Of a stretch of DNA of 64,000 bases, positions 1-64,000 are shown in pieces; the stretch's first letter is position 1, and the number at the start of each line of letters is the position of its first letter. Source of the stretch: Beijerinckiaceae bacterium. Its GTDB lineage: Bacteria; Pseudomonadota; Alphaproteobacteria; Rhizobiales; Beijerinckiaceae. Where the stretch lies: NCBI GenBank assembly GCA_947453205.1, contig CANGFT010000006.1:1-64000 (forward strand). The letters run 5' to 3'. Made by a program: the position numbers and the translations under genes. The notes under the pieces were generated by a model. It was given only the letters and a program-made list of their open reading frames with translations, had not been told where the DNA came from and did no database searches.

Positions 1-1
1 G

Positions 2-133
2 ACCTGGAAACGGTCATATGGATTGCGACGAATGCGATGGATGGGATTGGCTAAGGCCTCGTTGCAGATCCGCCTCACCGCTATCGCTTACAATATGAAG
101 AGAGCACAGACTATCCTCGCAGCCGCCGTATGA
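2..133 (+). pseudogene. 3' end of an IS transposase (truncated by the window edge)
   Basis: Frame starting at base 2 reads TWKRSYGLRRMRWMGLAKASLQIRLTAIAYNMKRAQTILAAAV*, resembling the C-terminus of DDE transposases (RRMRWxGLAKA...LTAIAYNMKR). Absent from the ORF track because it is cut by the edge. It may be an intact gene extending left. Confidence 0.7.
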
Positions 134-206
134 GCATCTGACGAGGGGATAACAGCCTTTGGTCGCTAAATACCCACCAAACGCCACCCTTCACCGGTAA
201 AAATCT

Positions 207-530
207 TTGAATGACGCTGGATCAACGTCAAGATTACAAAATAGCTCCTCCGCGCACAGGTCTCATTATCTCTTCAAAAGAGCGAACTACGTGAAGCCAA
301 CGTGGTTCTGTGGTGTCAAAGCACCCAACGCCAAGGGCTACGTGTCCTGCTCAACGAAAACCACAGACGAGCACCAGGCGCCCGCCTTCGCCAACGATCT
401 TTTCAACAAGACCCTTGTCGAAGCCGCGAGCGGGCAAGAGGTGAATTCAAAAAAGACAGCCCATGCTCGTCATCAGCCCCAGTCGGTGGAGTTGATCAAA
501 AACCTCCAGAGCTTTGGTGGAGCGCAATGA
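207..530 (+). pseudogene. Probable remnant of a phage-type integrase N-terminal region
   Basis: Translation contains VKAPNAKGYVSCSTKTTDEHQAPAFANDLFNKTLVEAASGQEVNSKK, resembling the N-terminal arm region of tyrosine integrases (STKTTDEhqAfaFA..LF). No catalytic domain follows. Confidence 0.45.
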
Positions 531-670
531 CGACAAACACTCAGGGGTCGGGAAAGCACAATGTATGCATAAACAATACACCTTTCGACAGAAATCACGA
601 AACGCCTTACATTGAAACGCAAAGCGAAGACATGACCGGAAATTTTTATAATGACATCATTTCCAAATTC

Positions 671-1426
671 TTATCCGGCCCTCACAGCTAAGGCGTTGGC
701 TACTACGAAATAGCCGTTCTTCGTCTGAATATAGTCCGTATAGGTCGCAACGAAACTGAATCCAAATTGAGAGATGTAATCTGATAATTGATTCAATGAG
801 CCTCCGCTTGCACCCTCTTTTAATGTAAAGTCGTTGAATTCAAATTGAATGAAATCAATATGTTTTCCTCTTAAAAGTCGTTCTGCTCCACGAACAACCG
901 AGAAGTCGTTTCCTTCTGTGTCAATCTTCAGGAAACTGATATGGTCGATCTTGTTCTGTTCGCAAAAAAGATCCAACGTAGTAGCCGAAACTGTAGCTTC
1001 GGTCGGCCTCATCCCCATCCGTTCTGGATACCTCGCATTAGGAACTAAACTGCTTATCGTGCTCCCATCGCCATATTCATAGAGCTTAACGTCAGCGGCT
1101 TTGTCTGTAAGCGCCAGTTCAAATGGATGAAATCGATTACTTTGGACGTTTTTACGAAGAATTTCAAAGGCTGGCTTGTGCGGTTCAAAAGCAAAGATGT
1201 GAGAGCTTGGAAACGACGTAAGATATTCCCGCGAAGCGGCGCCTTCATGAGCACCAACATCAAAGACGACATCAATCGGCCTGTCTAAAGACAGACTGAG
1301 TGTGTTGACGTCATTTATGGGGTCTAAGCCATACTTGATATGATCGACGCTTCGAACGCCAATCCCGAACGTTTTTCTAAGTTCTTTTTTGATTTTGCGG
1401 CGCACCGTTTTAAACATCTTATCCAA
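671..1426 (-). CDS. FkbM family methyltransferase
   Basis: VVFDVGAHEGAASREYL and SFLKIDTEGNDFSVVRGAERLL are typical FkbM SAM-methyltransferase motifs. Lower GC than its surroundings. Confidence 0.85.
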   Translation of the reverse strand: MDKMFKTVRRKIKKELRKTFGIGVRSVDHIKYGLDPINDVNTLSLSLDRPIDVVFDVGAHEGAASREYLTSFPSSHIFAFEPHKPAFEILRKNVQSNRFHPFELALTDKAADVKLYEYGDGSTISSLVPNARYPERMGMRPTEATVSATTLDLFCEQNKIDHISFLKIDTEGNDFSVVRGAERLLRGKHIDFIQFEFNDFTLKEGASGGSLNQLSDYISQFGFSFVATYTDYIQTKNGYFVVANALAVRAG

Positions 1427-1646
1427 TCCCTATTCCACCAGCCGCCGCCCCGCCTCCTCCGCCCCTTCAATGCACCGCTGAGCGGTGCTGCGATAAGAGC
1501 GGCCACCAGAAAGCTGAACATCCCTCGACGAGCCACCAACCCTTGAGACCTCCCTCGCCCAATTGGTGATTGCTGGCCGGATCCCACTATGGCTTGAAGG
1601 GCCTGTAAAGCAAAGAGCAGGATGATCTGTCGTCGCCGCTAGCGGC

Positions 1647-1689
1647 CATATCCGCCATGCGCGACGCCAAGGTGTTCTATCGCCTCCCA
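1647..1689 (-). pseudogene. Possible decayed fragment of an Omp25-like porin paralogue
   Basis: catatccgccatgcgcgacgccaaggtgttctatcgcctccca aligns with 2663-2699 of the intact omp gene. Encodes WEAIEHLGVAHGGYGR* versus WEGFHLGVHGGYAA. Confidence 0.35.
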
Positions 1690-1877
1690 AGCGCCCATCA
1701 CGCTCAAAAAATCCGACAAGACAACCGAAACGCTGCACAGGAGCCGCTAGGTAATCATTCCTTAAGGGTCGCGTCACTTTCAAGAACGGTGTGGCGCTCT
1801 TGTGCGCGACGAATCACGCAATCTCGTTTACTCTTCTGAAAAGCCGCTGGGCTGACGGCGCCGCGAGGGGTGATGAC

Positions 1878-2057
1878 ATGTACAGTGTGGTCCATAAGAG
1901 GTCGCAATCCCGGGGCGACTACTATTGCGTCTATGACGCGGGACGACTGGTGTTCCGCACATCGGATTCGCGCGCGGCCAGAGAATGGCTGAAGCGCAAT
2001 CCCGGCTATGTCGAGCCCCCGCCACGGCCTGCCGTGTGCAGGATGCGGGTGGCCTGA
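1878..2057 (+). CDS. Small hypothetical protein (59 aa)
   Basis: MYSVVHKRSQSRGDYYCVYDAGRLVFRTSDSRAAREWLKRNPGYV..., plausible compact domain with a nearby purine-rich RBS. Confidence 0.4.
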   Translation: MYSVVHKRSQSRGDYYCVYDAGRLVFRTSDSRAAREWLKRNPGYVEPPPRPAVCRMRVA

Positions 2058-2096
2058 GCCATCCGCCGACCCGGCGCAGCGCTGGCGGAAACGTCC

Positions 2097-2822
2097 CTAG
2101 AAACGATAGTTCACGCCGGCGCGGACCATATTCAGCCCCGTGGCTTCGGAGCGTCCGCGCAGGCCGTCGCCGACATGGGCGTAGAGATATTCGAGCCTGC
2201 CGCTGACATTGCGGGTCAGGGCGTACTCCGCCCCCAGACCCAGCGTCCAGCCGACATAAATCCCCGATGACTCGCCGGTCTGCGTCCCCGTGACGACGCC
2301 ATTCGTGCTGGTCACGGCCAGCGTGGAGCGTTGCAAGGCCGCGGCCACGCCGCCCGTTCCATAGATCAGCAGGTGGTCAAAGGCATAGCCGATGCGGCCG
2401 CGCAGGGTGACGACCATGTCCGTCCTGCCTTCCAGCCGCGCCTTCGCAGGCGCCGTGTCGAGCACGCCATCCGCCCCCTGGCTTCCCCGCAGGCTCGCCT
2501 TTGCGATGTCGGCCTCGACGCCGACCACCATCCCGCCGGCCTGCAAGGAATAGCCCGCCTGCAGGCCGCCAATGACGCCCGAGCCGCCCAGTTGAGCCTT
2601 GATCGCCGACCCGTCCGCATTCGCCACGGGCGACAGGTCGGCCTTGCTGGCGCCTTTCGCGGCATATCCGCCATGGACGCCAAGGTGAAAGCCCTCCCAG
2701 GTCGTGGCGGCCGGAGCCATGATCGGCGCGCTCGCGGGCGCCGGCGTCCTGCCCTGAAGGTCCGCGCCGAACGTGGCTGCGGGGGACAGGAGCAGCAAGG
2801 CGGCAGGCATCAGTCTCCTCAT
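2097..2822 (-). CDS. Outer membrane beta-barrel protein (porin/Omp25-like family)
   Basis: Signal peptide; WEGFHLGVHGGY; alternating barrel strands; terminal LEYLYAHVGDGL...RAGVNYRF ending in aromatic F. Confidence 0.85.
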   Translation of the reverse strand: MRRLMPAALLLLSPAATFGADLQGRTPAPASAPIMAPAATTWEGFHLGVHGGYAAKGASKADLSPVANADGSAIKAQLGGSGVIGGLQAGYSLQAGGMVVGVEADIAKASLRGSQGADGVLDTAPAKARLEGRTDMVVTLRGRIGYAFDHLLIYGTGGVAAALQRSTLAVTSTNGVVTGTQTGESSGIYVGWTLGLGAEYALTRNVSGRLEYLYAHVGDGLRGRSEATGLNMVRAGVNYRF

Positions 2823-2878
2823 GAAGTCCTCGCATCATTCAAACGAATCAGAGTTAACTGAAGCTTAGCTTTAAATGG

Positions 2879-2893
2879 TTAACAAATCTTTAA
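2879..2893. promoter_or_regulatory. Candidate CtrA binding site (TTAA-N7-TTAA; minus strand TTAA-N7-TTAAC)
   Basis: ggTTAAcaaatctTTAAaa between divergent omp and L,D-transpeptidase genes. Exact match to the alphaproteobacterial CtrA consensus; the minus-strand match extends to 2878. Confidence 0.55.
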
Positions 2894-3068
2894 AATAGTG
2901 ACAGGCCGCCAGCCTGCGGCCAAGGTGAAGCCAGTGTTGCCGGGTAACCACTGCTTCACCACGAATGAAGCAAAATCAGCTCTTGCGGTTGCCAAGAGCT
3001 GGGCCTTGATGAAAATAAGGTCAGGGTTCAGCCGTGTCGTCGACCCACTCTTTTCCGAGGCCATTCCC

Positions 3069-3695
3069 ATGCGTCGTCATATTCCGGCCCTCGCCGGCGT
3101 CATCGCGGGACTGATGCTCGCATCGGCCCCCGCCCTCGCCCTCTCCGTAGACGTGATCGATCTTGAGACGCGCGTTCCCGCGCCCGCGATCCAGCGCGCC
3201 GCGCCCCCGCCGGTCCAGACGCCGGCTCGCGAGAGCGCGCAGCCGCAGCAGGGCTCCATCCCGCGTCAGATCGTGGACTGGAGCGGCCAGGAGCCCGCCG
3301 GGTCCATCGTCGTCTCCACCCAGGAGCGCCGCCTCTATCTCGTCCTCGGCGATGGCAAGGCCATGCGCTATGGCGTGGGCGTGGGTCGTCCGGGCTTTGA
3401 ATGGGCGGGCGCCAAGACCATCACCAACATGCGCGAATGGCCCGACTGGACGCCGCCGCCCGAAATGCTGCGTCGCCGCCCCGACCTGCCCCGCCACATG
3501 AAGGGCGGGCCCGAAAACCCGCTGGGCGCGCGGGCCATGTATCTTGGCTCCTCGCTTTATCGCATCCATGGCTCCAACGAGCCCGACACCATCGGTCAGG
3601 CCGTCTCCTCCGGCTGCATCCGCATGACCAACGATGACGTGACCGACCTCTATACGCGCGTCAAAGTGGGCGCGATGGTCACCGTGATGCGCTGA
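3069..3695 (+). CDS. L,D-transpeptidase (ErfK/YbiS/YcfS/YnhG family)
   Basis: IVVSTQERRLYLVLGDGKAMRYGVGVGRPGFEWAG and the catalytic motif YRIHGSNEPDTIGQAVSSGCIRMTNDDVTDLY. Confidence 0.92.
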   Translation: MRRHIPALAGVIAGLMLASAPALALSVDVIDLETRVPAPAIQRAAPPPVQTPARESAQPQQGSIPRQIVDWSGQEPAGSIVVSTQERRLYLVLGDGKAMRYGVGVGRPGFEWAGAKTITNMREWPDWTPPPEMLRRRPDLPRHMKGGPENPLGARAMYLGSSLYRIHGSNEPDTIGQAVSSGCIRMTNDDVTDLYTRVKVGAMVTVMR

Positions 3696-3720
3696 GCCGC
3701 GACGAATGGAGAGGACAAAG

Positions 3721-3742
3721 CCGGGCCATGCGCCCGGTTTTT
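3721..3742 (+). terminator. Rho-independent terminator after the L,D-transpeptidase
   Basis: ccgggc-catgc-gcccgg followed by ttttt. Confidence 0.75.
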
Positions 3743-3802
3743 CATTTGACCGCCAGATCGCTTATTTCCCTGAAGGATCGGTTATTTCCAACGAAGGGTC
3801 GC

Positions 3803-4204
3803 TTATTGGCCCTTGGGGTCGCGGCTGAGGCCTCTGGCGGCAAGCTCCGCCTCATAGGCGGCCCATTTCGCCTCGCGCTTGACGGCGAGGTCATGGATCC
3901 AGGCGAAGGTGTAGATGCCCGTCGAATGGCCGTCGCTGAACAGGAGCCGCACCGCATAATTGCCGGTGGGCTGGATGTCGGTGATGGCCACATGGCGCTT
4001 GCCGAATTGCAGTTGACGCTGGGACGGGGAGTGGCCCTGAACCTCGGCGCTCGGGCTCTCGACCCGCAGATATTCCGCGCTGAGCGTGTGCCGCTCCCCA
4101 TCGTCGAAGGCGATGGTGAGCGCGCGCCCGCCCTCGGACAGACGAAGTTCGGTGGGCCAAGGCGTTTGAGCGGGCGACGCGGCTGGCGATGAGGCGTTGG
4201 TCAA
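3803..4204 (-). CDS. DUF971 domain-containing protein
   Basis: LRLSEGGRALTIAFDDGERHTLSAEYLRVESPSAEVQGH...VAITDIQPTGNYAVRLLFSDGHSTGIYTFAWIHDLA. Confidence 0.85.
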   Translation of the reverse strand: MTNASSPAASPAQTPWPTELRLSEGGRALTIAFDDGERHTLSAEYLRVESPSAEVQGHSPSQRQLQFGKRHVAITDIQPTGNYAVRLLFSDGHSTGIYTFAWIHDLAVKREAKWAAYEAELAARGLSRDPKGQ

Positions 4205-4261
4205 GGTGAGCTCCCTTTGACCAAGCTATAAGCCCTTCGCGCCCTCGCCGGAAGGGCGCCG

Positions 4262-4591
4262 TCAGCGCGGGGCGGGTTTCGCCAGCTTCGCCATCCGGCG
4301 CGGCGGGAGCGGCGGCTCCCGTCCCGGCGTTTTCTGGACCGCGCGGAGGGCCGCCTTGGCGAAACGGCGCTTGTGACGCAGCACCTGCGGGGCGGGCTGG
4401 GCCTGCGCGGGGGCCGCGAATGGACCTTGCTGGGGCGCTGCGGCCACGGACAGGGGCGCTGGCGCGGCTGGGGGGCTTTGCGGCGCAGGTGCTTGTTGCG
4501 CCGGATTGGCGGGCGGCGCCTCCGCCCTCGAATAGCGGATCAATCCCGAGACCAGAAAGGCTGCAAGGAAGAGAAACGCGAAAAAGCGCAT
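4262..4591 (-). CDS. Small Pro/Ala-rich membrane-anchored hypothetical protein
   Basis: [33 protein letters not shown]..., N-terminal hydrophobic segment then a low-complexity tail. Start chosen inside ORF 4262..5011. Confidence 0.5.
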
Positions 4592-4714
4592 GATCCGGGT
4601 CCGCCGAGGGCTATGAACACTGAGACTGGACAACCAATCCGCCCTGCTGCGGTTCCCGCCCTTTTCTTGGGCGCGCGCAGCGCATACATTGCCGCTCAGG
4701 AGGTCGCATCGTCC

Positions 4715-5749
4715 ATGAACATCCCCGTCAAGACCGCGCAGCCCGTGGGTGGCCAGCCGCTCGTCGATCCTTTCGGCCGGGCGATCACCTATATTCGCGT
4801 GTCCGTGACGGATCGCTGCGATTTCCGCTGCGTCTACTGCATGTCCGAAGACATGACCTTCCTGCCCAAGCAGGATCTGCTGTCCCTGGAGGAGCTGGAC
4901 CGGCTCTGCACGGCCTTCGTGACGCGCGGCACGCGCAAGATCCGCATCACCGGCGGCGAGCCGCTGGTGCGCCGGGGCATCATGACCCTGTTCCGCTCGC
5001 TGTCGCGGCATCTGGCCTCAGGCGCGCTTGAGGAGGTCACGGTCACCACCAATGGCTCGCAGCTCGCGCGCCATGCGCAGGAGCTCGCGGACTGCGGCGT
5101 CAAACGCATCAACGTCTCCCTCGACACGCTCGATCCCGATAAATTCAAGGCCGTCACCCGCTGGGGCGATCTGTCGAAAGTGCTTGAGGGGATCGACGCC
5201 GCGCAGCAGGCGGGGCTCGCCATCAAGATCAATGCGGTCGCCCTGAAGGGCGTCAATGACGACGAGATTCCGCAACTGATCGAATGGGCGCACGGGCGCG
5301 GCATGGACATGACCTTCATCGAAGTCATGCCGCTTGGCGATGTGGAGGCTGCGCGCGTCGATCAGTACTGGCCTTTGACGCAACTGCGCGCCAGCCTGCT
5401 GGACCGCTACACGCTCGAAGACATCGACTACCAGACCGGCGGCCCGGCGCGTTATGTGCGCGTGAAGGAGACGGGCGGGCGCGTCGGCTTCATCACGCCG
5501 CTGACCCACAATTTCTGCGAGGGCTGCAACCGCGTGCGCATCACCTGCACCGGCACGCTCTACATGTGCCTGGGGCAGGAAGACGCCGCCGACCTGCGCA
5601 CGCCGCTGCGGGCCTCGCCCACCAACGAGGCGCTCGACGCAGTGATCGAGGCCGCCATCGCCCGCAAGCCCAAGGGCCACGATTTCGTCATCGACCGCAC
5701 GACGCGCCAGCCTGCCGTGGGCCGGCATATGAGCGTTACGGGGGGTTAG
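4715..5749 (+). CDS. moaA: GTP 3',8-cyclase MoaA (radical SAM, molybdenum cofactor biosynthesis)
   Basis: [19 protein letters not shown] (CxxxCxxC), [12 protein letters not shown], second cluster [21 protein letters not shown]. Confidence 0.96.
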
Positions 5750-5794
5750 GCATTCGGCAGTCGGCAGTCGTGTTTCATGATGCCGACTGCCTAA
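5746..5794. terminator. Bidirectional inverted repeat between convergent moaA and hydrolase genes
   Basis: TTAGGCA[ttcggc]AGTCGGCA ... TGCCGACTGCCTAA. Both TAG stop codons lie within the arms. Confidence 0.6.
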
Positions 5795-6861
5795 CGCCCA
5801 ATCCCCTCCAGCCACGCCCGCGCCACCTCGGCGATCTCCGCATTGTTCTTCTCGAGCATGAGCATATGCCCGTTGCCGTGGATGCCGAGATCCTTGAGCC
5901 GGACATAGGTCGTGTTCATGACGCCGGCCTGCCTGAGATAGCGCACGGTGCAATGGTCATAAGGCGCGTGATAGGAAGCCTCCGCCTCCACCACCAGCAC
6001 GGGAATGTCCTGCAAATGGGCGAGCTTGCGCGCGGGCTCGGCCTGCTCCCAGCAGCGCACGCGATCCGGCGCGTCGGGCCGCTCCTGCCGCACGAAGCGC
6101 AGGTCTTGCGGCGAAGACAGCGGGGGATCGTAGGTCAGCGGCGGCGCGGTCAGGCCATAGGGCTTGGCGAAGGGGCCGTCCTCGAACCAGTCCGGCGGGC
6201 CCTTGGTCACATTGTCGAAGACCGGAGGCCCGGAGGGCTCCATGGCGACGATGGCCTTCACAAGCTCGGGGCGCGCATCGGCGACCAGCCAGCCGAAGGT
6301 TCCAGATTGCGAATGGGTGAAGAGGATCGCAGGGCCGATCCTGTCGAGCAGGGCCGCGCCCGCATCGCGGTTGAGCTCCTGCTGACGGGGGAAGCTCGCC
6401 AGCGAGGGAAAGTTCTGCGCAAAGAACTGATCGAAGACGGGGTCGCCCTCCACGCCCTCGCCGGGCCACTGCGTATGCAGCTCCGCCTGCGGCCAGAGCT
6501 TGTAGCGTTCAGGCGCCGTGAACTGCTGCTGGACGCGGGCGACCGAATGGCGCGATTGCTCGCCTGTTTCGCGCAGATGCGGAGATCGCGCGCGCGAGGG
6601 CTGATCGAGCACATAGACCGCATAGCCCGCGCGCAGGAAGAACTGCCGCCAGCCTTCGCGGCCGTCAGGCGTGCCCGTATAATTGAGCCCGCTCTGCCCG
6701 CCGCCCGAGAACATGACGATGGGCAGCGGCTTGGCGCGCTGCGCGGGGATCTGGAACTCGACATACATCTGGCCCGCGAGGAAGCGCCCGTCAGCGTGCT
6801 CCTCATAATGGCCGCCGACGAAGAAATAGCCCTGCTCGGCGATGCTGATGGGATCAGCCAT
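5791..6861 (-). CDS. Alpha/beta hydrolase (esterase-like)
   Basis: Oxyanion region PIVMFSGGGQSGLNY; nucleophile region ILFTHSQSGTFGWLVAD; C-terminal GNGHMLMLEKNN. Confidence 0.75.
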   Translation of the reverse strand: MADPISIAEQGYFFVGGHYEEHADGRFLAGQMYVEFQIPAQRAKPLPIVMFSGGGQSGLNYTGTPDGREGWRQFFLRAGYAVYVLDQPSRARSPHLRETGEQSRHSVARVQQQFTAPERYKLWPQAELHTQWPGEGVEGDPVFDQFFAQNFPSLASFPRQQELNRDAGAALLDRIGPAILFTHSQSGTFGWLVADARPELVKAIVAMEPSGPPVFDNVTKGPPDWFEDGPFAKPYGLTAPPLTYDPPLSSPQDLRFVRQERPDAPDRVRCWEQAEPARKLAHLQDIPVLVVEAEASYHAPYDHCTVRYLRQAGVMNTTYVRLKDLGIHGNGHMLMLEKNNAEIAEVARAWLEGIGR

Positions 6862-6929
6862 GGTTTCCTGCCCCGCTTGATTGACGCTGCGGAGCCTAGC
6901 CTGATTTGCGCCGACGCGAAACGACCCGC

Positions 6930-8045
6930 TCAGCCCTTGGCCCGCTGGCGGATGATGAAGTTGTCATAGGGATATTCGGCCACCTGCCACCAGACATATT
7001 GCTCGTTGCGGAAGCGCATGTAGGCGTCATGCACGCGCTGGAAAGTCGGATCGGCGGCGCTGGCGTCGCGGAATTCGGCGATGGAGGCCTGCCAGCAGGC
7101 TTCGAGAATGTCCTGCGGAAAGGCGCGCAGCTTCGCCCCCGCCTCGACAAGCCTGCGCACGGCGACCGGATTGAGCGTGTCATAGCGGGCGAGCACATCG
7201 GCGTTGGCGAGTTCGGCGGCGGCGCGCACCACGCTCTGGTAGCCCTTCGGCAGGGCGCTCCACTTGGCCAGATCAAAGGCGAGATGGATGGCCATGCTGC
7301 CCTGCCACCAGCCGGGATAATAATACCAGGGCGCGACACGCGTGAGCGACAGCTTCTCGTCATCGACCGGCGAGACCCAGCCGGCTGCGTCGAGCGCGCC
7401 GCTTTCAAAGGCGCCGACGATCTGCGCGCGCGACGCGGCGGTGGGGATCACGCCAAGCCGCGTGAGCATCTTTCCCGCAAGGCCGGAAACCCTGAACCTG
7501 AGGCCGCGCAGGTCTGCGACAGAGCGCAGCTCGTTGCGGAACCAGCCGCCCATCTGGCAGCCGGTGTTGCCCGCAGGCAAGGCGAAGAGTCCGTGGTCGA
7601 CGAGCAGTTCATTCACAAGATCGGTTCCGCCGCCGTAACGGAAGAAGGCGTTCTGCTCGCGCGCGTTCATGCCGAAGGGCACGCCGGTGGCGAAGACGAG
7701 CGCGGGCTGCATGCCCCAGTGGTAGAAAAGCGCCGTCTGTGCGCAATCGGCCTTGCCGCTCTTCACGGCGTCAAGGGCTTGCAGCGGGGGAACGATCTCG
7801 CCCGCCGGATGCAGCTCGATGATGAACCGTCCATCGGTCATCTCGCGCACGGCCTGCGCGAAGGTCTGGGCGCCCGACCAGATGGTGTCGAGCGTGGTGG
7901 GAAAGCTTGATGTGAGCCGCCATGTCACGCTCGGCGCGCTCTGGGCCACCGCAGGGGCCGCAAAGGCGCCCCCCGCCCCGGCCAAACCGACGCCAGTCAG
8001 AAAATCACGACGTTTCATGCCCGCTCCTCGCCTGCCCGGGATCAC
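6930..8045 (-). CDS. TRAP transporter substrate-binding protein (DctP family, Tat signal)
   Basis: MKRRDFLTGVGLAGAGGAFAAPAVAQ; WRLTSSFPTTLDTIWSGAQTFAQAVREMTDGRFIIELHPAGEI; YYYPGWWQG. Confidence 0.88.
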   Translation of the reverse strand: MIPGRRGAGMKRRDFLTGVGLAGAGGAFAAPAVAQSAPSVTWRLTSSFPTTLDTIWSGAQTFAQAVREMTDGRFIIELHPAGEIVPPLQALDAVKSGKADCAQTALFYHWGMQPALVFATGVPFGMNAREQNAFFRYGGGTDLVNELLVDHGLFALPAGNTGCQMGGWFRNELRSVADLRGLRFRVSGLAGKMLTRLGVIPTAASRAQIVGAFESGALDAAGWVSPVDDEKLSLTRVAPWYYYPGWWQGSMAIHLAFDLAKWSALPKGYQSVVRAAAELANADVLARYDTLNPVAVRRLVEAGAKLRAFPQDILEACWQASIAEFRDASAADPTFQRVHDAYMRFRNEQYVWWQVAEYPYDNFIIRQRAKG

Positions 8046-8098
8046 GATCCCATGCGCCTGCGACGAAGATATGGAGCGGCGGTGCGTCGATTAGAAGT

Positions 8099-9229
8099 TC
8101 ATTCGATGACTATCTTCGGGAACGCCCGCAGCGCGCCGCCTTCCTCAAGGCCATGCATCACCGATCGCGCGATGGACTTGTAGATCTCGGCATGGGCGCC
8201 TTGCGGATCGACGGCGACCACAGGCCTGCCAGCATCGGAATTTTCACGAATGGTCATATGCAGCGGCACTTCCCCGAGGAAGGGAACGCTGAGCCGCTCC
8301 GCCTCATGGCGCGCGCCGCCATGGGCGAAGACATCCGAGCGTCCCCCGCAATGCGGACAGAGGAAATAGCTCATGTTCTCCAGCACGCCGAGAATGGGAA
8401 TGTTCACCTTCTTGAACATGGCCACCGCGCGGCGCGCATCGATCAGGGCGAGATCCTGCGGCGTCGAGACGATGACGGCGCCCGCCAGCGGCACGGTCTG
8501 GGCCATGGTGAGCTGGGCGTCGCCGGTGCCCGGCGGCATGTCGACGACGAGGCAGTCGAGCTCGCCCCAGGAGACGTCGCGCATCATCTGGGTCAGCGCG
8601 GACTGAACCATGGGGCCGCGCCAAATCATCGCGACGTCTTCATCGACGAGGAAGCCGATGGACATGACCTTGATCCCATAGGCCTCCATGGGCTTGATGA
8701 CCTTGCCGTCCGACTCCGGCTTGCCGCGCAGGCCGAAGAGGCGCGGCATGGAGGGGCCGTAGATGTCCGCGTCGAGCACGCCGACCCGCCAGCCAAGCGC
8801 CGCCAGAGCCAGGGCCAGATTGGCTGACGTGGTGGACTTGCCGACGCCGCCTTTGCCCGAGGCGACCGCGATGATGCGCTTCACGCCGGGAATGGCCGTC
8901 TGGCGACCGGCCGCCTGCGCCTTGGGGCCGGGGGCTGCGGGCGCAGCGGGGGCGGCGGGGGCGGCGGGAGCGCTTTGGCCCGCCGGGCGTTCGGACGTCA
9001 GGGTGACGCTGACGGCGGTGACGCCGGGCAGGCCCTTGACCACCGTCTCCGCCGTGCGGCGCATCGCCTCCATGGCCATGGATTTGGCAGGGTCGATGGC
9101 CAGAGACAGATAGACCTTGCCCCCGACTGTCGTGAGGCCCGCGATGGCGCCCGATTGCGGCAGCGGCGTCTGGCCATCCGGGCCGGGGACGCGGGCGAGA
9201 GCGGACAAAACATCTTTTTCGGTGATCAT
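8099..9229 (-). CDS. Mrp/NBP35/ApbC family iron-sulfur cluster carrier ATPase
   Basis: VASGKGGVGKSTTSANLALALA deviant Walker A; DADIYGPSMPRLFG; MPPGTGDAQLT; CPHCGG. N-terminal DUF59-like region MITEKDVLSALARVPGPD. Start placed at 9229 rather than 9508. Confidence 0.93.
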   Translation of the reverse strand: MITEKDVLSALARVPGPDGQTPLPQSGAIAGLTTVGGKVYLSLAIDPAKSMAMEAMRRTAETVVKGLPGVTAVSVTLTSERPAGQSAPAAPAAPAAPAAPGPKAQAAGRQTAIPGVKRIIAVASGKGGVGKSTTSANLALALAALGWRVGVLDADIYGPSMPRLFGLRGKPESDGKVIKPMEAYGIKVMSIGFLVDEDVAMIWRGPMVQSALTQMMRDVSWGELDCLVVDMPPGTGDAQLTMAQTVPLAGAVIVSTPQDLALIDARRAVAMFKKVNIPILGVLENMSYFLCPHCGGRSDVFAHGGARHEAERLSVPFLGEVPLHMTIRENSDAGRPVVAVDPQGAHAEIYKSIARSVMHGLEEGGALRAFPKIVIE

Positions 9230-9374
9230 GGGTGTCCTCAACAGGGTGAATAAGCGATAACAGCGCCATGGAGGCCGGGTCAACGAACGGCGTGGACAAT
9301 TGCTGACGTTCAGCCTGCGTTCAGCCACAAAGGACTGATTTACGGTCGGTGACGTTACTCTCATCTGGTGCCGC

Positions 9375-12149
9375 ATGAAGCGACTTGCACGACTCTCGAC
9401 GGCCTGTCTGGCCATTTTCTCCCTGCTGGCCGAAACCATGGTCCCGGCTGTGGCCCAGATCGCGCCGCCCGGCCAGGCAGAGGCCCGTTTCGCCTTCGTC
9501 ATCGGCAATGACGGCTATGAAGCCGCGCCGCTGCCCAGCGCCGCCAATGACGCGGGCCTCGTGGCCGAGACCCTGCGCAGCGCCGGCTTCGACATCACCG
9601 GCGCCAGAAACCTCGATCAGGACACGTTCCGCGCCTCCTATCGCGAATTCGTCGAGAAGGTCGGCGCCGCCGGGCCGAACGCCGTCGCCGCCGTCTATCT
9701 CTCGGGCTTCGGGCTGCAGGTCGAAGGCGAGAATTATTTCGTGCCGGTCGGCAGCCGCGTGCAGCGTGACAGCGACGTCGCCATTCAGGCGATCCGCATC
9801 TCCGACCTGACCCGCGCCCTCAGCGGCCAGCCGGGCAAGGCCAACATCGTGATGCTGGACCTCGCCTATGACGGTCCCTTCGACAAGCAGGGACAACCGC
9901 TGGCGCCCGGCCTCGCCATCGTGGAGCCCGAGCCCAAGACGCTGATCGCCTTCAACACCGCGCCCGGCGCCTATGCGCCCATCCCCAGGGGCGACTATGG
10001 CCCCTATGCGCAGGCGGTCTCGGAGACCCTGCGCATCGCAGGACTGCCGGTCGATGATGTCTTCGCCCGTGTGCGCACCCGCACGGCCGAACTGACCAAG
10101 AGCACGCAGATCCCCTGGAACGCCAGCCGCATCGATCCGAACTATGAGCTGCTCGAGCGCGCCCCCGACGCGCCAGCCCTGCCGGCGACGCCCGCCCAGC
10201 GGCAGCAATCCCGCAGCCGTCCGATTCAGGACTTCACCGAGGCGGACGCCTATGCGGCGGCGCTCGACCGCGATTCCATCCAGGCCTATCAGGACTTCCT
10301 CGCGGTCTATCCCAACAGCCCCTACGCCAAGACCGTGCGCGGCCTGCTGGCGGCCCGGCGCGAGGCGCTGACCTGGCGGCGCACGGCCGTCGCCAATACG
10401 CCCAACGCCTATTGGTCCTATCTGGACCGCTACCCGCGCGGCCCCCATGCGACCGACGCGCGGCGTCGGCTGGCGCGGCTGGGCGCCCCTCTGACGCCCC
10501 CGTCAGGCTTTGACGCCATTTTCTATGAAGAGGCGCCGCCGCCGAGCTACGAGGCTTTCTACTTCGACGCGCCCGCCCCTTATTACTTCGACGACGACGG
10601 CCTGCCGCCGCCGCGCGTGGCCTTCATGCCGCCGCCGCCGCCGTGGTGGGCTCCCCCGCCGCCGCCGCCGCGTGATCTGTATCGCGACGAGATCTATTTC
10701 CTCCCGACGCCCTATGAGCCCCCGCCCCCCGTCTGGGTGCGCCCGCCCGCCTATGTGGCCGCGCCGCCCCGGCATCAGCATGACTCGGGCGGCGGCATCC
10801 TTCCCTATGTGGCGATTCCCGCCGCGCTGGCGGCTGGCATCGTCGCGGGCAAGATCATCAGCGACCGGCGCCGCGACTCCGGCGGACAGCGCCCGCAAGG
10901 CGGTCCCGGCGGATTCGGCGGCCAGCCCCCCGCCGGACAAGCGCCTGCAGGCCCGCCCGCAAGCGCGCGGCCTTTCATGCCGCCGGTGGCGACGCCCGCC
11001 CGGCCCATGACGCAGATCATCCAGCAGCAGGGTCAGGTGAGCGCGCCCGTGGCGCAGCCAGCGCAGCCGCAACCGCAGGCGCCCGGGCAGCTCCGTCCCG
11101 CCCTGCCCGGAACCTTCGGCGTTCCCGCGACGCCTGCGGCTCCGGGCGCTGGCGCTTCAGCACCGACCACGGCTCCTCAAACCCAGCCGCAACCGCAGGC
11201 GCCCGGCCTGCCCCGGCCTCCAGGCGCTCCGGGGGCGCCGACCACGCCGCCCACGCCCGGCGTTGGCGCTCCGCCGCCAGCGGGCGCCCTGCCGCGTCCA
11301 GCCCAGCCGGGAACGCCGCCTCCGGCGGTCGCCCCTCAGGCCCAGCCCCAGACGCCCCCGCCCGGCCTGCCCCGGCCTCCGGGCGCTCCAGCCGCGCCGA
11401 CGACGCCTCCCGCGCCCGGCGCTGGCGCTCCCCCGCCAGCAGGCGCCCTGCCGCGTCCAGCCCAGCCGGTGACGCCGCCTCCGGCGGTCGCTCCTCAGGC
11501 CCAGCCCCAGACGCCCCCGCCCGGCTTGCCGAGGCCTCCGGGCGCTCCGGCCGCGCCGACGACGCCTCCCACGCCCGGCGCTGGCGCTCCCCCGCCAGCA
11601 GGCGCCTTGCCGCGTCCAGCCCAGCCGGGAACCCCGCCTCCGGCGGTCCCCCCACAGGCCCAGCCCCAGTCGCCCCCGCCCGGCCTGCCAAGGCCGCCGG
11701 GAGCCACGCCGACCAGCCCTGCGCCATCCCCCGCACCCATGAGCGCGCCGCAACGCCCGGCCCCCACGAGCGCGCCGACGCAGCCAGCCCCGCCGCCCCA
11801 GCAACAGCAGCAGCAAATGCAAATGCAGCAACAGCAGCAGATGCAGGCCGAACAGCAACGCCGTGCGCAGGAGCAGCAACGCGCCATGGAGCAGCAGCGC
11901 GCCCAGCAGCAGCAGCAGGAGCAGCAACGACGCGCCCAGGAACAGCAGCGCGCCCAGGAACAACAGCGCGCCATGGAGCAACAACGCGCCCAACAGCAGC
12001 AGCAACAGATGCAGCAGCAACGCGCGATGGAGCAGCAGCGCCAGCAGCAAATGCAGCAACAACAACAGCAGCAGCAGCGCCAGCAGCAACAGCAGCCGCA
12101 GAGATCGCCCTATTGCGGCAATCCCGGCCAGCCAGCCTGCCCGCGCTGA
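9375..12149 (+). CDS. Caspase-fold (peptidase C14-like) protein with predicted inactive active site and a Pro/Gln-rich repetitive C-terminal region
   Basis: RFAFVIGNDGYEAAPLPSAANDAGLVAETLRSAGFDI...AAVYLSGFGLQVEGENYFVPVG...ANIVMLDLAYDGPF...LIAFNTAPGAYA matches the caspase p20 layout. A TPR/helical repeat, a TM segment (GGGILPYVAIPAALAAGIVAGKII) and a long P/Q tail follow. Confidence 0.85.
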   Translation: MKRLARLSTACLAIFSLLAETMVPAVAQIAPPGQAEARFAFVIGNDGYEAAPLPSAANDAGLVAETLRSAGFDITGARNLDQDTFRASYREFVEKVGAAGPNAVAAVYLSGFGLQVEGENYFVPVGSRVQRDSDVAIQAIRISDLTRALSGQPGKANIVMLDLAYDGPFDKQGQPLAPGLAIVEPEPKTLIAFNTAPGAYAPIPRGDYGPYAQAVSETLRIAGLPVDDVFARVRTRTAELTKSTQIPWNASRIDPNYELLERAPDAPALPATPAQRQQSRSRPIQDFTEADAYAAALDRDSIQAYQDFLAVYPNSPYAKTVRGLLAARREALTWRRTAVANTPNAYWSYLDRYPRGPHATDARRRLARLGAPLTPPSGFDAIFYEEAPPPSYEAFYFDAPAPYYFDDDGLPPPRVAFMPPPPPWWAPPPPPPRDLYRDEIYFLPTPYEPPPPVWVRPPAYVAAPPRHQHDSGGGILPYVAIPAALAAGIVAGKIISDRRRDSGGQRPQGGPGGFGGQPPAGQAPAGPPASARPFMPPVATPARPMTQIIQQQGQVSAPVAQPAQPQPQAPGQLRPALPGTFGVPATPAAPGAGASAPTTAPQTQPQPQAPGLPRPPGAPGAPTTPPTPGVGAPPPAGALPRPAQPGTPPPAVAPQAQPQTPPPGLPRPPGAPAAPTTPPAPGAGAPPPAGALPRPAQPVTPPPAVAPQAQPQTPPPGLPRPPGAPAAPTTPPTPGAGAPPPAGALPRPAQPGTPPPAVPPQAQPQSPPPGLPRPPGATPTSPAPSPAPMSAPQRPAPTSAPTQPAPPPQQQQQQMQMQQQQQMQAEQQRRAQEQQRAMEQQRAQQQQQEQQRRAQEQQRAQEQQRAMEQQRAQQQQQQMQQQRAMEQQRQQQMQQQQQQQQRQQQQQPQRSPYCGNPGQPACPR
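11205..11720 (+). repeat. 159-bp in-frame tandem repeat (three full copies plus a partial fourth)
   Basis: Units starting GLPRPPGA at 11205, 11364, 11523 and 11682 are spaced exactly 159 bp. 53-aa unit GLPRPPGAPAAPTTPPxPGAGAPPPAGALPRPAQPxTPPPAVAPQAQPQTPPP. Confidence 0.93.
11800..12105 (+). repeat. CAG/CAA (poly-Gln) low-complexity tract with QQRAMEQQRAQ/QEQQRAQ subrepeats
   Basis: Runs of cagcagcag/caacag encoding QQQQQQMQMQQQQQMQ... and repeated EQQRAMEQQRAQ. Confidence 0.9.
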
Positions 12150-12164
12150 GGCTGCCCAAAATGC

Positions 12165-12192
12165 AAAACGCGGCCTGCGAGGGCCGCGTTTT
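12165..12192. terminator. Bidirectional rho-independent terminator
   Basis: AAAACGCGGCC-tgcgag-GGCCGCGTTTT, 11-bp stem between convergent genes. Confidence 0.88.
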
Positions 12193-12213
12193 CGTTTGAT
12201 CTATATCGAGGCC

Positions 12214-13080
12214 CTACTTCAACCGCGCCAGCAGGCTAGACGTGTCCCAGCGTCCGCCTCCGAGCTTCTGCACCTCGGCGTAGAACTGGTCGACGAGCGC
12301 GGTGACGGGCAGCTGCGCGCCGTTGCGGCGGGCCTCTTCAAGGCAGATCGACAGATCCTTGCGCATCCAGTCGACGGCGAAGCCGAAGTCGAACTTCCCC
12401 TCGTTCATGGTGCGGTGGCGGTTCTCCATCTGCCAGGACTGGGCCGCGCCCTTGGAGATGACCTCGATCACAGCCTCCACATCAAGCCCGGCCTTCTGCG
12501 CGAAATGCACGCCTTCGGAGAGCGCCTGCACGAGGCCGCCGATGCAGATCTGGTTGACCATCTTGGTGAGCTGCCCCGCGCCCGAAGGGCCCATGAGGCG
12601 ACAGGCGCGGGCGAAGGCCGCGATGACGGGTTCGGCCTTTTCATAGACCGGCGCATCGCCGCCGCACATGACCGTCAGCACGCCATTCTCGGCGCCCGCC
12701 TGCCCGCCCGAAACCGGCGCGTCGATGAAGCCGAAGCCAGCCGCGCTGGCCGCGCCGTGAAGCTCGCGCGCCACATCGGCGGAGGCGGTGGTGTGGTCGA
12801 CGAAGATGGCGCCTTTCGCCATGCCCGCGAAGGCGCCGTCCGCGCCAATCGTCACCTGCCTGAGGTCATCGTCATTTCCGACGCAGGCGAAGACCATGTC
12901 CTGCCCTTCGGCCGCCGCGCGCGGCGTGGCGGCGGCGCGCCCGCCAAATTGCGCGGCCCAGGCCTGCGCCTTGGCGGCGGTGCGGTTGTAGACCGTCACC
13001 TCATGCCCGCCCTTGACCCTGAGATGCCCCGCCATGGGATAGCCCATGACCCCGAGCCCGATGAATGCGACCTTGGCCAT
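12214..13080 (-). CDS. NAD(P)-dependent oxidoreductase, 3-hydroxyisobutyrate dehydrogenase/tartronate semialdehyde reductase family
   Basis: MAKVAFIGLGVMGYPMAGHL Rossmann start; IDAPVSGGQAGAENGVLTVMCGG signature; catalytic K region GAGQLTKMVNQI. Confidence 0.9.
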   Translation of the reverse strand: MAKVAFIGLGVMGYPMAGHLRVKGGHEVTVYNRTAAKAQAWAAQFGGRAAATPRAAAEGQDMVFACVGNDDDLRQVTIGADGAFAGMAKGAIFVDHTTASADVARELHGAASAAGFGFIDAPVSGGQAGAENGVLTVMCGGDAPVYEKAEPVIAAFARACRLMGPSGAGQLTKMVNQICIGGLVQALSEGVHFAQKAGLDVEAVIEVISKGAAQSWQMENRHRTMNEGKFDFGFAVDWMRKDLSICLEEARRNGAQLPVTALVDQFYAEVQKLGGGRWDTSSLLARLK

Positions 13081-13129
13081 ATCCGCCCCTCCAGTTGAGA
13101 GGCGGACTTCCCATAAAGGGGGCGCGGCT

Positions 13130-13777
13130 TCAAGGGGCGGGCGCCAAAGCCTCCCGCACGGCCGCACACAACTCCGGCACAAGCTCCGCCTCGAACCATG
13201 GGTTGCGCTTGAGCCAGCCGCTGTTGCGCCAGGAGGGATGGGGCAGCGGGATCAGGCGCGGGCTGGAGGCAGCGAAATCGCGCCAGCGCCGCACAAGCCC
13301 CGTCATGCCCTCGCCCTTGATCCGCTCATGGCCGAGGCGGCGCAGGTGATAGGCCTGAGCATGGGAGCCCACGACCAGAATGGTCTCGATCCCGGGCGCC
13401 AGCGCGAAGAGCGCGTCATGCCATGCCGCCCGGCACTCGGGACGCGGCGGCAGGTCGCTTCCCGCCGCGTCGAGGCCGGGAAAGCAAAAGCCCATCGGCG
13501 CGATGGCGATGCGGGAGACATCGTAGAAAGCCGCCCGGTCGATCCCCATCCAGCCGCGCAGCCGCTCGCCGGACGGATCGTCAAAGGGAAGCCCCGAGCG
13601 ATGCACCCGCACGCCCGGCGCCTGACCCGCGATCAGCAGGCGCGCCGTGGATGAGAACCGCACCACCGGGCGCGGCTCATGCGCCAGAGGCGCGCCTTTC
13701 GGCGCATCGCGGCACAGGCGGCAGGCGGCGATGCGCGCCAGAAGGGCGTCGAGATCCGGGGCGGGGTTGGCCGGCAT
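13130..13777 (-). CDS. Uracil-DNA glycosylase superfamily protein
   Basis: CRLCRDAPKG; LLIAGQAPGVRVHRSGLPFDDPSGERLRGWMGI; PLPHPSWRN. Confidence 0.8.
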   Translation of the reverse strand: MPANPAPDLDALLARIAACRLCRDAPKGAPLAHEPRPVVRFSSTARLLIAGQAPGVRVHRSGLPFDDPSGERLRGWMGIDRAAFYDVSRIAIAPMGFCFPGLDAAGSDLPPRPECRAAWHDALFALAPGIETILVVGSHAQAYHLRRLGHERIKGEGMTGLVRRWRDFAASSPRLIPLPHPSWRNSGWLKRNPWFEAELVPELCAAVREALAPAP

Positions 13778-13867
13778 GCCCCCTGCCTAGACCCGCCGGG
13801 CAAGGGGCGCAACAGGGCGCTTCCGTTCGCGCCGGGCCGCGCTATGTTGAGGGCAGGAGGACGCGCC

Positions 13868-15409
13868 ATGAGGCTCGACGCACTGGTTCAAAGGATCGCT
13901 TGCGCAGCTCTGGGCATGGCGCTCGCCATGGCGCCGCTGCAGGCGCAGGAGACGCAGGCGCCCGAGCAGCCTGCGCAAAGCCAGCCCCCCGGACAAAGGC
14001 GCGCCGCCGAACAGCGCCAAGCAGGCGAGGGCCTGCCGCGCCTGCCCGCCGACGCCACGACCCGGCACAAGATCGATCTGCCGGGCCGCAGCATCTCCTT
14101 CAAGGCGACCGCCGGAACCCTTCGCCTCTTCGACGCCAACAGCGGCGCGCCCCATGCGGACATGGCCTTCATCGCCTACGCCAAAGAGGGCGCGGAGGCC
14201 GGCAGGCGCCCGGTCACCTTCGTCTTCAACGGCGGCCCCGGCTACGCCTCCGCCTGGCTGCAGCTGGGCGCGCTCGGGCCCTGGCGGCTCGATATGACGG
14301 GAGACGCCGCGCGGCCCTCGGCGCCGCCCACGCTCGAACCCAACGCCGAGACCTGGCTCGACTTCACCGATCTCGTCTTTCTCGATCCGGCGGGCACAGG
14401 CTACAGCCGCATTCTCGGCGGCGACGAGGTGCGCAAATCCCTCTGGAGCACCAATGGGGACGTCAATTCGCTCGCGGTGACCATCCGCCGCTGGGTGCAG
14501 GCGAACGGGCGCGAAGCCTCGCCAAAATTCATTCTGGGCGAAAGCTATGGCGGCTTCCGCGCGCCCAAGATCGCCCATGTCCTGCAGACCGATCAGGGGG
14601 TGGGGGTGAGCGGGCTTGTGCTGGTCTCCCCCGTGCTCGATTTCGCGCGCTTCAACGCCTCGGGTTCGGTGCTGTCGCAAGTGGCGCGCCTGCCCTCCTT
14701 CGCGGCCACCGCCCGCGAGCGCAAGGGCCCGATCACCCGCGCGAGCCTGCGGGATGTGGAGGCCTACGCCACCGGCGATTTCCTTTCCGATCTCATGAAA
14801 GGCGTGAATGACGCTGCGGCGCTCGACCGCCTGTCCCGCAGGGTGGCCGACCTGACGGGGCTCGACCCTGCCATCGTGCGCCGCCTTGGCGGGCGCGTGC
14901 CTGCGGAGATCTTCGCCCGCGAGATCAACCGCGCGGAGGGGCTGGTGTCCAGCATGTATGACGGCAACGCCAGGGGGCTAGACCCGAACCCCTTCTCGCC
15001 CCGCAACACCGCCGAAGACCAGTTGCGCCTCGGCCTGCATGCGCCGATCACGCAGGCCATGGTCGATCTTTACCGCACGCGGCTTAACTGGGTGGTGGAG
15101 AACGGGCGCTACCAGTTCCAGAACGAACAGGCCGGGCGCCAATGGGACCGTGGCCACAATCCCGAAGCGGTGAGCGACCTGCGCAGCGCCATGGCGCTCG
15201 ACCCGAGGATGGGCGTCCTCATCACCCACGGCCTCACCGACCTCGTGACCCCCTATTTCGAAACCCGCATGGTCCTCGACCAGATCCCGACGACCGGCTC
15301 GCCAGAGCGGTTGCGGTTCGAAGTCTATGCGGGCGGGCATATGTTTTATGCGCGGGACGAGGCGCGCAGAATGTTTCGGGCGGATGGGGAGCGGTTGATG
15401 GGGAGGTGA
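13868..15409 (+). CDS. Peptidase S10-like serine carboxypeptidase family protein
   Basis: VTFVFNGGPGYASAWLQLGALGP; FLDPAGTGYSR; FILGESYGGFRAPKIAH; C-terminal GGHMFYAR. Signal peptide at the chosen start. Confidence 0.85.
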   Translation: MRLDALVQRIACAALGMALAMAPLQAQETQAPEQPAQSQPPGQRRAAEQRQAGEGLPRLPADATTRHKIDLPGRSISFKATAGTLRLFDANSGAPHADMAFIAYAKEGAEAGRRPVTFVFNGGPGYASAWLQLGALGPWRLDMTGDAARPSAPPTLEPNAETWLDFTDLVFLDPAGTGYSRILGGDEVRKSLWSTNGDVNSLAVTIRRWVQANGREASPKFILGESYGGFRAPKIAHVLQTDQGVGVSGLVLVSPVLDFARFNASGSVLSQVARLPSFAATARERKGPITRASLRDVEAYATGDFLSDLMKGVNDAAALDRLSRRVADLTGLDPAIVRRLGGRVPAEIFAREINRAEGLVSSMYDGNARGLDPNPFSPRNTAEDQLRLGLHAPITQAMVDLYRTRLNWVVENGRYQFQNEQAGRQWDRGHNPEAVSDLRSAMALDPRMGVLITHGLTDLVTPYFETRMVLDQIPTTGSPERLRFEVYAGGHMFYARDEARRMFRADGERLMGR

Positions 15410-15436
15410 CGACCAAGGCGCTCTGGAGAAGCTCCC

Positions 15437-15925
15437 CTACAACGGAAGCGGACTTCGCAGCTTCACCGACCCCATCACCATATGCGAGGTCACCGATTTG
15501 ATGGCTATTGATTTTATCAACCGAGCATAAAACCGGTCATAGGCGGCCGTATCGGCAACGGCGACTTGCAGCATGAAATCAAATTGGCCAGCTAAACGAT
15601 GCGCTTCGATCACCTCAGGCAGCGAAGAAAGCGCCTGGGCGAATTTCTCCAGCGACTCTGGCGCATGTTCGACCGCCTCCAGGAAGACAAGAACGGTCAG
15701 CCCCAGGCCGACGCTCGCAGGATCGAGGATCGCGACGCGGCCTCTTATGACGCCTTCACGCTCCAACTTCTTAATTCGGTTCCAGCATGGGGTCTGACTG
15801 AGCCCGACTTGAGCAGCGATTTCCGCGATGGGAGTCTCCGCATTTTTTTGCAGGAGACCCAATATGCGGCGGTCGATGGCGTCCAGCGCCACTGGCCTCG
15901 CCTCAGATGACATAGTCTGGCTCAT
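15437..15925 (-). CDS. Lrp/AsnC family transcriptional regulator
   Basis: [56 protein letters not shown] plus an AsnC ligand domain. Start overlaps the ssuB 3' end. Confidence 0.92.
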
Positions 15926-16700
15926 GCGCGTCTTCTCGCAAAAGATACGAAAGGATCTGCTCCTCCAGTCGGGCGAGCTCAACAGCGCCGCGCCGACGGG
16001 GGCGCGGGGTGTCGATGCAGAGATCGAGACTGATCTTGCCATCCTCGATCATGACGATCCGATCCGCAAGGGTCAGGGCTTCAGCCACGTCATGGGTTAC
16101 AAGAATTGCGGTGAAGCCAAGCCGCAGCCATGCTTGCTCAAGCAACTTCTGCATTTCGATGCGGGTCAGCGCATCCAGCGCGCCAAGCGGCTCATCCAGC
16201 GCCAACAGGCGCGGACGGCTGACCAGCGCGCGAGCGAGCGCAACCCTTTGCCGTTGGCCGCCGGACAGGATCGAGGGCCAATCCTGCGCTCGACTTCCAA
16301 GACCAACGGAGGCTAGCGCAAGCCTTGCGCGCTCCCGCCCCTTGGGCGTCCTGCCGTCGGCGCCCAAACCCACCTCCACATTTGGCAGAACGCGCGCCCA
16401 GGGCAAAAGCCTTGGCTCCTGGAACATCACGCGTGTCTGAACGCGCCGGTCCACCCCGTGTCCAAGGGTGATCTCGCCAGCATCGGGCTGGTCGAGATCA
16501 GCCAACAACCGCAGCAAAGTGCTCTTGCCGCAGCCGCTGCGCCCGACAATGGCCAGAAATTGTCCGGCCGGAACGAACACATCGAGGTTCGACAGGACGC
16601 TGGTTTCACCAAACGCTTTGCTGATATGGCGGGCGTTCAGCGGAAGACCGAGCCTGTCCTGGCGCGAAACGTCCGGGATCGTCGCAGGCGCGTGGCTCAT
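15903..16700 (-). CDS. ssuB: Aliphatic sulfonate ABC transporter ATP-binding protein
   Basis: [60 protein letters not shown]; located with ssuC, ssuD and ssuA. Confidence 0.9.
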
Positions 16701-17533
16701 TGCGAAAGGCTCCTGTAGGCAGGGTTCCACGACAGGCACAGGCGCTCCAAAAAACGCGCCGTCGAATCCGCCAGCTTTCCGAATAAGGCGTAGACGAGAA
16801 TGGCGAAGACCACGACATCCACGCGCATGAATTCACGCGCATGCATGGCCATGTAACCGATGCCTGAATTCGCGGCGATGGTTTCAGCCACGATCAGCGT
16901 CAGCCACATCACGCCGAGCCCATAACGAATCCCGACGAAGATTGACGGCAAGGCGCCGGGGAAGATGATCCTGCCGAACAGATCGCTCCGCGACATTCCA
17001 TAGGATCGGCCCATCTCGATCAGTTGCGGATCAACGTTACGGACGCCATGCAGAGTGTTGATGTAGATTGGGAAGAAAACGCCGAGGGCGACGAGGAAAA
17101 GCTTCGCCTCCTCATCAATGCCAAACCACAATATGACCAGAGGCACGAGCGCCAGATGGGGTATGTTGCGCACCATCTGCAATGTGGTGTCCGTGAGATC
17201 CGCGCTCAGGCGCGAGAGCCCATTTGCGAGTCCCAAAGCAAAGCCGAAGCCTCCGCCAATAAGGAACCCGGTTGCGGCGCGCAGCGCGCTGACCTCTATG
17301 TTTTGCGCCAATTCGCCGCTTTGCGTCAGCTTCCATGCAGCAGCCAGCACATCTGCGGGGTTTGGCAATATTGTGGGCGGAATCCACCCCAAGGCGCCGC
17401 CGCCCTGCCACAGCAGCAAGAGGGCGACCGGAAGCAACCAAGGCGACACGCCGCCTGCCAGCGGTTTATGCCTGCGAGGACGCAGCGCGCGCGCAGAAGC
17501 GCCTTCCTCTTTTTGGATTGAAATCGCGGTCAT
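16697..17533 (-). CDS. ssuC: Aliphatic sulfonate ABC transporter permease
   Basis: Multi-[40 protein letters not shown], typical SsuC/TauC. Confidence 0.9.
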
Positions 17534-17540
17534 CTGGTCC

Positions 17541-18695
17541 TCACGAAGCCGAAATGCGCACGCCTGTGCCGCTGGTTCCAAATTCGACTGACGATGGACC
17601 ATGCAGGATCTTGTCATTCTGGTTGATCCCGAGTTCGGGAAACAGCAATTCTGCGACCTGATAGGCTTCTTCAAGATGCGGATAGCCAGACCCGATGATC
17701 GTTTCGATCCCGAGGTCTTGATATTCGCGCAAGCGTTTGGCGACGGTCCCGGGATCGCCGACCAGCGCCGTGCCTGCACCGCCGCGCACGAGGCCCACGC
17801 CAGCCCATAAGTTTGGCGCGATCACCAGATTGTCCCGACGACCCGCACCGTGCAAGGCGCTCATGCGATGCTGCCCGATCGAATCAGATTCATCGGCGAA
17901 TTTCGCCTGCGCTTGGGCGATCACGTCATCGGAGAGATTTGCGATCAGGCGATCCGCTGCTGCCCATGCCTCGTCTTCGGTTTCGCGCACGATGAAATGA
18001 AGCCGCAGACCAAACCGCACCTTCCGTCCATGCGCCTTGGCCCGAAGGCGCACCTTTTCAATTTTCTGGGCGACCTGATCGAGCGGCTCGCCCCAGGTGA
18101 GATAGACATCGACATGTTCGCCCGCAACATCCAGCGCAGGATCTGATGAGCCGCCGAACCACACAGGGAAATGCTGTTGCTGCGGGCGAAATGCGAGTTG
18201 CGCGCCTTTGACCCTCACATGCTCACCCTCGAAATTGACCTTGCGACCGGAGAGAAGGCTGTTGAACACCGTAAGAAATTCGGCGGTGTGTTTGTAGCGT
18301 TCATCATGAGGAAGAAAGATGCCGTCTCCCGCCAGCTCTCCAGGGTTGCCCCCAGTCACGATATTGACGAGGAAGCGGCCGTTGCTGATCCGATCTATCG
18401 CCGCAGCTTGCCTTGCGAAATAGGTGGGCGAGGCGACGCCGGGGCGCAAAGCGGCAAGAAAACGAAGACGCTGCGTATGGGGCGCCAAAGCTGCCGCAAC
18501 GCTCCATGGGTCATCGCAATTCTTTCCCGTGGGCAGCAACACGCCGCCAAACCCGAGCCGATCGACCGCTTGAGCGATCTCTTTCAGATAAGCAAAGTCC
18601 GGCGCGCGATTGCGTTTCTCGCTGCCCAGATAGCTACCATCGCCGCTGACGGGAATGAACCAGAAAAAGTCGAGTGGCTTGACGTTGACGCTCAT
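17541..18695 (-). CDS. ssuD: FMNH2-dependent alkanesulfonate monooxygenase
   Basis: [50 protein letters not shown]...[24 protein letters not shown]. Confidence 0.95.
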
Positions 18696-18712
18696 GGCTT
18701 TGCTCCGTTCAG

Positions 18713-19660
18713 TCAGGTGTTGGGGGTCCAGGTCCAGACGATGTCGCGGACCTTGATTGGGGCCGGGATGAGCTCAAGCTTGTGGAAGCGATCCGCAATG
18801 GCCTGCTGCTCCGCGATCACGTCCTCATTCACCGGCGCGATCACAAATTCGCTGCGGGAGATGGTCTTGGCCTGAATCTCTTTTGGAATTCCGGTCGCCT
18901 GGGCGAAGAGCTCTGCGGCTTGCCCGCGATTGTCGCTGGTCCAGCGGCTGGCCTTGGCGATCTCTTCATTCACTGCGCCGACGATGTGAGGATATTTCGT
19001 CGTGAAATCACGGTTCGCGAGGTAGTAGGAGTTTTGCCGCACGATATCGGCGGCGGTGGCGAGGATCTTCGTTCCCGGCTGCGCCTCGGCGATGGCGAAA
19101 TAGGGGTCCCAGATTGTCCAGGCGTCGATGGAGCCGCGCGTGAAGGCGGCCGCCGCATCCGCTGGCTGCAGATAGACCGCCGTGATGTCGGCATACTGCA
19201 GGCCCGCTTTCTCAAGGGCTGCGATGGTCACGTTATGCGCGCTCGACGCCTTGGTGAAAGCGACTTTCCTGCCTTTTAGCTCGGCGAGCCCGCGAATGGG
19301 CGAACCCTCCTTGATAAGGATGGCGCTCGTCGATCCGGCCGAGGGCTGAACGGCCACATAAAGGAGATTGGCGCGCGCGGCCTGCGCAAAAATGGGGGGA
19401 GAGTCGCCGGTCGTTCCATAGTCGATGGCGCCTGCGTTCAACGCCTCGAGCAGCGGCGGACCGGAAGAGAATTCGACAAACTTCACCTCCATGCCAAGCG
19501 GAGCGAAGCGCGTCTCGAAAAGCTTCTGCTGTTTGGCGATAAGCAGCACGCCATTCTTTTGATAGCCGATGCGCAGTTGTTTGGGCGCTTGCGTCGTTTG
19601 GGCCAAAGCGGGGATGGCGACAGCGGAGGCCAGAAGGGCCAGGATGTCTCTGCGGTTCAT
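18713..19660 (-). CDS. ssuA: Aliphatic sulfonate substrate-binding protein
   Basis: Signal peptide; [67 protein letters not shown]. Confidence 0.93.
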
Positions 19661-19800
19661 GGGTTGCGCTCCTTGTCAGGATGTGTTGCGTCCGGTTGAT
19701 TGGGTGCGGGTTGGGCGGCGAAGAAGCTCAAGCTCTCTTTCTCCGCACTGACGAGGCCTGCTGGGCCGTCGTCAGTTTCGATCACATAGGCCTCGGGCAT
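19657..19800 (-). CDS. 47-aa small protein overlapping ssuA by ATGA (not in the ORF track)
   Basis: [47 protein letters not shown]. Stop TGA (19659-19657) overlaps the ssuA ATG (19660-19658). SD AGGA about 5-8 nt upstream. Confidence 0.6.
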   Translation of the reverse strand: MPEAYVIETDDGPAGLVSAEKESLSFFAAQPAPNQPDATHPDKERNP

Positions 19801-19808
19801 AGGTTTCC

Positions 19809-19911
19809 TGTCGCCGGCTTGCGCCAGCGTCCCGTGCTGATTTGGGAGGACCGGTTGACGTCAGGCGCGGGGGGAGGATCCCGCATAAGCCTCGGCGCAA
19901 CACCGGCGACA
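19809..19911 (-). ncRNA. Candidate structured 5' leader RNA (cis-regulatory) of the ssu operon
   Basis: Closing stem TGTCGCCGG/CCGGCGACA (9 bp), a 2x1 internal loop, then TTGCGCC/GGCGCAA (7 bp). Internal hairpin AGGC..GCGGG/CCCGC GCCT. The SD of the small ORF directly abuts the stem. Confidence 0.45.
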
Positions 19912-20211
19912 GAATGGGTGGAATTGTTGAGTCATGGCGATTTCACGCCTGCGCTTGGGCTGGTTCATCTGTGCCTCCAGATGGAGCCCACGAAGTCGCT
20001 TCGTGGCGCTTTAGCTCTTGGTGTCGCGGTGCAAGCTGCTCCGTCAAATCCCGCGGCGATCAAGATTTAATCCCGATCAACTTAGTCAGGGTATGTTTGG
20101 CGCTAAAAGGTGTCAACGAGATAACTATTTTTCATTTAGCAGGGCGCGAAGAATTTTTTTCTTCCTCCGTCGCCACGCAGCCAAATATGTCAGGACTTTA
20201 AAACTTATGTG

Positions 20212-21264
20212 CTAATGCGCCTTCCCCGGCACCTGCGCCTGCTCGAAGGTGGCCATATCCGCGTGGCAGGCGAGCGCCGCCTTCACGAGGCCGGCCGCCA
20301 GCGCCGCGCCTGAGCCTTCCCCAAGGCGCATGCCAAGATCGAGCAGCGGCTTCTTGCCGAGGCGGGCGAGCACCGCCCCATGGGCGCCCTCGACCGACAG
20401 ATGGCCTGCGAGGCAATGGTCGATGGCGTGGGGGTCGAGGGCGTGGAGGATGGCGGCGGCGGCCGTCACCACATAGCCGTCGAGGATCACCGGCACGCGC
20501 TCCATGCGCGCGGCCATGATGGCGCCGGCCATGGCGACGATCTCGCGGCCGCCAAGGCGGCGCATGACCTCCAGAGGATCGCTCAAATGCCCCTTGTTGA
20601 GCGCCACAGCGCGGCGCACCGCGTCGGCCTTGCGCGCGAGGCCCGCATCATCGACGCCCGTGCCGCGCCCCACCCAATCCTCCGCCTGCCCGCCATAGAG
20701 CGCATGATAGATCGCGGCGGCGACCGTGGTGTTGCCGATGCCCATTTCGCCAAGGCACAGCAGATCGGAGCCCCCCGCGATCGCCTCCATGCCGAAGGCG
20801 AAGGTCGCCGCGCAGCCCGCCTCGTCGAAGGCGGGCTCCTGCGTGATGTCGGGGGTGGGATGATCGAGGGCGAGTTCGAAGACCTTCAGCCCGAGGTCAT
20901 AGGCCGCGCAGATCTGGTTGATCGCCGCTCCGCCCGCCGCGAAATTCTCCAGCATGGCGCGCGTGACGGCGGCGGGATAGGCGGAGACGCCCTGGGCGGC
21001 CACCCCATGGTTGGCGACGAAGATCGCCACCACCGGGCGCTGCACGACCGGGCGGGAACGGCCCTGCCAGGCGGCCATATGGGCGACGATCTCCTCCAGC
21101 CGCCCCAGCGATCCCGGGGGCTTGGTCAACTGGGCGTCGCGGGCGCGCACGTCCTCCACGCAGGTCTCGGAGGCGGCGGGCATCAGGGGCAGAAGCGCGC
21201 GGATGTCGTCGAAGGGAAGGCCGGAAGCGGACATGGGGGCTCTCGAATGGGTTTCGGAGGTCAT
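20212..21264 (-). CDS. cobT: Nicotinate-nucleotide--dimethylbenzimidazole phosphoribosyltransferase
   Basis: LTKPPGSLGRLEEIVAHMAAWQ; VVAIFVANHGVAAQGVSAYP; LCLGEMGIGNTTVAAAI. Confidence 0.95.
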   Translation of the reverse strand: MTSETHSRAPMSASGLPFDDIRALLPLMPAASETCVEDVRARDAQLTKPPGSLGRLEEIVAHMAAWQGRSRPVVQRPVVAIFVANHGVAAQGVSAYPAAVTRAMLENFAAGGAAINQICAAYDLGLKVFELALDHPTPDITQEPAFDEAGCAATFAFGMEAIAGGSDLLCLGEMGIGNTTVAAAIYHALYGGQAEDWVGRGTGVDDAGLARKADAVRRAVALNKGHLSDPLEVMRRLGGREIVAMAGAIMAARMERVPVILDGYVVTAAAAILHALDPHAIDHCLAGHLSVEGAHGAVLARLGKKPLLDLGMRLGEGSGAALAAGLVKAALACHADMATFEQAQVPGKAH

Positions 21265-21312
21265 ATCGGGATCGCCGCAGATTGCATAGCCGGGCTCGAC
21301 AGGACGCGCGCA

Positions 21313-22110
21313 ATGGCCCATTCAAGAGCCATGCGCCCGATCAGCGACCTGCTTTTCTGCCTGCGATTCTACTCGCGGCTGCCGATTCCGGTCTTCCGGT
21401 TCGAAGCCGCGCCCCATGCCATGGACGCCTTTCCGCAGGCGGTGGCGCTCGCTCCCCTGGCGGGGCTGCTCATCGCCCTGCCAGCCGGCCTGATCCTGGC
21501 GGGCGCGGGCGCGGCGCTCCCGCCCGAACTCGCCGCCGTGCTGGGGCTGGCGGCCCTCGCCGCCACCACGGGCGCGCTGCATGAGGACGGGCTCGCCGAT
21601 GTGGCCGACGGCTTTGGCGGGGGGCGGACCATCGAGCGCAAGCTCGAGATCATGCGCGACAGCCGCATCGGCGCCTATGGGGGCGTGGCCCTCTGCCTCT
21701 CCCTGCTCGCCCGCTGGGCGGCCCTGACCGCCCTCTTGCGGATGGGGAGCGCGACGGCCTTCGTCGCCCTGCTCGCGGCCGCCGCCCTCTCGCGCTGGCT
21801 GGGCCTGCTGCCCATGGCCCTGCTGCCCCCCGCCCGCAAGGACGGCGCGGCCCATGCGGCCATGGGCCCTGAGCCTCGCGCCCTCGCCATTGGCGGCGCG
21901 CTGGCGCTGAGCGCAGGCCTCGCGCCCGCCTGGCTCGCGGGCGGCGCCATGGGCGTGACGCTCGCGGCGGCGGCGCTCGCTCTGGCGGCGGCGCTCGGCA
22001 TGGCGCATCTGGCGAAGCGTCAGATCGGCGGGCAGACCGGCGATGTCGCGGGCGCCGCCCAGCAACTGGCGGAGATCGCCTTTCTCATCACGCTCTGCGC
22101 GAGGATCTGA
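21313..22110 (+). CDS. cobS: Adenosylcobinamide-GDP ribazoletransferase
   Basis: CLRFYSRLPIPVF; GALHEDGLADVADGFGGGRTIERKLEIMRDSRIGAYGGVAL. Confidence 0.95.
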   Translation: MAHSRAMRPISDLLFCLRFYSRLPIPVFRFEAAPHAMDAFPQAVALAPLAGLLIALPAGLILAGAGAALPPELAAVLGLAALAATTGALHEDGLADVADGFGGGRTIERKLEIMRDSRIGAYGGVALCLSLLARWAALTALLRMGSATAFVALLAAAALSRWLGLLPMALLPPARKDGAAHAAMGPEPRALAIGGALALSAGLAPAWLAGGAMGVTLAAAALALAAALGMAHLAKRQIGGQTGDVAGAAQQLAEIAFLITLCARI

Positions 22111-22113
22111 CCC

Positions 22114-22311
22114 ATGGCCCGCATCTCGACACCCTGCGTCAGCTATTGCTGGACCGACCCCGGCCACGGACTGTGCGAGGGCTGCGGGCGCACCCGGGAT
22201 GAAATCGCCAAATGGTGCTTCATCACCGAGGACGAGCGCCTCGCCATCATGGCCGAACTGAAAGCGCGTCTCTCACGCGCCCTGGCTGAGAAGGCCGCGA
22301 AGGCTCAGTAA
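22114..22311 (+). CDS. DUF1289 domain-containing protein
   Basis: ISTPCVSYCWTDPGHGLCEGCGRTRDEIAKWCFITEDERLAIMAEL, typical Cys pattern. Confidence 0.88.
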   Translation: MARISTPCVSYCWTDPGHGLCEGCGRTRDEIAKWCFITEDERLAIMAELKARLSRALAEKAAKAQ

Positions 22312-23135
22312 CCCGCGATGCTCACGATGAAGCGGGTGGAGACCAGCAGCAGGAAGATGCCGAAGGCCCGCTCCAGCATGCGTTTTGGCATGGAATGGGC
22401 GAGCTTGACGCCGATGGGCGCCGTCCAGACGCTGACGGGGGCGAAGAGCGCGAGGCCGATCAGCGAGACATAGCCGATCGAGCCCGGCGGCAGCCCTTCC
22501 CGCGACCAGCCCGCGATCATCAGGCCCACGGCGCCGGGGATGGAGATCAGCACGCCCATGCCCGCCGAGGTCGAGACAGCCTGATGGATCGGGCGGTTGT
22601 AGAAGGTCATGAACATCGAGGAGAGCTGTCCGCCGCCGATGCCCATCAGCGCCGACAACACGCCGATGATGAGGCCATAGACCTTCATGAGGGGGCCAGA
22701 GGGCAGGTCATCGCCAAGGCGCCAGGAGAAATTCCCCAGAAGCCGCGCCGCGCTCAGGCCCGCCACGAAGACGAACACCAGCTTGAAGACGACCGGCGAG
22801 GCGAAGCTGGCGAGATAGGCGCCCACGACCACGCCCACGACGGTCGGAACCGCCCAGGCCCGCAGGATGGTCATGTCCACGGACCCCCGCGCCTTGTGGG
22901 CTGTGTAGGACCGGATCGAGGTGGGAATGATGATCGCCAGCGAGGTGCCGACCGAGAGCGGCGTGCTGACGGCGTCCGGCACGCCCAGAAACAGAAAGAG
23001 GTCATGCAGCACGGGCACGATGACCGCCCCGCCGCCGACGCCGAACACGCCCGCAAGCACGCCCGTGAGGGCGCCCGCCACTGCGAGGGACACCGCGAAA
23101 ATGGCGAAATCGCCGATGGAGACGCCTTCGAGCAT
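22305..23135 (-). CDS. Sulfite exporter TauE/SafE (TSUP) family membrane protein
   Basis: Multi-TM; GVLAGVFGVGGGAVIVPVL; ALMGIGGGQLSSMFMTFYN. Confidence 0.9.
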   Translation of the reverse strand: MLEGVSIGDFAIFAVSLAVAGALTGVLAGVFGVGGGAVIVPVLHDLFLFLGVPDAVSTPLSVGTSLAIIIPTSIRSYTAHKARGSVDMTILRAWAVPTVVGVVVGAYLASFASPVVFKLVFVFVAGLSAARLLGNFSWRLGDDLPSGPLMKVYGLIIGVLSALMGIGGGQLSSMFMTFYNRPIHQAVSTSAGMGVLISIPGAVGLMIAGWSREGLPPGSIGYVSLIGLALFAPVSVWTAPIGVKLAHSMPKRMLERAFGIFLLLVSTRFIVSIAGY

Positions 23136-23218
23136 GAGACCCTTCCGATATGATGGCCCCTTGTGCGCTCAAGCTGGCGAGCGCGCAATGGCGAAGGCGT
23201 GATCGAGCGGGGAAAAGC

Positions 23219-24253
23219 TCAGGCCGCAGCCGCCGCCGGGCGCACCAGACGCGCCGCATCGCGCAGGACATCAACCCCCGCCCCGCGCTTGACGCCCTCG
23301 GTGGCCAGATGCCGGCGCCAGGCGCGGGCGCCGGGCATGCCGCCGAACAGGCCGAGCATGTGGCGGGTCATGTCCGCGAGGCGGAAGCCCTCGGCGAGCC
23401 GCGCCTCCACATAGGGCAGATAGGCCTCGACGAGTTCGAAGGTGGAGGCGAGCGGGGCAGGCTCGCCGAAGATCTCAGGATCGACCCGCAGCAGAAGGTC
23501 GGTGTCGTGATAGGCCGCGCGGCCCATCATGACGCCATCCACATGGGCGAGCTGCCCGCGCGTCGCCTCGATGGTGGCGATGCCGCCGTTGATGGCGATG
23601 GGGATCTGCGGGAAGGCGCGGCGCAGCTCGTGGACCAGCGGATAGTCGAGCGGGGGAACGTCGCGGTTCTCCTTGGGGGAGAGGCCCTTCAGCCAGGCCT
23701 TGCGGGCATGGACGATCAGCGCGTCGGCGCCCGCGTCGATGACGCTCTGCGCCATGGCCCAGAGGGCTTCGCGCGGCTCCTGATCGTCGACGCCGATGCG
23801 GCATTTCACGGTCACGGGCACGGACACGACCGCCTTCATGGCCGCGACCCCCTCGCCCACGAGCCCGGGCTCGCGCATGAGGCAGGCCCCGAAGGCGCCG
23901 TTCTGCACGCGGTCGGAGGGGCAGCCGCAGTTGAGGTTCACCTCGTCATAGCCAAGATCCGCGCAGATCTTCGCGGCCTCGGCGAGCTTTGCGGGCTCCG
24001 AGCCCCCGAGCTGCACAGCGAGGGGATGCTCGGCCTGATCGAAGCCCAGGAGACGCGCGCGGTCGCCGAAGATGACGGCGCCGGTCGTCACCATCTCCGT
24101 ATAGAGCCGCGCCCGCCGGGTCATGAGGCGATGCAGGGACCGGCAATGCCGATCCGTCCAGTCCATCATGGGGGCGACGGAGAAGGTCCAGGGGTTATGC
24201 ACGGGTGGGGGGCTCCGGGGCGGATTGAACATAATCTTTGCTTTTAGGCGCAA
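23219..24253 (-). CDS. dusA: tRNA dihydrouridine(20/20a) synthase
   Basis: FSVAPMMDWTDRHCRSLHRLMTRRARLYTEMVTTGAVIFGD; VNLNCGCPSDRVQNGAFGACLM; HARKAWLKGLSPKENRDVPPLDY. Confidence 0.95.
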   Translation of the reverse strand: MRLKAKIMFNPPRSPPPVHNPWTFSVAPMMDWTDRHCRSLHRLMTRRARLYTEMVTTGAVIFGDRARLLGFDQAEHPLAVQLGGSEPAKLAEAAKICADLGYDEVNLNCGCPSDRVQNGAFGACLMREPGLVGEGVAAMKAVVSVPVTVKCRIGVDDQEPREALWAMAQSVIDAGADALIVHARKAWLKGLSPKENRDVPPLDYPLVHELRRAFPQIPIAINGGIATIEATRGQLAHVDGVMMGRAAYHDTDLLLRVDPEIFGEPAPLASTFELVEAYLPYVEARLAEGFRLADMTRHMLGLFGGMPGARAWRRHLATEGVKRGAGVDVLRDAARLVRPAAAAA

Positions 24254-24467
24254 ACGCCGCTACGCTTTGAACCTGAATCAGGAGCGCGCCCGTTGCGGAC
24301 GGCGCTCCCTCGCAATGAGCATATACGAAACTCTGCGCGCCAAAGCCATGAAAGCAGTCACGCAATATCTCACGAAATCCGTCAACCGATGAGCTGGACG
24401 GCAATCACACGGCAAGGAGGGCAAGGTCAATAGAGCAGCGGGTCCGCATTAAAAGTGGGAGAGATGA

Positions 24468-24881
24468 ATGGGAGATTTTCTTAATACCTATGGCATTTAC
24501 GCAATCCTGCTATTTTGCGCTCTTTTTGCGTGGGACATGTGGAAGCTCAAGCCGCAGTGGGAAAAAAAGATTATAATTCGCGAATGCGTGGGTTGGTTAA
24601 TTGCAATTATGATCTTAGTGCCCATTGCTATCGTGTCACATATGAACAAGACGGGACAAGAATTTGAGACAGTGGTAGGTGAAGTACAGGATACAATCCA
24701 AATAATTCTGATGAAGATCGAGATGTTTTGGTCATCCTCGATCATAGCAAAAATTTGGAATGCGGGGCCCATAGCGGAACTGAGACAATTAGCCTACTGG
24801 ATCATTTCCCTATTCTGTTTTTGGCAGCTTTTTTTAGAATTGATGTGGTTAATGTTACGGTCGGACGAGCATGAATATTGA
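24468..24881 (+). CDS. Hypothetical multi-TM membrane protein in AT-rich DNA
   Basis: MGDFLNTYGIYAILLFCALFAWDMWKLK...GWLIAIMILVPIAIVSHM...YWIISLFCFWQLFLELMWLML. Marked drop in GC; RBS gggagag. Confidence 0.6.
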   Translation: MGDFLNTYGIYAILLFCALFAWDMWKLKPQWEKKIIIRECVGWLIAIMILVPIAIVSHMNKTGQEFETVVGEVQDTIQIILMKIEMFWSSSIIAKIWNAGPIAELRQLAYWIISLFCFWQLFLELMWLMLRSDEHEY

Positions 24882-24979
24882 AAAAGAAGAATCATGATAG
24901 ATAGCTCGTATTCTTTGAATTTCTTAGCACGTGAAGCTGAACGTACACGCTTACGCCACAACCGCTCTGCGAGCGCAGA

Positions 24980-25195
24980 TCACCCGGCGGGTCGGTCCCC
25001 GCGCTTGTAGCGTTCGGCGCTGGTCCTGATGAATTGACCGACATCTCGCCATGTCTCATTCAAAGTTGAAATTTTACGACTGGAAAGCTGAAAGGCGCCT
25101 GAAAACAAAAGGAAGGGGGCGCTCAAACCGGAGGCGAAGCCAAACGCCAGCGCGCGGGCGTTGCGACGCCGGAATGACCTGTGCGCATGCTCCAT
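24980..25195 (-). CDS. Small hypothetical protein with one hydrophobic segment
   Basis: MEHAHRSFRRRNARALAFGFASGLSAPFLLFSGAFQLSSRK...; RBS AAGGAG upstream. Divergent to 25405. Confidence 0.4.
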   Translation of the reverse strand: MEHAHRSFRRRNARALAFGFASGLSAPFLLFSGAFQLSSRKISTLNETWRDVGQFIRTSAERYKRGDRPAG

Positions 25196-25325
25196 CTCAT
25201 GGCTCCTTCCACGTTGCAAAGATCATGTATGCTCCGCAAATGTCAAGACAGTCCGAAGGGCTGCGTGGGACGGGCCCTGAACGACCGCAACACTCAAGAC
25301 TAAGATACTGAAAAACAATTCATAT

Positions 25326-25339
25326 TTGACCTGCGTCAA
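25326..25339 (+). promoter_or_regulatory. Perfect FNR/FixK/NnrR-type binding site TTGAC-CTGC-GTCAA
   Basis: Exact TTGAY-N4-RTCAA palindrome, about 66 bp upstream of the next start codon. Confidence 0.65.
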
Positions 25340-25404
25340 AGACGTCCGGGCTGCGATGCGCGATAAGGGCGGCGAACTACCATCCGAAGCAGGAGGAGTT
25401 GGCC

Positions 25405-25608
25405 ATGAAAACGCTCGTCAAGACATCGCTTGCTTTTGCAGCAGGCGCGCTCGTCACCGTCGCGGCCATGCAGCTCGCGCCAAGCCCCGCCATATCGCAG
25501 GGGGCCGGCATCGCCCCGGTGCCTCCGCAATGCACGGGCTCGCGCATGCAGGTGCCAACCGCGCGCGGCCTTGAGTGGAAGCAGCTTGTGGTCTGCCCGC
25601 AGGACTGA
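25405..25608 (+). CDS. Small secreted/anchored hypothetical protein (67 aa)
   Basis: MKTLVKTSLAFAAGALVTVAAMQLAPSPAISQGAGIAPVPPQCTGSRMQVPTARGLEWKQLVVCPQD; strong RBS aggagg. Confidence 0.65.
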   Translation: MKTLVKTSLAFAAGALVTVAAMQLAPSPAISQGAGIAPVPPQCTGSRMQVPTARGLEWKQLVVCPQD

Positions 25609-25624
25609 CCACACATGATCGCAA

Positions 25625-25648
25625 CGTCCGGCGGGCGACCGCCGGACG
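25625..25648 (+). terminator. Strong hairpin with GCGA tetraloop (terminator or mRNA-processing element)
   Basis: CGTCCGGCGG-GCGA-CCGCCGGACG, 10-bp stem, followed by only a short T-run (cctttgc). Confidence 0.5.
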
Positions 25649-25670
25649 CCTTTGCGATGAAAGCGCAGCC

Positions 25671-25910
25671 ATGACCCCATCCAACGCAATAAGATCAGAC
25701 CAGGCGGCCGACGGCTCGCGCGCGACGCCTGAATGTCTTGAGTTTCTGGCGGGGCAGATCGCGACCCTGCGCGATCTGGTGGAGGGCCTGCGCCAGCGCG
25801 CGGATTCGACCGATTATAAGATCGCGGTCGAGGAGCTGCGCTTCGCCACGGAAGCCATCGAGCGCGCCTATGAGGATCTGCATTGCTTCGTCAGCGAGCA
25901 GGACGGCTGA
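25671..25910 (+). CDS. Small helical hypothetical protein (79 aa)
   Basis: MTPSNAIRSDQAADGSRATPECLEFLAGQIATLRDLVEGLRQRADSTDYKIAVEELRFATEAIERAYEDLHCFVSEQDG. Confidence 0.55.
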   Translation: MTPSNAIRSDQAADGSRATPECLEFLAGQIATLRDLVEGLRQRADSTDYKIAVEELRFATEAIERAYEDLHCFVSEQDG

Positions 25911-25930
25911 GGCGGCCACAGGGGGACTGC

Positions 25931-26416
25931 ATGAGACGCGTTCTTTGCGCAGCCACGCTCGCCGCAGGCCTCGCAGCCACAGGCCTCGTACTTGGCGCCC
26001 ATGCGCAAGTGGCCCCCTTCGCCCAGCGGCCCGACGAGCAGCCCGCCTCAGTGGGCGCGCTGAGCGACATGATGATCTCCATCCTGCATCGCCACGCCAT
26101 CTTGTGGATGGCCGGCGCCAGCGAGAACTGGCCCCTTGCGGACTATGAAGCGCGCCAGTTGCGCACGCGCTTCATGGAGGCGGCGCAGGTCTATCGCAAC
26201 ATTCCCGTCGAGACCGTCGCCGCCGCCACAAAGGCGCTGGACGAGCTGGCCCAGGCCATCGCCACGACGAACAAGGCGCAGTTCGCGCCGCGCTTTCTGG
26301 AGCTGACGCGCGCCTGCAACGCCTGCCACGTCTCCGCTGGCGTGGGTTTCGTGGTGATCGAGACGCCCCGCACCAGCCCCTTCACCAACCAGTCCTTCGC
26401 ACCGGCGCCCAAATAG
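25931..26416 (+). CDS. Exported protein with a single CxxCH heme motif (cytochrome c-like)
   Basis: Signal peptide MRRVLCAATLAAGLAATGLVLGAHA; LTRACNACHVSAGVGFVVIETPRTSPFTNQSFAPAPK. Confidence 0.75.
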   Translation: MRRVLCAATLAAGLAATGLVLGAHAQVAPFAQRPDEQPASVGALSDMMISILHRHAILWMAGASENWPLADYEARQLRTRFMEAAQVYRNIPVETVAAATKALDELAQAIATTNKAQFAPRFLELTRACNACHVSAGVGFVVIETPRTSPFTNQSFAPAPK

Positions 26417-26499
26417 TCGCGCGACGACTTTGATTCAGCGCAAGGCGCATCCGCGCAAGAAGAGCGAAGCTGCGCGAAAGTCTGGAGAGGACGGGTGAA

Positions 26500-27327
26500 A
26501 TGGCCATCAAGGATCTTTTGCTGCATATCGACACCAGCGACCGCGGCGCGGGGGTGGGTGATTTCGCGCTGTCGCTTGCGACCGAAATGGGCGCCCATCT
26601 GACGGCGGCGGGAGTCGTGCTGGAGATCGTGCCGCCCGCCTCCTTCATGGGGGAATATCCCTATGACATCATGGCCGAGGCCATAGATCAGGCGCGCAAG
26701 TCCGCCGAGCAGACCTATCAGCGCATCGCCTCCGCAGCGCCCGCGACGGTGCAGACGGAGCTGGTGGTGATCCAGGCCATATCCGGCCAGGCCCGCGAGG
26801 ACTTCGGGCGCCTCGCCCGGCATTTCGACCTGTCCATCGTCGGCCAGGGCGGCGATGAGGGCGGCAGCGATGACGAACTGATGGCCGAGGGCGCGCTCTT
26901 CTCATCGGGCAAGCCGGTCTTCATCGTGCCCAACATCCACAAGGGCCCCGCCAGGATCGGCAAGGCCATGGTGTGCTGGGACGGCGGCATCAACGCGGCG
27001 CGGGCGGTGGCGGGCTCGATCGACCTGTTGAAGCGCGCGGGCAAGGTCGAGGTCGTGACCATCGCGGGGCGCAACACATCCCACGACGATCTGCCCGGCT
27101 TCAACATCACCCGCCATCTGACGCGCCACGGCGTCTCCGCCACGCTGAAGAAGCTGCCCGCCGCGCAGGATGTGGGCGAGACCCTGCTCTCCTATGCGGC
27201 CGACAGCGGCGCAGACTTCATGGTGATGGGCGCCTATGGCCATTCACGGCTGCGCGAATTCGTGCTGGGCGGCACGACCCGCACCATCCTCAACTCCATG
27301 ACGGTCCCGGTGCTGATGGCGCACTGA
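26500..27327 (+). CDS. Universal stress protein (UspA family, two-domain length)
   Basis: IKDLLLHIDTSDRGAGVGDFALSLATEMGAHLTAAGVV...; C-terminal MGAYGHSRLREFVLGGTTRTILNSMTVPVLMAH. Confidence 0.93.
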   Translation: MAIKDLLLHIDTSDRGAGVGDFALSLATEMGAHLTAAGVVLEIVPPASFMGEYPYDIMAEAIDQARKSAEQTYQRIASAAPATVQTELVVIQAISGQAREDFGRLARHFDLSIVGQGGDEGGSDDELMAEGALFSSGKPVFIVPNIHKGPARIGKAMVCWDGGINAARAVAGSIDLLKRAGKVEVVTIAGRNTSHDDLPGFNITRHLTRHGVSATLKKLPAAQDVGETLLSYAADSGADFMVMGAYGHSRLREFVLGGTTRTILNSMTVPVLMAH

Positions 27328-27333
27328 GGGGGA

Positions 27334-27372
27334 CGCCTCCCGCGCCGGCCGGGCCCTGCGGGAGGCGGTTCT
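27334..27372 (+). terminator. Probable rho-independent terminator after the universal stress protein
   Basis: CGCCTCCCGC ... GCGGGAGGCG followed by gttctt. Confidence 0.6.
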
Positions 27373-27512
27373 TGTAACGATCATGTGAAACCACCCACCC
27401 CCGCCTTCGCCTATGGTCTAAGCGCGTAGTCCTGGCGCGGCGCTTGTAATTCCCGCATGGACGCTTAGCTTCGCAATTCATCGGAGCGGCTGGAGCGGGA
27501 GGGACGGCAGGC

Positions 27513-28268
27513 GTGGTTGAGGACTTCATCCTCGAAACGAAGGGGCTCACCAAGGAGTTCGCGGGCTTCACGGCCGTGCGGGACGTGGACCTGCGCGTGC
27601 GCCGGGGCTCGATCCATGCGCTCATCGGCCCCAATGGCGCGGGCAAGACCACCTGCTTCAACCTGCTGACCAAGTTTCTGCCCCCGACCCGCGGCGCCAT
27701 CGCCTACAACGGGCGCGACATCACCTCCATGGCCCCAGCCGATGTGGCGCGTCTCGGCCTCATCCGCTCCTTCCAGATCTCCGCGGTCTTTCCGCATCTG
27801 ACGGGCATGGAGAATGTGCGCGTGGCCCTGCAGCGCCACAGGGGCGACAATTTCGATTTCTGGCGCTCCAAAAAGGTGCTCGACGACCTCAACGGCCGCG
27901 CCATGGCGCTGCTGGAGGATGTGGGCCTGACGGAATTCGCTGACGTCACGGCGGTGGAGATGCCCTATGGGCGCAAGCGCGCCCTCGAGATCGCGACGAC
28001 CCTCGCCCTCGATCCCGAAATGATGCTGCTCGACGAGCCCATGGCGGGCATGGGCCATGAGGACATCGAGAAGGTGGTGGAGCTGATCCGCCGCGTCTCA
28101 GCCAACCGCACGGTCCTGATGGTCGAACATAATCTGAATGTGGTCGCCAATCTGTCTGACACGATCACCGTGCTGACGCGCGGGCAAATTCTGGCGGAGG
28201 GCGATTACGCGACCGTCTCGGCCAATCCCGAGGTGCAGCAAGCCTATCTGGGGGCCAGCCATGGATGA
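27513..28268 (+). CDS. livG: Branched-chain amino-acid-type (HAAT) ABC transporter ATP-binding protein
   Basis: LIGPNGAGKTTCFNLLTKFLPPTRG; LLDEPMAGMGHEDIEKVVELIRR; LivG-type C-terminus PEVQQAYLG. Confidence 0.88.
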   Translation: MVEDFILETKGLTKEFAGFTAVRDVDLRVRRGSIHALIGPNGAGKTTCFNLLTKFLPPTRGAIAYNGRDITSMAPADVARLGLIRSFQISAVFPHLTGMENVRVALQRHRGDNFDFWRSKKVLDDLNGRAMALLEDVGLTEFADVTAVEMPYGRKRALEIATTLALDPEMMLLDEPMAGMGHEDIEKVVELIRRVSANRTVLMVEHNLNVVANLSDTITVLTRGQILAEGDYATVSANPEVQQAYLGASHG

Positions 28269-28971
28269 GGCCCGCGTGCTGCTGGAGGTGAAGGATCTGC
28301 AGGCCTGGTATGGCGAGAGCCATATTCTTCATGGCGTCGACTTTCGCGTGCGCGAAGGCGAGGTCGTGACGCTGCTGGGCCGCAACGGCGCAGGCAAGAC
28401 GACGACCCTGAAATCGGTCATGGGCATGATCGGCAAACGCACGGGCTCCGTGCAGTTCGACGGCCAGCAGACCATCGGCATGACCAGCGACCGCATCGCC
28501 CATCTCGGCCTCGCGATCTGCCCGGAGGAGCGGGGCATCTTCGCCAGCCTGAATGTGATGGAGAATCTGATGCTGCCCCCGCAAGTGCGGCCAGGCGGCC
28601 TGCCGGTGGAGCAGATCTTCGAGCTCTTTCCCAATCTGAAAGAGCGCATCTCGAGCCAGGGCACGAAACTGTCGGGCGGCGAGCAGCAGATGCTCGCCAT
28701 CGGCCGCATCCTGCGCACCGGCGCGCGGCTCCTGATGCTGGACGAGCCCACAGAGGGCCTCGCGCCCGTCATCATCCAGCAGATCGGCCGCACCATCGCG
28801 CGGCTGAAGCAAGAGGGCTTCACCATTTTGCTGGTGGAGCAGAACTTCCGCTTCGCCTCCACCGTGGCGGACCGGTTCTATGTGATGGAGCATGGGCGCG
28901 TGATCGACGCTTTCGCCAACGCCGATCTCGACGCCAATATGGGCAAGCTGCATGAATATCTCGGTGTTTGA
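28261..28971 (+). CDS. livF: HAAT ABC transporter ATP-binding protein
   Basis: LLGRNGAGKTTTLKSVMGMIGKRTG; LSGGEQQMLAIGRILRTGARLLMLDEPTEGLAPVI. Confidence 0.88.
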   Translation: MDEARVLLEVKDLQAWYGESHILHGVDFRVREGEVVTLLGRNGAGKTTTLKSVMGMIGKRTGSVQFDGQQTIGMTSDRIAHLGLAICPEERGIFASLNVMENLMLPPQVRPGGLPVEQIFELFPNLKERISSQGTKLSGGEQQMLAIGRILRTGARLLMLDEPTEGLAPVIIQQIGRTIARLKQEGFTILLVEQNFRFASTVADRFYVMEHGRVIDAFANADLDANMGKLHEYLGV

Positions 28972-28989
28972 ACCTCAGGGAGCACAGAC

Positions 28990-30204
28990 ATGAAGACATC
29001 GGTTTCAACCTTGGCGCTCATGGCGGCGCTGGCTCTTCCCGGCGCAGCCTTCGCGCAGGACAAGAACGTCAAGATCGGCGTGCTCGACGACATGTCGGGC
29101 CTCTATGCGGATGTGGGCGGACAGGGCTCCATTCTCGCGGCCCAGATGGCCATCGAGGATTCCGGCATGGCCGCCAAGGGCTGGAAGATCGACCTGATCT
29201 CCGCCGACCACCAGAACAAGCCGGACGTGGGCGTGAACCTCGCCCGTCAATGGGCCGACCAGGAGAAGGTGGACGGCATCTTCGGCGTGCTGACCTCCAG
29301 CGTGGCGCTGGCGGTGAACGGCGTCGCCAAGGAGAAGAACCTGGTCTACATGAACTCGGGCGCCGCGACGTCGGACCTGACCAACTCCGCTTGCTCGCCC
29401 AACACGGTCCACTGGACCTATGACACCTATCTGCTCGCCAATGGCACGGGCAAGGCGGTGGTGAAGAGCGGCGGCGACAGCTGGTTCTTCCTGACCGCCG
29501 ACTACGCCTTCGGCCATGCGCTGGAGCGCGACACGACCGACGTCATCAAGGCCAACAACGGCAAGGTGCTGGGCTCCGTACGCCATCCCCTGAACAGCGC
29601 GGACTTCTCCTCCTTCCTCTTGCAGGCGCAGGCCTCCAAGGCGAAGATCATCGGCCTCGCCAATGCGGGCGGCGACACGACCAACGCCATCAAGCAGGCC
29701 TCCGAATTCGGCATCACCGGCAGCGGCCAGCAGCTCGCGGCGCTCCTGCTGTTCTATTCGGACGTGCATTCGCTGGGCCTGAAGATGACGCAGGGGCTGC
29801 AGTTCACCGAGACCTTCTATTGGGATCTCAATGACGGCACCCGCGCCTTCTCCAAGCGCTTCTCGGACCGCATGAAGAACAAGAACCAGCCGACCATGGT
29901 GCAGGCGGGCATCTACGCCTCCATCATCCATTACATGAAGGCGCTGGAGGCCAATGGCTCCAATCCGCATGATGGCGTGAAGATGGTGGAGAAGATGAAG
30001 TCCATGCCCACCGACGATGCGCTCTTCGGCAAGGGCGAGATCCAGCCCAACGGCCGCAAGATCCATCCGGGCTATCTCTTTGAGGTGAAGAAGCCCCAGG
30101 AGTCCAAATATCCCGGCGATTATTACAAGCTGATCGCCACGATCCCGGCGAACGAAGCCTTCACGCCGCTCGACAAGAGCGCCTGCGCGCTCGTGAAGAA
30201 GTAA
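28990..30204 (+). CDS. HAAT ABC transporter periplasmic substrate-binding protein
   Basis: Signal peptide; VKIGVLDDMSGLYADVGGQGSILAAQMAIEDSG, Peripla_BP_6 type. Confidence 0.9.
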   Translation: MKTSVSTLALMAALALPGAAFAQDKNVKIGVLDDMSGLYADVGGQGSILAAQMAIEDSGMAAKGWKIDLISADHQNKPDVGVNLARQWADQEKVDGIFGVLTSSVALAVNGVAKEKNLVYMNSGAATSDLTNSACSPNTVHWTYDTYLLANGTGKAVVKSGGDSWFFLTADYAFGHALERDTTDVIKANNGKVLGSVRHPLNSADFSSFLLQAQASKAKIIGLANAGGDTTNAIKQASEFGITGSGQQLAALLLFYSDVHSLGLKMTQGLQFTETFYWDLNDGTRAFSKRFSDRMKNKNQPTMVQAGIYASIIHYMKALEANGSNPHDGVKMVEKMKSMPTDDALFGKGEIQPNGRKIHPGYLFEVKKPQESKYPGDYYKLIATIPANEAFTPLDKSACALVKK

Positions 30205-30209
30205 GACAA

Positions 30210-30235
30210 GCCGCCCCCTCCCGCGAGGGGGCGGC
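30210..30235 (+). promoter_or_regulatory. Intercistronic 11-bp hairpin without T-run
   Basis: GCCGCCCCCTC-CCGC-GAGGGGGCGGC between the SBP and permease genes. Confidence 0.7.
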
Positions 30236-30256
30236 CACTCCCGGGACCGCCAACCG

Positions 30257-31132
30257 ATGTTCAACATCAGCACGCAAGCGCTCTTCGCCCAGCTTCTGGT
30301 GGGCCTGATCAACGGGTCGTTCTACGCCCTGCTGAGCCTCGGGCTCGCGGTCATTTTCGGCATGTTGAACATCATCAACTTCGCCCATGGCGCGCTCTAC
30401 ATGATGGGCGCCTTCTGCGCCTATTTCCTGCTGAACGTGCTGGGGATCAATTACTGGATGGCGCTGATCCTGGCGCCGCTGTTGATCGGCTTTCTCGGCG
30501 TCGTTCTGGAGCGCACCATGCTCCAGCGCCTTGCCGGGCTCGACCATCTCTACGGCCTCTTGCTGACCTTCGGCCTTGCGCTCATCATCCAGGGCCTCTT
30601 CCAGAACTATTTCGGCTCCTCGGGCCTGCCCTACGCCATTCCCCAGCAACTCACGGGCGGGCAGAATCTCGGCTTCATGTTCCTGCCGAACTATCGCGCC
30701 TGGGTGGTGATCTTCTCGCTGACCATATGCCTCGCGACCTGGTTCGCCATCGAGAAGACCAAACTCGGGGCCTATCTGCGCGCCGCGACCGAAAATCCGA
30801 CGCTGGTGCGCGCCTTCGGCGTCAATGTGCCCCGCATGATCACGCTGACCTATGGCTTTGGCGTGGGGCTGGCGGCGCTGGCCGGCGTGCTCTCCGCGCC
30901 GATCAATCAGGTGCGCCCGCTCATGGGCGCGGACCTCATCATCGTGGTCTTCGCGGTGGTGGTGATCGGCGGCATGGGTTCGATCATGGGCTCCATCGTG
31001 ACGGGCTTTGCGCTGGGCATCCTCGAAGGCCTCACGAAGTATTTCTACCCCGAGGCCTCCAACACCGTGGTCTTCGTCATCATGGCCATCGTGCTCATGG
31101 TCAAGCCCAACGGCCTGTTCGGGAGGGCGTGA
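30257..31132 (+). CDS. livH: HAAT ABC transporter permease
   Basis: LINGSFYALLSLGLAVIFGMLNIINFAHGALYMMGAF; VVIGGMGSIMGSIVTGFALG. Confidence 0.9.
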   Translation: MFNISTQALFAQLLVGLINGSFYALLSLGLAVIFGMLNIINFAHGALYMMGAFCAYFLLNVLGINYWMALILAPLLIGFLGVVLERTMLQRLAGLDHLYGLLLTFGLALIIQGLFQNYFGSSGLPYAIPQQLTGGQNLGFMFLPNYRAWVVIFSLTICLATWFAIEKTKLGAYLRAATENPTLVRAFGVNVPRMITLTYGFGVGLAALAGVLSAPINQVRPLMGADLIIVVFAVVVIGGMGSIMGSIVTGFALGILEGLTKYFYPEASNTVVFVIMAIVLMVKPNGLFGRA

Positions 31133-31133
31133 C

Positions 31134-32099
31134 ATGACGACGACGCCGATCAAGCCCGTCTCCCCGGCCGCGCCCGAGCGCAGCGAAACGCCGATCATCA
31201 TGGGCATGATCGCGGTGCTGGCGGTTCTGCCGCTCCTCGGCGTCTATCCCTATTTCGTCATGCAGGCGCTCTGCTTCGCGCTCTTCGCCTGCGCCTTCAA
31301 CCTGCTCATCGGCTATGTCGGCCTGCTCTCCTTCGGCCACGCCATGTTCCTTGGGACGGCGGGCTACGCCAGCGCCCATGCGGCCAAGGTCTGGGGCCTC
31401 GCGCCGGAGCTCTCCATCCTCTTTGGAACGCTGGCGTCAGGCGCGCTGGGCGTGCTCGTCGGCCTCATCGCCATCCGCAGGCAGGGCATCTATTTCTCCA
31501 TGACGACCCTAGCGCTGGCGCAGATGATCTATTTCTTCTACCTGCAGGCCAAGTTCACCCATGGGGAGGACGGCATCCAGGGCGTGCCGCGCGGCCTGTT
31601 CCTTGGCGTCCTCGACATATCGAAGCCGCTTGTGCTGTTCTATGTGGTGCTGGCCATATTCGTGGCGGGCTTCCTGCTGATCTACCGCACCATCAACTCA
31701 CCCTTCGGCGAGATCCTGAAAGCCATCCGCGAGAATGAGCCGCGCGCCATTTCGCTGGGCTATCGCACCGCCCGCTACAAGCTCGCCGCCTTCGCGCTGT
31801 CCGCAGCGCTTGCGGGCCTTGCGGGGGCGACCAAGGTGATCGTCTCGCAGAACGCCTCGCTGACCGATGTGCGCTGGGAAATGTCGGGCGAGGTGGTGCT
31901 GATGACGCTGGTCGGCGGGCTCGGCACCATTTTCGGCCCGGTGGTCGGCGCCTTCATCATCATCGCCATGCAGCAATATCTCGCGGAATTCGGCCAGTGG
32001 GTGCTGGTGATTCAGGGCGTGATCTTCGTCGCCTGCGTGCTGGCCTTCCGCCGGGGCATCGTGGGCGAGGCGGCGAAAGTCCTGCGGCGCAACCTCTGA
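31134..32099 (+). CDS. livM: HAAT ABC transporter permease
   Basis: CAFNLLIGYVGLLSFGHAMFLGTAGY; NEPRAISLGYRTARYKLAAFALSAALAGLAGA. Confidence 0.9.
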   Translation: MTTTPIKPVSPAAPERSETPIIMGMIAVLAVLPLLGVYPYFVMQALCFALFACAFNLLIGYVGLLSFGHAMFLGTAGYASAHAAKVWGLAPELSILFGTLASGALGVLVGLIAIRRQGIYFSMTTLALAQMIYFFYLQAKFTHGEDGIQGVPRGLFLGVLDISKPLVLFYVVLAIFVAGFLLIYRTINSPFGEILKAIRENEPRAISLGYRTARYKLAAFALSAALAGLAGATKVIVSQNASLTDVRWEMSGEVVLMTLVGGLGTIFGPVVGAFIIIAMQQYLAEFGQWVLVIQGVIFVACVLAFRRGIVGEAAKVLRRNL

Positions 32100-32116
32100 T
32101 CGCGACGTCTCGGCTC

Positions 32117-32133
32117 CCCGAAGCGCCTTCGGG
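32117..32133 (+). terminator. Compact hairpin after livM (weak terminator candidate)
   Basis: CCCGAAG-CGC-CTTCGGG, 7-bp stem; no T-run. Confidence 0.4.
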
Positions 32134-32258
32134 CCATAAATTACAAAATAAAATTGTATTGAATATAATATCTCGTCTTTCAAATGTGATTATGCTAGAT
32201 TGTCGCGAAATGGGTTGCGATCCACGCCCCCGCCAGTCACCATTGGACCCATATCGGC

Positions 32259-32552
32259 ATGCCACAGGTCATCTCCGCCAACCGGCTTTCGGATGGAATA
32301 GTCGTGTTCCGCGCCCCCGGCGGGCGCTGGGTCGAGCAGTTGCGCGACGCGCAGATCCTGCCCGACGCCGGCGCCGTCAAGGCTGCGCTTGGCCTTGTGG
32401 AGGCCGACATCAGGGCGAACCATGTCATCGAAGTCGCGGCTTTCGATGTCGCCGTGAAGGGCGATCATGTCGAGCCCGTCCATCTGCGCGACAAGATCAG
32501 GGCCAAGGGCCCCACCACCCACCCCGGCCACGGCAAGCAGGCGGCGCATTGA
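32259..32552 (+). CDS. DUF2849 domain-containing protein
   Basis: VISANRLSDGIVVFRAPGGRWVEQLRDAQILPDAGAVKAALGLVEADIRANHVIEVAAFDV. Directly upstream of the sulfite reductase, as commonly seen in alphaproteobacteria. Confidence 0.82.
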   Translation: MPQVISANRLSDGIVVFRAPGGRWVEQLRDAQILPDAGAVKAALGLVEADIRANHVIEVAAFDVAVKGDHVEPVHLRDKIRAKGPTTHPGHGKQAAH

Positions 32553-32564
32553 GCGAGGATCGTT

Positions 32565-34238
32565 ATGTATCGTTATGACGAATTCGACGCGGCCTTCGTC
32601 GCCGACCGCCTCAACCAGTTCTCCGATCAGGTGCAGCGCCGCCTCAGCGGCGAATTGACTGAAGAGCAGTTCCGCATTCACCGCCTGATGAACGGCGTCT
32701 ATCTGCAGCTTCACGCCTATATGCTGCGCGTCGCCATACCCTATGGCGCCCTGAGCCCGCGCCAGCTTCGCAAGCTCGCCCATATCGCGCGCCGCTACGA
32801 CAAGGGCTTCGGCCATTTCACCACGCGCCAGAACATCCAGTTCAACTGGCCCGCCCTGAAGGACATTCCGGAGATTCTGGGTGAGCTCGCCAGCGTCGAG
32901 ATGCACGCCATCCAGACCTCCGGCAACTGCATCCGCAACGTCACCGCCGACCATTTCGCAGGCGCCGCCGCCGACGAGATCGAAGATCCCCGCCCCTATG
33001 CGGAGATCCTGCGCCAGTGGTCGTCGATTCATCCGGAATTCACCTATCTGCCGCGCAAGTTCAAGCTGGCGCTCAGCGGCGCGCCCCATGACCGCGCAGC
33101 CATTCAGGTCCATGACATCGGCTATCAGCTCGTGAAGAACGAGGCGGGCGAGACGGGCTTCGCCGTCTATGTGGGCGGAGGGCTCGGGCGCACGCCCATG
33201 GTCGGCCACAAGATCCGCGATTTCCTGCCGACGAAAGACCTGCTCGCCTATACCCAGGCCATCGTGCGCGTCTACAATCTGGAGGGACGGCGCGACAACA
33301 AATACAAGGCCCGCATCAAGATCCTCGTGCACGAAAAGGGCTTCGAGGCCATGCGAGACGCCGTTGAGGCGGAGTTCGCCGCGGACAAGAGCGATCTCCT
33401 CGCCCTGCCCCAGAACGAGATCGCGCGCATCAGCGCCTATTTCGCGCCCCCTGCCCTCACGGAGCGCCCGGCGGATTCACAGGCCCTTAAGGCCCGCCGT
33501 GCGCGAGATCCGGCTTTCGCCGGCTTTGTCGACGTCAATGTCGCGAAGCACCGGCAGGACGGCTATGGCCTCGTGACCATTTCGCTGAAGCCCATCGGCG
33601 GCATTCCCGGCGACGCCACCGCCGAGCAGATGGAGCTTGTCGCAGAGCTTGCCGAAAAATTCGGCCATGATGAAATCCGCGTCTCCCACGAGCAGAATCT
33701 CGTTCTGCCCCATGTGGCGCTCGACGATCTGCCCGCCGTCTATGACGCGCTCAGGGCGCAGGGGCTCGCGACCGCGAATGCGGGGCTCATCTCCGACATC
33801 ATCAGCTGCCCCGGCATGGACTATTGCTCGCTGGCGACGGCGCGCTCCATTCCCGTGGCGCAGCGGATCTCCGAACGCTTCGCCGATGGTCCGCGCGCCC
33901 GCGAGATCGGCGCGATGAAGATCAAGATCTCCGGCTGCATCAACGCCTGCGGCCACCACCATGTCGGCCACATCGGCATCCTCGGCCTCGAGCGCAAGGG
34001 TGTCGAGACCTACCAGCTCACCCTTGGCGGCTCGGGCGACGAGAGCTGCACGCTCGGCGACATCACCGGCCCCGGCTTCTCCTATGAAGATGTGGTGGAC
34101 GCCGTCGAGACCGTGGTCGACGCCTATATGGGCCTGCGCGCCTCGCCCGACGAAGACTTCCTGAGCGCCTACCGCCGCGTCGGCATGGCGCCCTTCAAGA
34201 AGGCCCTCTATGAGCGCGACAGCGGCTCGGACATCTGA
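32565..34238 (+). CDS. cysI: Nitrite/sulfite reductase (siroheme, 4Fe-4S)
   Basis: FGHFTTRQNIQFNWPALKDIPEILGELASVEMHAIQTSGNCIRNVT; cluster ligands SCPGMDYCSLA and KISGCINACGHHHVGHIGILG. Confidence 0.9.
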   Translation: MYRYDEFDAAFVADRLNQFSDQVQRRLSGELTEEQFRIHRLMNGVYLQLHAYMLRVAIPYGALSPRQLRKLAHIARRYDKGFGHFTTRQNIQFNWPALKDIPEILGELASVEMHAIQTSGNCIRNVTADHFAGAAADEIEDPRPYAEILRQWSSIHPEFTYLPRKFKLALSGAPHDRAAIQVHDIGYQLVKNEAGETGFAVYVGGGLGRTPMVGHKIRDFLPTKDLLAYTQAIVRVYNLEGRRDNKYKARIKILVHEKGFEAMRDAVEAEFAADKSDLLALPQNEIARISAYFAPPALTERPADSQALKARRARDPAFAGFVDVNVAKHRQDGYGLVTISLKPIGGIPGDATAEQMELVAELAEKFGHDEIRVSHEQNLVLPHVALDDLPAVYDALRAQGLATANAGLISDIISCPGMDYCSLATARSIPVAQRISERFADGPRAREIGAMKIKISGCINACGHHHVGHIGILGLERKGVETYQLTLGGSGDESCTLGDITGPGFSYEDVVDAVETVVDAYMGLRASPDEDFLSAYRRVGMAPFKKALYERDSGSDI

Positions 34239-34249
34239 TTGGACGCGCA

Positions 34250-34756
34250 ATGCCCCTTTATAAAAACGGTTCCTTCGTTCAGGACGCCTGGACCACCATC
34301 CGCGAAGGCGAGGCGATTTCGCCCGCAGGCCATGTGATCGCGCCGCTCGCCTGGTGGCAGGCCGAGCGTCAGGCCTTCGATCAGTCCCATGTGCCGATCG
34401 GCGTGCTCATCGAGCCCGGCGCCTCGATCGACGATTTCATCGCCGACCTGCCGCGCCTTGCGGTGATCGCTCTGGTGATTCCGAAGTTTCAGGATGGCCG
34501 CCCCTATTCCATGGCCCGCCTGCTGCGGGAGCGCCATGGCTACAAGGGCGAAGTGCGGGCGACGGGCGAAGTGCTGATCGACCAGATCCAGCCCATGCTG
34601 CGCTGCGGCTTCGATGCTTTCGAGATCACCGATCCCATCACGCAGGCTGCGCTTGAGGCGGGCCGCATTCCCGGCGTCGCCCATTTCTACCAGCCCGGCG
34701 TCAACGAGGCGCCGCAGCCGGGCGCGCGGCCATGGCTGCGGCAGGCCGGGCGCTGA
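34250..34756 (+). CDS. DUF934 domain-containing protein
   Basis: IEPGASIDDFIADLPRLAVIALVIPKFQDGRPYSMARLLRERHGYKGEVRATGEVLIDQIQPMLRCGFDAFEI. Confidence 0.87.
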   Translation: MPLYKNGSFVQDAWTTIREGEAISPAGHVIAPLAWWQAERQAFDQSHVPIGVLIEPGASIDDFIADLPRLAVIALVIPKFQDGRPYSMARLLRERHGYKGEVRATGEVLIDQIQPMLRCGFDAFEITDPITQAALEAGRIPGVAHFYQPGVNEAPQPGARPWLRQAGR

Positions 34757-34765
34757 AGCCGCCCC

Positions 34766-35122
34766 TCAGGCGCGGCAGCCCTCGCGCAGGCGCTCATGGG
34801 CGGGCAGTTTGAAAGACGCCTTTTCGAGGGCGTCCGCGAGCAAGCCAAGCTCACTGGCGATGCGAAACTCGAGAATGAAATGGAGACCCGCAAGAATGGG
34901 CATGTCCACGCCTCGCAAAAGGGTGGACAGGCGGCTCCAGTCGCGTGAATGAGCTGACCGGGCGAAGACCTGAACGGATTGGGCCACATATTCGCCCGAG
35001 GCCAGACCGCGCTGCTGGGCGCGCAGCTTCACTTCATGGGCGAGATCGGGCCCGATGGAATGGATCGCAGCTTCCGCGACCTTGGCGTGTGAACAGGACC
35101 GGATCAATTCGGCGACCAGCAT
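34766..35122 (-). CDS. Hypothetical protein
   Basis: MLVAELIRSCSHAKVAEAAIHSIGPDLAHEVKLRAQQRGLASGEYVAQSVQVFARSAHSRDWSRL. Start uncertain (35146 possible). Confidence 0.55.
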   Translation of the reverse strand: MLVAELIRSCSHAKVAEAAIHSIGPDLAHEVKLRAQQRGLASGEYVAQSVQVFARSAHSRDWSRLSTLLRGVDMPILAGLHFILEFRIASELGLLADALEKASFKLPAHERLREGCRA

Positions 35123-35173
35123 GTCGCTTCCCCCTTGACGTTTCATCCATAGAAGCGGGCAGGCTTTCGTTGG

Positions 35174-36562
35174 TCATGCGCTCATCGCCAGGACATTGTC
35201 CTGCGTGAGCGCCTCGATGAAATCCTGCCGCCACTTGTGAACGTCGAAGGCTCTCAAATGTTGCAGCATCGGTTCGAATCTTGCGATCCTTTCCTCACGC
35301 GGCATTTCAAAAGCCGTGCGCAGGGCATGGACCACGCCATCAATGTCATAGGGATTGACCTGCAGCGCGCCGCGCAATTCGCGCGCTGACCCCGCAAAGC
35401 GCGAGAGCACGAGCACGCCGGGATCGCGGGGATCCTGCGAGGCGACATATTCCTTCGAGACAAGATTCATTCCGTCGCGCAGGGGCGTCACGACGCCGAC
35501 GCGCGCAGCGCGGTAGAGATGGGCGAGCGTGGCGCGGCCGATGGATTTGTTGATGTAACGCACGGGCGCCCAGTCGATGTCGCCAAACTTGCCATTGACG
35601 CGCCCGGCGGCCTCCGCAACCTCGCGGTTGATCTCCGCATATTCGGGGATCGCCTCGCGGGTCGTGGGCGCGATCTGCAGGGCGGTGAAGCGGTTGTGAT
35701 ATTGGGGATAGAGTTCAAGAAAGCGGCCGATGGCCTCGATCCGCTGCGGAATGCCCTTGGAATAATCCAGCCGGTCCACGCTCAAAGCCAGAGCGCGGCC
35801 TTGCAGCGAGGCCTCCAGCCGCCTTGCGATGGAGGATTTCGGCGCTTCGGCGAAATGGATGAACTCCTTCGTGTCGATGCTGATGGGAAAAACCCCAAGA
35901 CGGCATGATCGACCAAAGGCGTCGATCATGCAGCCCTCGACATTGATGTTCATCTCCTCCTTCAGATAGGCGATGAAGTTGTCCATGAAGGGCTTCGTCT
36001 GGAAGCCCACGAGATCATAATTGATGAGATTGACCGCAAGGCGCGAATGATTGGGCAGGATGGCGAAGAGTTCGGGCGCTGGCCAGGGGATATGCAGAAA
36101 AAAGCCGATCCGGTTCTTCACGCCCCGCGCGCGCAAGTCCGACGCCAGGGGGATAAGGTGATAATCATGCACCCAGATGATGTCGTCGGGCCGCAACATC
36201 GGCGCGAGGATGCGCGCGAAGATCTGATTGACCCGGTTGTAGCCCGCCATGTCCCGCCGAGCGAATTCGGTCAGGCCGGGGCGATGGTGAAACAAAGGCC
36301 AAAGGGCCCGATTGGCGAAGCCGTTGTAATATTCCTCCGCATCGCGCGGGGTGAGGTCGACGGTGACATAATCGACATTGCGCCAGCGCGTCGTCTCAGC
36401 CGTGGGCTCCACATCCGCGCCCTCGCGCACAGCCCCGCTCCACCCCAGCCAGACGCCGCCGCTTTTCTCCAGCGCGTCTCGCACGGCCACGCTCAAACCA
36501 CCGGACGTATAGCGGTCGCCGGGCTTGGGAACGCGGTTTGAAACGGCGATGAGTCTGGGCAC
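35174..36562 (-). CDS. otsA: Alpha,alpha-trehalose-phosphate synthase (GT20)
   Basis: [67 protein letters not shown] start inferred. Confidence 0.93.
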
Positions 36563-36591
36563 GGGCCTCCCCTCTCTTCTTCGGCCAAGGA

Positions 36592-38406
36592 TCAAAAAGC
36601 GTCCCGCCAGGGACGCGACAGCTTCATTGCGGAACGCACAAGACCCACCAGAGAATAGGTCTGCGGAAAGTTTCCCCAGAGTTCGCCCTTGCCCACATGC
36701 AGCCCCTCGGAGAGGAGGCCCTGGCTTGAGCGATGCGCCAGAAGCCGCTCGAACATATCGCGCGCCTCATCCAGCTTTCCCGTGGCGGCGAGCGCCTCGA
36801 CCATCCAGAAGCTGCAAATGGTGAAGGAGGTCTCCGGGGCGCCAAAATCATCACTGCGCCGATAGCGATAGACATGATCCTCTTCACGCAGGTCGCGCTC
36901 CACGGCGGCGACCGTCGCGCGGAACCTTGGATCAGCAGGCTCGATGAAGCCGAGCTCGCTCAGCAGAAGCAGACTTCCATCGAGGTGCTGGCCTTCGAAT
37001 GTGGCGACGAAAGTGTTGCGCTTTTCATTCCATGCGCGCGCCATGACGCCCGCATGAATCGTGGCGGCGCGCCGACGCCACAGTTGCGCGCGCTCTGCGA
37101 GGCCAAGTCGATGGGCGATGCGCGCCAGCCGGTCGCAAGCCGCCCAGCACATGATGCTGGATTGGGTGTGGACTTCCGTGCGGGTGCGGAACTCCCACAG
37201 GCCGGCGTCCGGCTGATCCCAGCGCCGCGCGGCCTCCTCGCCCAGTTGCTCGAGCTTGTGAAACAGGCTGGCGTCAGCGATGCGCGACAGACGTTCGTCA
37301 AAAAAGCTCTGCGCCACAGCCAGAATCACGCTGCCATAGCCATCATTCTGAATTTGGTCATAGGCCCCGTTGCCGACGCGCACCGGTCCCATGCCCCGGT
37401 AGCCTGCAAGCGCGTCTGCGGGGATCTCTTCTTCGGTGAGGACCGTTTCAAAACCGAGGCCGAATATCGGTTGCAGCGGGCCGGGCTTTGCGGCGGCGAC
37501 GATATTGGTGATGTAGCTGATGTAGCGCTCCATGGTGCGGGTCACGCTCAGCCTGTTCAGCGTCTGCACCACAAAGAACGTATCGCGCAGCCAGCAATAG
37601 CGATAATCCCAGTTGCGGCCGCTGTCAGCATATTCGGGAATCGATGTGGTGAGGGCCGCGACGATGCCGCCCGTCTCTTCGTAGCTTGATAATTTCAGGG
37701 TGATGGCGGCGCGGATCACCGCCTCCTGCCATTCGAATGGCAAGGCGAGGCGGCGTGTCCATTCCATCCAGTAATCGAGAGTCTGGTCGAACCAATCGAC
37801 GCCCATCATGTGAATGTCGCTGTCGAGCGGCTCATCGGCGCCGAGCACCATGACCAGCGGATGTTCGACGACAAATGGCGTCTCGCTCTGGATGAGGCCG
37901 ACGGGCGCGTCGGTGGTCAGGCGCAAGACCTCACCGCCCAGGACATAGCGGATGTGGTTCGAGCCTCGCGTCATCTGCGGCCCGTGACGCCCATAGCCAT
38001 GGCGCGGCTTGCAGCGGATGCGGATCCGCGGAACCCCGCTCAGCGGCTCAATGAGACGCACAATCGAGACAGGGCGAAAGATGCGGCGGAAACGGTAGAA
38101 GCGCGGGATGAAGTCGACGATGCGGATCTCGTTGCCGTTCTCATCCGCAAGGGTCGTTTCAAGCACGGCCGAGTTGCGGATGTAATGCTGACGGCTGCGC
38201 GCAAAGCCGATGAGCTCCACCTCGAACAGGCCATCGGGGGGCAAACCGGGATCCCGCAGGAGATTGCAGAAGACCGGGTCGCCGTCAAAGCGGGGAATGC
38301 AGCACCATTGGATGCGGGCGCGCCGGTCGACGAGGGCGGCGATGGCGCAATTGCCGATGACCGCAAGATCAAGGTCGGGTTGCGCGGCGCTTGCGGGCGG
38401 GCTCAC
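36592..38406 (-). CDS. Glycoside hydrolase family 15 protein (glucoamylase/trehalase-like)
   Basis: DLAVIGNCAIAALVDRRARIQWCCIPRFDGDPVFCNLL; SGRNWDYRYCWLRDTFFVVQTLNRL. Confidence 0.9.
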   Translation of the reverse strand: MSPPASAAQPDLDLAVIGNCAIAALVDRRARIQWCCIPRFDGDPVFCNLLRDPGLPPDGLFEVELIGFARSRQHYIRNSAVLETTLADENGNEIRIVDFIPRFYRFRRIFRPVSIVRLIEPLSGVPRIRIRCKPRHGYGRHGPQMTRGSNHIRYVLGGEVLRLTTDAPVGLIQSETPFVVEHPLVMVLGADEPLDSDIHMMGVDWFDQTLDYWMEWTRRLALPFEWQEAVIRAAITLKLSSYEETGGIVAALTTSIPEYADSGRNWDYRYCWLRDTFFVVQTLNRLSVTRTMERYISYITNIVAAAKPGPLQPIFGLGFETVLTEEEIPADALAGYRGMGPVRVGNGAYDQIQNDGYGSVILAVAQSFFDERLSRIADASLFHKLEQLGEEAARRWDQPDAGLWEFRTRTEVHTQSSIMCWAACDRLARIAHRLGLAERAQLWRRRAATIHAGVMARAWNEKRNTFVATFEGQHLDGSLLLLSELGFIEPADPRFRATVAAVERDLREEDHVYRYRRSDDFGAPETSFTICSFWMVEALAATGKLDEARDMFERLLAHRSSQGLLSEGLHVGKGELWGNFPQTYSLVGLVRSAMKLSRPWRDAF

Positions 38407-39200
38407 GGCAGCGCCTCGCGCAGGCGCCGCCAGAGCATCGCGCGAAGACTGGCGCAGTCGGACAAGACGAACCGCGCCTGCGTACGGGCCTCCGGGTCGC
38501 CGATGCGCACGGACAGGCCGCCCAATCCGTTCACGACTGCGAAGCCTGTTTCATCCGTGAGGTCGTCACCAAAGAAGACGGGCCTGCGGTCCTTGAAAGG
38601 CGGCGAACCCATGAGCGCGGCGATGGCGGCGCCCTTGTCATAGCGCGCGGGCTTCAACTCGACCACGAACTTGCCCTCCTGCACCGCAAGATCGTCACCC
38701 GGACCAAAGCGCAGCAGAAAGGCGAGCGTCATCGCGCCAAGCTCGGGCCTCCTGCGGTAATGCACAGCCAGCGTCGCGCCCTTGTCCTCCAGCATGAGGC
38801 CGTCGTGCGCCGCGACGAACCCGCGCACAGCCTGCCGCGCGTGGTCCATGTTGCGCGGGTCGGCGCGCCGCTCCGCGCCGCCGACGTCGCGCATCTCGGC
38901 GCCGTGCAGGCCGACGGTGGTGAGCTTCAAGGGGGAGAAAATGCGGTCGACGTCGTCAAGCCTGCGGCCGCTGACCAGCGCGACCGCACCCTGGCAGCGC
39001 ATGAGGAGACGCGCCAGCAGGGCGCGAAGATCGTCATCGCAAAACACAGCGTCAGGCTCGGGCTTGATCTCCAGCAGCGTGCCGTCGACATCGAAGAACA
39101 GCGCCGCCGCCTCCAGCGCAGGCAAGGCGGCCTCGACAGGGCCCGACGCGCGCGCATCTTTGGTTGTGGCGAGGGAGCATGTCATCACGGCCGGGGGCAA
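38403..39200 (-). CDS. otsB: Trehalose-phosphatase
   Basis: ALFFDVDGTLLEIKPEPDAV; VSGRRLDDVDRIF; VFFGDDLTDETGFAVVNGLGGLSVRIG. Confidence 0.92.
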   Translation of the reverse strand: MPPAVMTCSLATTKDARASGPVEAALPALEAAALFFDVDGTLLEIKPEPDAVFCDDDLRALLARLLMRCQGAVALVSGRRLDDVDRIFSPLKLTTVGLHGAEMRDVGGAERRADPRNMDHARQAVRGFVAAHDGLMLEDKGATLAVHYRRRPELGAMTLAFLLRFGPGDDLAVQEGKFVVELKPARYDKGAAIAALMGSPPFKDRRPVFFGDDLTDETGFAVVNGLGGLSVRIGDPEARTQARFVLSDCASLRAMLWRRLREALP

Positions 39201-39258
39201 CCATCATCGAGGGCTCATCACCAACGCCCATGTCCCCCTCAGTTTCCCCTCAAGCCGC

Positions 39259-39288
39259 AAAAAAGGAGCGCTGATCGCCCAGCGCCCC
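39259..39288 (-). terminator. Rho-independent terminator for the GlcG/HbpS-like gene
   Basis: Minus strand GGCGCTG-ggcgat-CAGCGCTCC-TTTTTT. Confidence 0.7.
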
Positions 39289-39312
39289 CCATGATCGCGA
39301 TGGCGGCTTCGA

Positions 39313-39744
39313 TCAGCCGGGATCGGCCACGAAGCCAGCGATCTTGATCGCCTCGACGGCGGCGGCCTCGTCATTATCGGAGGTGTCGCCGGACACGCCG
39401 ATCGCGCCGATGATCTTCTTGTTGGCGTCACGGATCATCACGCCGCCGGGCACCGGAACAATGTTGCCGTCGGCCAGGCCGTTCAGCGCGCTGACGAAAT
39501 GGGGACGCTCGGCGGCCATGTTGTTCAGGCGGCGCGACGGCATGCCGAACGCGACGGCGCCATAGGCTTTGCCATAGGCCACGCGCCAGCGCATGAAGGT
39601 CGTGCCGTCTTCACTGCCGGCGGCGCGCAGCGATCCGTCAGCGTCCAGCACCACGACGGCCATGGGGTTGAAGGAATGGGCGCGGCAATGGGCCAGCGTA
39701 TCGGCGAGCAGCTTCTGCGCCACAGCATAAGACAATCCGGACAT
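39313..39744 (-). CDS. GlcG/HbpS family heme-binding-like protein
   Basis: LSYAVAQKLLADTLAHCRAHSFNPMAVVVLDADGSLRAAGSEDGTTFMRW...VPVPGGVMIRDANKKIIGAIGVSGDTSDNDEAAAVEAI. Confidence 0.88.
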   Translation of the reverse strand: MSGLSYAVAQKLLADTLAHCRAHSFNPMAVVVLDADGSLRAAGSEDGTTFMRWRVAYGKAYGAVAFGMPSRRLNNMAAERPHFVSALNGLADGNIVPVPGGVMIRDANKKIIGAIGVSGDTSDNDEAAAVEAIKIAGFVADPG

Positions 39745-39831
39745 GGTATCTCCCTTTGTTGACCTTCGCGCTGAGCATTCGCAAGGCGAAGGGCTCTCGT
39801 CAACCCGCCGGTCAAATGTTAATTCTGGCGC

Positions 39832-40491
39832 ATGCAGTATATAGAGCTCCGCCAAGACTTGATCGCGCAAGCGCGCTCCCTCACCGCGCTGGGCCTCTCG
39901 CAGGGAACCTCCGGCAATCTCAGCGCGCGCGTGGGCGAGGCCATGCTCATCACGCCGAGCGGCATTCCCTATGAGGCGCTGACGCCTGCTTCGCTGGCGC
40001 TCATGCCGCTTGACGGCGCCGGCGCCTTTGCGGGGCCGCTGAAGCCCTCGAGCGAATGGCGCTTTCACCTCGACATTTTCCGCGCGCGGCCGGATGTCGG
40101 CGCCATCGTCCACGCCCATTCCACCTACGCCACGGTCCTGTCGATCCTGCGCCGCCCCATCAAGGCCGTGCATTACATAATCGCGGCCTTGGGCGGCCCT
40201 GAGATCGCCTGCACGGATTACGCGCCCTTCGGCACGCAGGCGCTTTCGGATCTCGTGATCGCCGGCCTGGGGCCCCGCCACGGCGTGCTTCTTGGCAACC
40301 ACGGCATGATCGCCACCGGCGCGGATCTGGCGCAAGCGATGCACCGCGCCGTGGAGCTTGAGACGCTCGCGCGGCAGAGCTATCTGGCGGGTCTTGCGGG
40401 GACGCCCGTGATCCTGCCCGACGACGAGATCATGCGCTGCGTCGAGCGTTTCAAAACCTATGGCCCGAACGCGGGGGATGGCGAGGCCTGA
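39832..40491 (+). CDS. Class II aldolase/adducin family protein (fuculose-phosphate aldolase-like)
   Basis: QGTSGNLSARVGEAMLITPSGIPYEAL; SSEWRFHLDIFRARPDVGAIVHAHSTYATVLS; LLGNHGMIATG. Confidence 0.9.
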   Translation: MQYIELRQDLIAQARSLTALGLSQGTSGNLSARVGEAMLITPSGIPYEALTPASLALMPLDGAGAFAGPLKPSSEWRFHLDIFRARPDVGAIVHAHSTYATVLSILRRPIKAVHYIIAALGGPEIACTDYAPFGTQALSDLVIAGLGPRHGVLLGNHGMIATGADLAQAMHRAVELETLARQSYLAGLAGTPVILPDDEIMRCVERFKTYGPNAGDGEA

Positions 40492-40510
40492 GCGGCCCCG
40501 CCTTTCTCCC

Positions 40511-40951
40511 TCACCACACGCCCGTGTTGGGCATGGAGGCCCAGGGCTCCTGCGGCGGCAGGGCCTCGCCCTTCTGCAAAAGCTCAATGGAGATATTGTC
40601 AGGCGAGCGGATGAAGGCCATGCGGCCTTCGCGCGGGGGGCGGTTGATGGTCACGCCCGCCTTCATCAAACGGTCGCATAAGTCGTAGATGTCATCGACT
40701 TCATAGGCGAGGTGGCCGAAATTGCGGCCGCCCGCATAGGTCTCGGGATCCCAGTTGTAGGTCAACTCCACGAGGGGCGCCCGGCGCTCGGCGCCGGAGG
40801 CGACGTCTTCGGGGGCGGCCAGAAAGATCAGGGTGAAGCGGCCCTGCTGGCTTTCCACGCGCCGGACCTCCTGCAGGCCAAGCTTGTGGCAATAGAAGTC
40901 CAGGGCCTCGTCGATATTGGCCACGCGGACCATGGTGTGCAGATAACGCAT
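40511..40951 (-). CDS. gloA: Lactoylglutathione lyase (glyoxalase I)
   Basis: [33 protein letters not shown]...[28 protein letters not shown]. Confidence 0.93.
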
Positions 40952-41048
40952 CGCTCATTCTCCGGTCATTCCGCTGAGCATATCTCGACTTTTTGAGTCG
41001 CGCCCGCAACACTTTCAAGATAGGTCTCGCCCGCCCCTCCAACCCGGC

Positions 41049-42437
41049 ATGCTCATGACCGACGCAGACGCCCTCAAGGAAAAGGCAGCCCTCGCCTCCA
41101 TCACGGCGAGCGCCCTCCTGACGCTCGGCAAGCTGGTCGCGGGCCTGTTTTCCGGGTCGCTGGCGCTGCTCTCCGAGGCGGGGCATGGATTGCTCGACAC
41201 GGGCGCGACCATGCTCACCTATTTCGCGGTTCGCGCCTCGGGCAAGCCCGCGGACGAGGAGCATCACTACGGCCACGGCAAGGTGGAGGCGGTCGCGGCC
41301 CTCGCTGAAACCGGCCTGCTGATCGTTCTGGCCATCTATGTTCTGGTGGAGGCTGTGCGGCGCCTCTTGGGCCATATGGCCGAACCCGTCGAGGCGACCT
41401 GGCCGGTCTTTGCGGTGCTGGTGATTTCGATTGTGGTGGATCTGGTGCGCTGGCGCTCGCTCAGCGCCATAGCCGAGCAGACCAGGAGCGATGCGCTGGC
41501 TGCGGACGCGCTGCATTTCTCCAGCGATCTGGTCGCCTCTGTCTGCGTGCTGCTGGGCCTCGTGGCCTCTCGTTACGGCTATCAGCAGGGAGACGCGCTG
41601 GCGGCGGTGGGCGTATCGGTCTTCATCGCCATAGCGGGCTACCGGCTGGGGCGACGGACCATAGACACGCTGGTGGACGCCGCCCCCAAGGGCCTCGCCG
41701 ACCAGATCCGCGCCAGCGTCGGCGCCGTGGCGGGCGTCGCCATGGTGGACAGCGTGCGGCTGCGCCCCGCCGGATCTCAGGTGCTGGGCGAAGTGGGGAT
41801 CATGGTGCCCCGCAGCATGCCGCTGGAGCGGGTGGCGAGCGTCAAGCAGGCGGTGAGCGCGGCCATCGCCCTGGTCTCGCCGGAGGCCAATGTCACGATC
41901 ACCGCCAACCCCATCGCGCTGGACGACGAGAGCGCGCTGGAGCTGGTGCTGCTCATCGCCGCCCGGCGCAGGCTGGCGATCCACCATGTCACCGTGCAGG
42001 ACGTGAACGGCGCCAAGGCGGTGAGCCTTGATCTGGAGCTGGACGGGCGCATGACGCTTGGCCGGGCCCATGAAATCGCCACCTCGCTCGAGGAGGCCAT
42101 CGAGGCGGAGCTGGGGCCGGGCGTCGAGGTGGAGACCCATGTGGAGCCGCTGGAGGCCGCCGAACTCAGCGGCCGCGACGCTCCCCTGGAGAAGGCGCAG
42201 GCCATTGAAGCGGTGCTGGCGGAGGCCGCGAGAGATGGGGGCGTCATCAGCGACGTCCATGATGTGCGCGTGCGCGAGACGCTGAGCGGGCTGGTCGTGA
42301 ACTACCACTGCCGCGCCGATCAGAGCCTCACCGTCGATCAGGTCCACGAAGCCGTGGACAAGCTGGACCGCCGCGCCCGGCTCGCGGAGCCCGCGATTTC
42401 GCGCATCGTCGGCCACGCCGAGCCCGCCGGGCACTGA
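41049..42437 (+). CDS. Cation diffusion facilitator family transporter
   Basis: LVAGLFSGSLALLSEAGHGLLDTGATMLTYFAVRASGKPADEEHHYGHGKVEAVAAL; DALAADALHFSSDLVASV. Confidence 0.92.
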   Translation: MLMTDADALKEKAALASITASALLTLGKLVAGLFSGSLALLSEAGHGLLDTGATMLTYFAVRASGKPADEEHHYGHGKVEAVAALAETGLLIVLAIYVLVEAVRRLLGHMAEPVEATWPVFAVLVISIVVDLVRWRSLSAIAEQTRSDALAADALHFSSDLVASVCVLLGLVASRYGYQQGDALAAVGVSVFIAIAGYRLGRRTIDTLVDAAPKGLADQIRASVGAVAGVAMVDSVRLRPAGSQVLGEVGIMVPRSMPLERVASVKQAVSAAIALVSPEANVTITANPIALDDESALELVLLIAARRRLAIHHVTVQDVNGAKAVSLDLELDGRMTLGRAHEIATSLEEAIEAELGPGVEVETHVEPLEAAELSGRDAPLEKAQAIEAVLAEAARDGGVISDVHDVRVRETLSGLVVNYHCRADQSLTVDQVHEAVDKLDRRARLAEPAISRIVGHAEPAGH

Positions 42438-42512
42438 GGCGCGCCCTGACATTGTTCAGCGCGGGTGAATTGCGGTAGGACGTTGGGCGCCATTGCGATT
42501 CACGAGAACCAC

Positions 42513-43721
42513 ATGACAACGATCAAATCGCGCCCCTTCCTCATTCTGATCGCCGGATTTCTGGTGCTGTTCATCGGCGGCGGCGCGCGGCTCGCCATTG
42601 GCCTCACGCTGAAGCCCATGGTGGAAGAGCTGGGTTGGGGGCGCAGCGAGCTCGGCGTCACCGTCGCCGTGTTTCAGGTCGTCACCGCCATCGCCATGTT
42701 CTACGCGGGCAAGGTCGCCGACAGCATGAGCCTGCGCCTGATTCTGGGCGGGGGCGTGGCGCTGGGCGGGCTCACCATCGGCGCCATGTGCCTCGTCACC
42801 GAGCCCTGGCACGCGCTGGTTCTCTACGGCGTCGCCTTCGCGATCGGCAACGGGGTCGCCGCGACCACGCCAGTGGCGGTGATGGTGACCCGCGCCTACC
42901 CCCACAAGGCCGGCATGGCCAACGCCATCGCTCTGGGCGGCATGAGCGTCGGCCAGCTTGTCGTGGTGGCGGTGCTGGCGGCGGTCATGGTCAGCATCGG
43001 CTGGCGCTCGGTCTATATCTGGGTCGGCGTCGCCCATTTCGTGCTGATTCCCCTCATCCTGGCCGCCGTGCCCGGCAAGGCGGCGGCGGCACAGGCCCGC
43101 AGCGCCGCCGCGCAGCACGGCATGACCCTGCGCGAGGCCTCGCGGACCAAACAGTTCTGGCTTCTGATCGGGATTTTCGCGATCTGCGGCTTTGACGACT
43201 TCTTCGTCACGACCCATGTGGTCGCCTTCGCGCAGGACCGGGGGCTGGACGCCTATATGGCGGGCAACCTGCTGGCGGTGATGGGGATCACCGGCCTTGT
43301 CGGCGTGATCCTCGCCGGCGGCTGGGGCGACAGATCCGGCCCCATCGCGCCGACCCTCGCAAGCTTCGTGGCGCGTGTGGCGGTCTTCGGCCTCGTGACG
43401 GTCGACCAATCGCCCCTGTCGGTGCTGATCTTCGCGCTGGTCTTCGGCGTGACCTTTCTGGCCACGGCGCCGCTCACGGTTCTGTTCATCCGCGACAGTT
43501 TCGGCACCCGCAACCTTGGCGCCATCGGCGGGCTGATCGTGATGGTCCATCACATGTGCGGGGGATTTGGGGCCTATCTCGGCGCTGCGCTTTTTGACGT
43601 CACCGGCGACTATGACCTCGTTTTCATCATCATGTGCGTGGCCTCCTTCGCCGCCGCGCTCTTCACCTGGGCGCTTTCGGCGGCGGGGCCTGCGGATCCG
43701 TCTTTGGCGGCTCGCAAATAA
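42513..43721 (+). CDS. MFS transporter (OFA/oxalate-formate antiporter-like)
   Basis: 12-TM pattern; GARLAIGLTLKPMVEELGWGRSELGVTVAVFQV. Confidence 0.85.
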   Translation: MTTIKSRPFLILIAGFLVLFIGGGARLAIGLTLKPMVEELGWGRSELGVTVAVFQVVTAIAMFYAGKVADSMSLRLILGGGVALGGLTIGAMCLVTEPWHALVLYGVAFAIGNGVAATTPVAVMVTRAYPHKAGMANAIALGGMSVGQLVVVAVLAAVMVSIGWRSVYIWVGVAHFVLIPLILAAVPGKAAAAQARSAAAQHGMTLREASRTKQFWLLIGIFAICGFDDFFVTTHVVAFAQDRGLDAYMAGNLLAVMGITGLVGVILAGGWGDRSGPIAPTLASFVARVAVFGLVTVDQSPLSVLIFALVFGVTFLATAPLTVLFIRDSFGTRNLGAIGGLIVMVHHMCGGFGAYLGAALFDVTGDYDLVFIIMCVASFAAALFTWALSAAGPADPSLAARK

Positions 43722-43761
43722 TTGCGCAAACGGGAGCTTGACCGTTCCTATCACTCTTGTT

Positions 43762-43775
43762 AGTGAATATTCACT
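43762..43775. promoter_or_regulatory. Perfect 14-bp palindrome, candidate TetR-family operator
   Basis: AGTGAATATTCACT, 57 bp upstream of the 43832 start; a TetR gene sits at the end of the same transcription unit. Confidence 0.55.
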
Positions 43776-43831
43776 CACAGAAGAGGTGAGAGCAGCCCGG
43801 CGCGCCCGGGAAACGTTCGGGAGGCGGGTCC

Positions 43832-46800
43832 ATGTTCGCCAAATTGATGTCGGCGCGGCGCTTTGCGCCACTGTTCTGGTGCCAGTTCTTTTCCGCCTTC
43901 AATGACAATTTCGTGCGCCAGATGCTGGCCATGGTCATCCTGTTCAAGCTGGGCGAGGACGCCGCAGGCTCCCTCATCACCCTTGCCGTCGGCGTCTTCA
44001 TCGCCCCCTCGCTGCTGCTGTCGGCGCTCGGCGGCGAAATCGCCGACTCCAACGACAAGGCCGAGGTCACGCGGCGGCTGAAGCTCGCCGAGATCGGCGT
44101 CCAGATGGTGGCGGCCGCAGGCTTCTGGTTCAGCTCACTGCCCCTGCTCTTCACGGCGCTTTTCGGCCTTGGCGTCATCGCCGCGCTCTTTGGCCCGGTC
44201 AAATACGGCATCCTGCCGGATCATCTCGAAACCCACGAACTGCCCACCGGCAACGCCCTGATCGAGGGCGCGACCTTTCTGGCGATCCTCTGCGGGCTGA
44301 TCGTGGGGGGCTATGCGGCCGACCATGCCCGCGAGCCCCTGACCGTGGTGGCGCAGCTCATGGCCGTCGCGCTGCTGTGCTGGGGGGCGAGCCGCTACAT
44401 TCCCGCGACCGGGGCCGCCGCGCCGCATCTGCGCCCCAGCGCCAATGTCTTCGCCTCGACCGGACGCCTCGTGAAGGAGCTCGCCGCCGACCAGCGCCTG
44501 TGGATCGGCGGGATTGCGGTGAGCTGGTTCTGGATGACTGGCGCCATCGCCCTCTCGCTGGTCCCCGTCCTCATCAAGAACCGCATCGGCGGCGGCATAG
44601 ATGTCGAGACTGCGGTCAGCGCCCTCTTCGCTCTCGGCGTCGGCCTTGGCTCGGTGCTGGCGGCGGTCGTCGCCCGTGGCCGCATCCGCCTGCTGCCCGC
44701 GCCCCTTTCAGGCCTCGCCATGGCGGTTTTCCTGATTGATCTTGGCGTGGCGACGCTCGGCCTGCCGAAGGCCAGCGGAGAGGTTGCGCTGGGCGCCTTC
44801 TTCGCCAGCTCGACGGGCTTGCGCATCGCCATAGATGTCCTGGGCCTTGCGGCGGCGGGCGGCATGTTCGTCGTCCCTGTGTTCTCAGCCGTTCAGTCCT
44901 GGGCTGGAGAAGACCGCCGCGCCCGCGTCATAGCGGCCGTCAACATCCTGAATTCCGTCTTCATCGTGGGCGGCGCGCTGCTTGTCGCGGGCCTGCAAGG
45001 CGCGGGCTTTGGCGAACCTGCGCTGCTTCTGTCGCTGGGCCTGCTGAACGGCGCCTTCGGCGTCTGGCTGTTCCGCGCCCTGCCCGGAAATCTCGTGGGC
45101 GAGGCTTTGAACGCCATCTTCAAACTCTTCTTCCGCCTTGAGGTGCGGGGCCTCGAGAATCTCGAAGCGGCCGGCGAGCGCTGCGTCATCGCGCTCAACC
45201 ATGTGTCCTTTCTCGATGCGCCTGTGATCCTCTCGATCCTCGACAGCAAGCCCGTCTTCGCCATCGATTGGCAGATCGCCCGGGCATGGTGGGTGAAGCC
45301 ATTCCTCGGGATCGCCCGCTGCTTCCCCATGGACCCGACCAAGCCTCTCTCGACGCGAGGCCTCATCAAGGAGGTGCGCGCGGGCCAGCACCTCGTGATC
45401 TTCCCAGAGGGGCGCCTCACCGTCACCGGCTCGCTGATGAAGGTCTATGACGGCGCCGCCATGATCGCCAACAAGAGCGAGGCCATGGTGGTGCCCGTGC
45501 GGCTTGAGGGCCTGGACCGCACGCCCTTCACGCGGCTCGGGCATCTCAAGATGCGGCGCCAGCTCTTCCCCAAGGTGTGCGTGACCTTTCTCTCGCCCCG
45601 CAAGCTGGTGCTGGACCAGTCGCTCGTCGGCCGCAAGCGTCGTCAGGCCGCAGGGGCCGCGCTCTATGACATCATGTCCGACCTGCTGTTCGAGACCAGC
45701 TCCACCCACGGCACGCTGACGGGCGCCCTGCATGACAGCATCGCCCTCTTCGGGGGGTCGCGGATCATGCTTGAGGATGTCGTCACCGGCGCCATGAAGG
45801 CCAGCATGGTCGAGATCGGCGCTGCAGTCCTCGCGCGCAAGATCATGCAGATCGGCAAGCCCGGCGAAGCCGTCGGCGTGATGTTGCCCAACGCCAACGG
45901 CGCTGCGGTGACCTTCTTCGCCGTGCAGCAGGCCGGACGCGTGGCCGCCATGCTGAACTTCACCGCAGGCGCCGCCAACATGCGCGCCGCCTGCACCGGA
46001 TCATGCATCACCCATATCCTGACGTCCCGCGCCTTCATCGAGAAGGCGGATCTCGGCGCGGTCGTCGCCGAACTCTCGCAGCAGACGACGATTCATTATC
46101 TCGAAGATGTCCGAAAGACCGTGACGAAGCTCGACAAGCTGCGCGGCGTCCTCGAGCGCGGGCGCCCGCTCGTCCCGCGCCGGCCTGACGACCCCGCGGT
46201 GGTGCTCTTCACGTCCGGCTCCGAGGGCGCGCCCAAGGGCGTCGTGCTCTCGCACCGGAACATTCTCGCCAATCTGGCGCAGGTGACCGCGCGCATCGAC
46301 CTGTCGCCCAACGACATCGTCTTCAACGTGCTGCCGGTGTTCCACAGCTTCGGGCTCACAGGGGGATTGCTCGCCGGAATGCTCACGGGAATGAAGGTCT
46401 TCCTTTATCCCTCGCCCCTGCACTACCGTCAGATTCCCGAACTCATCTACAACACCAACGCCACCATCCTCTTTGGCACCGACACATTCCTGACCGGCTA
46501 TGCGCGCATGGCCAATCCTTATGATTTCCGCTCATTGCGCTACATCGTGGCGGGGGCGGAGCGTGTGAAGGATGAGACGCGGCGGCTCTATATGGAGCGT
46601 TTCGGCCATCGCATTCTCGAAGCCTATGGGGTGACGGAGACCTCGCCCGGCCTCTCGCTGAACACGCCCATGTTCAACAAGGTCGGAACGGTGGGCCGCA
46701 TCCTGCCGGGCATGGCGCACAGGCTCGATCCGGTGCCTGGCATCAGCGATGGCGGACGGCTCTTCGTGCGCGGCCCCAATGTGATGCTGGGCTACTTCCG

Positions 46801-47233
46801 GGTCGACAATCCCGGCGTGCTCGAAGAACCGCCCGGCGGCTGGCATGACACAGGCGACATCGTGTCCATGGACGCCGAGCAGTTCATCACCATCAAGGGC
46901 CGCGCCAAACGCTTCGCCAAGATCGCAGGCGAGATGGTCTCGCTCACCGCTGTGGAGCAGATCTGCGGCGATCTGTGGCCGGAACATCCCCCTGCCGTCG
47001 TCGCCATGCCCGATGCGCGCAAGGGCGAACGCCTCGTCATGGTCACGACCAAGGCGGACGCGACCCGCGCCGAGGTGCAGGCCTGGATGAAGGAGCAGGG
47101 CGCGACGGAGCTGATGTTCCCCTCCGAAATCATCAGCGTCGACGCGCTGCCGCTGCTGGGCTCCGGCAAGACGGATTATGTCGAGCTTGACCGCATGGTG
47201 CGCAGCAAGCTCGGCCTCCTGACGGTCGCCTGA
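43832..47233 (+). CDS. Fused MFS / PlsC-type acyltransferase / AMP-dependent acyl-ACP synthetase (Aas/LplT-like)
   Basis: MFS N-terminus; [15 protein letters not shown] and [20 protein letters not shown] acyltransferase motifs; [21 protein letters not shown] and [11 protein letters not shown] AMP-binding motifs. Confidence 0.93.
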   Translation: [1133 protein letters not shown]

Positions 47234-47234
47234 C

Positions 47235-47840
47235 ATGGCGGGCGCAACCGCAGCCAAACGCCCGCGCAACGCCGCAGGCACAAGGGCGAGCATCGAGAAG
47301 GCCGCGCTGCGTCTCTTTGCGGAGAAGGGCGTGGAAGGCGCGACCATCCGAGACCTCGCCCTTGCCGTGGGCGTCGCGGATGCGGCGCTCTATCGCTACT
47401 TCCATTCCAAGGAAGAGATCGCGGCGGAGCTGTTCGCCGCGCATTACGGCGCTTTGGCCCGGCGCATAGATGAAATCGCCGCAAGGGAGTTGCCGCTGAC
47501 GGAGACCATCGCCGCGCTGGTCCAGATGCTCTGCGCCCTGTTCGACGATGCGCCGGATGTGTTCAGCTTCATCCTGCTGAACCAGCATGCGCATCTGCGC
47601 TATGTGCGGGAAGAGGCCAATGCGGTGGAGTCCCTGCGCGACATCATGCGCAACGGCTATTTGAAGGGCGAACTCGCCATTGCTGACCACGAGCTTGCGG
47701 CCGCCATGGCCCTGGGGGCGGTGCTGCAGCCCTGCGTGTTCAAGCTCTATGGCCGCCTGCCCGGCCCCATGCAGGATCGGTCGCTTGACCTGACGCAAGC
47801 AGCGCTGCGCGTTTTGGGGATCAGGCCCATATCGATTTAA
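47235..47840 (+). CDS. TetR/AcrR family transcriptional regulator
   Basis: SIEKAALRLFAEKGVEGATIRDLALAVGVADAALYRYFHSKEEIAAELF. Starts 1 bp after the upstream stop. Confidence 0.93.
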   Translation: MAGATAAKRPRNAAGTRASIEKAALRLFAEKGVEGATIRDLALAVGVADAALYRYFHSKEEIAAELFAAHYGALARRIDEIAARELPLTETIAALVQMLCALFDDAPDVFSFILLNQHAHLRYVREEANAVESLRDIMRNGYLKGELAIADHELAAAMALGAVLQPCVFKLYGRLPGPMQDRSLDLTQAALRVLGIRPISI

Positions 47841-47960
47841 AAGGACCATCGGGCGCAACGCTGCGGCCACGTTGCAGGTTCCGCGAATCAGCAGAAACGA
47901 CGCCCCCCTTGGCGCGGGCGCTCCAAAGGGTCATAACCCCCTGACAAGGAGAGCCTGCCC

Positions 47961-50624
47961 ATGCGCACCGACACTGCACAGCCCGTCCGCCTGAGCGACT
48001 ATCGCGCCCCCGATCATCTGATCGACGAGGTCAATCTCGACATCAGGCTGAATCTGACGGCGACCCATGTGCGGGCGCGCCTCTCCATACGCCCCAACCC
48101 CAAGGGCCGCCCCGGCGCTCCGCTGATTCTCAATGGCGATGGCCTCAACGCCACCACGGTCTTGCTCGACGGCGGCGCGCTTGATCTTGACGCAAGCGCC
48201 ATCGGCCCCGACGCCCTCACCATCAACGAGCCCCCGCGCCGGCCCTTTGAACTCACCATCGACACGATCATCGACCCCTCGGCCAATACCCAGCTCATGG
48301 GCCTTTATCGCTCAGGCTCCGCCTATTGCACCCAATGCGAGGCGGAGGGCTTTCGCCGCATCACCTATTTTCTCGACCGCCCGGATGTGCTGAGCGTCTA
48401 CACCACGCGAATCGAGGCGGAAAAGGCTGAGGCGCCGGTGCTGCTGGGCAATGGCAATCTCGTGGAGGGCGGCGATGTCGAGGGAACCTCCCGCCATTAC
48501 GCCATCTGGCAGGATCCCCATCCCAAGCCCTGCTATCTCTTCGCGCTGGTGGGCGGCGACCTCGGCTCCATCCACGACACATTCACCACCATGTCGGGCC
48601 GCGTGGTGAAGCTGGGCGTCTATGTGGAGCATGGCAACGAATCACGCGCCGCCTACGCCATGGATGCGCTCAAGCGCTGCATGCGCTGGGACGAGGAGGC
48701 CTTCGGCCGCGAATATGATCTCGACCTCTTCAACATCGTCGCCGTGTCCGACTTCAACATGGGCGCGATGGAGAACAAGGGCCTCAACATCTTCAACGAC
48801 AAATATGTGCTCGCCCTGCCGCGCACGGCGACCGATGTCGACTACGCCCATATCGAGGGCGTCATCGCCCATGAATATTTCCACAACTGGACAGGCAACC
48901 GAATCACCTGCCGCGACTGGTTCCAGCTCTGCCTGAAGGAAGGGCTCACCGTTTTCAGAGATCAGGAATTCTCATCCGACCAGCGTTCGCGCCCGGTCAA
49001 GCGCATCGCGGACATCCGCACACTGCGCGCCGCGCAATTCCCCGAGGATTCAGGTCCGCTCGCCCATAATGTGCGCCCCGAGACCTATCTGGAGATCAAC
49101 AACTTCTACACGCCGACCATTTATGAAAAAGGCGCCGAAGTCATCCGCATGTTGAAGACGCTGATCGGCGCGGACGCCTTCCGCAGGGGCATGGACCTCT
49201 ATTTCGAGCGCTGCGACGGCATGGCCGCGACGGTCGAGGACTTCATCGCCTGTTTCGCGCAAAGCTCCGGGCGCGACCTCAGCCAGTTCATGCGCTGGTA
49301 TTCGCAAGCGGGCACGCCGACGCTCACGGTCGCCAGCAGCTATGACGCCAGCGCGAAAACCTTCACGCTCGATCTGGCGCAGTCCACCGCGCCCACGCCC
49401 GGCCAGCCTGACAAACATCCGCTCGTGATCCCCGTCGCTCTGGGCCTCGTGGGCGCCGATGGCGACCTGCCGCTAACGACCCAGGGGCCGCATGAAGAGG
49501 GCGGCGCCAGCCCGCAGGAATGCGCGAGCGGCGTCTTCGAACTCGACAAGCCCGCGCGCCGCATCGTATTCCATGATGTGGCGGAGCGCCCCGTGCCCTC
49601 CATCCTCCGTGGTTTCTCGGCGCCGGTGAAGCTTGATCTCGACTCCAGCTCAGAAGACCTTCTGACGCTGGCCGCGCGCGACAGCGATCTCTTCAATCGC
49701 TGGCAGGCCATCCAGACCTCCGCCACCCGCCTGCTGATCGCCTCGGTTTCAACCATTCGCGGCGGCGGCGCCCCACGGATGGATGCGCGCTTTCCCGAGG
49801 CGCTAGGACAGGTGCTGACAGCCTTCGCCTCAGATCCCGCCTTCACCGCGCAGGCGATCAGCCTGCCTGCCGAGGCCGACATCGCCCGCGAGATCGCAGG
49901 GGATGTCGACCCTGACGCCGTCCACCTCGCGCGCCGCGCCTTGCGCCAGAGCCTTGGCGAAAGCCTGCGGAGCCAGCTGCTGCAGGTCTATGAGTCCCTC
50001 TCGACCGATGCGCCCTATTCGCCTGACGCGCGCAGCGCCGGCGCCAGGGCCCTCCGCAATGCGGCGCTTGACCTCATTGCGGCAGGCGACCGGGAGATGG
50101 GCGCGCAGATCGCCATGCGCCAGTTCGAAAGCGCGCATAACATGACCGATCAGTTCGGCGCCCTCGCCGTGCTCTCGCTCATCCCCGGCGGCCAGCGGGA
50201 GAAGGCGCTCGACACATTCTACCGAACCCATGCCGCCGACCATCTGGTGGTGGACAAATGGTTCGCCCTGCAAGGCCTGATCCCGGAGGAGGGGACCATC
50301 GAGCGCGTGCGCATGCTCATGCAGCACCACGCCTTCACTTATTCCAATCCCAATCGCCTGCGCTCGCTGATCGGGAGCTTCGCCGGAAACCTGACGCAAT
50401 TCCACGCCGCCGACGGGCGCGGCTATGATCTCATCGCCACCGTGGTGAGCGAGCTCGACAGCCGCAACCCGCAGGTCGCGGCCCGCCTGCTCGGCGCCTT
50501 CCGCACATGGCGCTCCATGGAGGCGGGGCGGCGCGCCCATGCCGAGGCGGCGTTGAAACGCGTGGCCGCGCAACAGGGTCTCTCAGCAGACGTGCGCGAC
50601 ATCGTCGACCGCTCGCTGGCGTGA
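47961..50624 (+). CDS. pepN: Aminopeptidase N (M1)
   Basis: GAMENKGLNIFNDKYVLA; VIAHEYFHNWTGNRITCRDWFQLCLKEGLTVFRDQEFS. Confidence 0.96.
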   Translation: MRTDTAQPVRLSDYRAPDHLIDEVNLDIRLNLTATHVRARLSIRPNPKGRPGAPLILNGDGLNATTVLLDGGALDLDASAIGPDALTINEPPRRPFELTIDTIIDPSANTQLMGLYRSGSAYCTQCEAEGFRRITYFLDRPDVLSVYTTRIEAEKAEAPVLLGNGNLVEGGDVEGTSRHYAIWQDPHPKPCYLFALVGGDLGSIHDTFTTMSGRVVKLGVYVEHGNESRAAYAMDALKRCMRWDEEAFGREYDLDLFNIVAVSDFNMGAMENKGLNIFNDKYVLALPRTATDVDYAHIEGVIAHEYFHNWTGNRITCRDWFQLCLKEGLTVFRDQEFSSDQRSRPVKRIADIRTLRAAQFPEDSGPLAHNVRPETYLEINNFYTPTIYEKGAEVIRMLKTLIGADAFRRGMDLYFERCDGMAATVEDFIACFAQSSGRDLSQFMRWYSQAGTPTLTVASSYDASAKTFTLDLAQSTAPTPGQPDKHPLVIPVALGLVGADGDLPLTTQGPHEEGGASPQECASGVFELDKPARRIVFHDVAERPVPSILRGFSAPVKLDLDSSSEDLLTLAARDSDLFNRWQAIQTSATRLLIASVSTIRGGGAPRMDARFPEALGQVLTAFASDPAFTAQAISLPAEADIAREIAGDVDPDAVHLARRALRQSLGESLRSQLLQVYESLSTDAPYSPDARSAGARALRNAALDLIAAGDREMGAQIAMRQFESAHNMTDQFGALAVLSLIPGGQREKALDTFYRTHAADHLVVDKWFALQGLIPEEGTIERVRMLMQHHAFTYSNPNRLRSLIGSFAGNLTQFHAADGRGYDLIATVVSELDSRNPQVAARLLGAFRTWRSMEAGRRAHAEAALKRVAAQQGLSADVRDIVDRSLA

Positions 50625-50750
50625 CGAGGGCGCGCAAAATAACTTTGGACTCCTTTCGTTCGTGTCCGCGGCGCCCATAAAAAAACTTAATTGACGCAAC
50701 GGATCATTAACCTCTGGACAAAAATCCCCTCCCGGATTCAACTGCGGATG

Positions 50751-50785
50751 ATTCGCTGGCAGATGCGGCACATCGACCAGCGAAT
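50751..50785. repeat. Inverted repeat immediately upstream of the PAS kinase start
   Basis: ATTCGCTGG-N17-CCAGCGAAT, perfect 9-bp arms. Confidence 0.7.
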
Positions 50786-50791
50786 CGCCGA

Positions 50792-53122
50792 ATGAATTCT
50801 GGGGGCCATATGGCGCGTGCGAACGCAGCCAGCGCAGCCGTTCGAGCGGATGCGCTGCGATATCTTGCACGAATGTTGAGCGTCGTGACGACCGCGCGTA
50901 AGCCCGGCTTTTCAAGCAGGGCGCGCCGCGCTGCGCCGCTCGGATATGCGCTGGCCCTGCTGCTTTGCGCCGCCGCAGCGCTCTTTTATGCGCTTCAGAC
51001 CCGCGACCGGGCGATCGAGGAGGCCCGCAGCGAAGTCGAACTGGCGGGCGCCGCCGTCATTGCCCAAATCGCGACCCTCCAAACCACCGCCGACGCCGAA
51101 TACCTTGCAAAGGTCTTGCCAGAGCGCGCGCTGCGCAACGAACGCTATCTTCTCATCAGCAACGCCGACGGCCAGATCGTGGCGAGCGTCCCCAGCGCGC
51201 GCGCGGCGGACGGGCTTCTGGCAGCAAAGCTAGGTTCAGGCCTGCCCCTGCTGACATTCGCGGAAAAAGCGGGCGCGCTGCGCATCGCTCTCGATAGCGG
51301 CGAGGAAGCTCTGGCCGCCGTCAGGAACCTGCCGCAAGGCGCCGGGCAGGTGGCGGTGATCCAGCCATTACATGGCGCCCTCAGGGACTGGCGCGCAAAC
51401 ATGCTGCGCACCGCTCTTCTGGTTATGGCGCTCGGCGCCATCTTCGCGTTTGGCTGCATCGCGCTCCTGCGGGAGACGCGCGCGCGGCGCCAGTCGCAAT
51501 CATCTTATGAGGCCTTGAACGCGCGCATGGGCGCGGCCCTCAGCCAGGGTCGTTGCGGTCTTTGGGATTGGGATTTGTCACGGGGCCGGATCTTCTGGTC
51601 GGCCTCCATGTATGAGCTTCTGGGGCTGGAGGCGAGCGCCGCCTCTCTGTCCTGCGGGGATGTCAGCAACCTGCTTCATCCCGCAGATGGCGACCTTGCC
51701 GCCATAGCGCAAAACCTCAGCGCATCCGGCGCCGGCGGCATCGACTACACCTTGCGGCTGCGCAATGGCGCGGGGAATTGGGTCTGGCTGCGCCTGCGCG
51801 CGCAGATCACGCGGGATGCGGGCGCCGACAGCCCCCATCTCGTGGGCATCGCCATCGACATCTCCGATCAGCAGGCCCTCGCCGAACGCTCGGCCACCGC
51901 AGATCTGCGCCTGCGCGACGCCATCGAGACTGTGTCGGAAGCCTTCGTGCTCTGGGACGCCGACAATCAGCTGGTGATGTGCAATTCCAAATTCCAGCGC
52001 CTGCATGATCTGCCGACGAACGCCATCGTCCCCGGCCGCCCCTATCACGAAGTCATGTCCATGGGCACGCCGCTGGCGGTGCGCGCGCAGGTGCCGCTGG
52101 GCGAGCGCCCGCAGGCCGGCGCCCGCACCTATGAAGCGCGCCTCGCTGATGGCCGCTGGCTGCAGATCAACGAGCGGCGCACCAAGGATGGGGGCTATGT
52201 CTCCGTCGGCACGGACATCACGACGCTCAAGCGCCATGAAGAGCAGCTTCTGGAATCTGAACGCCGCCTGATGGCGACCGTCGCCGACCTGCGCCGCTCG
52301 CGCCAGACGCTCGAAGTGCAGGCAGGCCAGCTCGCGGACCTCGCCGAGCGTTACCTCGAACAGAAAGCCGAGGCCGAAAGCGCCAACCGCGCGAAATCAG
52401 AATTTTTGGCCAATATGAGCCACGAGCTGCGCACCCCGCTCAACGCCATCATCGGCTTCTCCGAAATGATGGAGCATCAGACCTTCGGCGCCCTGGGCAA
52501 CGAGCGTTATGTCGATTACTGCGCCCATATCCGCAAGAGCGGCGAGGGCCTGCTCTCGGTGATCTCCGATGTGCTGGACATGTCGCGCATCGAAGCGGGG
52601 CGCCTCAGCCTTCAACGCGAGACGGTCGATGTCCAGGAGGTCATCAGCGGCTGCGTCGCGGCCCTGCGCGGCGACGCCGAGAGCAAGGGCGTCGCGCTCT
52701 CCACCAGCGCGCTGGAGGCGCAGGCGATCAGCGGCGACAAGGAGCAGCTGCAGAAGGTGCTCGACAGCCTGCTGCGCAACGCGCTGAAGTTCACGCCCAG
52801 CGGCGGCCTTGTGAATGTGCGCATGCGCATCCTGCCCGAGAGCGTCAAGATCTATGTCGAGGACACCGGCGTCGGCATTCCGCCCGAGGCGCTGGCGCGC
52901 GTGGGGCGCCCCTTCGAGCAGATCGACACGCCGCTCGAAGACGGCATGCGCGGTTCGGGGCTGGGCCTGGCCATCGCGCGCTCGCTGGTGGAGCTGCATG
53001 GCGGTTCGCTGCGCATCCGCAGCGTCATGGGCGCGGGGACGAGCGTGCGCATAGAGCTGCCCATCAAGGCCACGATGATGGGCGTCGTCTATCCCGACGC
53101 CATCGGCCACCGCGCCGCCTGA
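50792..53122 (+). CDS. PAS-domain sensor histidine kinase (hybrid-free HK)
   Basis: TM region; PAS segments; SEFLANMSHELRTPLNAIIGFSEMM H-box; VEDTGVGIPPEAL and GSGLGLAIARSLVELHGG. Start uncertain. Confidence 0.92.
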   Translation: MNSGGHMARANAASAAVRADALRYLARMLSVVTTARKPGFSSRARRAAPLGYALALLLCAAAALFYALQTRDRAIEEARSEVELAGAAVIAQIATLQTTADAEYLAKVLPERALRNERYLLISNADGQIVASVPSARAADGLLAAKLGSGLPLLTFAEKAGALRIALDSGEEALAAVRNLPQGAGQVAVIQPLHGALRDWRANMLRTALLVMALGAIFAFGCIALLRETRARRQSQSSYEALNARMGAALSQGRCGLWDWDLSRGRIFWSASMYELLGLEASAASLSCGDVSNLLHPADGDLAAIAQNLSASGAGGIDYTLRLRNGAGNWVWLRLRAQITRDAGADSPHLVGIAIDISDQQALAERSATADLRLRDAIETVSEAFVLWDADNQLVMCNSKFQRLHDLPTNAIVPGRPYHEVMSMGTPLAVRAQVPLGERPQAGARTYEARLADGRWLQINERRTKDGGYVSVGTDITTLKRHEEQLLESERRLMATVADLRRSRQTLEVQAGQLADLAERYLEQKAEAESANRAKSEFLANMSHELRTPLNAIIGFSEMMEHQTFGALGNERYVDYCAHIRKSGEGLLSVISDVLDMSRIEAGRLSLQRETVDVQEVISGCVAALRGDAESKGVALSTSALEAQAISGDKEQLQKVLDSLLRNALKFTPSGGLVNVRMRILPESVKIYVEDTGVGIPPEALARVGRPFEQIDTPLEDGMRGSGLGLAIARSLVELHGGSLRIRSVMGAGTSVRIELPIKATMMGVVYPDAIGHRAA

Positions 53123-53126
53123 CGCT

Positions 53127-56048
53127 TCAGTCGAGGAGCCGTCGGAACAGGGCCCGCACGGCCTTGCGGGTCTCGACAAGCTGGCGCTCAAGCCGCGCGA
53201 AATCAGGACAATCAGCAGCCGCAGCGATGCGTCGCAAAACACCCGCCGCAGCCTTCGCGGGATCGAAAGCGCCCTCGGTCGTCAGCCGCAGCATCTGCAT
53301 CACCGTCGAATAGAGCCGGTGCGCCCCCACCAGCAAGTCAGCATCCGCCTCCGCCAGCAGGCCAAGCCGCCCGGCCCCGGCGATGACGCCAGCCGTCTCC
53401 ACCGAGAGGATCTCCGGGTGTTCGCCGCAGTGGCGCAGCGCGAGATATTGCGCGATGAATTCAACGTCGATGACGCCGCCTGAGGCGAGCTTCAGATCCC
53501 AGGGGTCCGCCTCGCCCTTCTCCTGCGCGATCAAGGCGCGCATGTCGCGTACTGTCTTGCGCAGGGCCTCATCATCACGCCGCAGGCCAACAATGGCGCC
53601 GATGGCGGCCTGCAACTCCGCGCCAAGGGATTCATCCCCGGCGACGACGCGCGCGCGTGTGAGCGTCATATGCTCCCAGGTCTCAGCCTCGCTGGCCTGA
53701 TAATCGCGGAAGCTGCGCATTTGCGTGGCGACAGGCCCCTGCCCGCCGGAGGGGCGCAGGCGCATGTCGATGTCATAGAGCCGCCCCCGCCGGGTCGCCA
53801 CGGTGAGGGAGGAGACAAGGCGCTGCGTCAGGCGCGTGTAATACTGGATCGCATGGAGGCGCCGCGGGCCATCGGACTCCGCATGAGCCTCATCGAAATC
53901 ATAGAGCAGCACGAGGTCGAGATCGGATGAGGCGGTCATCTCGCGCGAACCAAGCTTGCCCATGCCCAGCACCACGCAACGCCCGCCGGGAATGACGCCA
54001 TATTCGGCGGCGAAGCTCTGCTCTACATGCTCCAGGGCGACCCGCAGGATCGAGCCCGCCAACGCGGCATAAGCGCGCCCCGCGTCGAGCGGATCGATCT
54101 GGCTGGCGAGCGTGCGCACGCCGATGAGGAACATCTCCTCCTGCGCCATGTCGCGCAGATTATCCAGAAACTCCTCGGTGCTGCGCGAAGTCTGCACCAG
54201 GCGCGCCGCGCGGCCCTCATAGGCGCCCTCATCGACCGGCGCCTGCAGCAAAGCAGGATCAATGGCCGCATCGAGCAGGTGTGGACGCATCGCCACCACG
54301 CGCGCAAGCCTTGGCGCGCCGCCCAGAATGTCGCCGAAGAGATCGCGCACGCTGGCGTTGGCGCGCAGGATCGAGAAGAGCTCCACAGCCGCGGGCATGC
54401 GCATCAGCGCGGCGTCGAAGGCGTCAAGGGCGGCGTCGGCGTCGCCGCTGCCAGAAAAGCTTTCGAGCAGCGCGGGCACCAACTCCGTCAGCACCTCGCG
54501 CGTGCGCGGGCTCTGCACGGCGGGCCTGCGCCCGAAATGCCAGCCGCGAATGGTCTCGGCGGCGCGGGCGGGATCCTGAAAGCCAAGGCGCGAAAGGGTC
54601 GCGAGCGTGTCGGGATCATCGGTCACGCCGGTGAAGACAAGGCTGCCCGCGCCGGTGTCGAGGCCCGGCGCATGTTCGAAGAGCCGCGCATAATGGCGCT
54701 CGACGAGCCGCAGATGATGGGTGAGCGCCTTTTCGAAAGAGGCGAGCCGCGCATAGCCGCAGAATTTCGCGAAACGCTTGAGCGCCTCAGGGTCGCTCGG
54801 CAGGCGCTGGGTCTGTTCATCCGCGATCATCTGCAGGCGATGCTCGACGCCGCGCAGGAATTTATAGCCGATGCTGAGATCGTCCACCGCATCCTGCGTC
54901 ACCCAGCCGTCGACCTCAAGGGCGGCGAGCATGTCGAGGGTGCGCGCGCCGCGCAATTGCACGCGCCGACCGCCGAATATGAGTTGCTGCGTCTGCACGA
55001 AGAACTCGACTTCGCGAATCCCGCCCCGCCCCAGCTTCACATCATGGCCCGCGACCGCCACTTCCGCATGGCCGCGCACCGCGTGGATCTGCCGCTTCAT
55101 CGCGTGAATGTCGGCGATGGCCGCATAGTCGAAATATTTGCGCCAGATGAAGGGCGCGAGATCGCTGAGGAAGGCGGCGCCGAGCGGCTTGTCGCCCGCC
55201 ACCGGCCGCGCCTTGATGAGCGCCGCGCGCTCCCAGTTCTGGCCGAGCATTTCATAATAGGAAAAGGCTGCGGGCAGCGAGATGGCGACGGCGGTGGAGC
55301 CGGGGTCCGGACGCAGGCGCAGATCGACCCGCAGCACATAGCCATCGCCGGTGCGCTCCTGCAAAAGCTTCGCCAGAGCGCGGGTGACGCGCACGAAGAT
55401 GGCCGAGGCCTCCTGCCCCTCATTCACCGAATCCGCCTCGGGGTCGAAGAAGACGATGAGGTCGATGTCGCTGGAATAATTGAGCTCGCCGGCGCCATGC
55501 TTGCCCATGGCCAGCACGACGACGCCGCAGCCCTCTTCAGGATCGCCAGCATCGCGCAGGGTCAGCTTGCCTTCATGGGCGGCGACGCGCAGCAGATAGC
55601 GCAGGGCGTTGGAGACGGCGGCGTCGGCGAACCGCGTCAGGGCCCCCGTCACATCCACCACATCCCAGATGCCCCCGAGATCAGCGAGCGCGATCAGCAG
55701 GGCGGCCGCTTGCTTGGCGCGCCGCAACGCCCGCATCACCTGCGCTTCATCGCCGCCGGCGTCGCAATCCCCGCAAAGGTCCGTCAGGATCTGTTCCAGC
55801 GCAGCCTCAGGCGGCGTCGACACCAGCGCCACGAGACGCTCGGGATCCTGCCGGATCAAGCGCCAGAGAAAAGATGAATGATCGGCGACGCCAAGCAGGA
55901 GGTCGCGCAGCAGGGGGGCGGCGTCGAGATGCGGCTGAAGGCCATCCTGCCCCAGGACATCGGCGAGCTTCAGCCGCGCGCCGCGGAGGTCGTCCACCCT
56001 CGGCGCCGTCCTGATGCGCGCAGCCAGGGATTGCGCGTGATCCGTCAT
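53127..56048 (-). CDS. glnE: Bifunctional glutamine-synthetase adenylyltransferase/deadenylase
   Basis: VVLAMGKHGAGELNYSSDIDLIVFFDP and VVLGMGKLGSREMTASSDLDLVLLYDF; GRGGIREVEFFVQTQQL. Confidence 0.97.
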   Translation of the reverse strand: MTDHAQSLAARIRTAPRVDDLRGARLKLADVLGQDGLQPHLDAAPLLRDLLLGVADHSSFLWRLIRQDPERLVALVSTPPEAALEQILTDLCGDCDAGGDEAQVMRALRRAKQAAALLIALADLGGIWDVVDVTGALTRFADAAVSNALRYLLRVAAHEGKLTLRDAGDPEEGCGVVVLAMGKHGAGELNYSSDIDLIVFFDPEADSVNEGQEASAIFVRVTRALAKLLQERTGDGYVLRVDLRLRPDPGSTAVAISLPAAFSYYEMLGQNWERAALIKARPVAGDKPLGAAFLSDLAPFIWRKYFDYAAIADIHAMKRQIHAVRGHAEVAVAGHDVKLGRGGIREVEFFVQTQQLIFGGRRVQLRGARTLDMLAALEVDGWVTQDAVDDLSIGYKFLRGVEHRLQMIADEQTQRLPSDPEALKRFAKFCGYARLASFEKALTHHLRLVERHYARLFEHAPGLDTGAGSLVFTGVTDDPDTLATLSRLGFQDPARAAETIRGWHFGRRPAVQSPRTREVLTELVPALLESFSGSGDADAALDAFDAALMRMPAAVELFSILRANASVRDLFGDILGGAPRLARVVAMRPHLLDAAIDPALLQAPVDEGAYEGRAARLVQTSRSTEEFLDNLRDMAQEEMFLIGVRTLASQIDPLDAGRAYAALAGSILRVALEHVEQSFAAEYGVIPGGRCVVLGMGKLGSREMTASSDLDLVLLYDFDEAHAESDGPRRLHAIQYYTRLTQRLVSSLTVATRRGRLYDIDMRLRPSGGQGPVATQMRSFRDYQASEAETWEHMTLTRARVVAGDESLGAELQAAIGAIVGLRRDDEALRKTVRDMRALIAQEKGEADPWDLKLASGGVIDVEFIAQYLALRHCGEHPEILSVETAGVIAGAGRLGLLAEADADLLVGAHRLYSTVMQMLRLTTEGAFDPAKAAAGVLRRIAAAADCPDFARLERQLVETRKAVRALFRRLLD

Positions 56049-57439
56049 GGCCTGCGCCCTGCGGGCAGATCGAGCGTGATGCGCAGGCCCGGCTCATTGT
56101 CTTCCAGCCGCAGCGCGCCCTGATGCAGGCGCGCGACCGCCATGGCGAGCGACAGGCCAAGGCCAGAACCCGGCGCCGAGCGTGAGCCCTCAAGACGCAC
56201 GAAACGCTCCAGCACGCGCGCGCGGTCCTGCGCGGGAACGCCCGGCCCGTGGTCTGCGACTGTGAGCTCCATTCGCGCCCCCCGGCGCTGCGCCATGATC
56301 TTCACGATCTTTTCCCGATCCGCGCCATCTTCGGGCGCACCATATTTGATGGCGTTGTCGACGAGATTGGCAAGGGCCTGGCCGATCAATTCCCGCCCGC
56401 CGCGCATCATGAGCGGGCCATCGGCGTCGAGGGTCAGGGTGACGCCCTTCTCCTCGGCCACGGCGTCATAGAGTTCGGCGACATCGCGGGCGACCTCGGC
56501 GAGATCAAAATCCTGCATCGTCTCCTGCCCCGCGCCGGACTCCAGCCGCGCGATCATCAGCAGCGCGTTGAAGACGCGGATGAGGCCATCGGCTTCTTCG
56601 ACCACCTTATCAAGGCTCGCGCGGTATTCCGCAGGCGAGCGTTCATGGCGCAGCGCCTCTTCAACCCCATTGCGCAAGCGCGTCAGCGGCGTCTTGAGGT
56701 CATGAGCGATATTGTCGGAGACCTCCTGCATTCCCTTCATCAATTCGCCGATGCGCTCCAGCATGGCGTTCAGGCTGCTGGCGAGGCGGTCGAGCTCATC
56801 GCCGCTGCCGCTCTGGGGCAGGCGGCGCGACAGATCCCCGCTCATGATGGTTTGCGCCGACGCGCTCATGGCGTCCACGCGGCGCAATACGCGCATGGCG
56901 ACGAAGATGCCGCCCGCCGTTCCAATCAGCACGAGCCATCCAAGCGACGTCAGCATCGCCCGCAACATCACGCCACGAAGCGTCTCGCGATCTTCAAGGT
57001 CGCGTCCGACGAGCAGGCGAAAGCCGCCCTGCAGCAGAAAGATCCGCGCCAGCGCCCGATGCTCGGCGACGACGCCATCCATGCGCGCATAGCGCGTTTC
57101 GATGAGTCCCGGCCGCTCCAGCACGCCCAGGGGCAGTTGGGCCACATTGCCCGCGATGCGCTCCCCGGCGAAGGTGGTGACGAGATAAAGCGAGGAGCCC
57201 GGCTGGTTCGCGCGCCGCTCCACGCTCGCGACGAGGCGCCTGATGCCGCCTTGTCGATATTGTTCAGCAAGGCCCTGGATCTCGGCGTCGACGGTCTGGT
57301 CGATCTGATCGTCGAACAGCTCCTTCACATGCATGCCGACGCGCATCAACACAAGGCCCGCGCCAATGGCGAAGATCACGAGATAGACAAGCGAAAGCTT
57401 GAAGACAGTCGTGCGGAAGAGTTTACCGAGCGCCGTCAC
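56045..57439 (-). CDS. Sensor histidine kinase (HAMP, HATPase)
   Basis: MQEVSDNIAHDLKTPLTRLRNGVEEAL; LVDNAIKYG; GPGVPAQDRARVLERFVRLEGSRSAPGSGLGLSLAMA. Confidence 0.94.
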   Translation of the reverse strand: MTALGKLFRTTVFKLSLVYLVIFAIGAGLVLMRVGMHVKELFDDQIDQTVDAEIQGLAEQYRQGGIRRLVASVERRANQPGSSLYLVTTFAGERIAGNVAQLPLGVLERPGLIETRYARMDGVVAEHRALARIFLLQGGFRLLVGRDLEDRETLRGVMLRAMLTSLGWLVLIGTAGGIFVAMRVLRRVDAMSASAQTIMSGDLSRRLPQSGSGDELDRLASSLNAMLERIGELMKGMQEVSDNIAHDLKTPLTRLRNGVEEALRHERSPAEYRASLDKVVEEADGLIRVFNALLMIARLESGAGQETMQDFDLAEVARDVAELYDAVAEEKGVTLTLDADGPLMMRGGRELIGQALANLVDNAIKYGAPEDGADREKIVKIMAQRRGARMELTVADHGPGVPAQDRARVLERFVRLEGSRSAPGSGLGLSLAMAVARLHQGALRLEDNEPGLRITLDLPAGRRP

Positions 57440-58106
57440 GGATCATATATCCAGCGCCGCGAACGGTGTGCAGCAAGGGCGCGGCATGGCCCTTGTCGAT
57501 CTTGGCGCGCAGGCGCGACACATGGACGTCGATGACATTCGTCTGGGGATCGAAGTGATAGTCCCAGACATTCTCGAGCAACATGGTGCGCGTCACCACC
57601 TGCCCGGCATGTTTCATGAGATATTCCAGCAGGCGGAATTCGCGCGGCTGCATCACGATCTCTTTGCCCGCGCGGGTGACGCAATGGCCGAGGCGGTCGA
57701 GCTCGAGATCGCCGACCCGGTAGACGGTGGGCTCGGCGCTCGCCCCGCCGCGACGGCGCGCCAGCACTTCGACACGCGCCAGCAATTCTGAAAAGGCGTA
57801 GGGCTTGGCGAGGTAATCGTCGCCGCCCGCCCGCAGGCCCTTCACCCGGTCGTCGACCTGGCCGAGCGCCGAGAGGATGAGCACGGGCGTCTCGATCTTC
57901 TGTTCGCGCAGACCGCCGATCAGCGAGAGCCCATCAAGGCGCGGCAACATGCGGTCGACGATCAGCACGTCATAAAGGCCTTCGCTCGCCAGCCCATAGC
58001 CCTCCAGCCCGTCCGCCGCATGGTCGGCGAGATGGCCTGCCTCGCGGAAGGCCTTCACCAGATAGGCGGCGGCCTCGCGGTCATCCTCGATGATGAGAAT
58101 CTTCAT
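57423..58106 (-). CDS. OmpR/PhoB-type response regulator
   Basis: MKILIIEDDREAAAYLVKAFREAGH; DVLIVDRMLPRLDGLSLI; winged-helix NVIDVHVSRLRAKIDKG. Confidence 0.95.
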   Translation of the reverse strand: MKILIIEDDREAAAYLVKAFREAGHLADHAADGLEGYGLASEGLYDVLIVDRMLPRLDGLSLIGGLREQKIETPVLILSALGQVDDRVKGLRAGGDDYLAKPYAFSELLARVEVLARRRGGASAEPTVYRVGDLELDRLGHCVTRAGKEIVMQPREFRLLEYLMKHAGQVVTRTMLLENVWDYHFDPQTNVIDVHVSRLRAKIDKGHAAPLLHTVRGAGYMIRDGAR

Positions 58107-58131
58107 GGCCTGCATCTTAAACCCTCGCCGC

Positions 58132-58161
58132 AAAAAACGGCAGGCCGCAGCTGGCCTGCCG
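58132..58161 (-). terminator. Rho-independent terminator downstream of degP
   Basis: Minus strand CGGCAGGCC-agctgc-GGCCTGCCG-TTTTTT. Confidence 0.92.
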
Positions 58162-58183
58162 TCCGCCTGTCGCGTTCAAGGGA

Positions 58184-59692
58184 TCAGCTGGTGGCCAGCG
58201 CCACAAAGCGCGAGCCTGCGTCCGACTTCACCCGCAGCAGGAGCGCCTTGCGGCCCTCGTTGCGCGCGCCCGCCAGCGCTTTGCGCACATCGGCGGGGGT
58301 CGCCACAGGCTGGCCCGCGGCCTCCAGGATCACATCGCCGGGGCGCAGGCCCTTGGCGGCGGCGGGGCCATCAGGGTTGACGCCTGCCACCACAACGCCG
58401 GCTTCGCCATTGCGTGCAGGCGCCAGGGTCAGGCCGAAGCTCGCGAGCGGCGCGTCTCGTTCCGCAGGGGCGGCCCTGGCCTGCTTGTCGCTGGGCAGGA
58501 CGCCGAGAGTGACGCTCGCGCTCTTTTGCCCGCCGTCATGCAGATAGGTCAGGTCAACCCTGGTCTGGGGCCCGAGGGCGGCGATGCGGCGCGAAAGGTC
58601 GCGGGGGCTGTCGACCGTCTCGCCATTGACGGCGGTGATGACATCGCCTGACTTCAGCCCCGCCGCCTGCGCGGGCGAGCCCGGCTGCGCCTCGGCGACG
58701 AGCGCGCCCTTGGTGGAGCGCAGGCCCATGGACTCCGCGATGTCCGGGGTCACCGGCTGGATCTGCACGCCCATCCAGCCGCGCGCCACGGCGCCCTTGT
58801 CCTTCAGCGAGGCCACGACGTCGCGGGCGACTTCGGCGGGAATGGCGAAGCCGATGCCCACGCTGCCGCCGGAGGGCGAGTAGATCGCGGTGTTCACGCC
58901 CACCACCTCGCCATGGGCGTTGAACGTGGGCCCGCCCGAATTGCCCCGGTTCACCGGCGCGTCGATCTGCAGGAAATCGTCATAGGGGCCTGCGCCTATG
59001 TCGCGGCCGCGCGCCGAGACGATGCCCGCCGTCACGGTTCCGCCAAGGCCGAAGGGATTGCCCACGGCGATCACCCAGTCGCCGACGCGCGGCGCGGCCC
59101 TGCTGAAGGAGACAGACTTGTAATCGCCGGCATCCCTGATCTTGAGCAGGGCGAGGTCTGTCTTGGGGTCGGTCCCCACGATGCTGGCGGCGACCGAGCG
59201 GCCATCATCAAGCTTCAGGGTGACGTCGCCGCTGGCGTTTTCGACGACATGGTTGTTGGTGACCACATAGCCGTCAGGTGAAATGATGAAGCCTGACCCC
59301 TGGGCCTGGCCCATGCGCGGGCCCTGGCGGCGGCCGCCATTCATGCCGGGCGCTCCGTTCTCGCCAAAGCGGCGGAAGAAGCGCTCCAGCGGATCGCCCG
59401 GCGCCAGGCGGGGCATGTCGCGGCCATGCCCATCGTCGGCGTCGGCGCTTTCAACGACAGTCACCTGCACGGAAACGACTGCGCCGCGCACGCGGTCCAC
59501 GACATCGGCGAAAGAAGGGGCGCCCTGCTGCTGCCTCATGCCCTCATGCAGCATGGGCGCTTGCGCCTGAGCTTGCCGGACGCCCATATGGCCAGAGGTG
59601 GCGACGCCGCCAATCACGAGCGCAGCCGTTGCGCCGAGCAGGACGGTGCGGAGCTTCGGGCGCGGGAGCTTTGACTTGATCGCATTCGACAT
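58184..59692 (-). CDS. degP: Do/HtrA family serine endoprotease
   Basis: GSGFIISPDGYVVTNNHVVENA; TDLALLKI; VNRGNSGGPTFNAHGEVVGVNTAIYSPSGGSVGIGFAIP; two PDZ domains. Confidence 0.95.
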   Translation of the reverse strand: MSNAIKSKLPRPKLRTVLLGATAALVIGGVATSGHMGVRQAQAQAPMLHEGMRQQQGAPSFADVVDRVRGAVVSVQVTVVESADADDGHGRDMPRLAPGDPLERFFRRFGENGAPGMNGGRRQGPRMGQAQGSGFIISPDGYVVTNNHVVENASGDVTLKLDDGRSVAASIVGTDPKTDLALLKIRDAGDYKSVSFSRAAPRVGDWVIAVGNPFGLGGTVTAGIVSARGRDIGAGPYDDFLQIDAPVNRGNSGGPTFNAHGEVVGVNTAIYSPSGGSVGIGFAIPAEVARDVVASLKDKGAVARGWMGVQIQPVTPDIAESMGLRSTKGALVAEAQPGSPAQAAGLKSGDVITAVNGETVDSPRDLSRRIAALGPQTRVDLTYLHDGGQKSASVTLGVLPSDKQARAAPAERDAPLASFGLTLAPARNGEAGVVVAGVNPDGPAAAKGLRPGDVILEAAGQPVATPADVRKALAGARNEGRKALLLRVKSDAGSRFVALATS

Positions 59693-59793
59693 GGGAACAT
59701 CTCCTCGACAGGTCTCCGGCGCTTTGCGCCGCTGTCAGGGATGACCATGCCAAAGCGCGGCTTACGCGGCGCTTTCTGGAAGATGAAACTTTG

Positions 59794-60258
59794 TTAATGC
59801 TCTCCGCCGCCCAGCAGCTTGTCGAGCCGGGCGCGCTCCTCGGCGCTCAGACCGGCCGCAGGAGAGACGACCCTGCGCCGACGCGCGGCGGCCATGAGGC
59901 CAAATCCCCCGGCGACCAGCACGAGCAAAGGCGCGCCCCACAGCAACAGCGTGCCGAAGCGGAAGGGCGGCTTCAGGAGGATGAAGTCGCCATAACGCTT
60001 GACCAGAAAATCGCGCACCTGCTCATCCGTATCCCCGGCCTGAAGGCGCTCGCGCACGAGAAGGCGCAGATCGCGGGCGAGGCCGGCGTGGGAATCGTCG
60101 ATGGACTGGTTCTGGCAGACGAGGCACCGCAATTCCGTGGAGAGGTCGCGCGCACGCGCCTCCAGCGCAGGATCGGCCAAGGCTTCGCCGGGCTCGACGG
60201 CCCAGGCGGGCGTCAGGATCAGCAAAGCCGCGAGAAGGGCGAGGAGGCGCAGCGTCAT
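59794..60258 (-). CDS. ccmH: Cytochrome c-type biogenesis protein CcmH/CycL
   Basis: [58 protein letters not shown]. Confidence 0.96.
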
Positions 60259-60261
60259 GGC

Positions 60262-62235
60262 CTATTCCGCAGGCTGGGCGGCCGTCGCCCGGGCGCGGCG
60301 CGCGACGCCGATGCGCAGGCGCCGGTCGGAGAGCGACAGCCCGCCGCCCATCGCCATGAGCAGGGCGCCGATCCAGATCAACGCCACATAGGGCTTCCAG
60401 TAAAGCCGCGCGTCGAGCGAACCGTCAGGGTTCTGCTCGGACAGGCTCACATAGACCTGCCCCAGGCCAAGGGTCGCGATGCCCGCCTCGGTCGTCGGCA
60501 TCTGCCGCGCAGGATAAAAGCGCCGTGCAGGATTGATCTGGGCGATCACCACGCCGCCGGAGCGAATGTCGATGGGCGCGACGGTCGCTTCGAAATTGGG
60601 GCCGGGACGCTTCGCGATCTCCCGCACCTCGATCTGGTAAGGGCCAAGGTCCATCCGGTCGCCTGATTTGAGCGCCTGCACGACCTCCACGCCCCAGCCG
60701 GTGGCCGCGAGGCCAAAGAGCGTGACGCCGACGCCGGCATGGGCGAGGGCCGTGCCCCAGGCCGAACGCGGCAGGCCCAGCGCCCGCGCAAGCGCGATCC
60801 CCAGGGTCACGCCCCGACCGGCGATGCGGCCGTAAATCTCCACGAAGGAGCCGATGATGAGATAGGCGGCGATGGCGACGCCCACGACTGACAGCACCGG
60901 CCCGCCCCGGATGGCGCCCAGAACCAGCGCCGCAGCAAAGCCGGCGCCGACCGCCACCGTCAACCGCTCAGCCGCGCCTAGCAGATCGCCGCGCTTCCAG
61001 GCGAGCATCTGCCCCAGCGGCATCACCAGCAGGATGGGCGCAAAGAGCGGACCGAAGGTCAGGTTGAAGAAAGGCGCGCCCACCGAAATCTTTTCGCCCG
61101 TCACGGATTCGAGCGCCAGCGGATAGAGCGTGCCCACGAAGACCGTGGCGCAGCAGGTCGTGAGCAAAAGATTGTTCAACACCAGCGCGCCCTCGCGCGA
61201 CACCGGCGCGAAGATGCCGCCCTGCCGCAAGCGCCCCGCCCGCCAGGCGAACAGCGCCAGCGATCCGCCAATGAAGAAAACAAGGATCGCCAGAATGAAC
61301 ACGCCGCGCGCCGGATCATTGGCGAAGGCGTGAACAGAGGTCAGAACGCCCGAGCGCACCAGAAACGTGCCAAGCAGCGACAGCGAGAAGGCGAGGATGG
61401 CGAGGAAGATCGTCCAGATCTTGAGGGCGTCGCGCTTCTCCATGACCGCCGCCGTATGCAGCAAGGCGGTGGCCGCGAGCCATGGCATCAAGGAGGCGTT
61501 CTCGACGGGATCCCAGAACCAGAACCCGCCCCAGCCCAACGTGTAATAGGCCCAATAGGAGCCCATCGCGATGCCAAGCGTCAGGAAGAGCCAGGCCAGC
61601 AAGGTCCATGGCCGCACGAAGCGCGCCCAGGAGGCGTCGATGCGCCCGCAGATCAGCGCGGCGGCGGCGAAGGAGAAGGTGATGGAGAGGCCGACATAGC
61701 CCAGATAGAGGAGCGGCGGATGGATGGCGAGACCGGGATCCTGCAGAATCGGGTTGAGGTCGCGCCCCTCGATGGGCGGCTGGGCCAGCCGCAGGAAGGG
61801 ATTCGAGGTGAAGAGGATGAAGGTGAGGAAGGCCGCGCCGATCCATGCCTGAACGCTGAGGACCGCCGCCGCAAGATCAAGCGGCATGGCCCGCGAGCCC
61901 ACCGCCACAAGCGCGCCGAAGAGGGCGAGGATCAAGACCCACAGGAGCATCGAGCCCTCATGGTTTCCCCAGACGCCGGAGATTTTATAGATCAGCGGTT
62001 TGGCCGAATGGGAATTCTCGACCACGTTGAGCAGCGAGAAATCCGAGATGAGATAGGCGTGGGTCAGGGCTGCGAAGGACAGCGCGACCAAGAGAAACTG
62101 CGCCGCCGCCACAGGCCGCGCGGTCGCCATCAGCGCCGCGTCCCTGCGCCAGACGCCCCACAGGGGCGCGGCCGATTGCACGATGGCCAGAGCCAGCGCG
62201 AGAACCAGAGCGTAGTGGCCGATCTCGGTGATCAT
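60262..62235 (-). CDS. ccmF: Heme lyase CcmF/NrfE family subunit
   Basis: VWGNHEGSMLLWVLILALFGALV; WGGFWFWDPVENASLMPWLAATALLHTAAVMEKRDALKIWTIFLAI. Confidence 0.97.
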   Translation of the reverse strand: MITEIGHYALVLALALAIVQSAAPLWGVWRRDAALMATARPVAAAQFLLVALSFAALTHAYLISDFSLLNVVENSHSAKPLIYKISGVWGNHEGSMLLWVLILALFGALVAVGSRAMPLDLAAAVLSVQAWIGAAFLTFILFTSNPFLRLAQPPIEGRDLNPILQDPGLAIHPPLLYLGYVGLSITFSFAAAALICGRIDASWARFVRPWTLLAWLFLTLGIAMGSYWAYYTLGWGGFWFWDPVENASLMPWLAATALLHTAAVMEKRDALKIWTIFLAILAFSLSLLGTFLVRSGVLTSVHAFANDPARGVFILAILVFFIGGSLALFAWRAGRLRQGGIFAPVSREGALVLNNLLLTTCCATVFVGTLYPLALESVTGEKISVGAPFFNLTFGPLFAPILLVMPLGQMLAWKRGDLLGAAERLTVAVGAGFAAALVLGAIRGGPVLSVVGVAIAAYLIIGSFVEIYGRIAGRGVTLGIALARALGLPRSAWGTALAHAGVGVTLFGLAATGWGVEVVQALKSGDRMDLGPYQIEVREIAKRPGPNFEATVAPIDIRSGGVVIAQINPARRFYPARQMPTTEAGIATLGLGQVYVSLSEQNPDGSLDARLYWKPYVALIWIGALLMAMGGGLSLSDRRLRIGVARRARATAAQPAE

Positions 62236-62242
62236 CAGCGCC

Positions 62243-62701
62243 TCACTTGCTCGCGGAAGGCGCGGGGGCGCCCTCGTTCCAGACGCCCTGTTTCTTGAGC
62301 GCGTCCGCGACTTCGCGAGGCATGTATTTTTCATCATGCTTGGCGAGCACGGAATCCGCCCGGAACTCGCCTGGCCCCACCAGCACGCCCTCGGCCACCA
62401 CTCCCTGACCCTCCCGGAAGAGATCAGGCACCTGCCCGGTGTAGGCGACCCGGACCTCCCTTTTAGCGTCGGTGATGACGAAGGTCATGGATTTATTGTC
62501 GCCGCGCTGCACCGACCCGTCTTTCACGAGCCCGCCGATGCGAAGGCGCGCGCCCGGACTCAAGGCCTTTTCAGCAAGTTCGGTCGGGCCGTAGAAAAAG
62601 ACGATGGAATCGCGCATGGCGAAAAGCACGAGCCCCGCCGCTGCGCCCAGCACGACGAGCATCGATGCGATGAGGGTCAGTCTGCGGCCCTTGCGGGTCA
62701 T
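62243..62701 (-). CDS. ccmE: Cytochrome c maturation protein CcmE
   Basis: [42 protein letters not shown]...[11 protein letters not shown]...[21 protein letters not shown]. Confidence 0.96.
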
Positions 62702-62705
62702 TGGC

Positions 62706-63827
62706 TCAACCTCCCAGCCCGAGTTCGCCCGCCAGCGCGTCCAGCCCGGCCGTGGCGGCGGAGTCAGCGCCGAAGGCCTTGCGCGCCTCGCCAAGGGCCG
62801 CCCGCGCCTTCTCAGGCTCCCGCAGAACCGTATAGGCCCGCACGAGCCGCGACCACTCCTCGAGGCTGCCGCCATTCGTCGCAAGGCGGGCAGCGAGCCC
62901 CTCGACCATCCCGCGGATCGTCGCATCGCGCTCGGCGGGCGCCATGGCGGCGATGGCCGCGCCCTGGGGAGAGGCGGCGGGCCCAGAGGAGGCAGGGGGC
63001 GAAGCGGCAGGCGGCGAAGCCTCCCCGCCGAGCCGCGCAATGCGCTCGCGCACAAGATCGGCGAAAGGCGCCTCAGGCGCATCCGCCAGCAACCCGGCGA
63101 ACCCCTCGAGGGCGCGGGCCCTGTCGCCCTTCTGCTCGGCGGCCAGCGCCAGATAGAAGCGCGGCTCAAGGCGGCTGGGCTCAATCGCCAGCGCCTTTTC
63201 AAAGGCGGCCTGCGCCTCCTCGTCCACCTTGCCCTGATTGGCGAAGACGAGGCTCTGGCCGAAGGCCATCAAAAGATCGGGCGAGGCGCCCTGCAGGCGG
63301 ATCAGATTGCGCAAAGCCCGGGCGGCGGCGTCAGGGCGTTCGAGGCGCGTATAGACCTGCGCCAGAATCTCCCAGCCCCGCGCATCATCCGGCTCCTTCG
63401 CCAGATGCGTTTCGATCCGGGCGAGGGCGGCGGCCATGTCCATGTCCGCAGGCTGGGCCTTGATGCGCGCCTGCAGCGGCATGTCCTGATAATCGGGAGC
63501 GCCAAGACGCGCATAAAGCGCGACGCTCAGGATCGGCACGATGAGAATGACAAGCACGGAGGCGGCCTTGGCGCCCCCCCGCCCTGCAGGCGACGGCTCC
63601 AAAGCCGTGCTCGCCAGAAGGCGCCTCGCGGCCTCCGTGCGCGCCGCCTCGCCATCGGCCGGGGTCATCAGGCCCCGCGCCACATCCCGCTCGATGTCCG
63701 CCAGTTCAGCCTGATACAGATTGGTTTCAATGGCCAGACGGGAGTCGCCACGCGGCCTCCCGGCCAGAGGCCAGAGAAACGCGAGCACGGCGGCGCCCGT
63801 CATGGCGGCGAAAACAACCCAGATCAT
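62706..63827 (-). CDS. ccmI: Cytochrome c-type biogenesis protein CcmI (TPR)
   Basis: N-terminal membrane segment plus [38 protein letters not shown] repeats; adjacent to ccmE. Confidence 0.92.
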
Positions 63828-63888
63828 GGCGCTTGTTTAGCCCGTGACGGGGGCGCAGGGAAGGCGAATCGTCGCAAAGCCTCCCCCC

Positions 63889-64000
63889 TCACACCATCAG
63901 CAGCCGCAGCCGCACCCGAAGCCCGCCGAGGGGGCTCTCCTCCAGCTTGACCTCGCCCCCATGCAGGGCGACGAGATCGGTCACGATCGACAGGCCAAGG
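63889..64000 (-). CDS. 3' end of a sensor histidine kinase (partial, cut by window edge)
   Basis: Minus strand encodes ...LGLSIVTDLVALHGGEVKLEESPLGGLRVRLRLLMV*, i.e. the HATPase G2 box. Not in the ORF track. Confidence 0.8.
   Translation of the reverse strand, partial: LGLSIVTDLVALHGGEVKLEESPLGGLRVRLRLLMV

Follow-up and report, generated by a model that had tools for sequence, protein, structure and literature searches.

Why would a bacterium keep a protein with the fold of a caspase after both residues of its catalytic dyad have been replaced? The question is raised by a gene found in a stretch of 64,000 nucleotides, hereafter the window, from a Beijerinckiaceae genome (contig CANGFT010000006.1, assembly GCA_947453205.1). 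Our guess that the host lives in freshwater comes from how the samples of the closest records are named. Dead caspases of this kind are common in Rhizobiales, where they have no known function. A total of 561 pseudo-orthocaspases have been described in this order, among which the dyads Tyr-Ser, Tyr-Ala and Phe-Ser are the most frequent; the proteins with Tyr-Ser and Tyr-Ala mostly have long C-termini with no identifiable domains (Klemencic et al. 2019, PMC6426788).

The original prediction placed the caspase homologue at positions 9375-10500, an extent that takes in signal peptide, caspase domain and helical repeat; the protein, however, continues to position 12149. The gene is a single open reading frame on the forward strand (9375-12149), as are all the features given below, encoding 924 amino acids in one frame that is kept in relatives. 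Read from the sequence, it starts with a likely Sec-type signal peptide (residues 1-28, MKRLARLSTACLAIFSLLAETMVPAVAQ, 9375-9458) with an AxA-like cleavage site, and the N-termini of relatives are hydrophobic too, resembling this segment. The caspase domain (residues 38-251, 9486-10127), delimited by Pfam and supported by AlphaFold and Foldseek, is followed by a helical, TPR-like repeat (residues 286-369, 10230-10481) seen as helices in the AlphaFold model; Pfam recognises no TPR in the protein, and a profile search gave a weak match of this region to the TPR protein CpoB (E 0.0043).

The remainder is, by composition, a low-complexity tail of about 540 residues (10503-12113), with 27% Pro, 18% Gln and 16% Ala. 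Tandem Repeats Finder detects in it 3.2 copies of a 159-bp repeat (a Pro-rich unit of 53 amino acids) at 11200-11701, with 91% matches, whose copy number may differ between strains. The tail also contains a hydrophobic segment (ILPYVAIPAALAAGIVAGKII, residues 475-495, 10797-10859; best 19-residue hydropathy 1.82) followed by SDRRR, which could be a membrane anchor. A comparable segment (hydropathy of at least 1.6) is present in 44 of the 78 long-tailed rows with a changed dyad and absent or weak in the other 34, so that a membrane anchor is not a family-wide trait. At the extreme C-terminus there is a Cys pair, CGNPGQPAC (12114-12140), which may form a disulfide; apart from one Cys in the signal peptide, these are the only Cys of the protein. 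Pairs of the CGxPGxPxC type terminate many proteins of the clade (L072, L003, L018, L034, L044 and others), and at the DNA level the CGNPGQPAC motif recurs only once elsewhere in the genome of the window. At least two Cys lie within the last 25 residues in 35 of the 78 long-tailed rows, a share that may in truth be higher, as the window protein was scored from an incomplete locus and other rows may end early at contig ends or at frameshifts in the repetitive tail.

The p20-like caspase fold that had been predicted is well preserved. Residues 38-251 match Pfam Peptidase_C14 (PF00656) with an E-value of 7.1e-26 and a score of 91.8 bits (cut-off 21.4), and the AlphaFold model built from 19 sequences for residues 36-376 reached a pLDDT of 90.8 and a pTM of 0.90. 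When this model was submitted to Foldseek, the MALT1 paracaspase came out as nearest in fold, with E-values down to about 1e-13; for its isolated caspase domain, 3v4o, E was 1.3e-12 and the TM-score normalised by that domain (TMt) was 0.78. Membership in the caspase fold thus holds over the p20 region. As for a p10 domain, which pseudo-orthocaspases are expected to lack, Pfam gives Peptidase_C14 only for the protein, but profile positions 149-209 align weakly to caspase p10 chains (E from 0.0002 to about 1). A match to enolase in a PDB search with the single sequence was discarded as a chance match; the alignment profile retrieved MALT1 and caspase p10 chains. The only NCBIfam match, to the EACC1-associated caspases (NF047832), stayed at 26.2 bits against a cut-off of 140.

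Phe112 (codon 9708-9710) and Ala164 (codon 9864-9866) occupy the positions of the catalytic His and Cys, as had been proposed from these two codons. Both motifs align without gaps to those of intact relatives of the same family (YYAGHG and DACR), and a profile alignment likewise puts the two residues on the His and Cys of MALT1 (YYAGHG and DMCR); the placement comes from sequence and profile alignment and is not a measured superposition. A different catalytic pair was considered and rejected, since there is neither His nor Cys within residues 12-357, a range which includes the whole caspase domain. The protein therefore lacks the His-Cys dyad of active orthocaspases and metacaspases, and has instead what defines a pseudo-orthocaspase, namely a p20 domain in which one or both dyad residues, here both, are replaced. 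It does not belong to the FS-type pseudo-orthocaspases with TPR, because its dyad is Phe-Ala and Pfam sees no TPR, and the FS protein L064 falls outside its clade in the tree. As judged from its sequence, the window protein is a pseudo-orthocaspase, without a proteolytic dyad. The statement that bacterial caspase homologues with substituted dyads are a known class is borne out by the published survey (PMC6426788).

Two Asp of the trypanosome metacaspase pocket accept basic residues (PMC6426788), and both have counterparts here, Asp59 (9549-9551), corresponding to TbMC2 Asp95 in the pocket for the basic P1 residue, and Asp162 (9858-9860), corresponding to TbMC2 Asp211, with the equivalence drawn from motif position and not from superposition. 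The first is Asp in 98% of 87 clade members and in 100% of 42 intact proteins, and the second is Asp in 100% of both sets. The pair of conserved acidic residues expected of pseudo-orthocaspases is thus present, by motif position, and its retention could be structural. Moreover, the clade has conserved residues of its own. In the clade alignment the motif YGPYA (residues 208-212, 9996-10010) replaces the NSPFT-type motif of intact relatives: Y208, G209 and A212 are found in 97%, 93% and 97% of the clade, where intact relatives mostly have N or H, S and T, and the position of G209 is Ser in all intact proteins. Together with L62, R86 and D144, these three residues are near-fixed in the clade and not in the intact proteins, which argues for a constraint of its own instead of decay. 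Intact relatives invariably have a D-G pair at 203-204; here this pair and the loop that follows are changed, and so the groove may not bind ligands in the manner of an active orthocaspase.

How far these changes extend was assessed in two samples, one of 99 genomes of the family, in which clear orthologues were taken at E-values of at most 1e-60, and one of 249 genomes of the order, which adds orthologues from other families. Orthologues occur in 44 of the 99 family genomes (46 genes). Over half of the family genomes sampled lack the gene, two of them from the same genus as the window's, and it is thus accessory. The named relatives come from Beijerinckiaceae, from other Rhizobiales, mostly as metagenome assemblies, and from Methylobacterium. 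Among 132 caspase domains, 42 have the His-Cys dyad and 87, from several families of the order, belong to the clade of the window protein. None of the 87 has Cys at the Cys site, which is Ala in 70, Ser in 12, Gly in two, and Glu, Pro and Thr in one each. The His site is lost in 84 and kept in three, and it varies freely (entropy of 2.4 bits): Tyr in 44, Arg in 16, Leu in six, Gln and Val in four each, Phe, His and Ile in three each, Glu in two, and Gly and Asp in one each. The substitution is therefore no sequencing error or strain-specific change, since no relative in the clade has an intact dyad; the separately assembled relative L072 has the identical Phe-Ala dyad.

In a careful tree, computed without both catalytic columns and without nine rows that were long-branched or outside the clade, 83 pseudo-caspases and 40 intact proteins are split by one branch with support of 100/100, and a single change accounts for the dyad. 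The quick tree of all rows supports the clade of 87 with 88% and gives two changes in all. The simplest reading would be one ancient loss of the dyad for the clade, with the His site drifting later. Among the intact caspases of the tree, those closest to the clade also come from this order (L163-L167, L169, L170 and L047-L050), and the alignment of L047-L050 to the window protein spans the helical repeat region, up to residue 363-372. Caspase homologues with changed dyads also exist outside the clade, namely L063 (Val-Ser), L064 (Phe-Ser) and L069 (Tyr-Cys), and there has thus probably been more than one origin in the order. One genome of the order, G299, has at least three pseudo-caspase copies (L157 and L162, both Leu-Ser, and L168, Leu-Ala).

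Since the loss of the dyad the gene has evolved under purifying selection, as supported by dN/dS values of 0.09-0.24 in comparisons of the window gene with six relatives over 341 codons. Gene order is also conserved around it: of 76 loci, 29 have a uracil-DNA glycosylase-like gene immediately upstream and 32 a hydroxyisobutyrate-type dehydrogenase downstream, with neighbours named by reading their sequences alone. This supports orthology. However, six genomes that have no caspase gene still carry the dehydrogenase, and relatives in several other families lack the surrounding block, so that the neighbours look like inherited order and not like a functional module; in function they look unrelated to the pseudo-caspase. 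Besides the pseudo-caspase and the uracil-DNA glycosylase-like gene, the ancestral block includes a sensor histidine kinase that has membrane segments, seen at L118:11393-12772 and at 33 further loci; no orthologue of this kinase adjoins the window gene. Elsewhere in the window, positions 1-2000 have a GC content of 0.50 against about 0.66 in the rest and are possibly acquired DNA, and an open reading frame on the reverse strand within this stretch (671-1426) reads as an FkbM-type methyltransferase.

What, then, could such a protein do? Roles as decoy or dimer partner of an active caspase homologue, as that of cFLIP for caspase-8, are known for eukaryotic pseudo-caspases (PMC6426788), and 24 of the 44 carriers do hold at least one further Peptidase_C14 protein. 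However, in the remaining 20 it is the only one, so that this role cannot be general. The window's genome, rated 100% complete, is among these 20, with no other Peptidase_C14 protein found by Pfam, and in this genome the protein is unlikely to regulate a co-resident active caspase, barring one too divergent for Pfam; overall we regard such a role as improbable. A link to photosynthesis was proposed in 2019 from the orders in which these proteins occur (PMC6426788), and the window's genome does encode photosynthetic reaction-centre subunits. Genome by genome, however, the pseudo-caspase shows no association with photosynthesis, contrary to that proposal: in the family, 12 of 44 carriers and 14 of 55 non-carriers have reaction-centre genes (p = 1.0), and in the order seven of 28 carriers and 47 of 221 non-carriers do (p = 0.63). 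The tests assume independent genomes, an assumption that does not hold, and the two samples share a few genomes, but as many as 32 of the 44 family carriers have no reaction-centre gene at all, and a role as accessory factor of anoxygenic photosynthesis is very improbable. About equally hard to credit is a domain that is still a hydrolase by means of other residues: Ser stands at the Cys site in 12 of the 87 relatives, but Ala does in 70, the His site is free to vary and the caspase domain of the window protein has no His or Cys to offer. Even less can be said for a decaying gene. That many family genomes lack it, among them two of the same genus, and that its tail is very repetitive would fit decay, but the low dN/dS, the lack of internal stops among the matches listed in the family search and the Phe-Ala dyad shared with the separately assembled L072 speak against it.

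A more serious contender is a structural protein of the envelope, in which the caspase fold would be a stable head without ligand, and the work would be done by the Pro/Gln-rich tail and the terminal Cys pair, spanning the periplasm or the peptidoglycan. The long repetitive tail of nearly all full-length relatives, the Cys pair in 35 of 78 rows and the freely varying former His site are in its favour. However, it is the head that is conserved, including the pocket Asp and the clade-specific residues, while the tail varies widely in sequence and length, and we consider this alternative rather doubtful. We lean, with some reserve, towards a secreted pseudo-orthocaspase that lost its dyad once, in an ancestor within the order, and has been kept since for a non-proteolytic job, as scaffold or sensor of the envelope. 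Retention for such a job is supported by the fold, by the loss of both residues, which is clade-wide, by purifying selection, by the kept pocket Asp and by the fact that no active partner is needed. The signal peptide would direct the protein to the periplasm, where the hydrophobic segment that follows the folded part might hold it at the membrane. An Arg/Lys-containing stretch of a partner would be bound uncut in the caspase groove, and the helical repeat and the long Pro/Gln tail would serve as spacer and docking surface, the whole protein acting as an envelope scaffold or sensor. The retained non-proteolytic role proposed originally thus finds backing in the clade-wide loss, the selection, the intact predicted fold and the conserved synteny; between scaffold and regulator, a binding scaffold that does not cut and is located in the envelope would be the most likely, a role that we infer. 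More tentatively, and with rather less confidence, the clade could be an envelope pseudo-caspase family of single origin with a new, conserved binding function, marked by the YGPYA-type motif and in many members by the terminal Cys pair, independent of any active caspase and unrelated to photosynthesis.

The window protein belongs to the class of Rhizobiales pseudo-orthocaspases, mainly with a "YA" dyad, described in 2019. What is added here is that the clade has an apparently single, ancient origin under selection, that the protein does not depend on an active caspase, that it shows no association with photosynthesis and that the clade has a motif of its own. The loss of the dyad thus appears to be old, and a pseudo-caspase can be the only caspase homologue of a cell. 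Its function can be tested in a tractable carrier, since Methylobacterium holds a clear relative (L086). The open-access literature searched yielded no functional study on alphaproteobacterial pseudo-orthocaspases and a single one on a bacterial pseudo-orthocaspase, that of SyOC from Synechocystis PCC 6803, whose deletion raised the tolerance to oxidative stress (PMC7889975), indicating that a bacterial caspase homologue without the dyad can act without catalysis.

The closest likeness is to the YA and YS pseudo-orthocaspases of Rhizobiales (PMC6426788), with which the window protein shares the order, the domain, a replaced dyad, a prolonged C-terminus free of identifiable domains and the acidic pocket. 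However, its Phe-Ala dyad is a minor variant in a mainly Tyr-Ala clade, with Phe at the His site in three of 87 members. The intact orthocaspase-like proteins of the order (L163-L167, L169, L170 and L047-L050) differ in keeping His and Cys (GHG or GHA, and DACR or DSCR) as well as the D-G pair at 203-204. MALT1 is the best structural match in the PDB (3v4o, TMt 0.78), and F112 and A164 fall on its His and Cys; however, this eukaryotic protease is active, has other domains and is about 17% identical. SyOC is likewise a bacterial caspase homologue without a catalytic dyad, but a cyanobacterial one, and the comparison is made at the level of the domain, with no shared role claimed.
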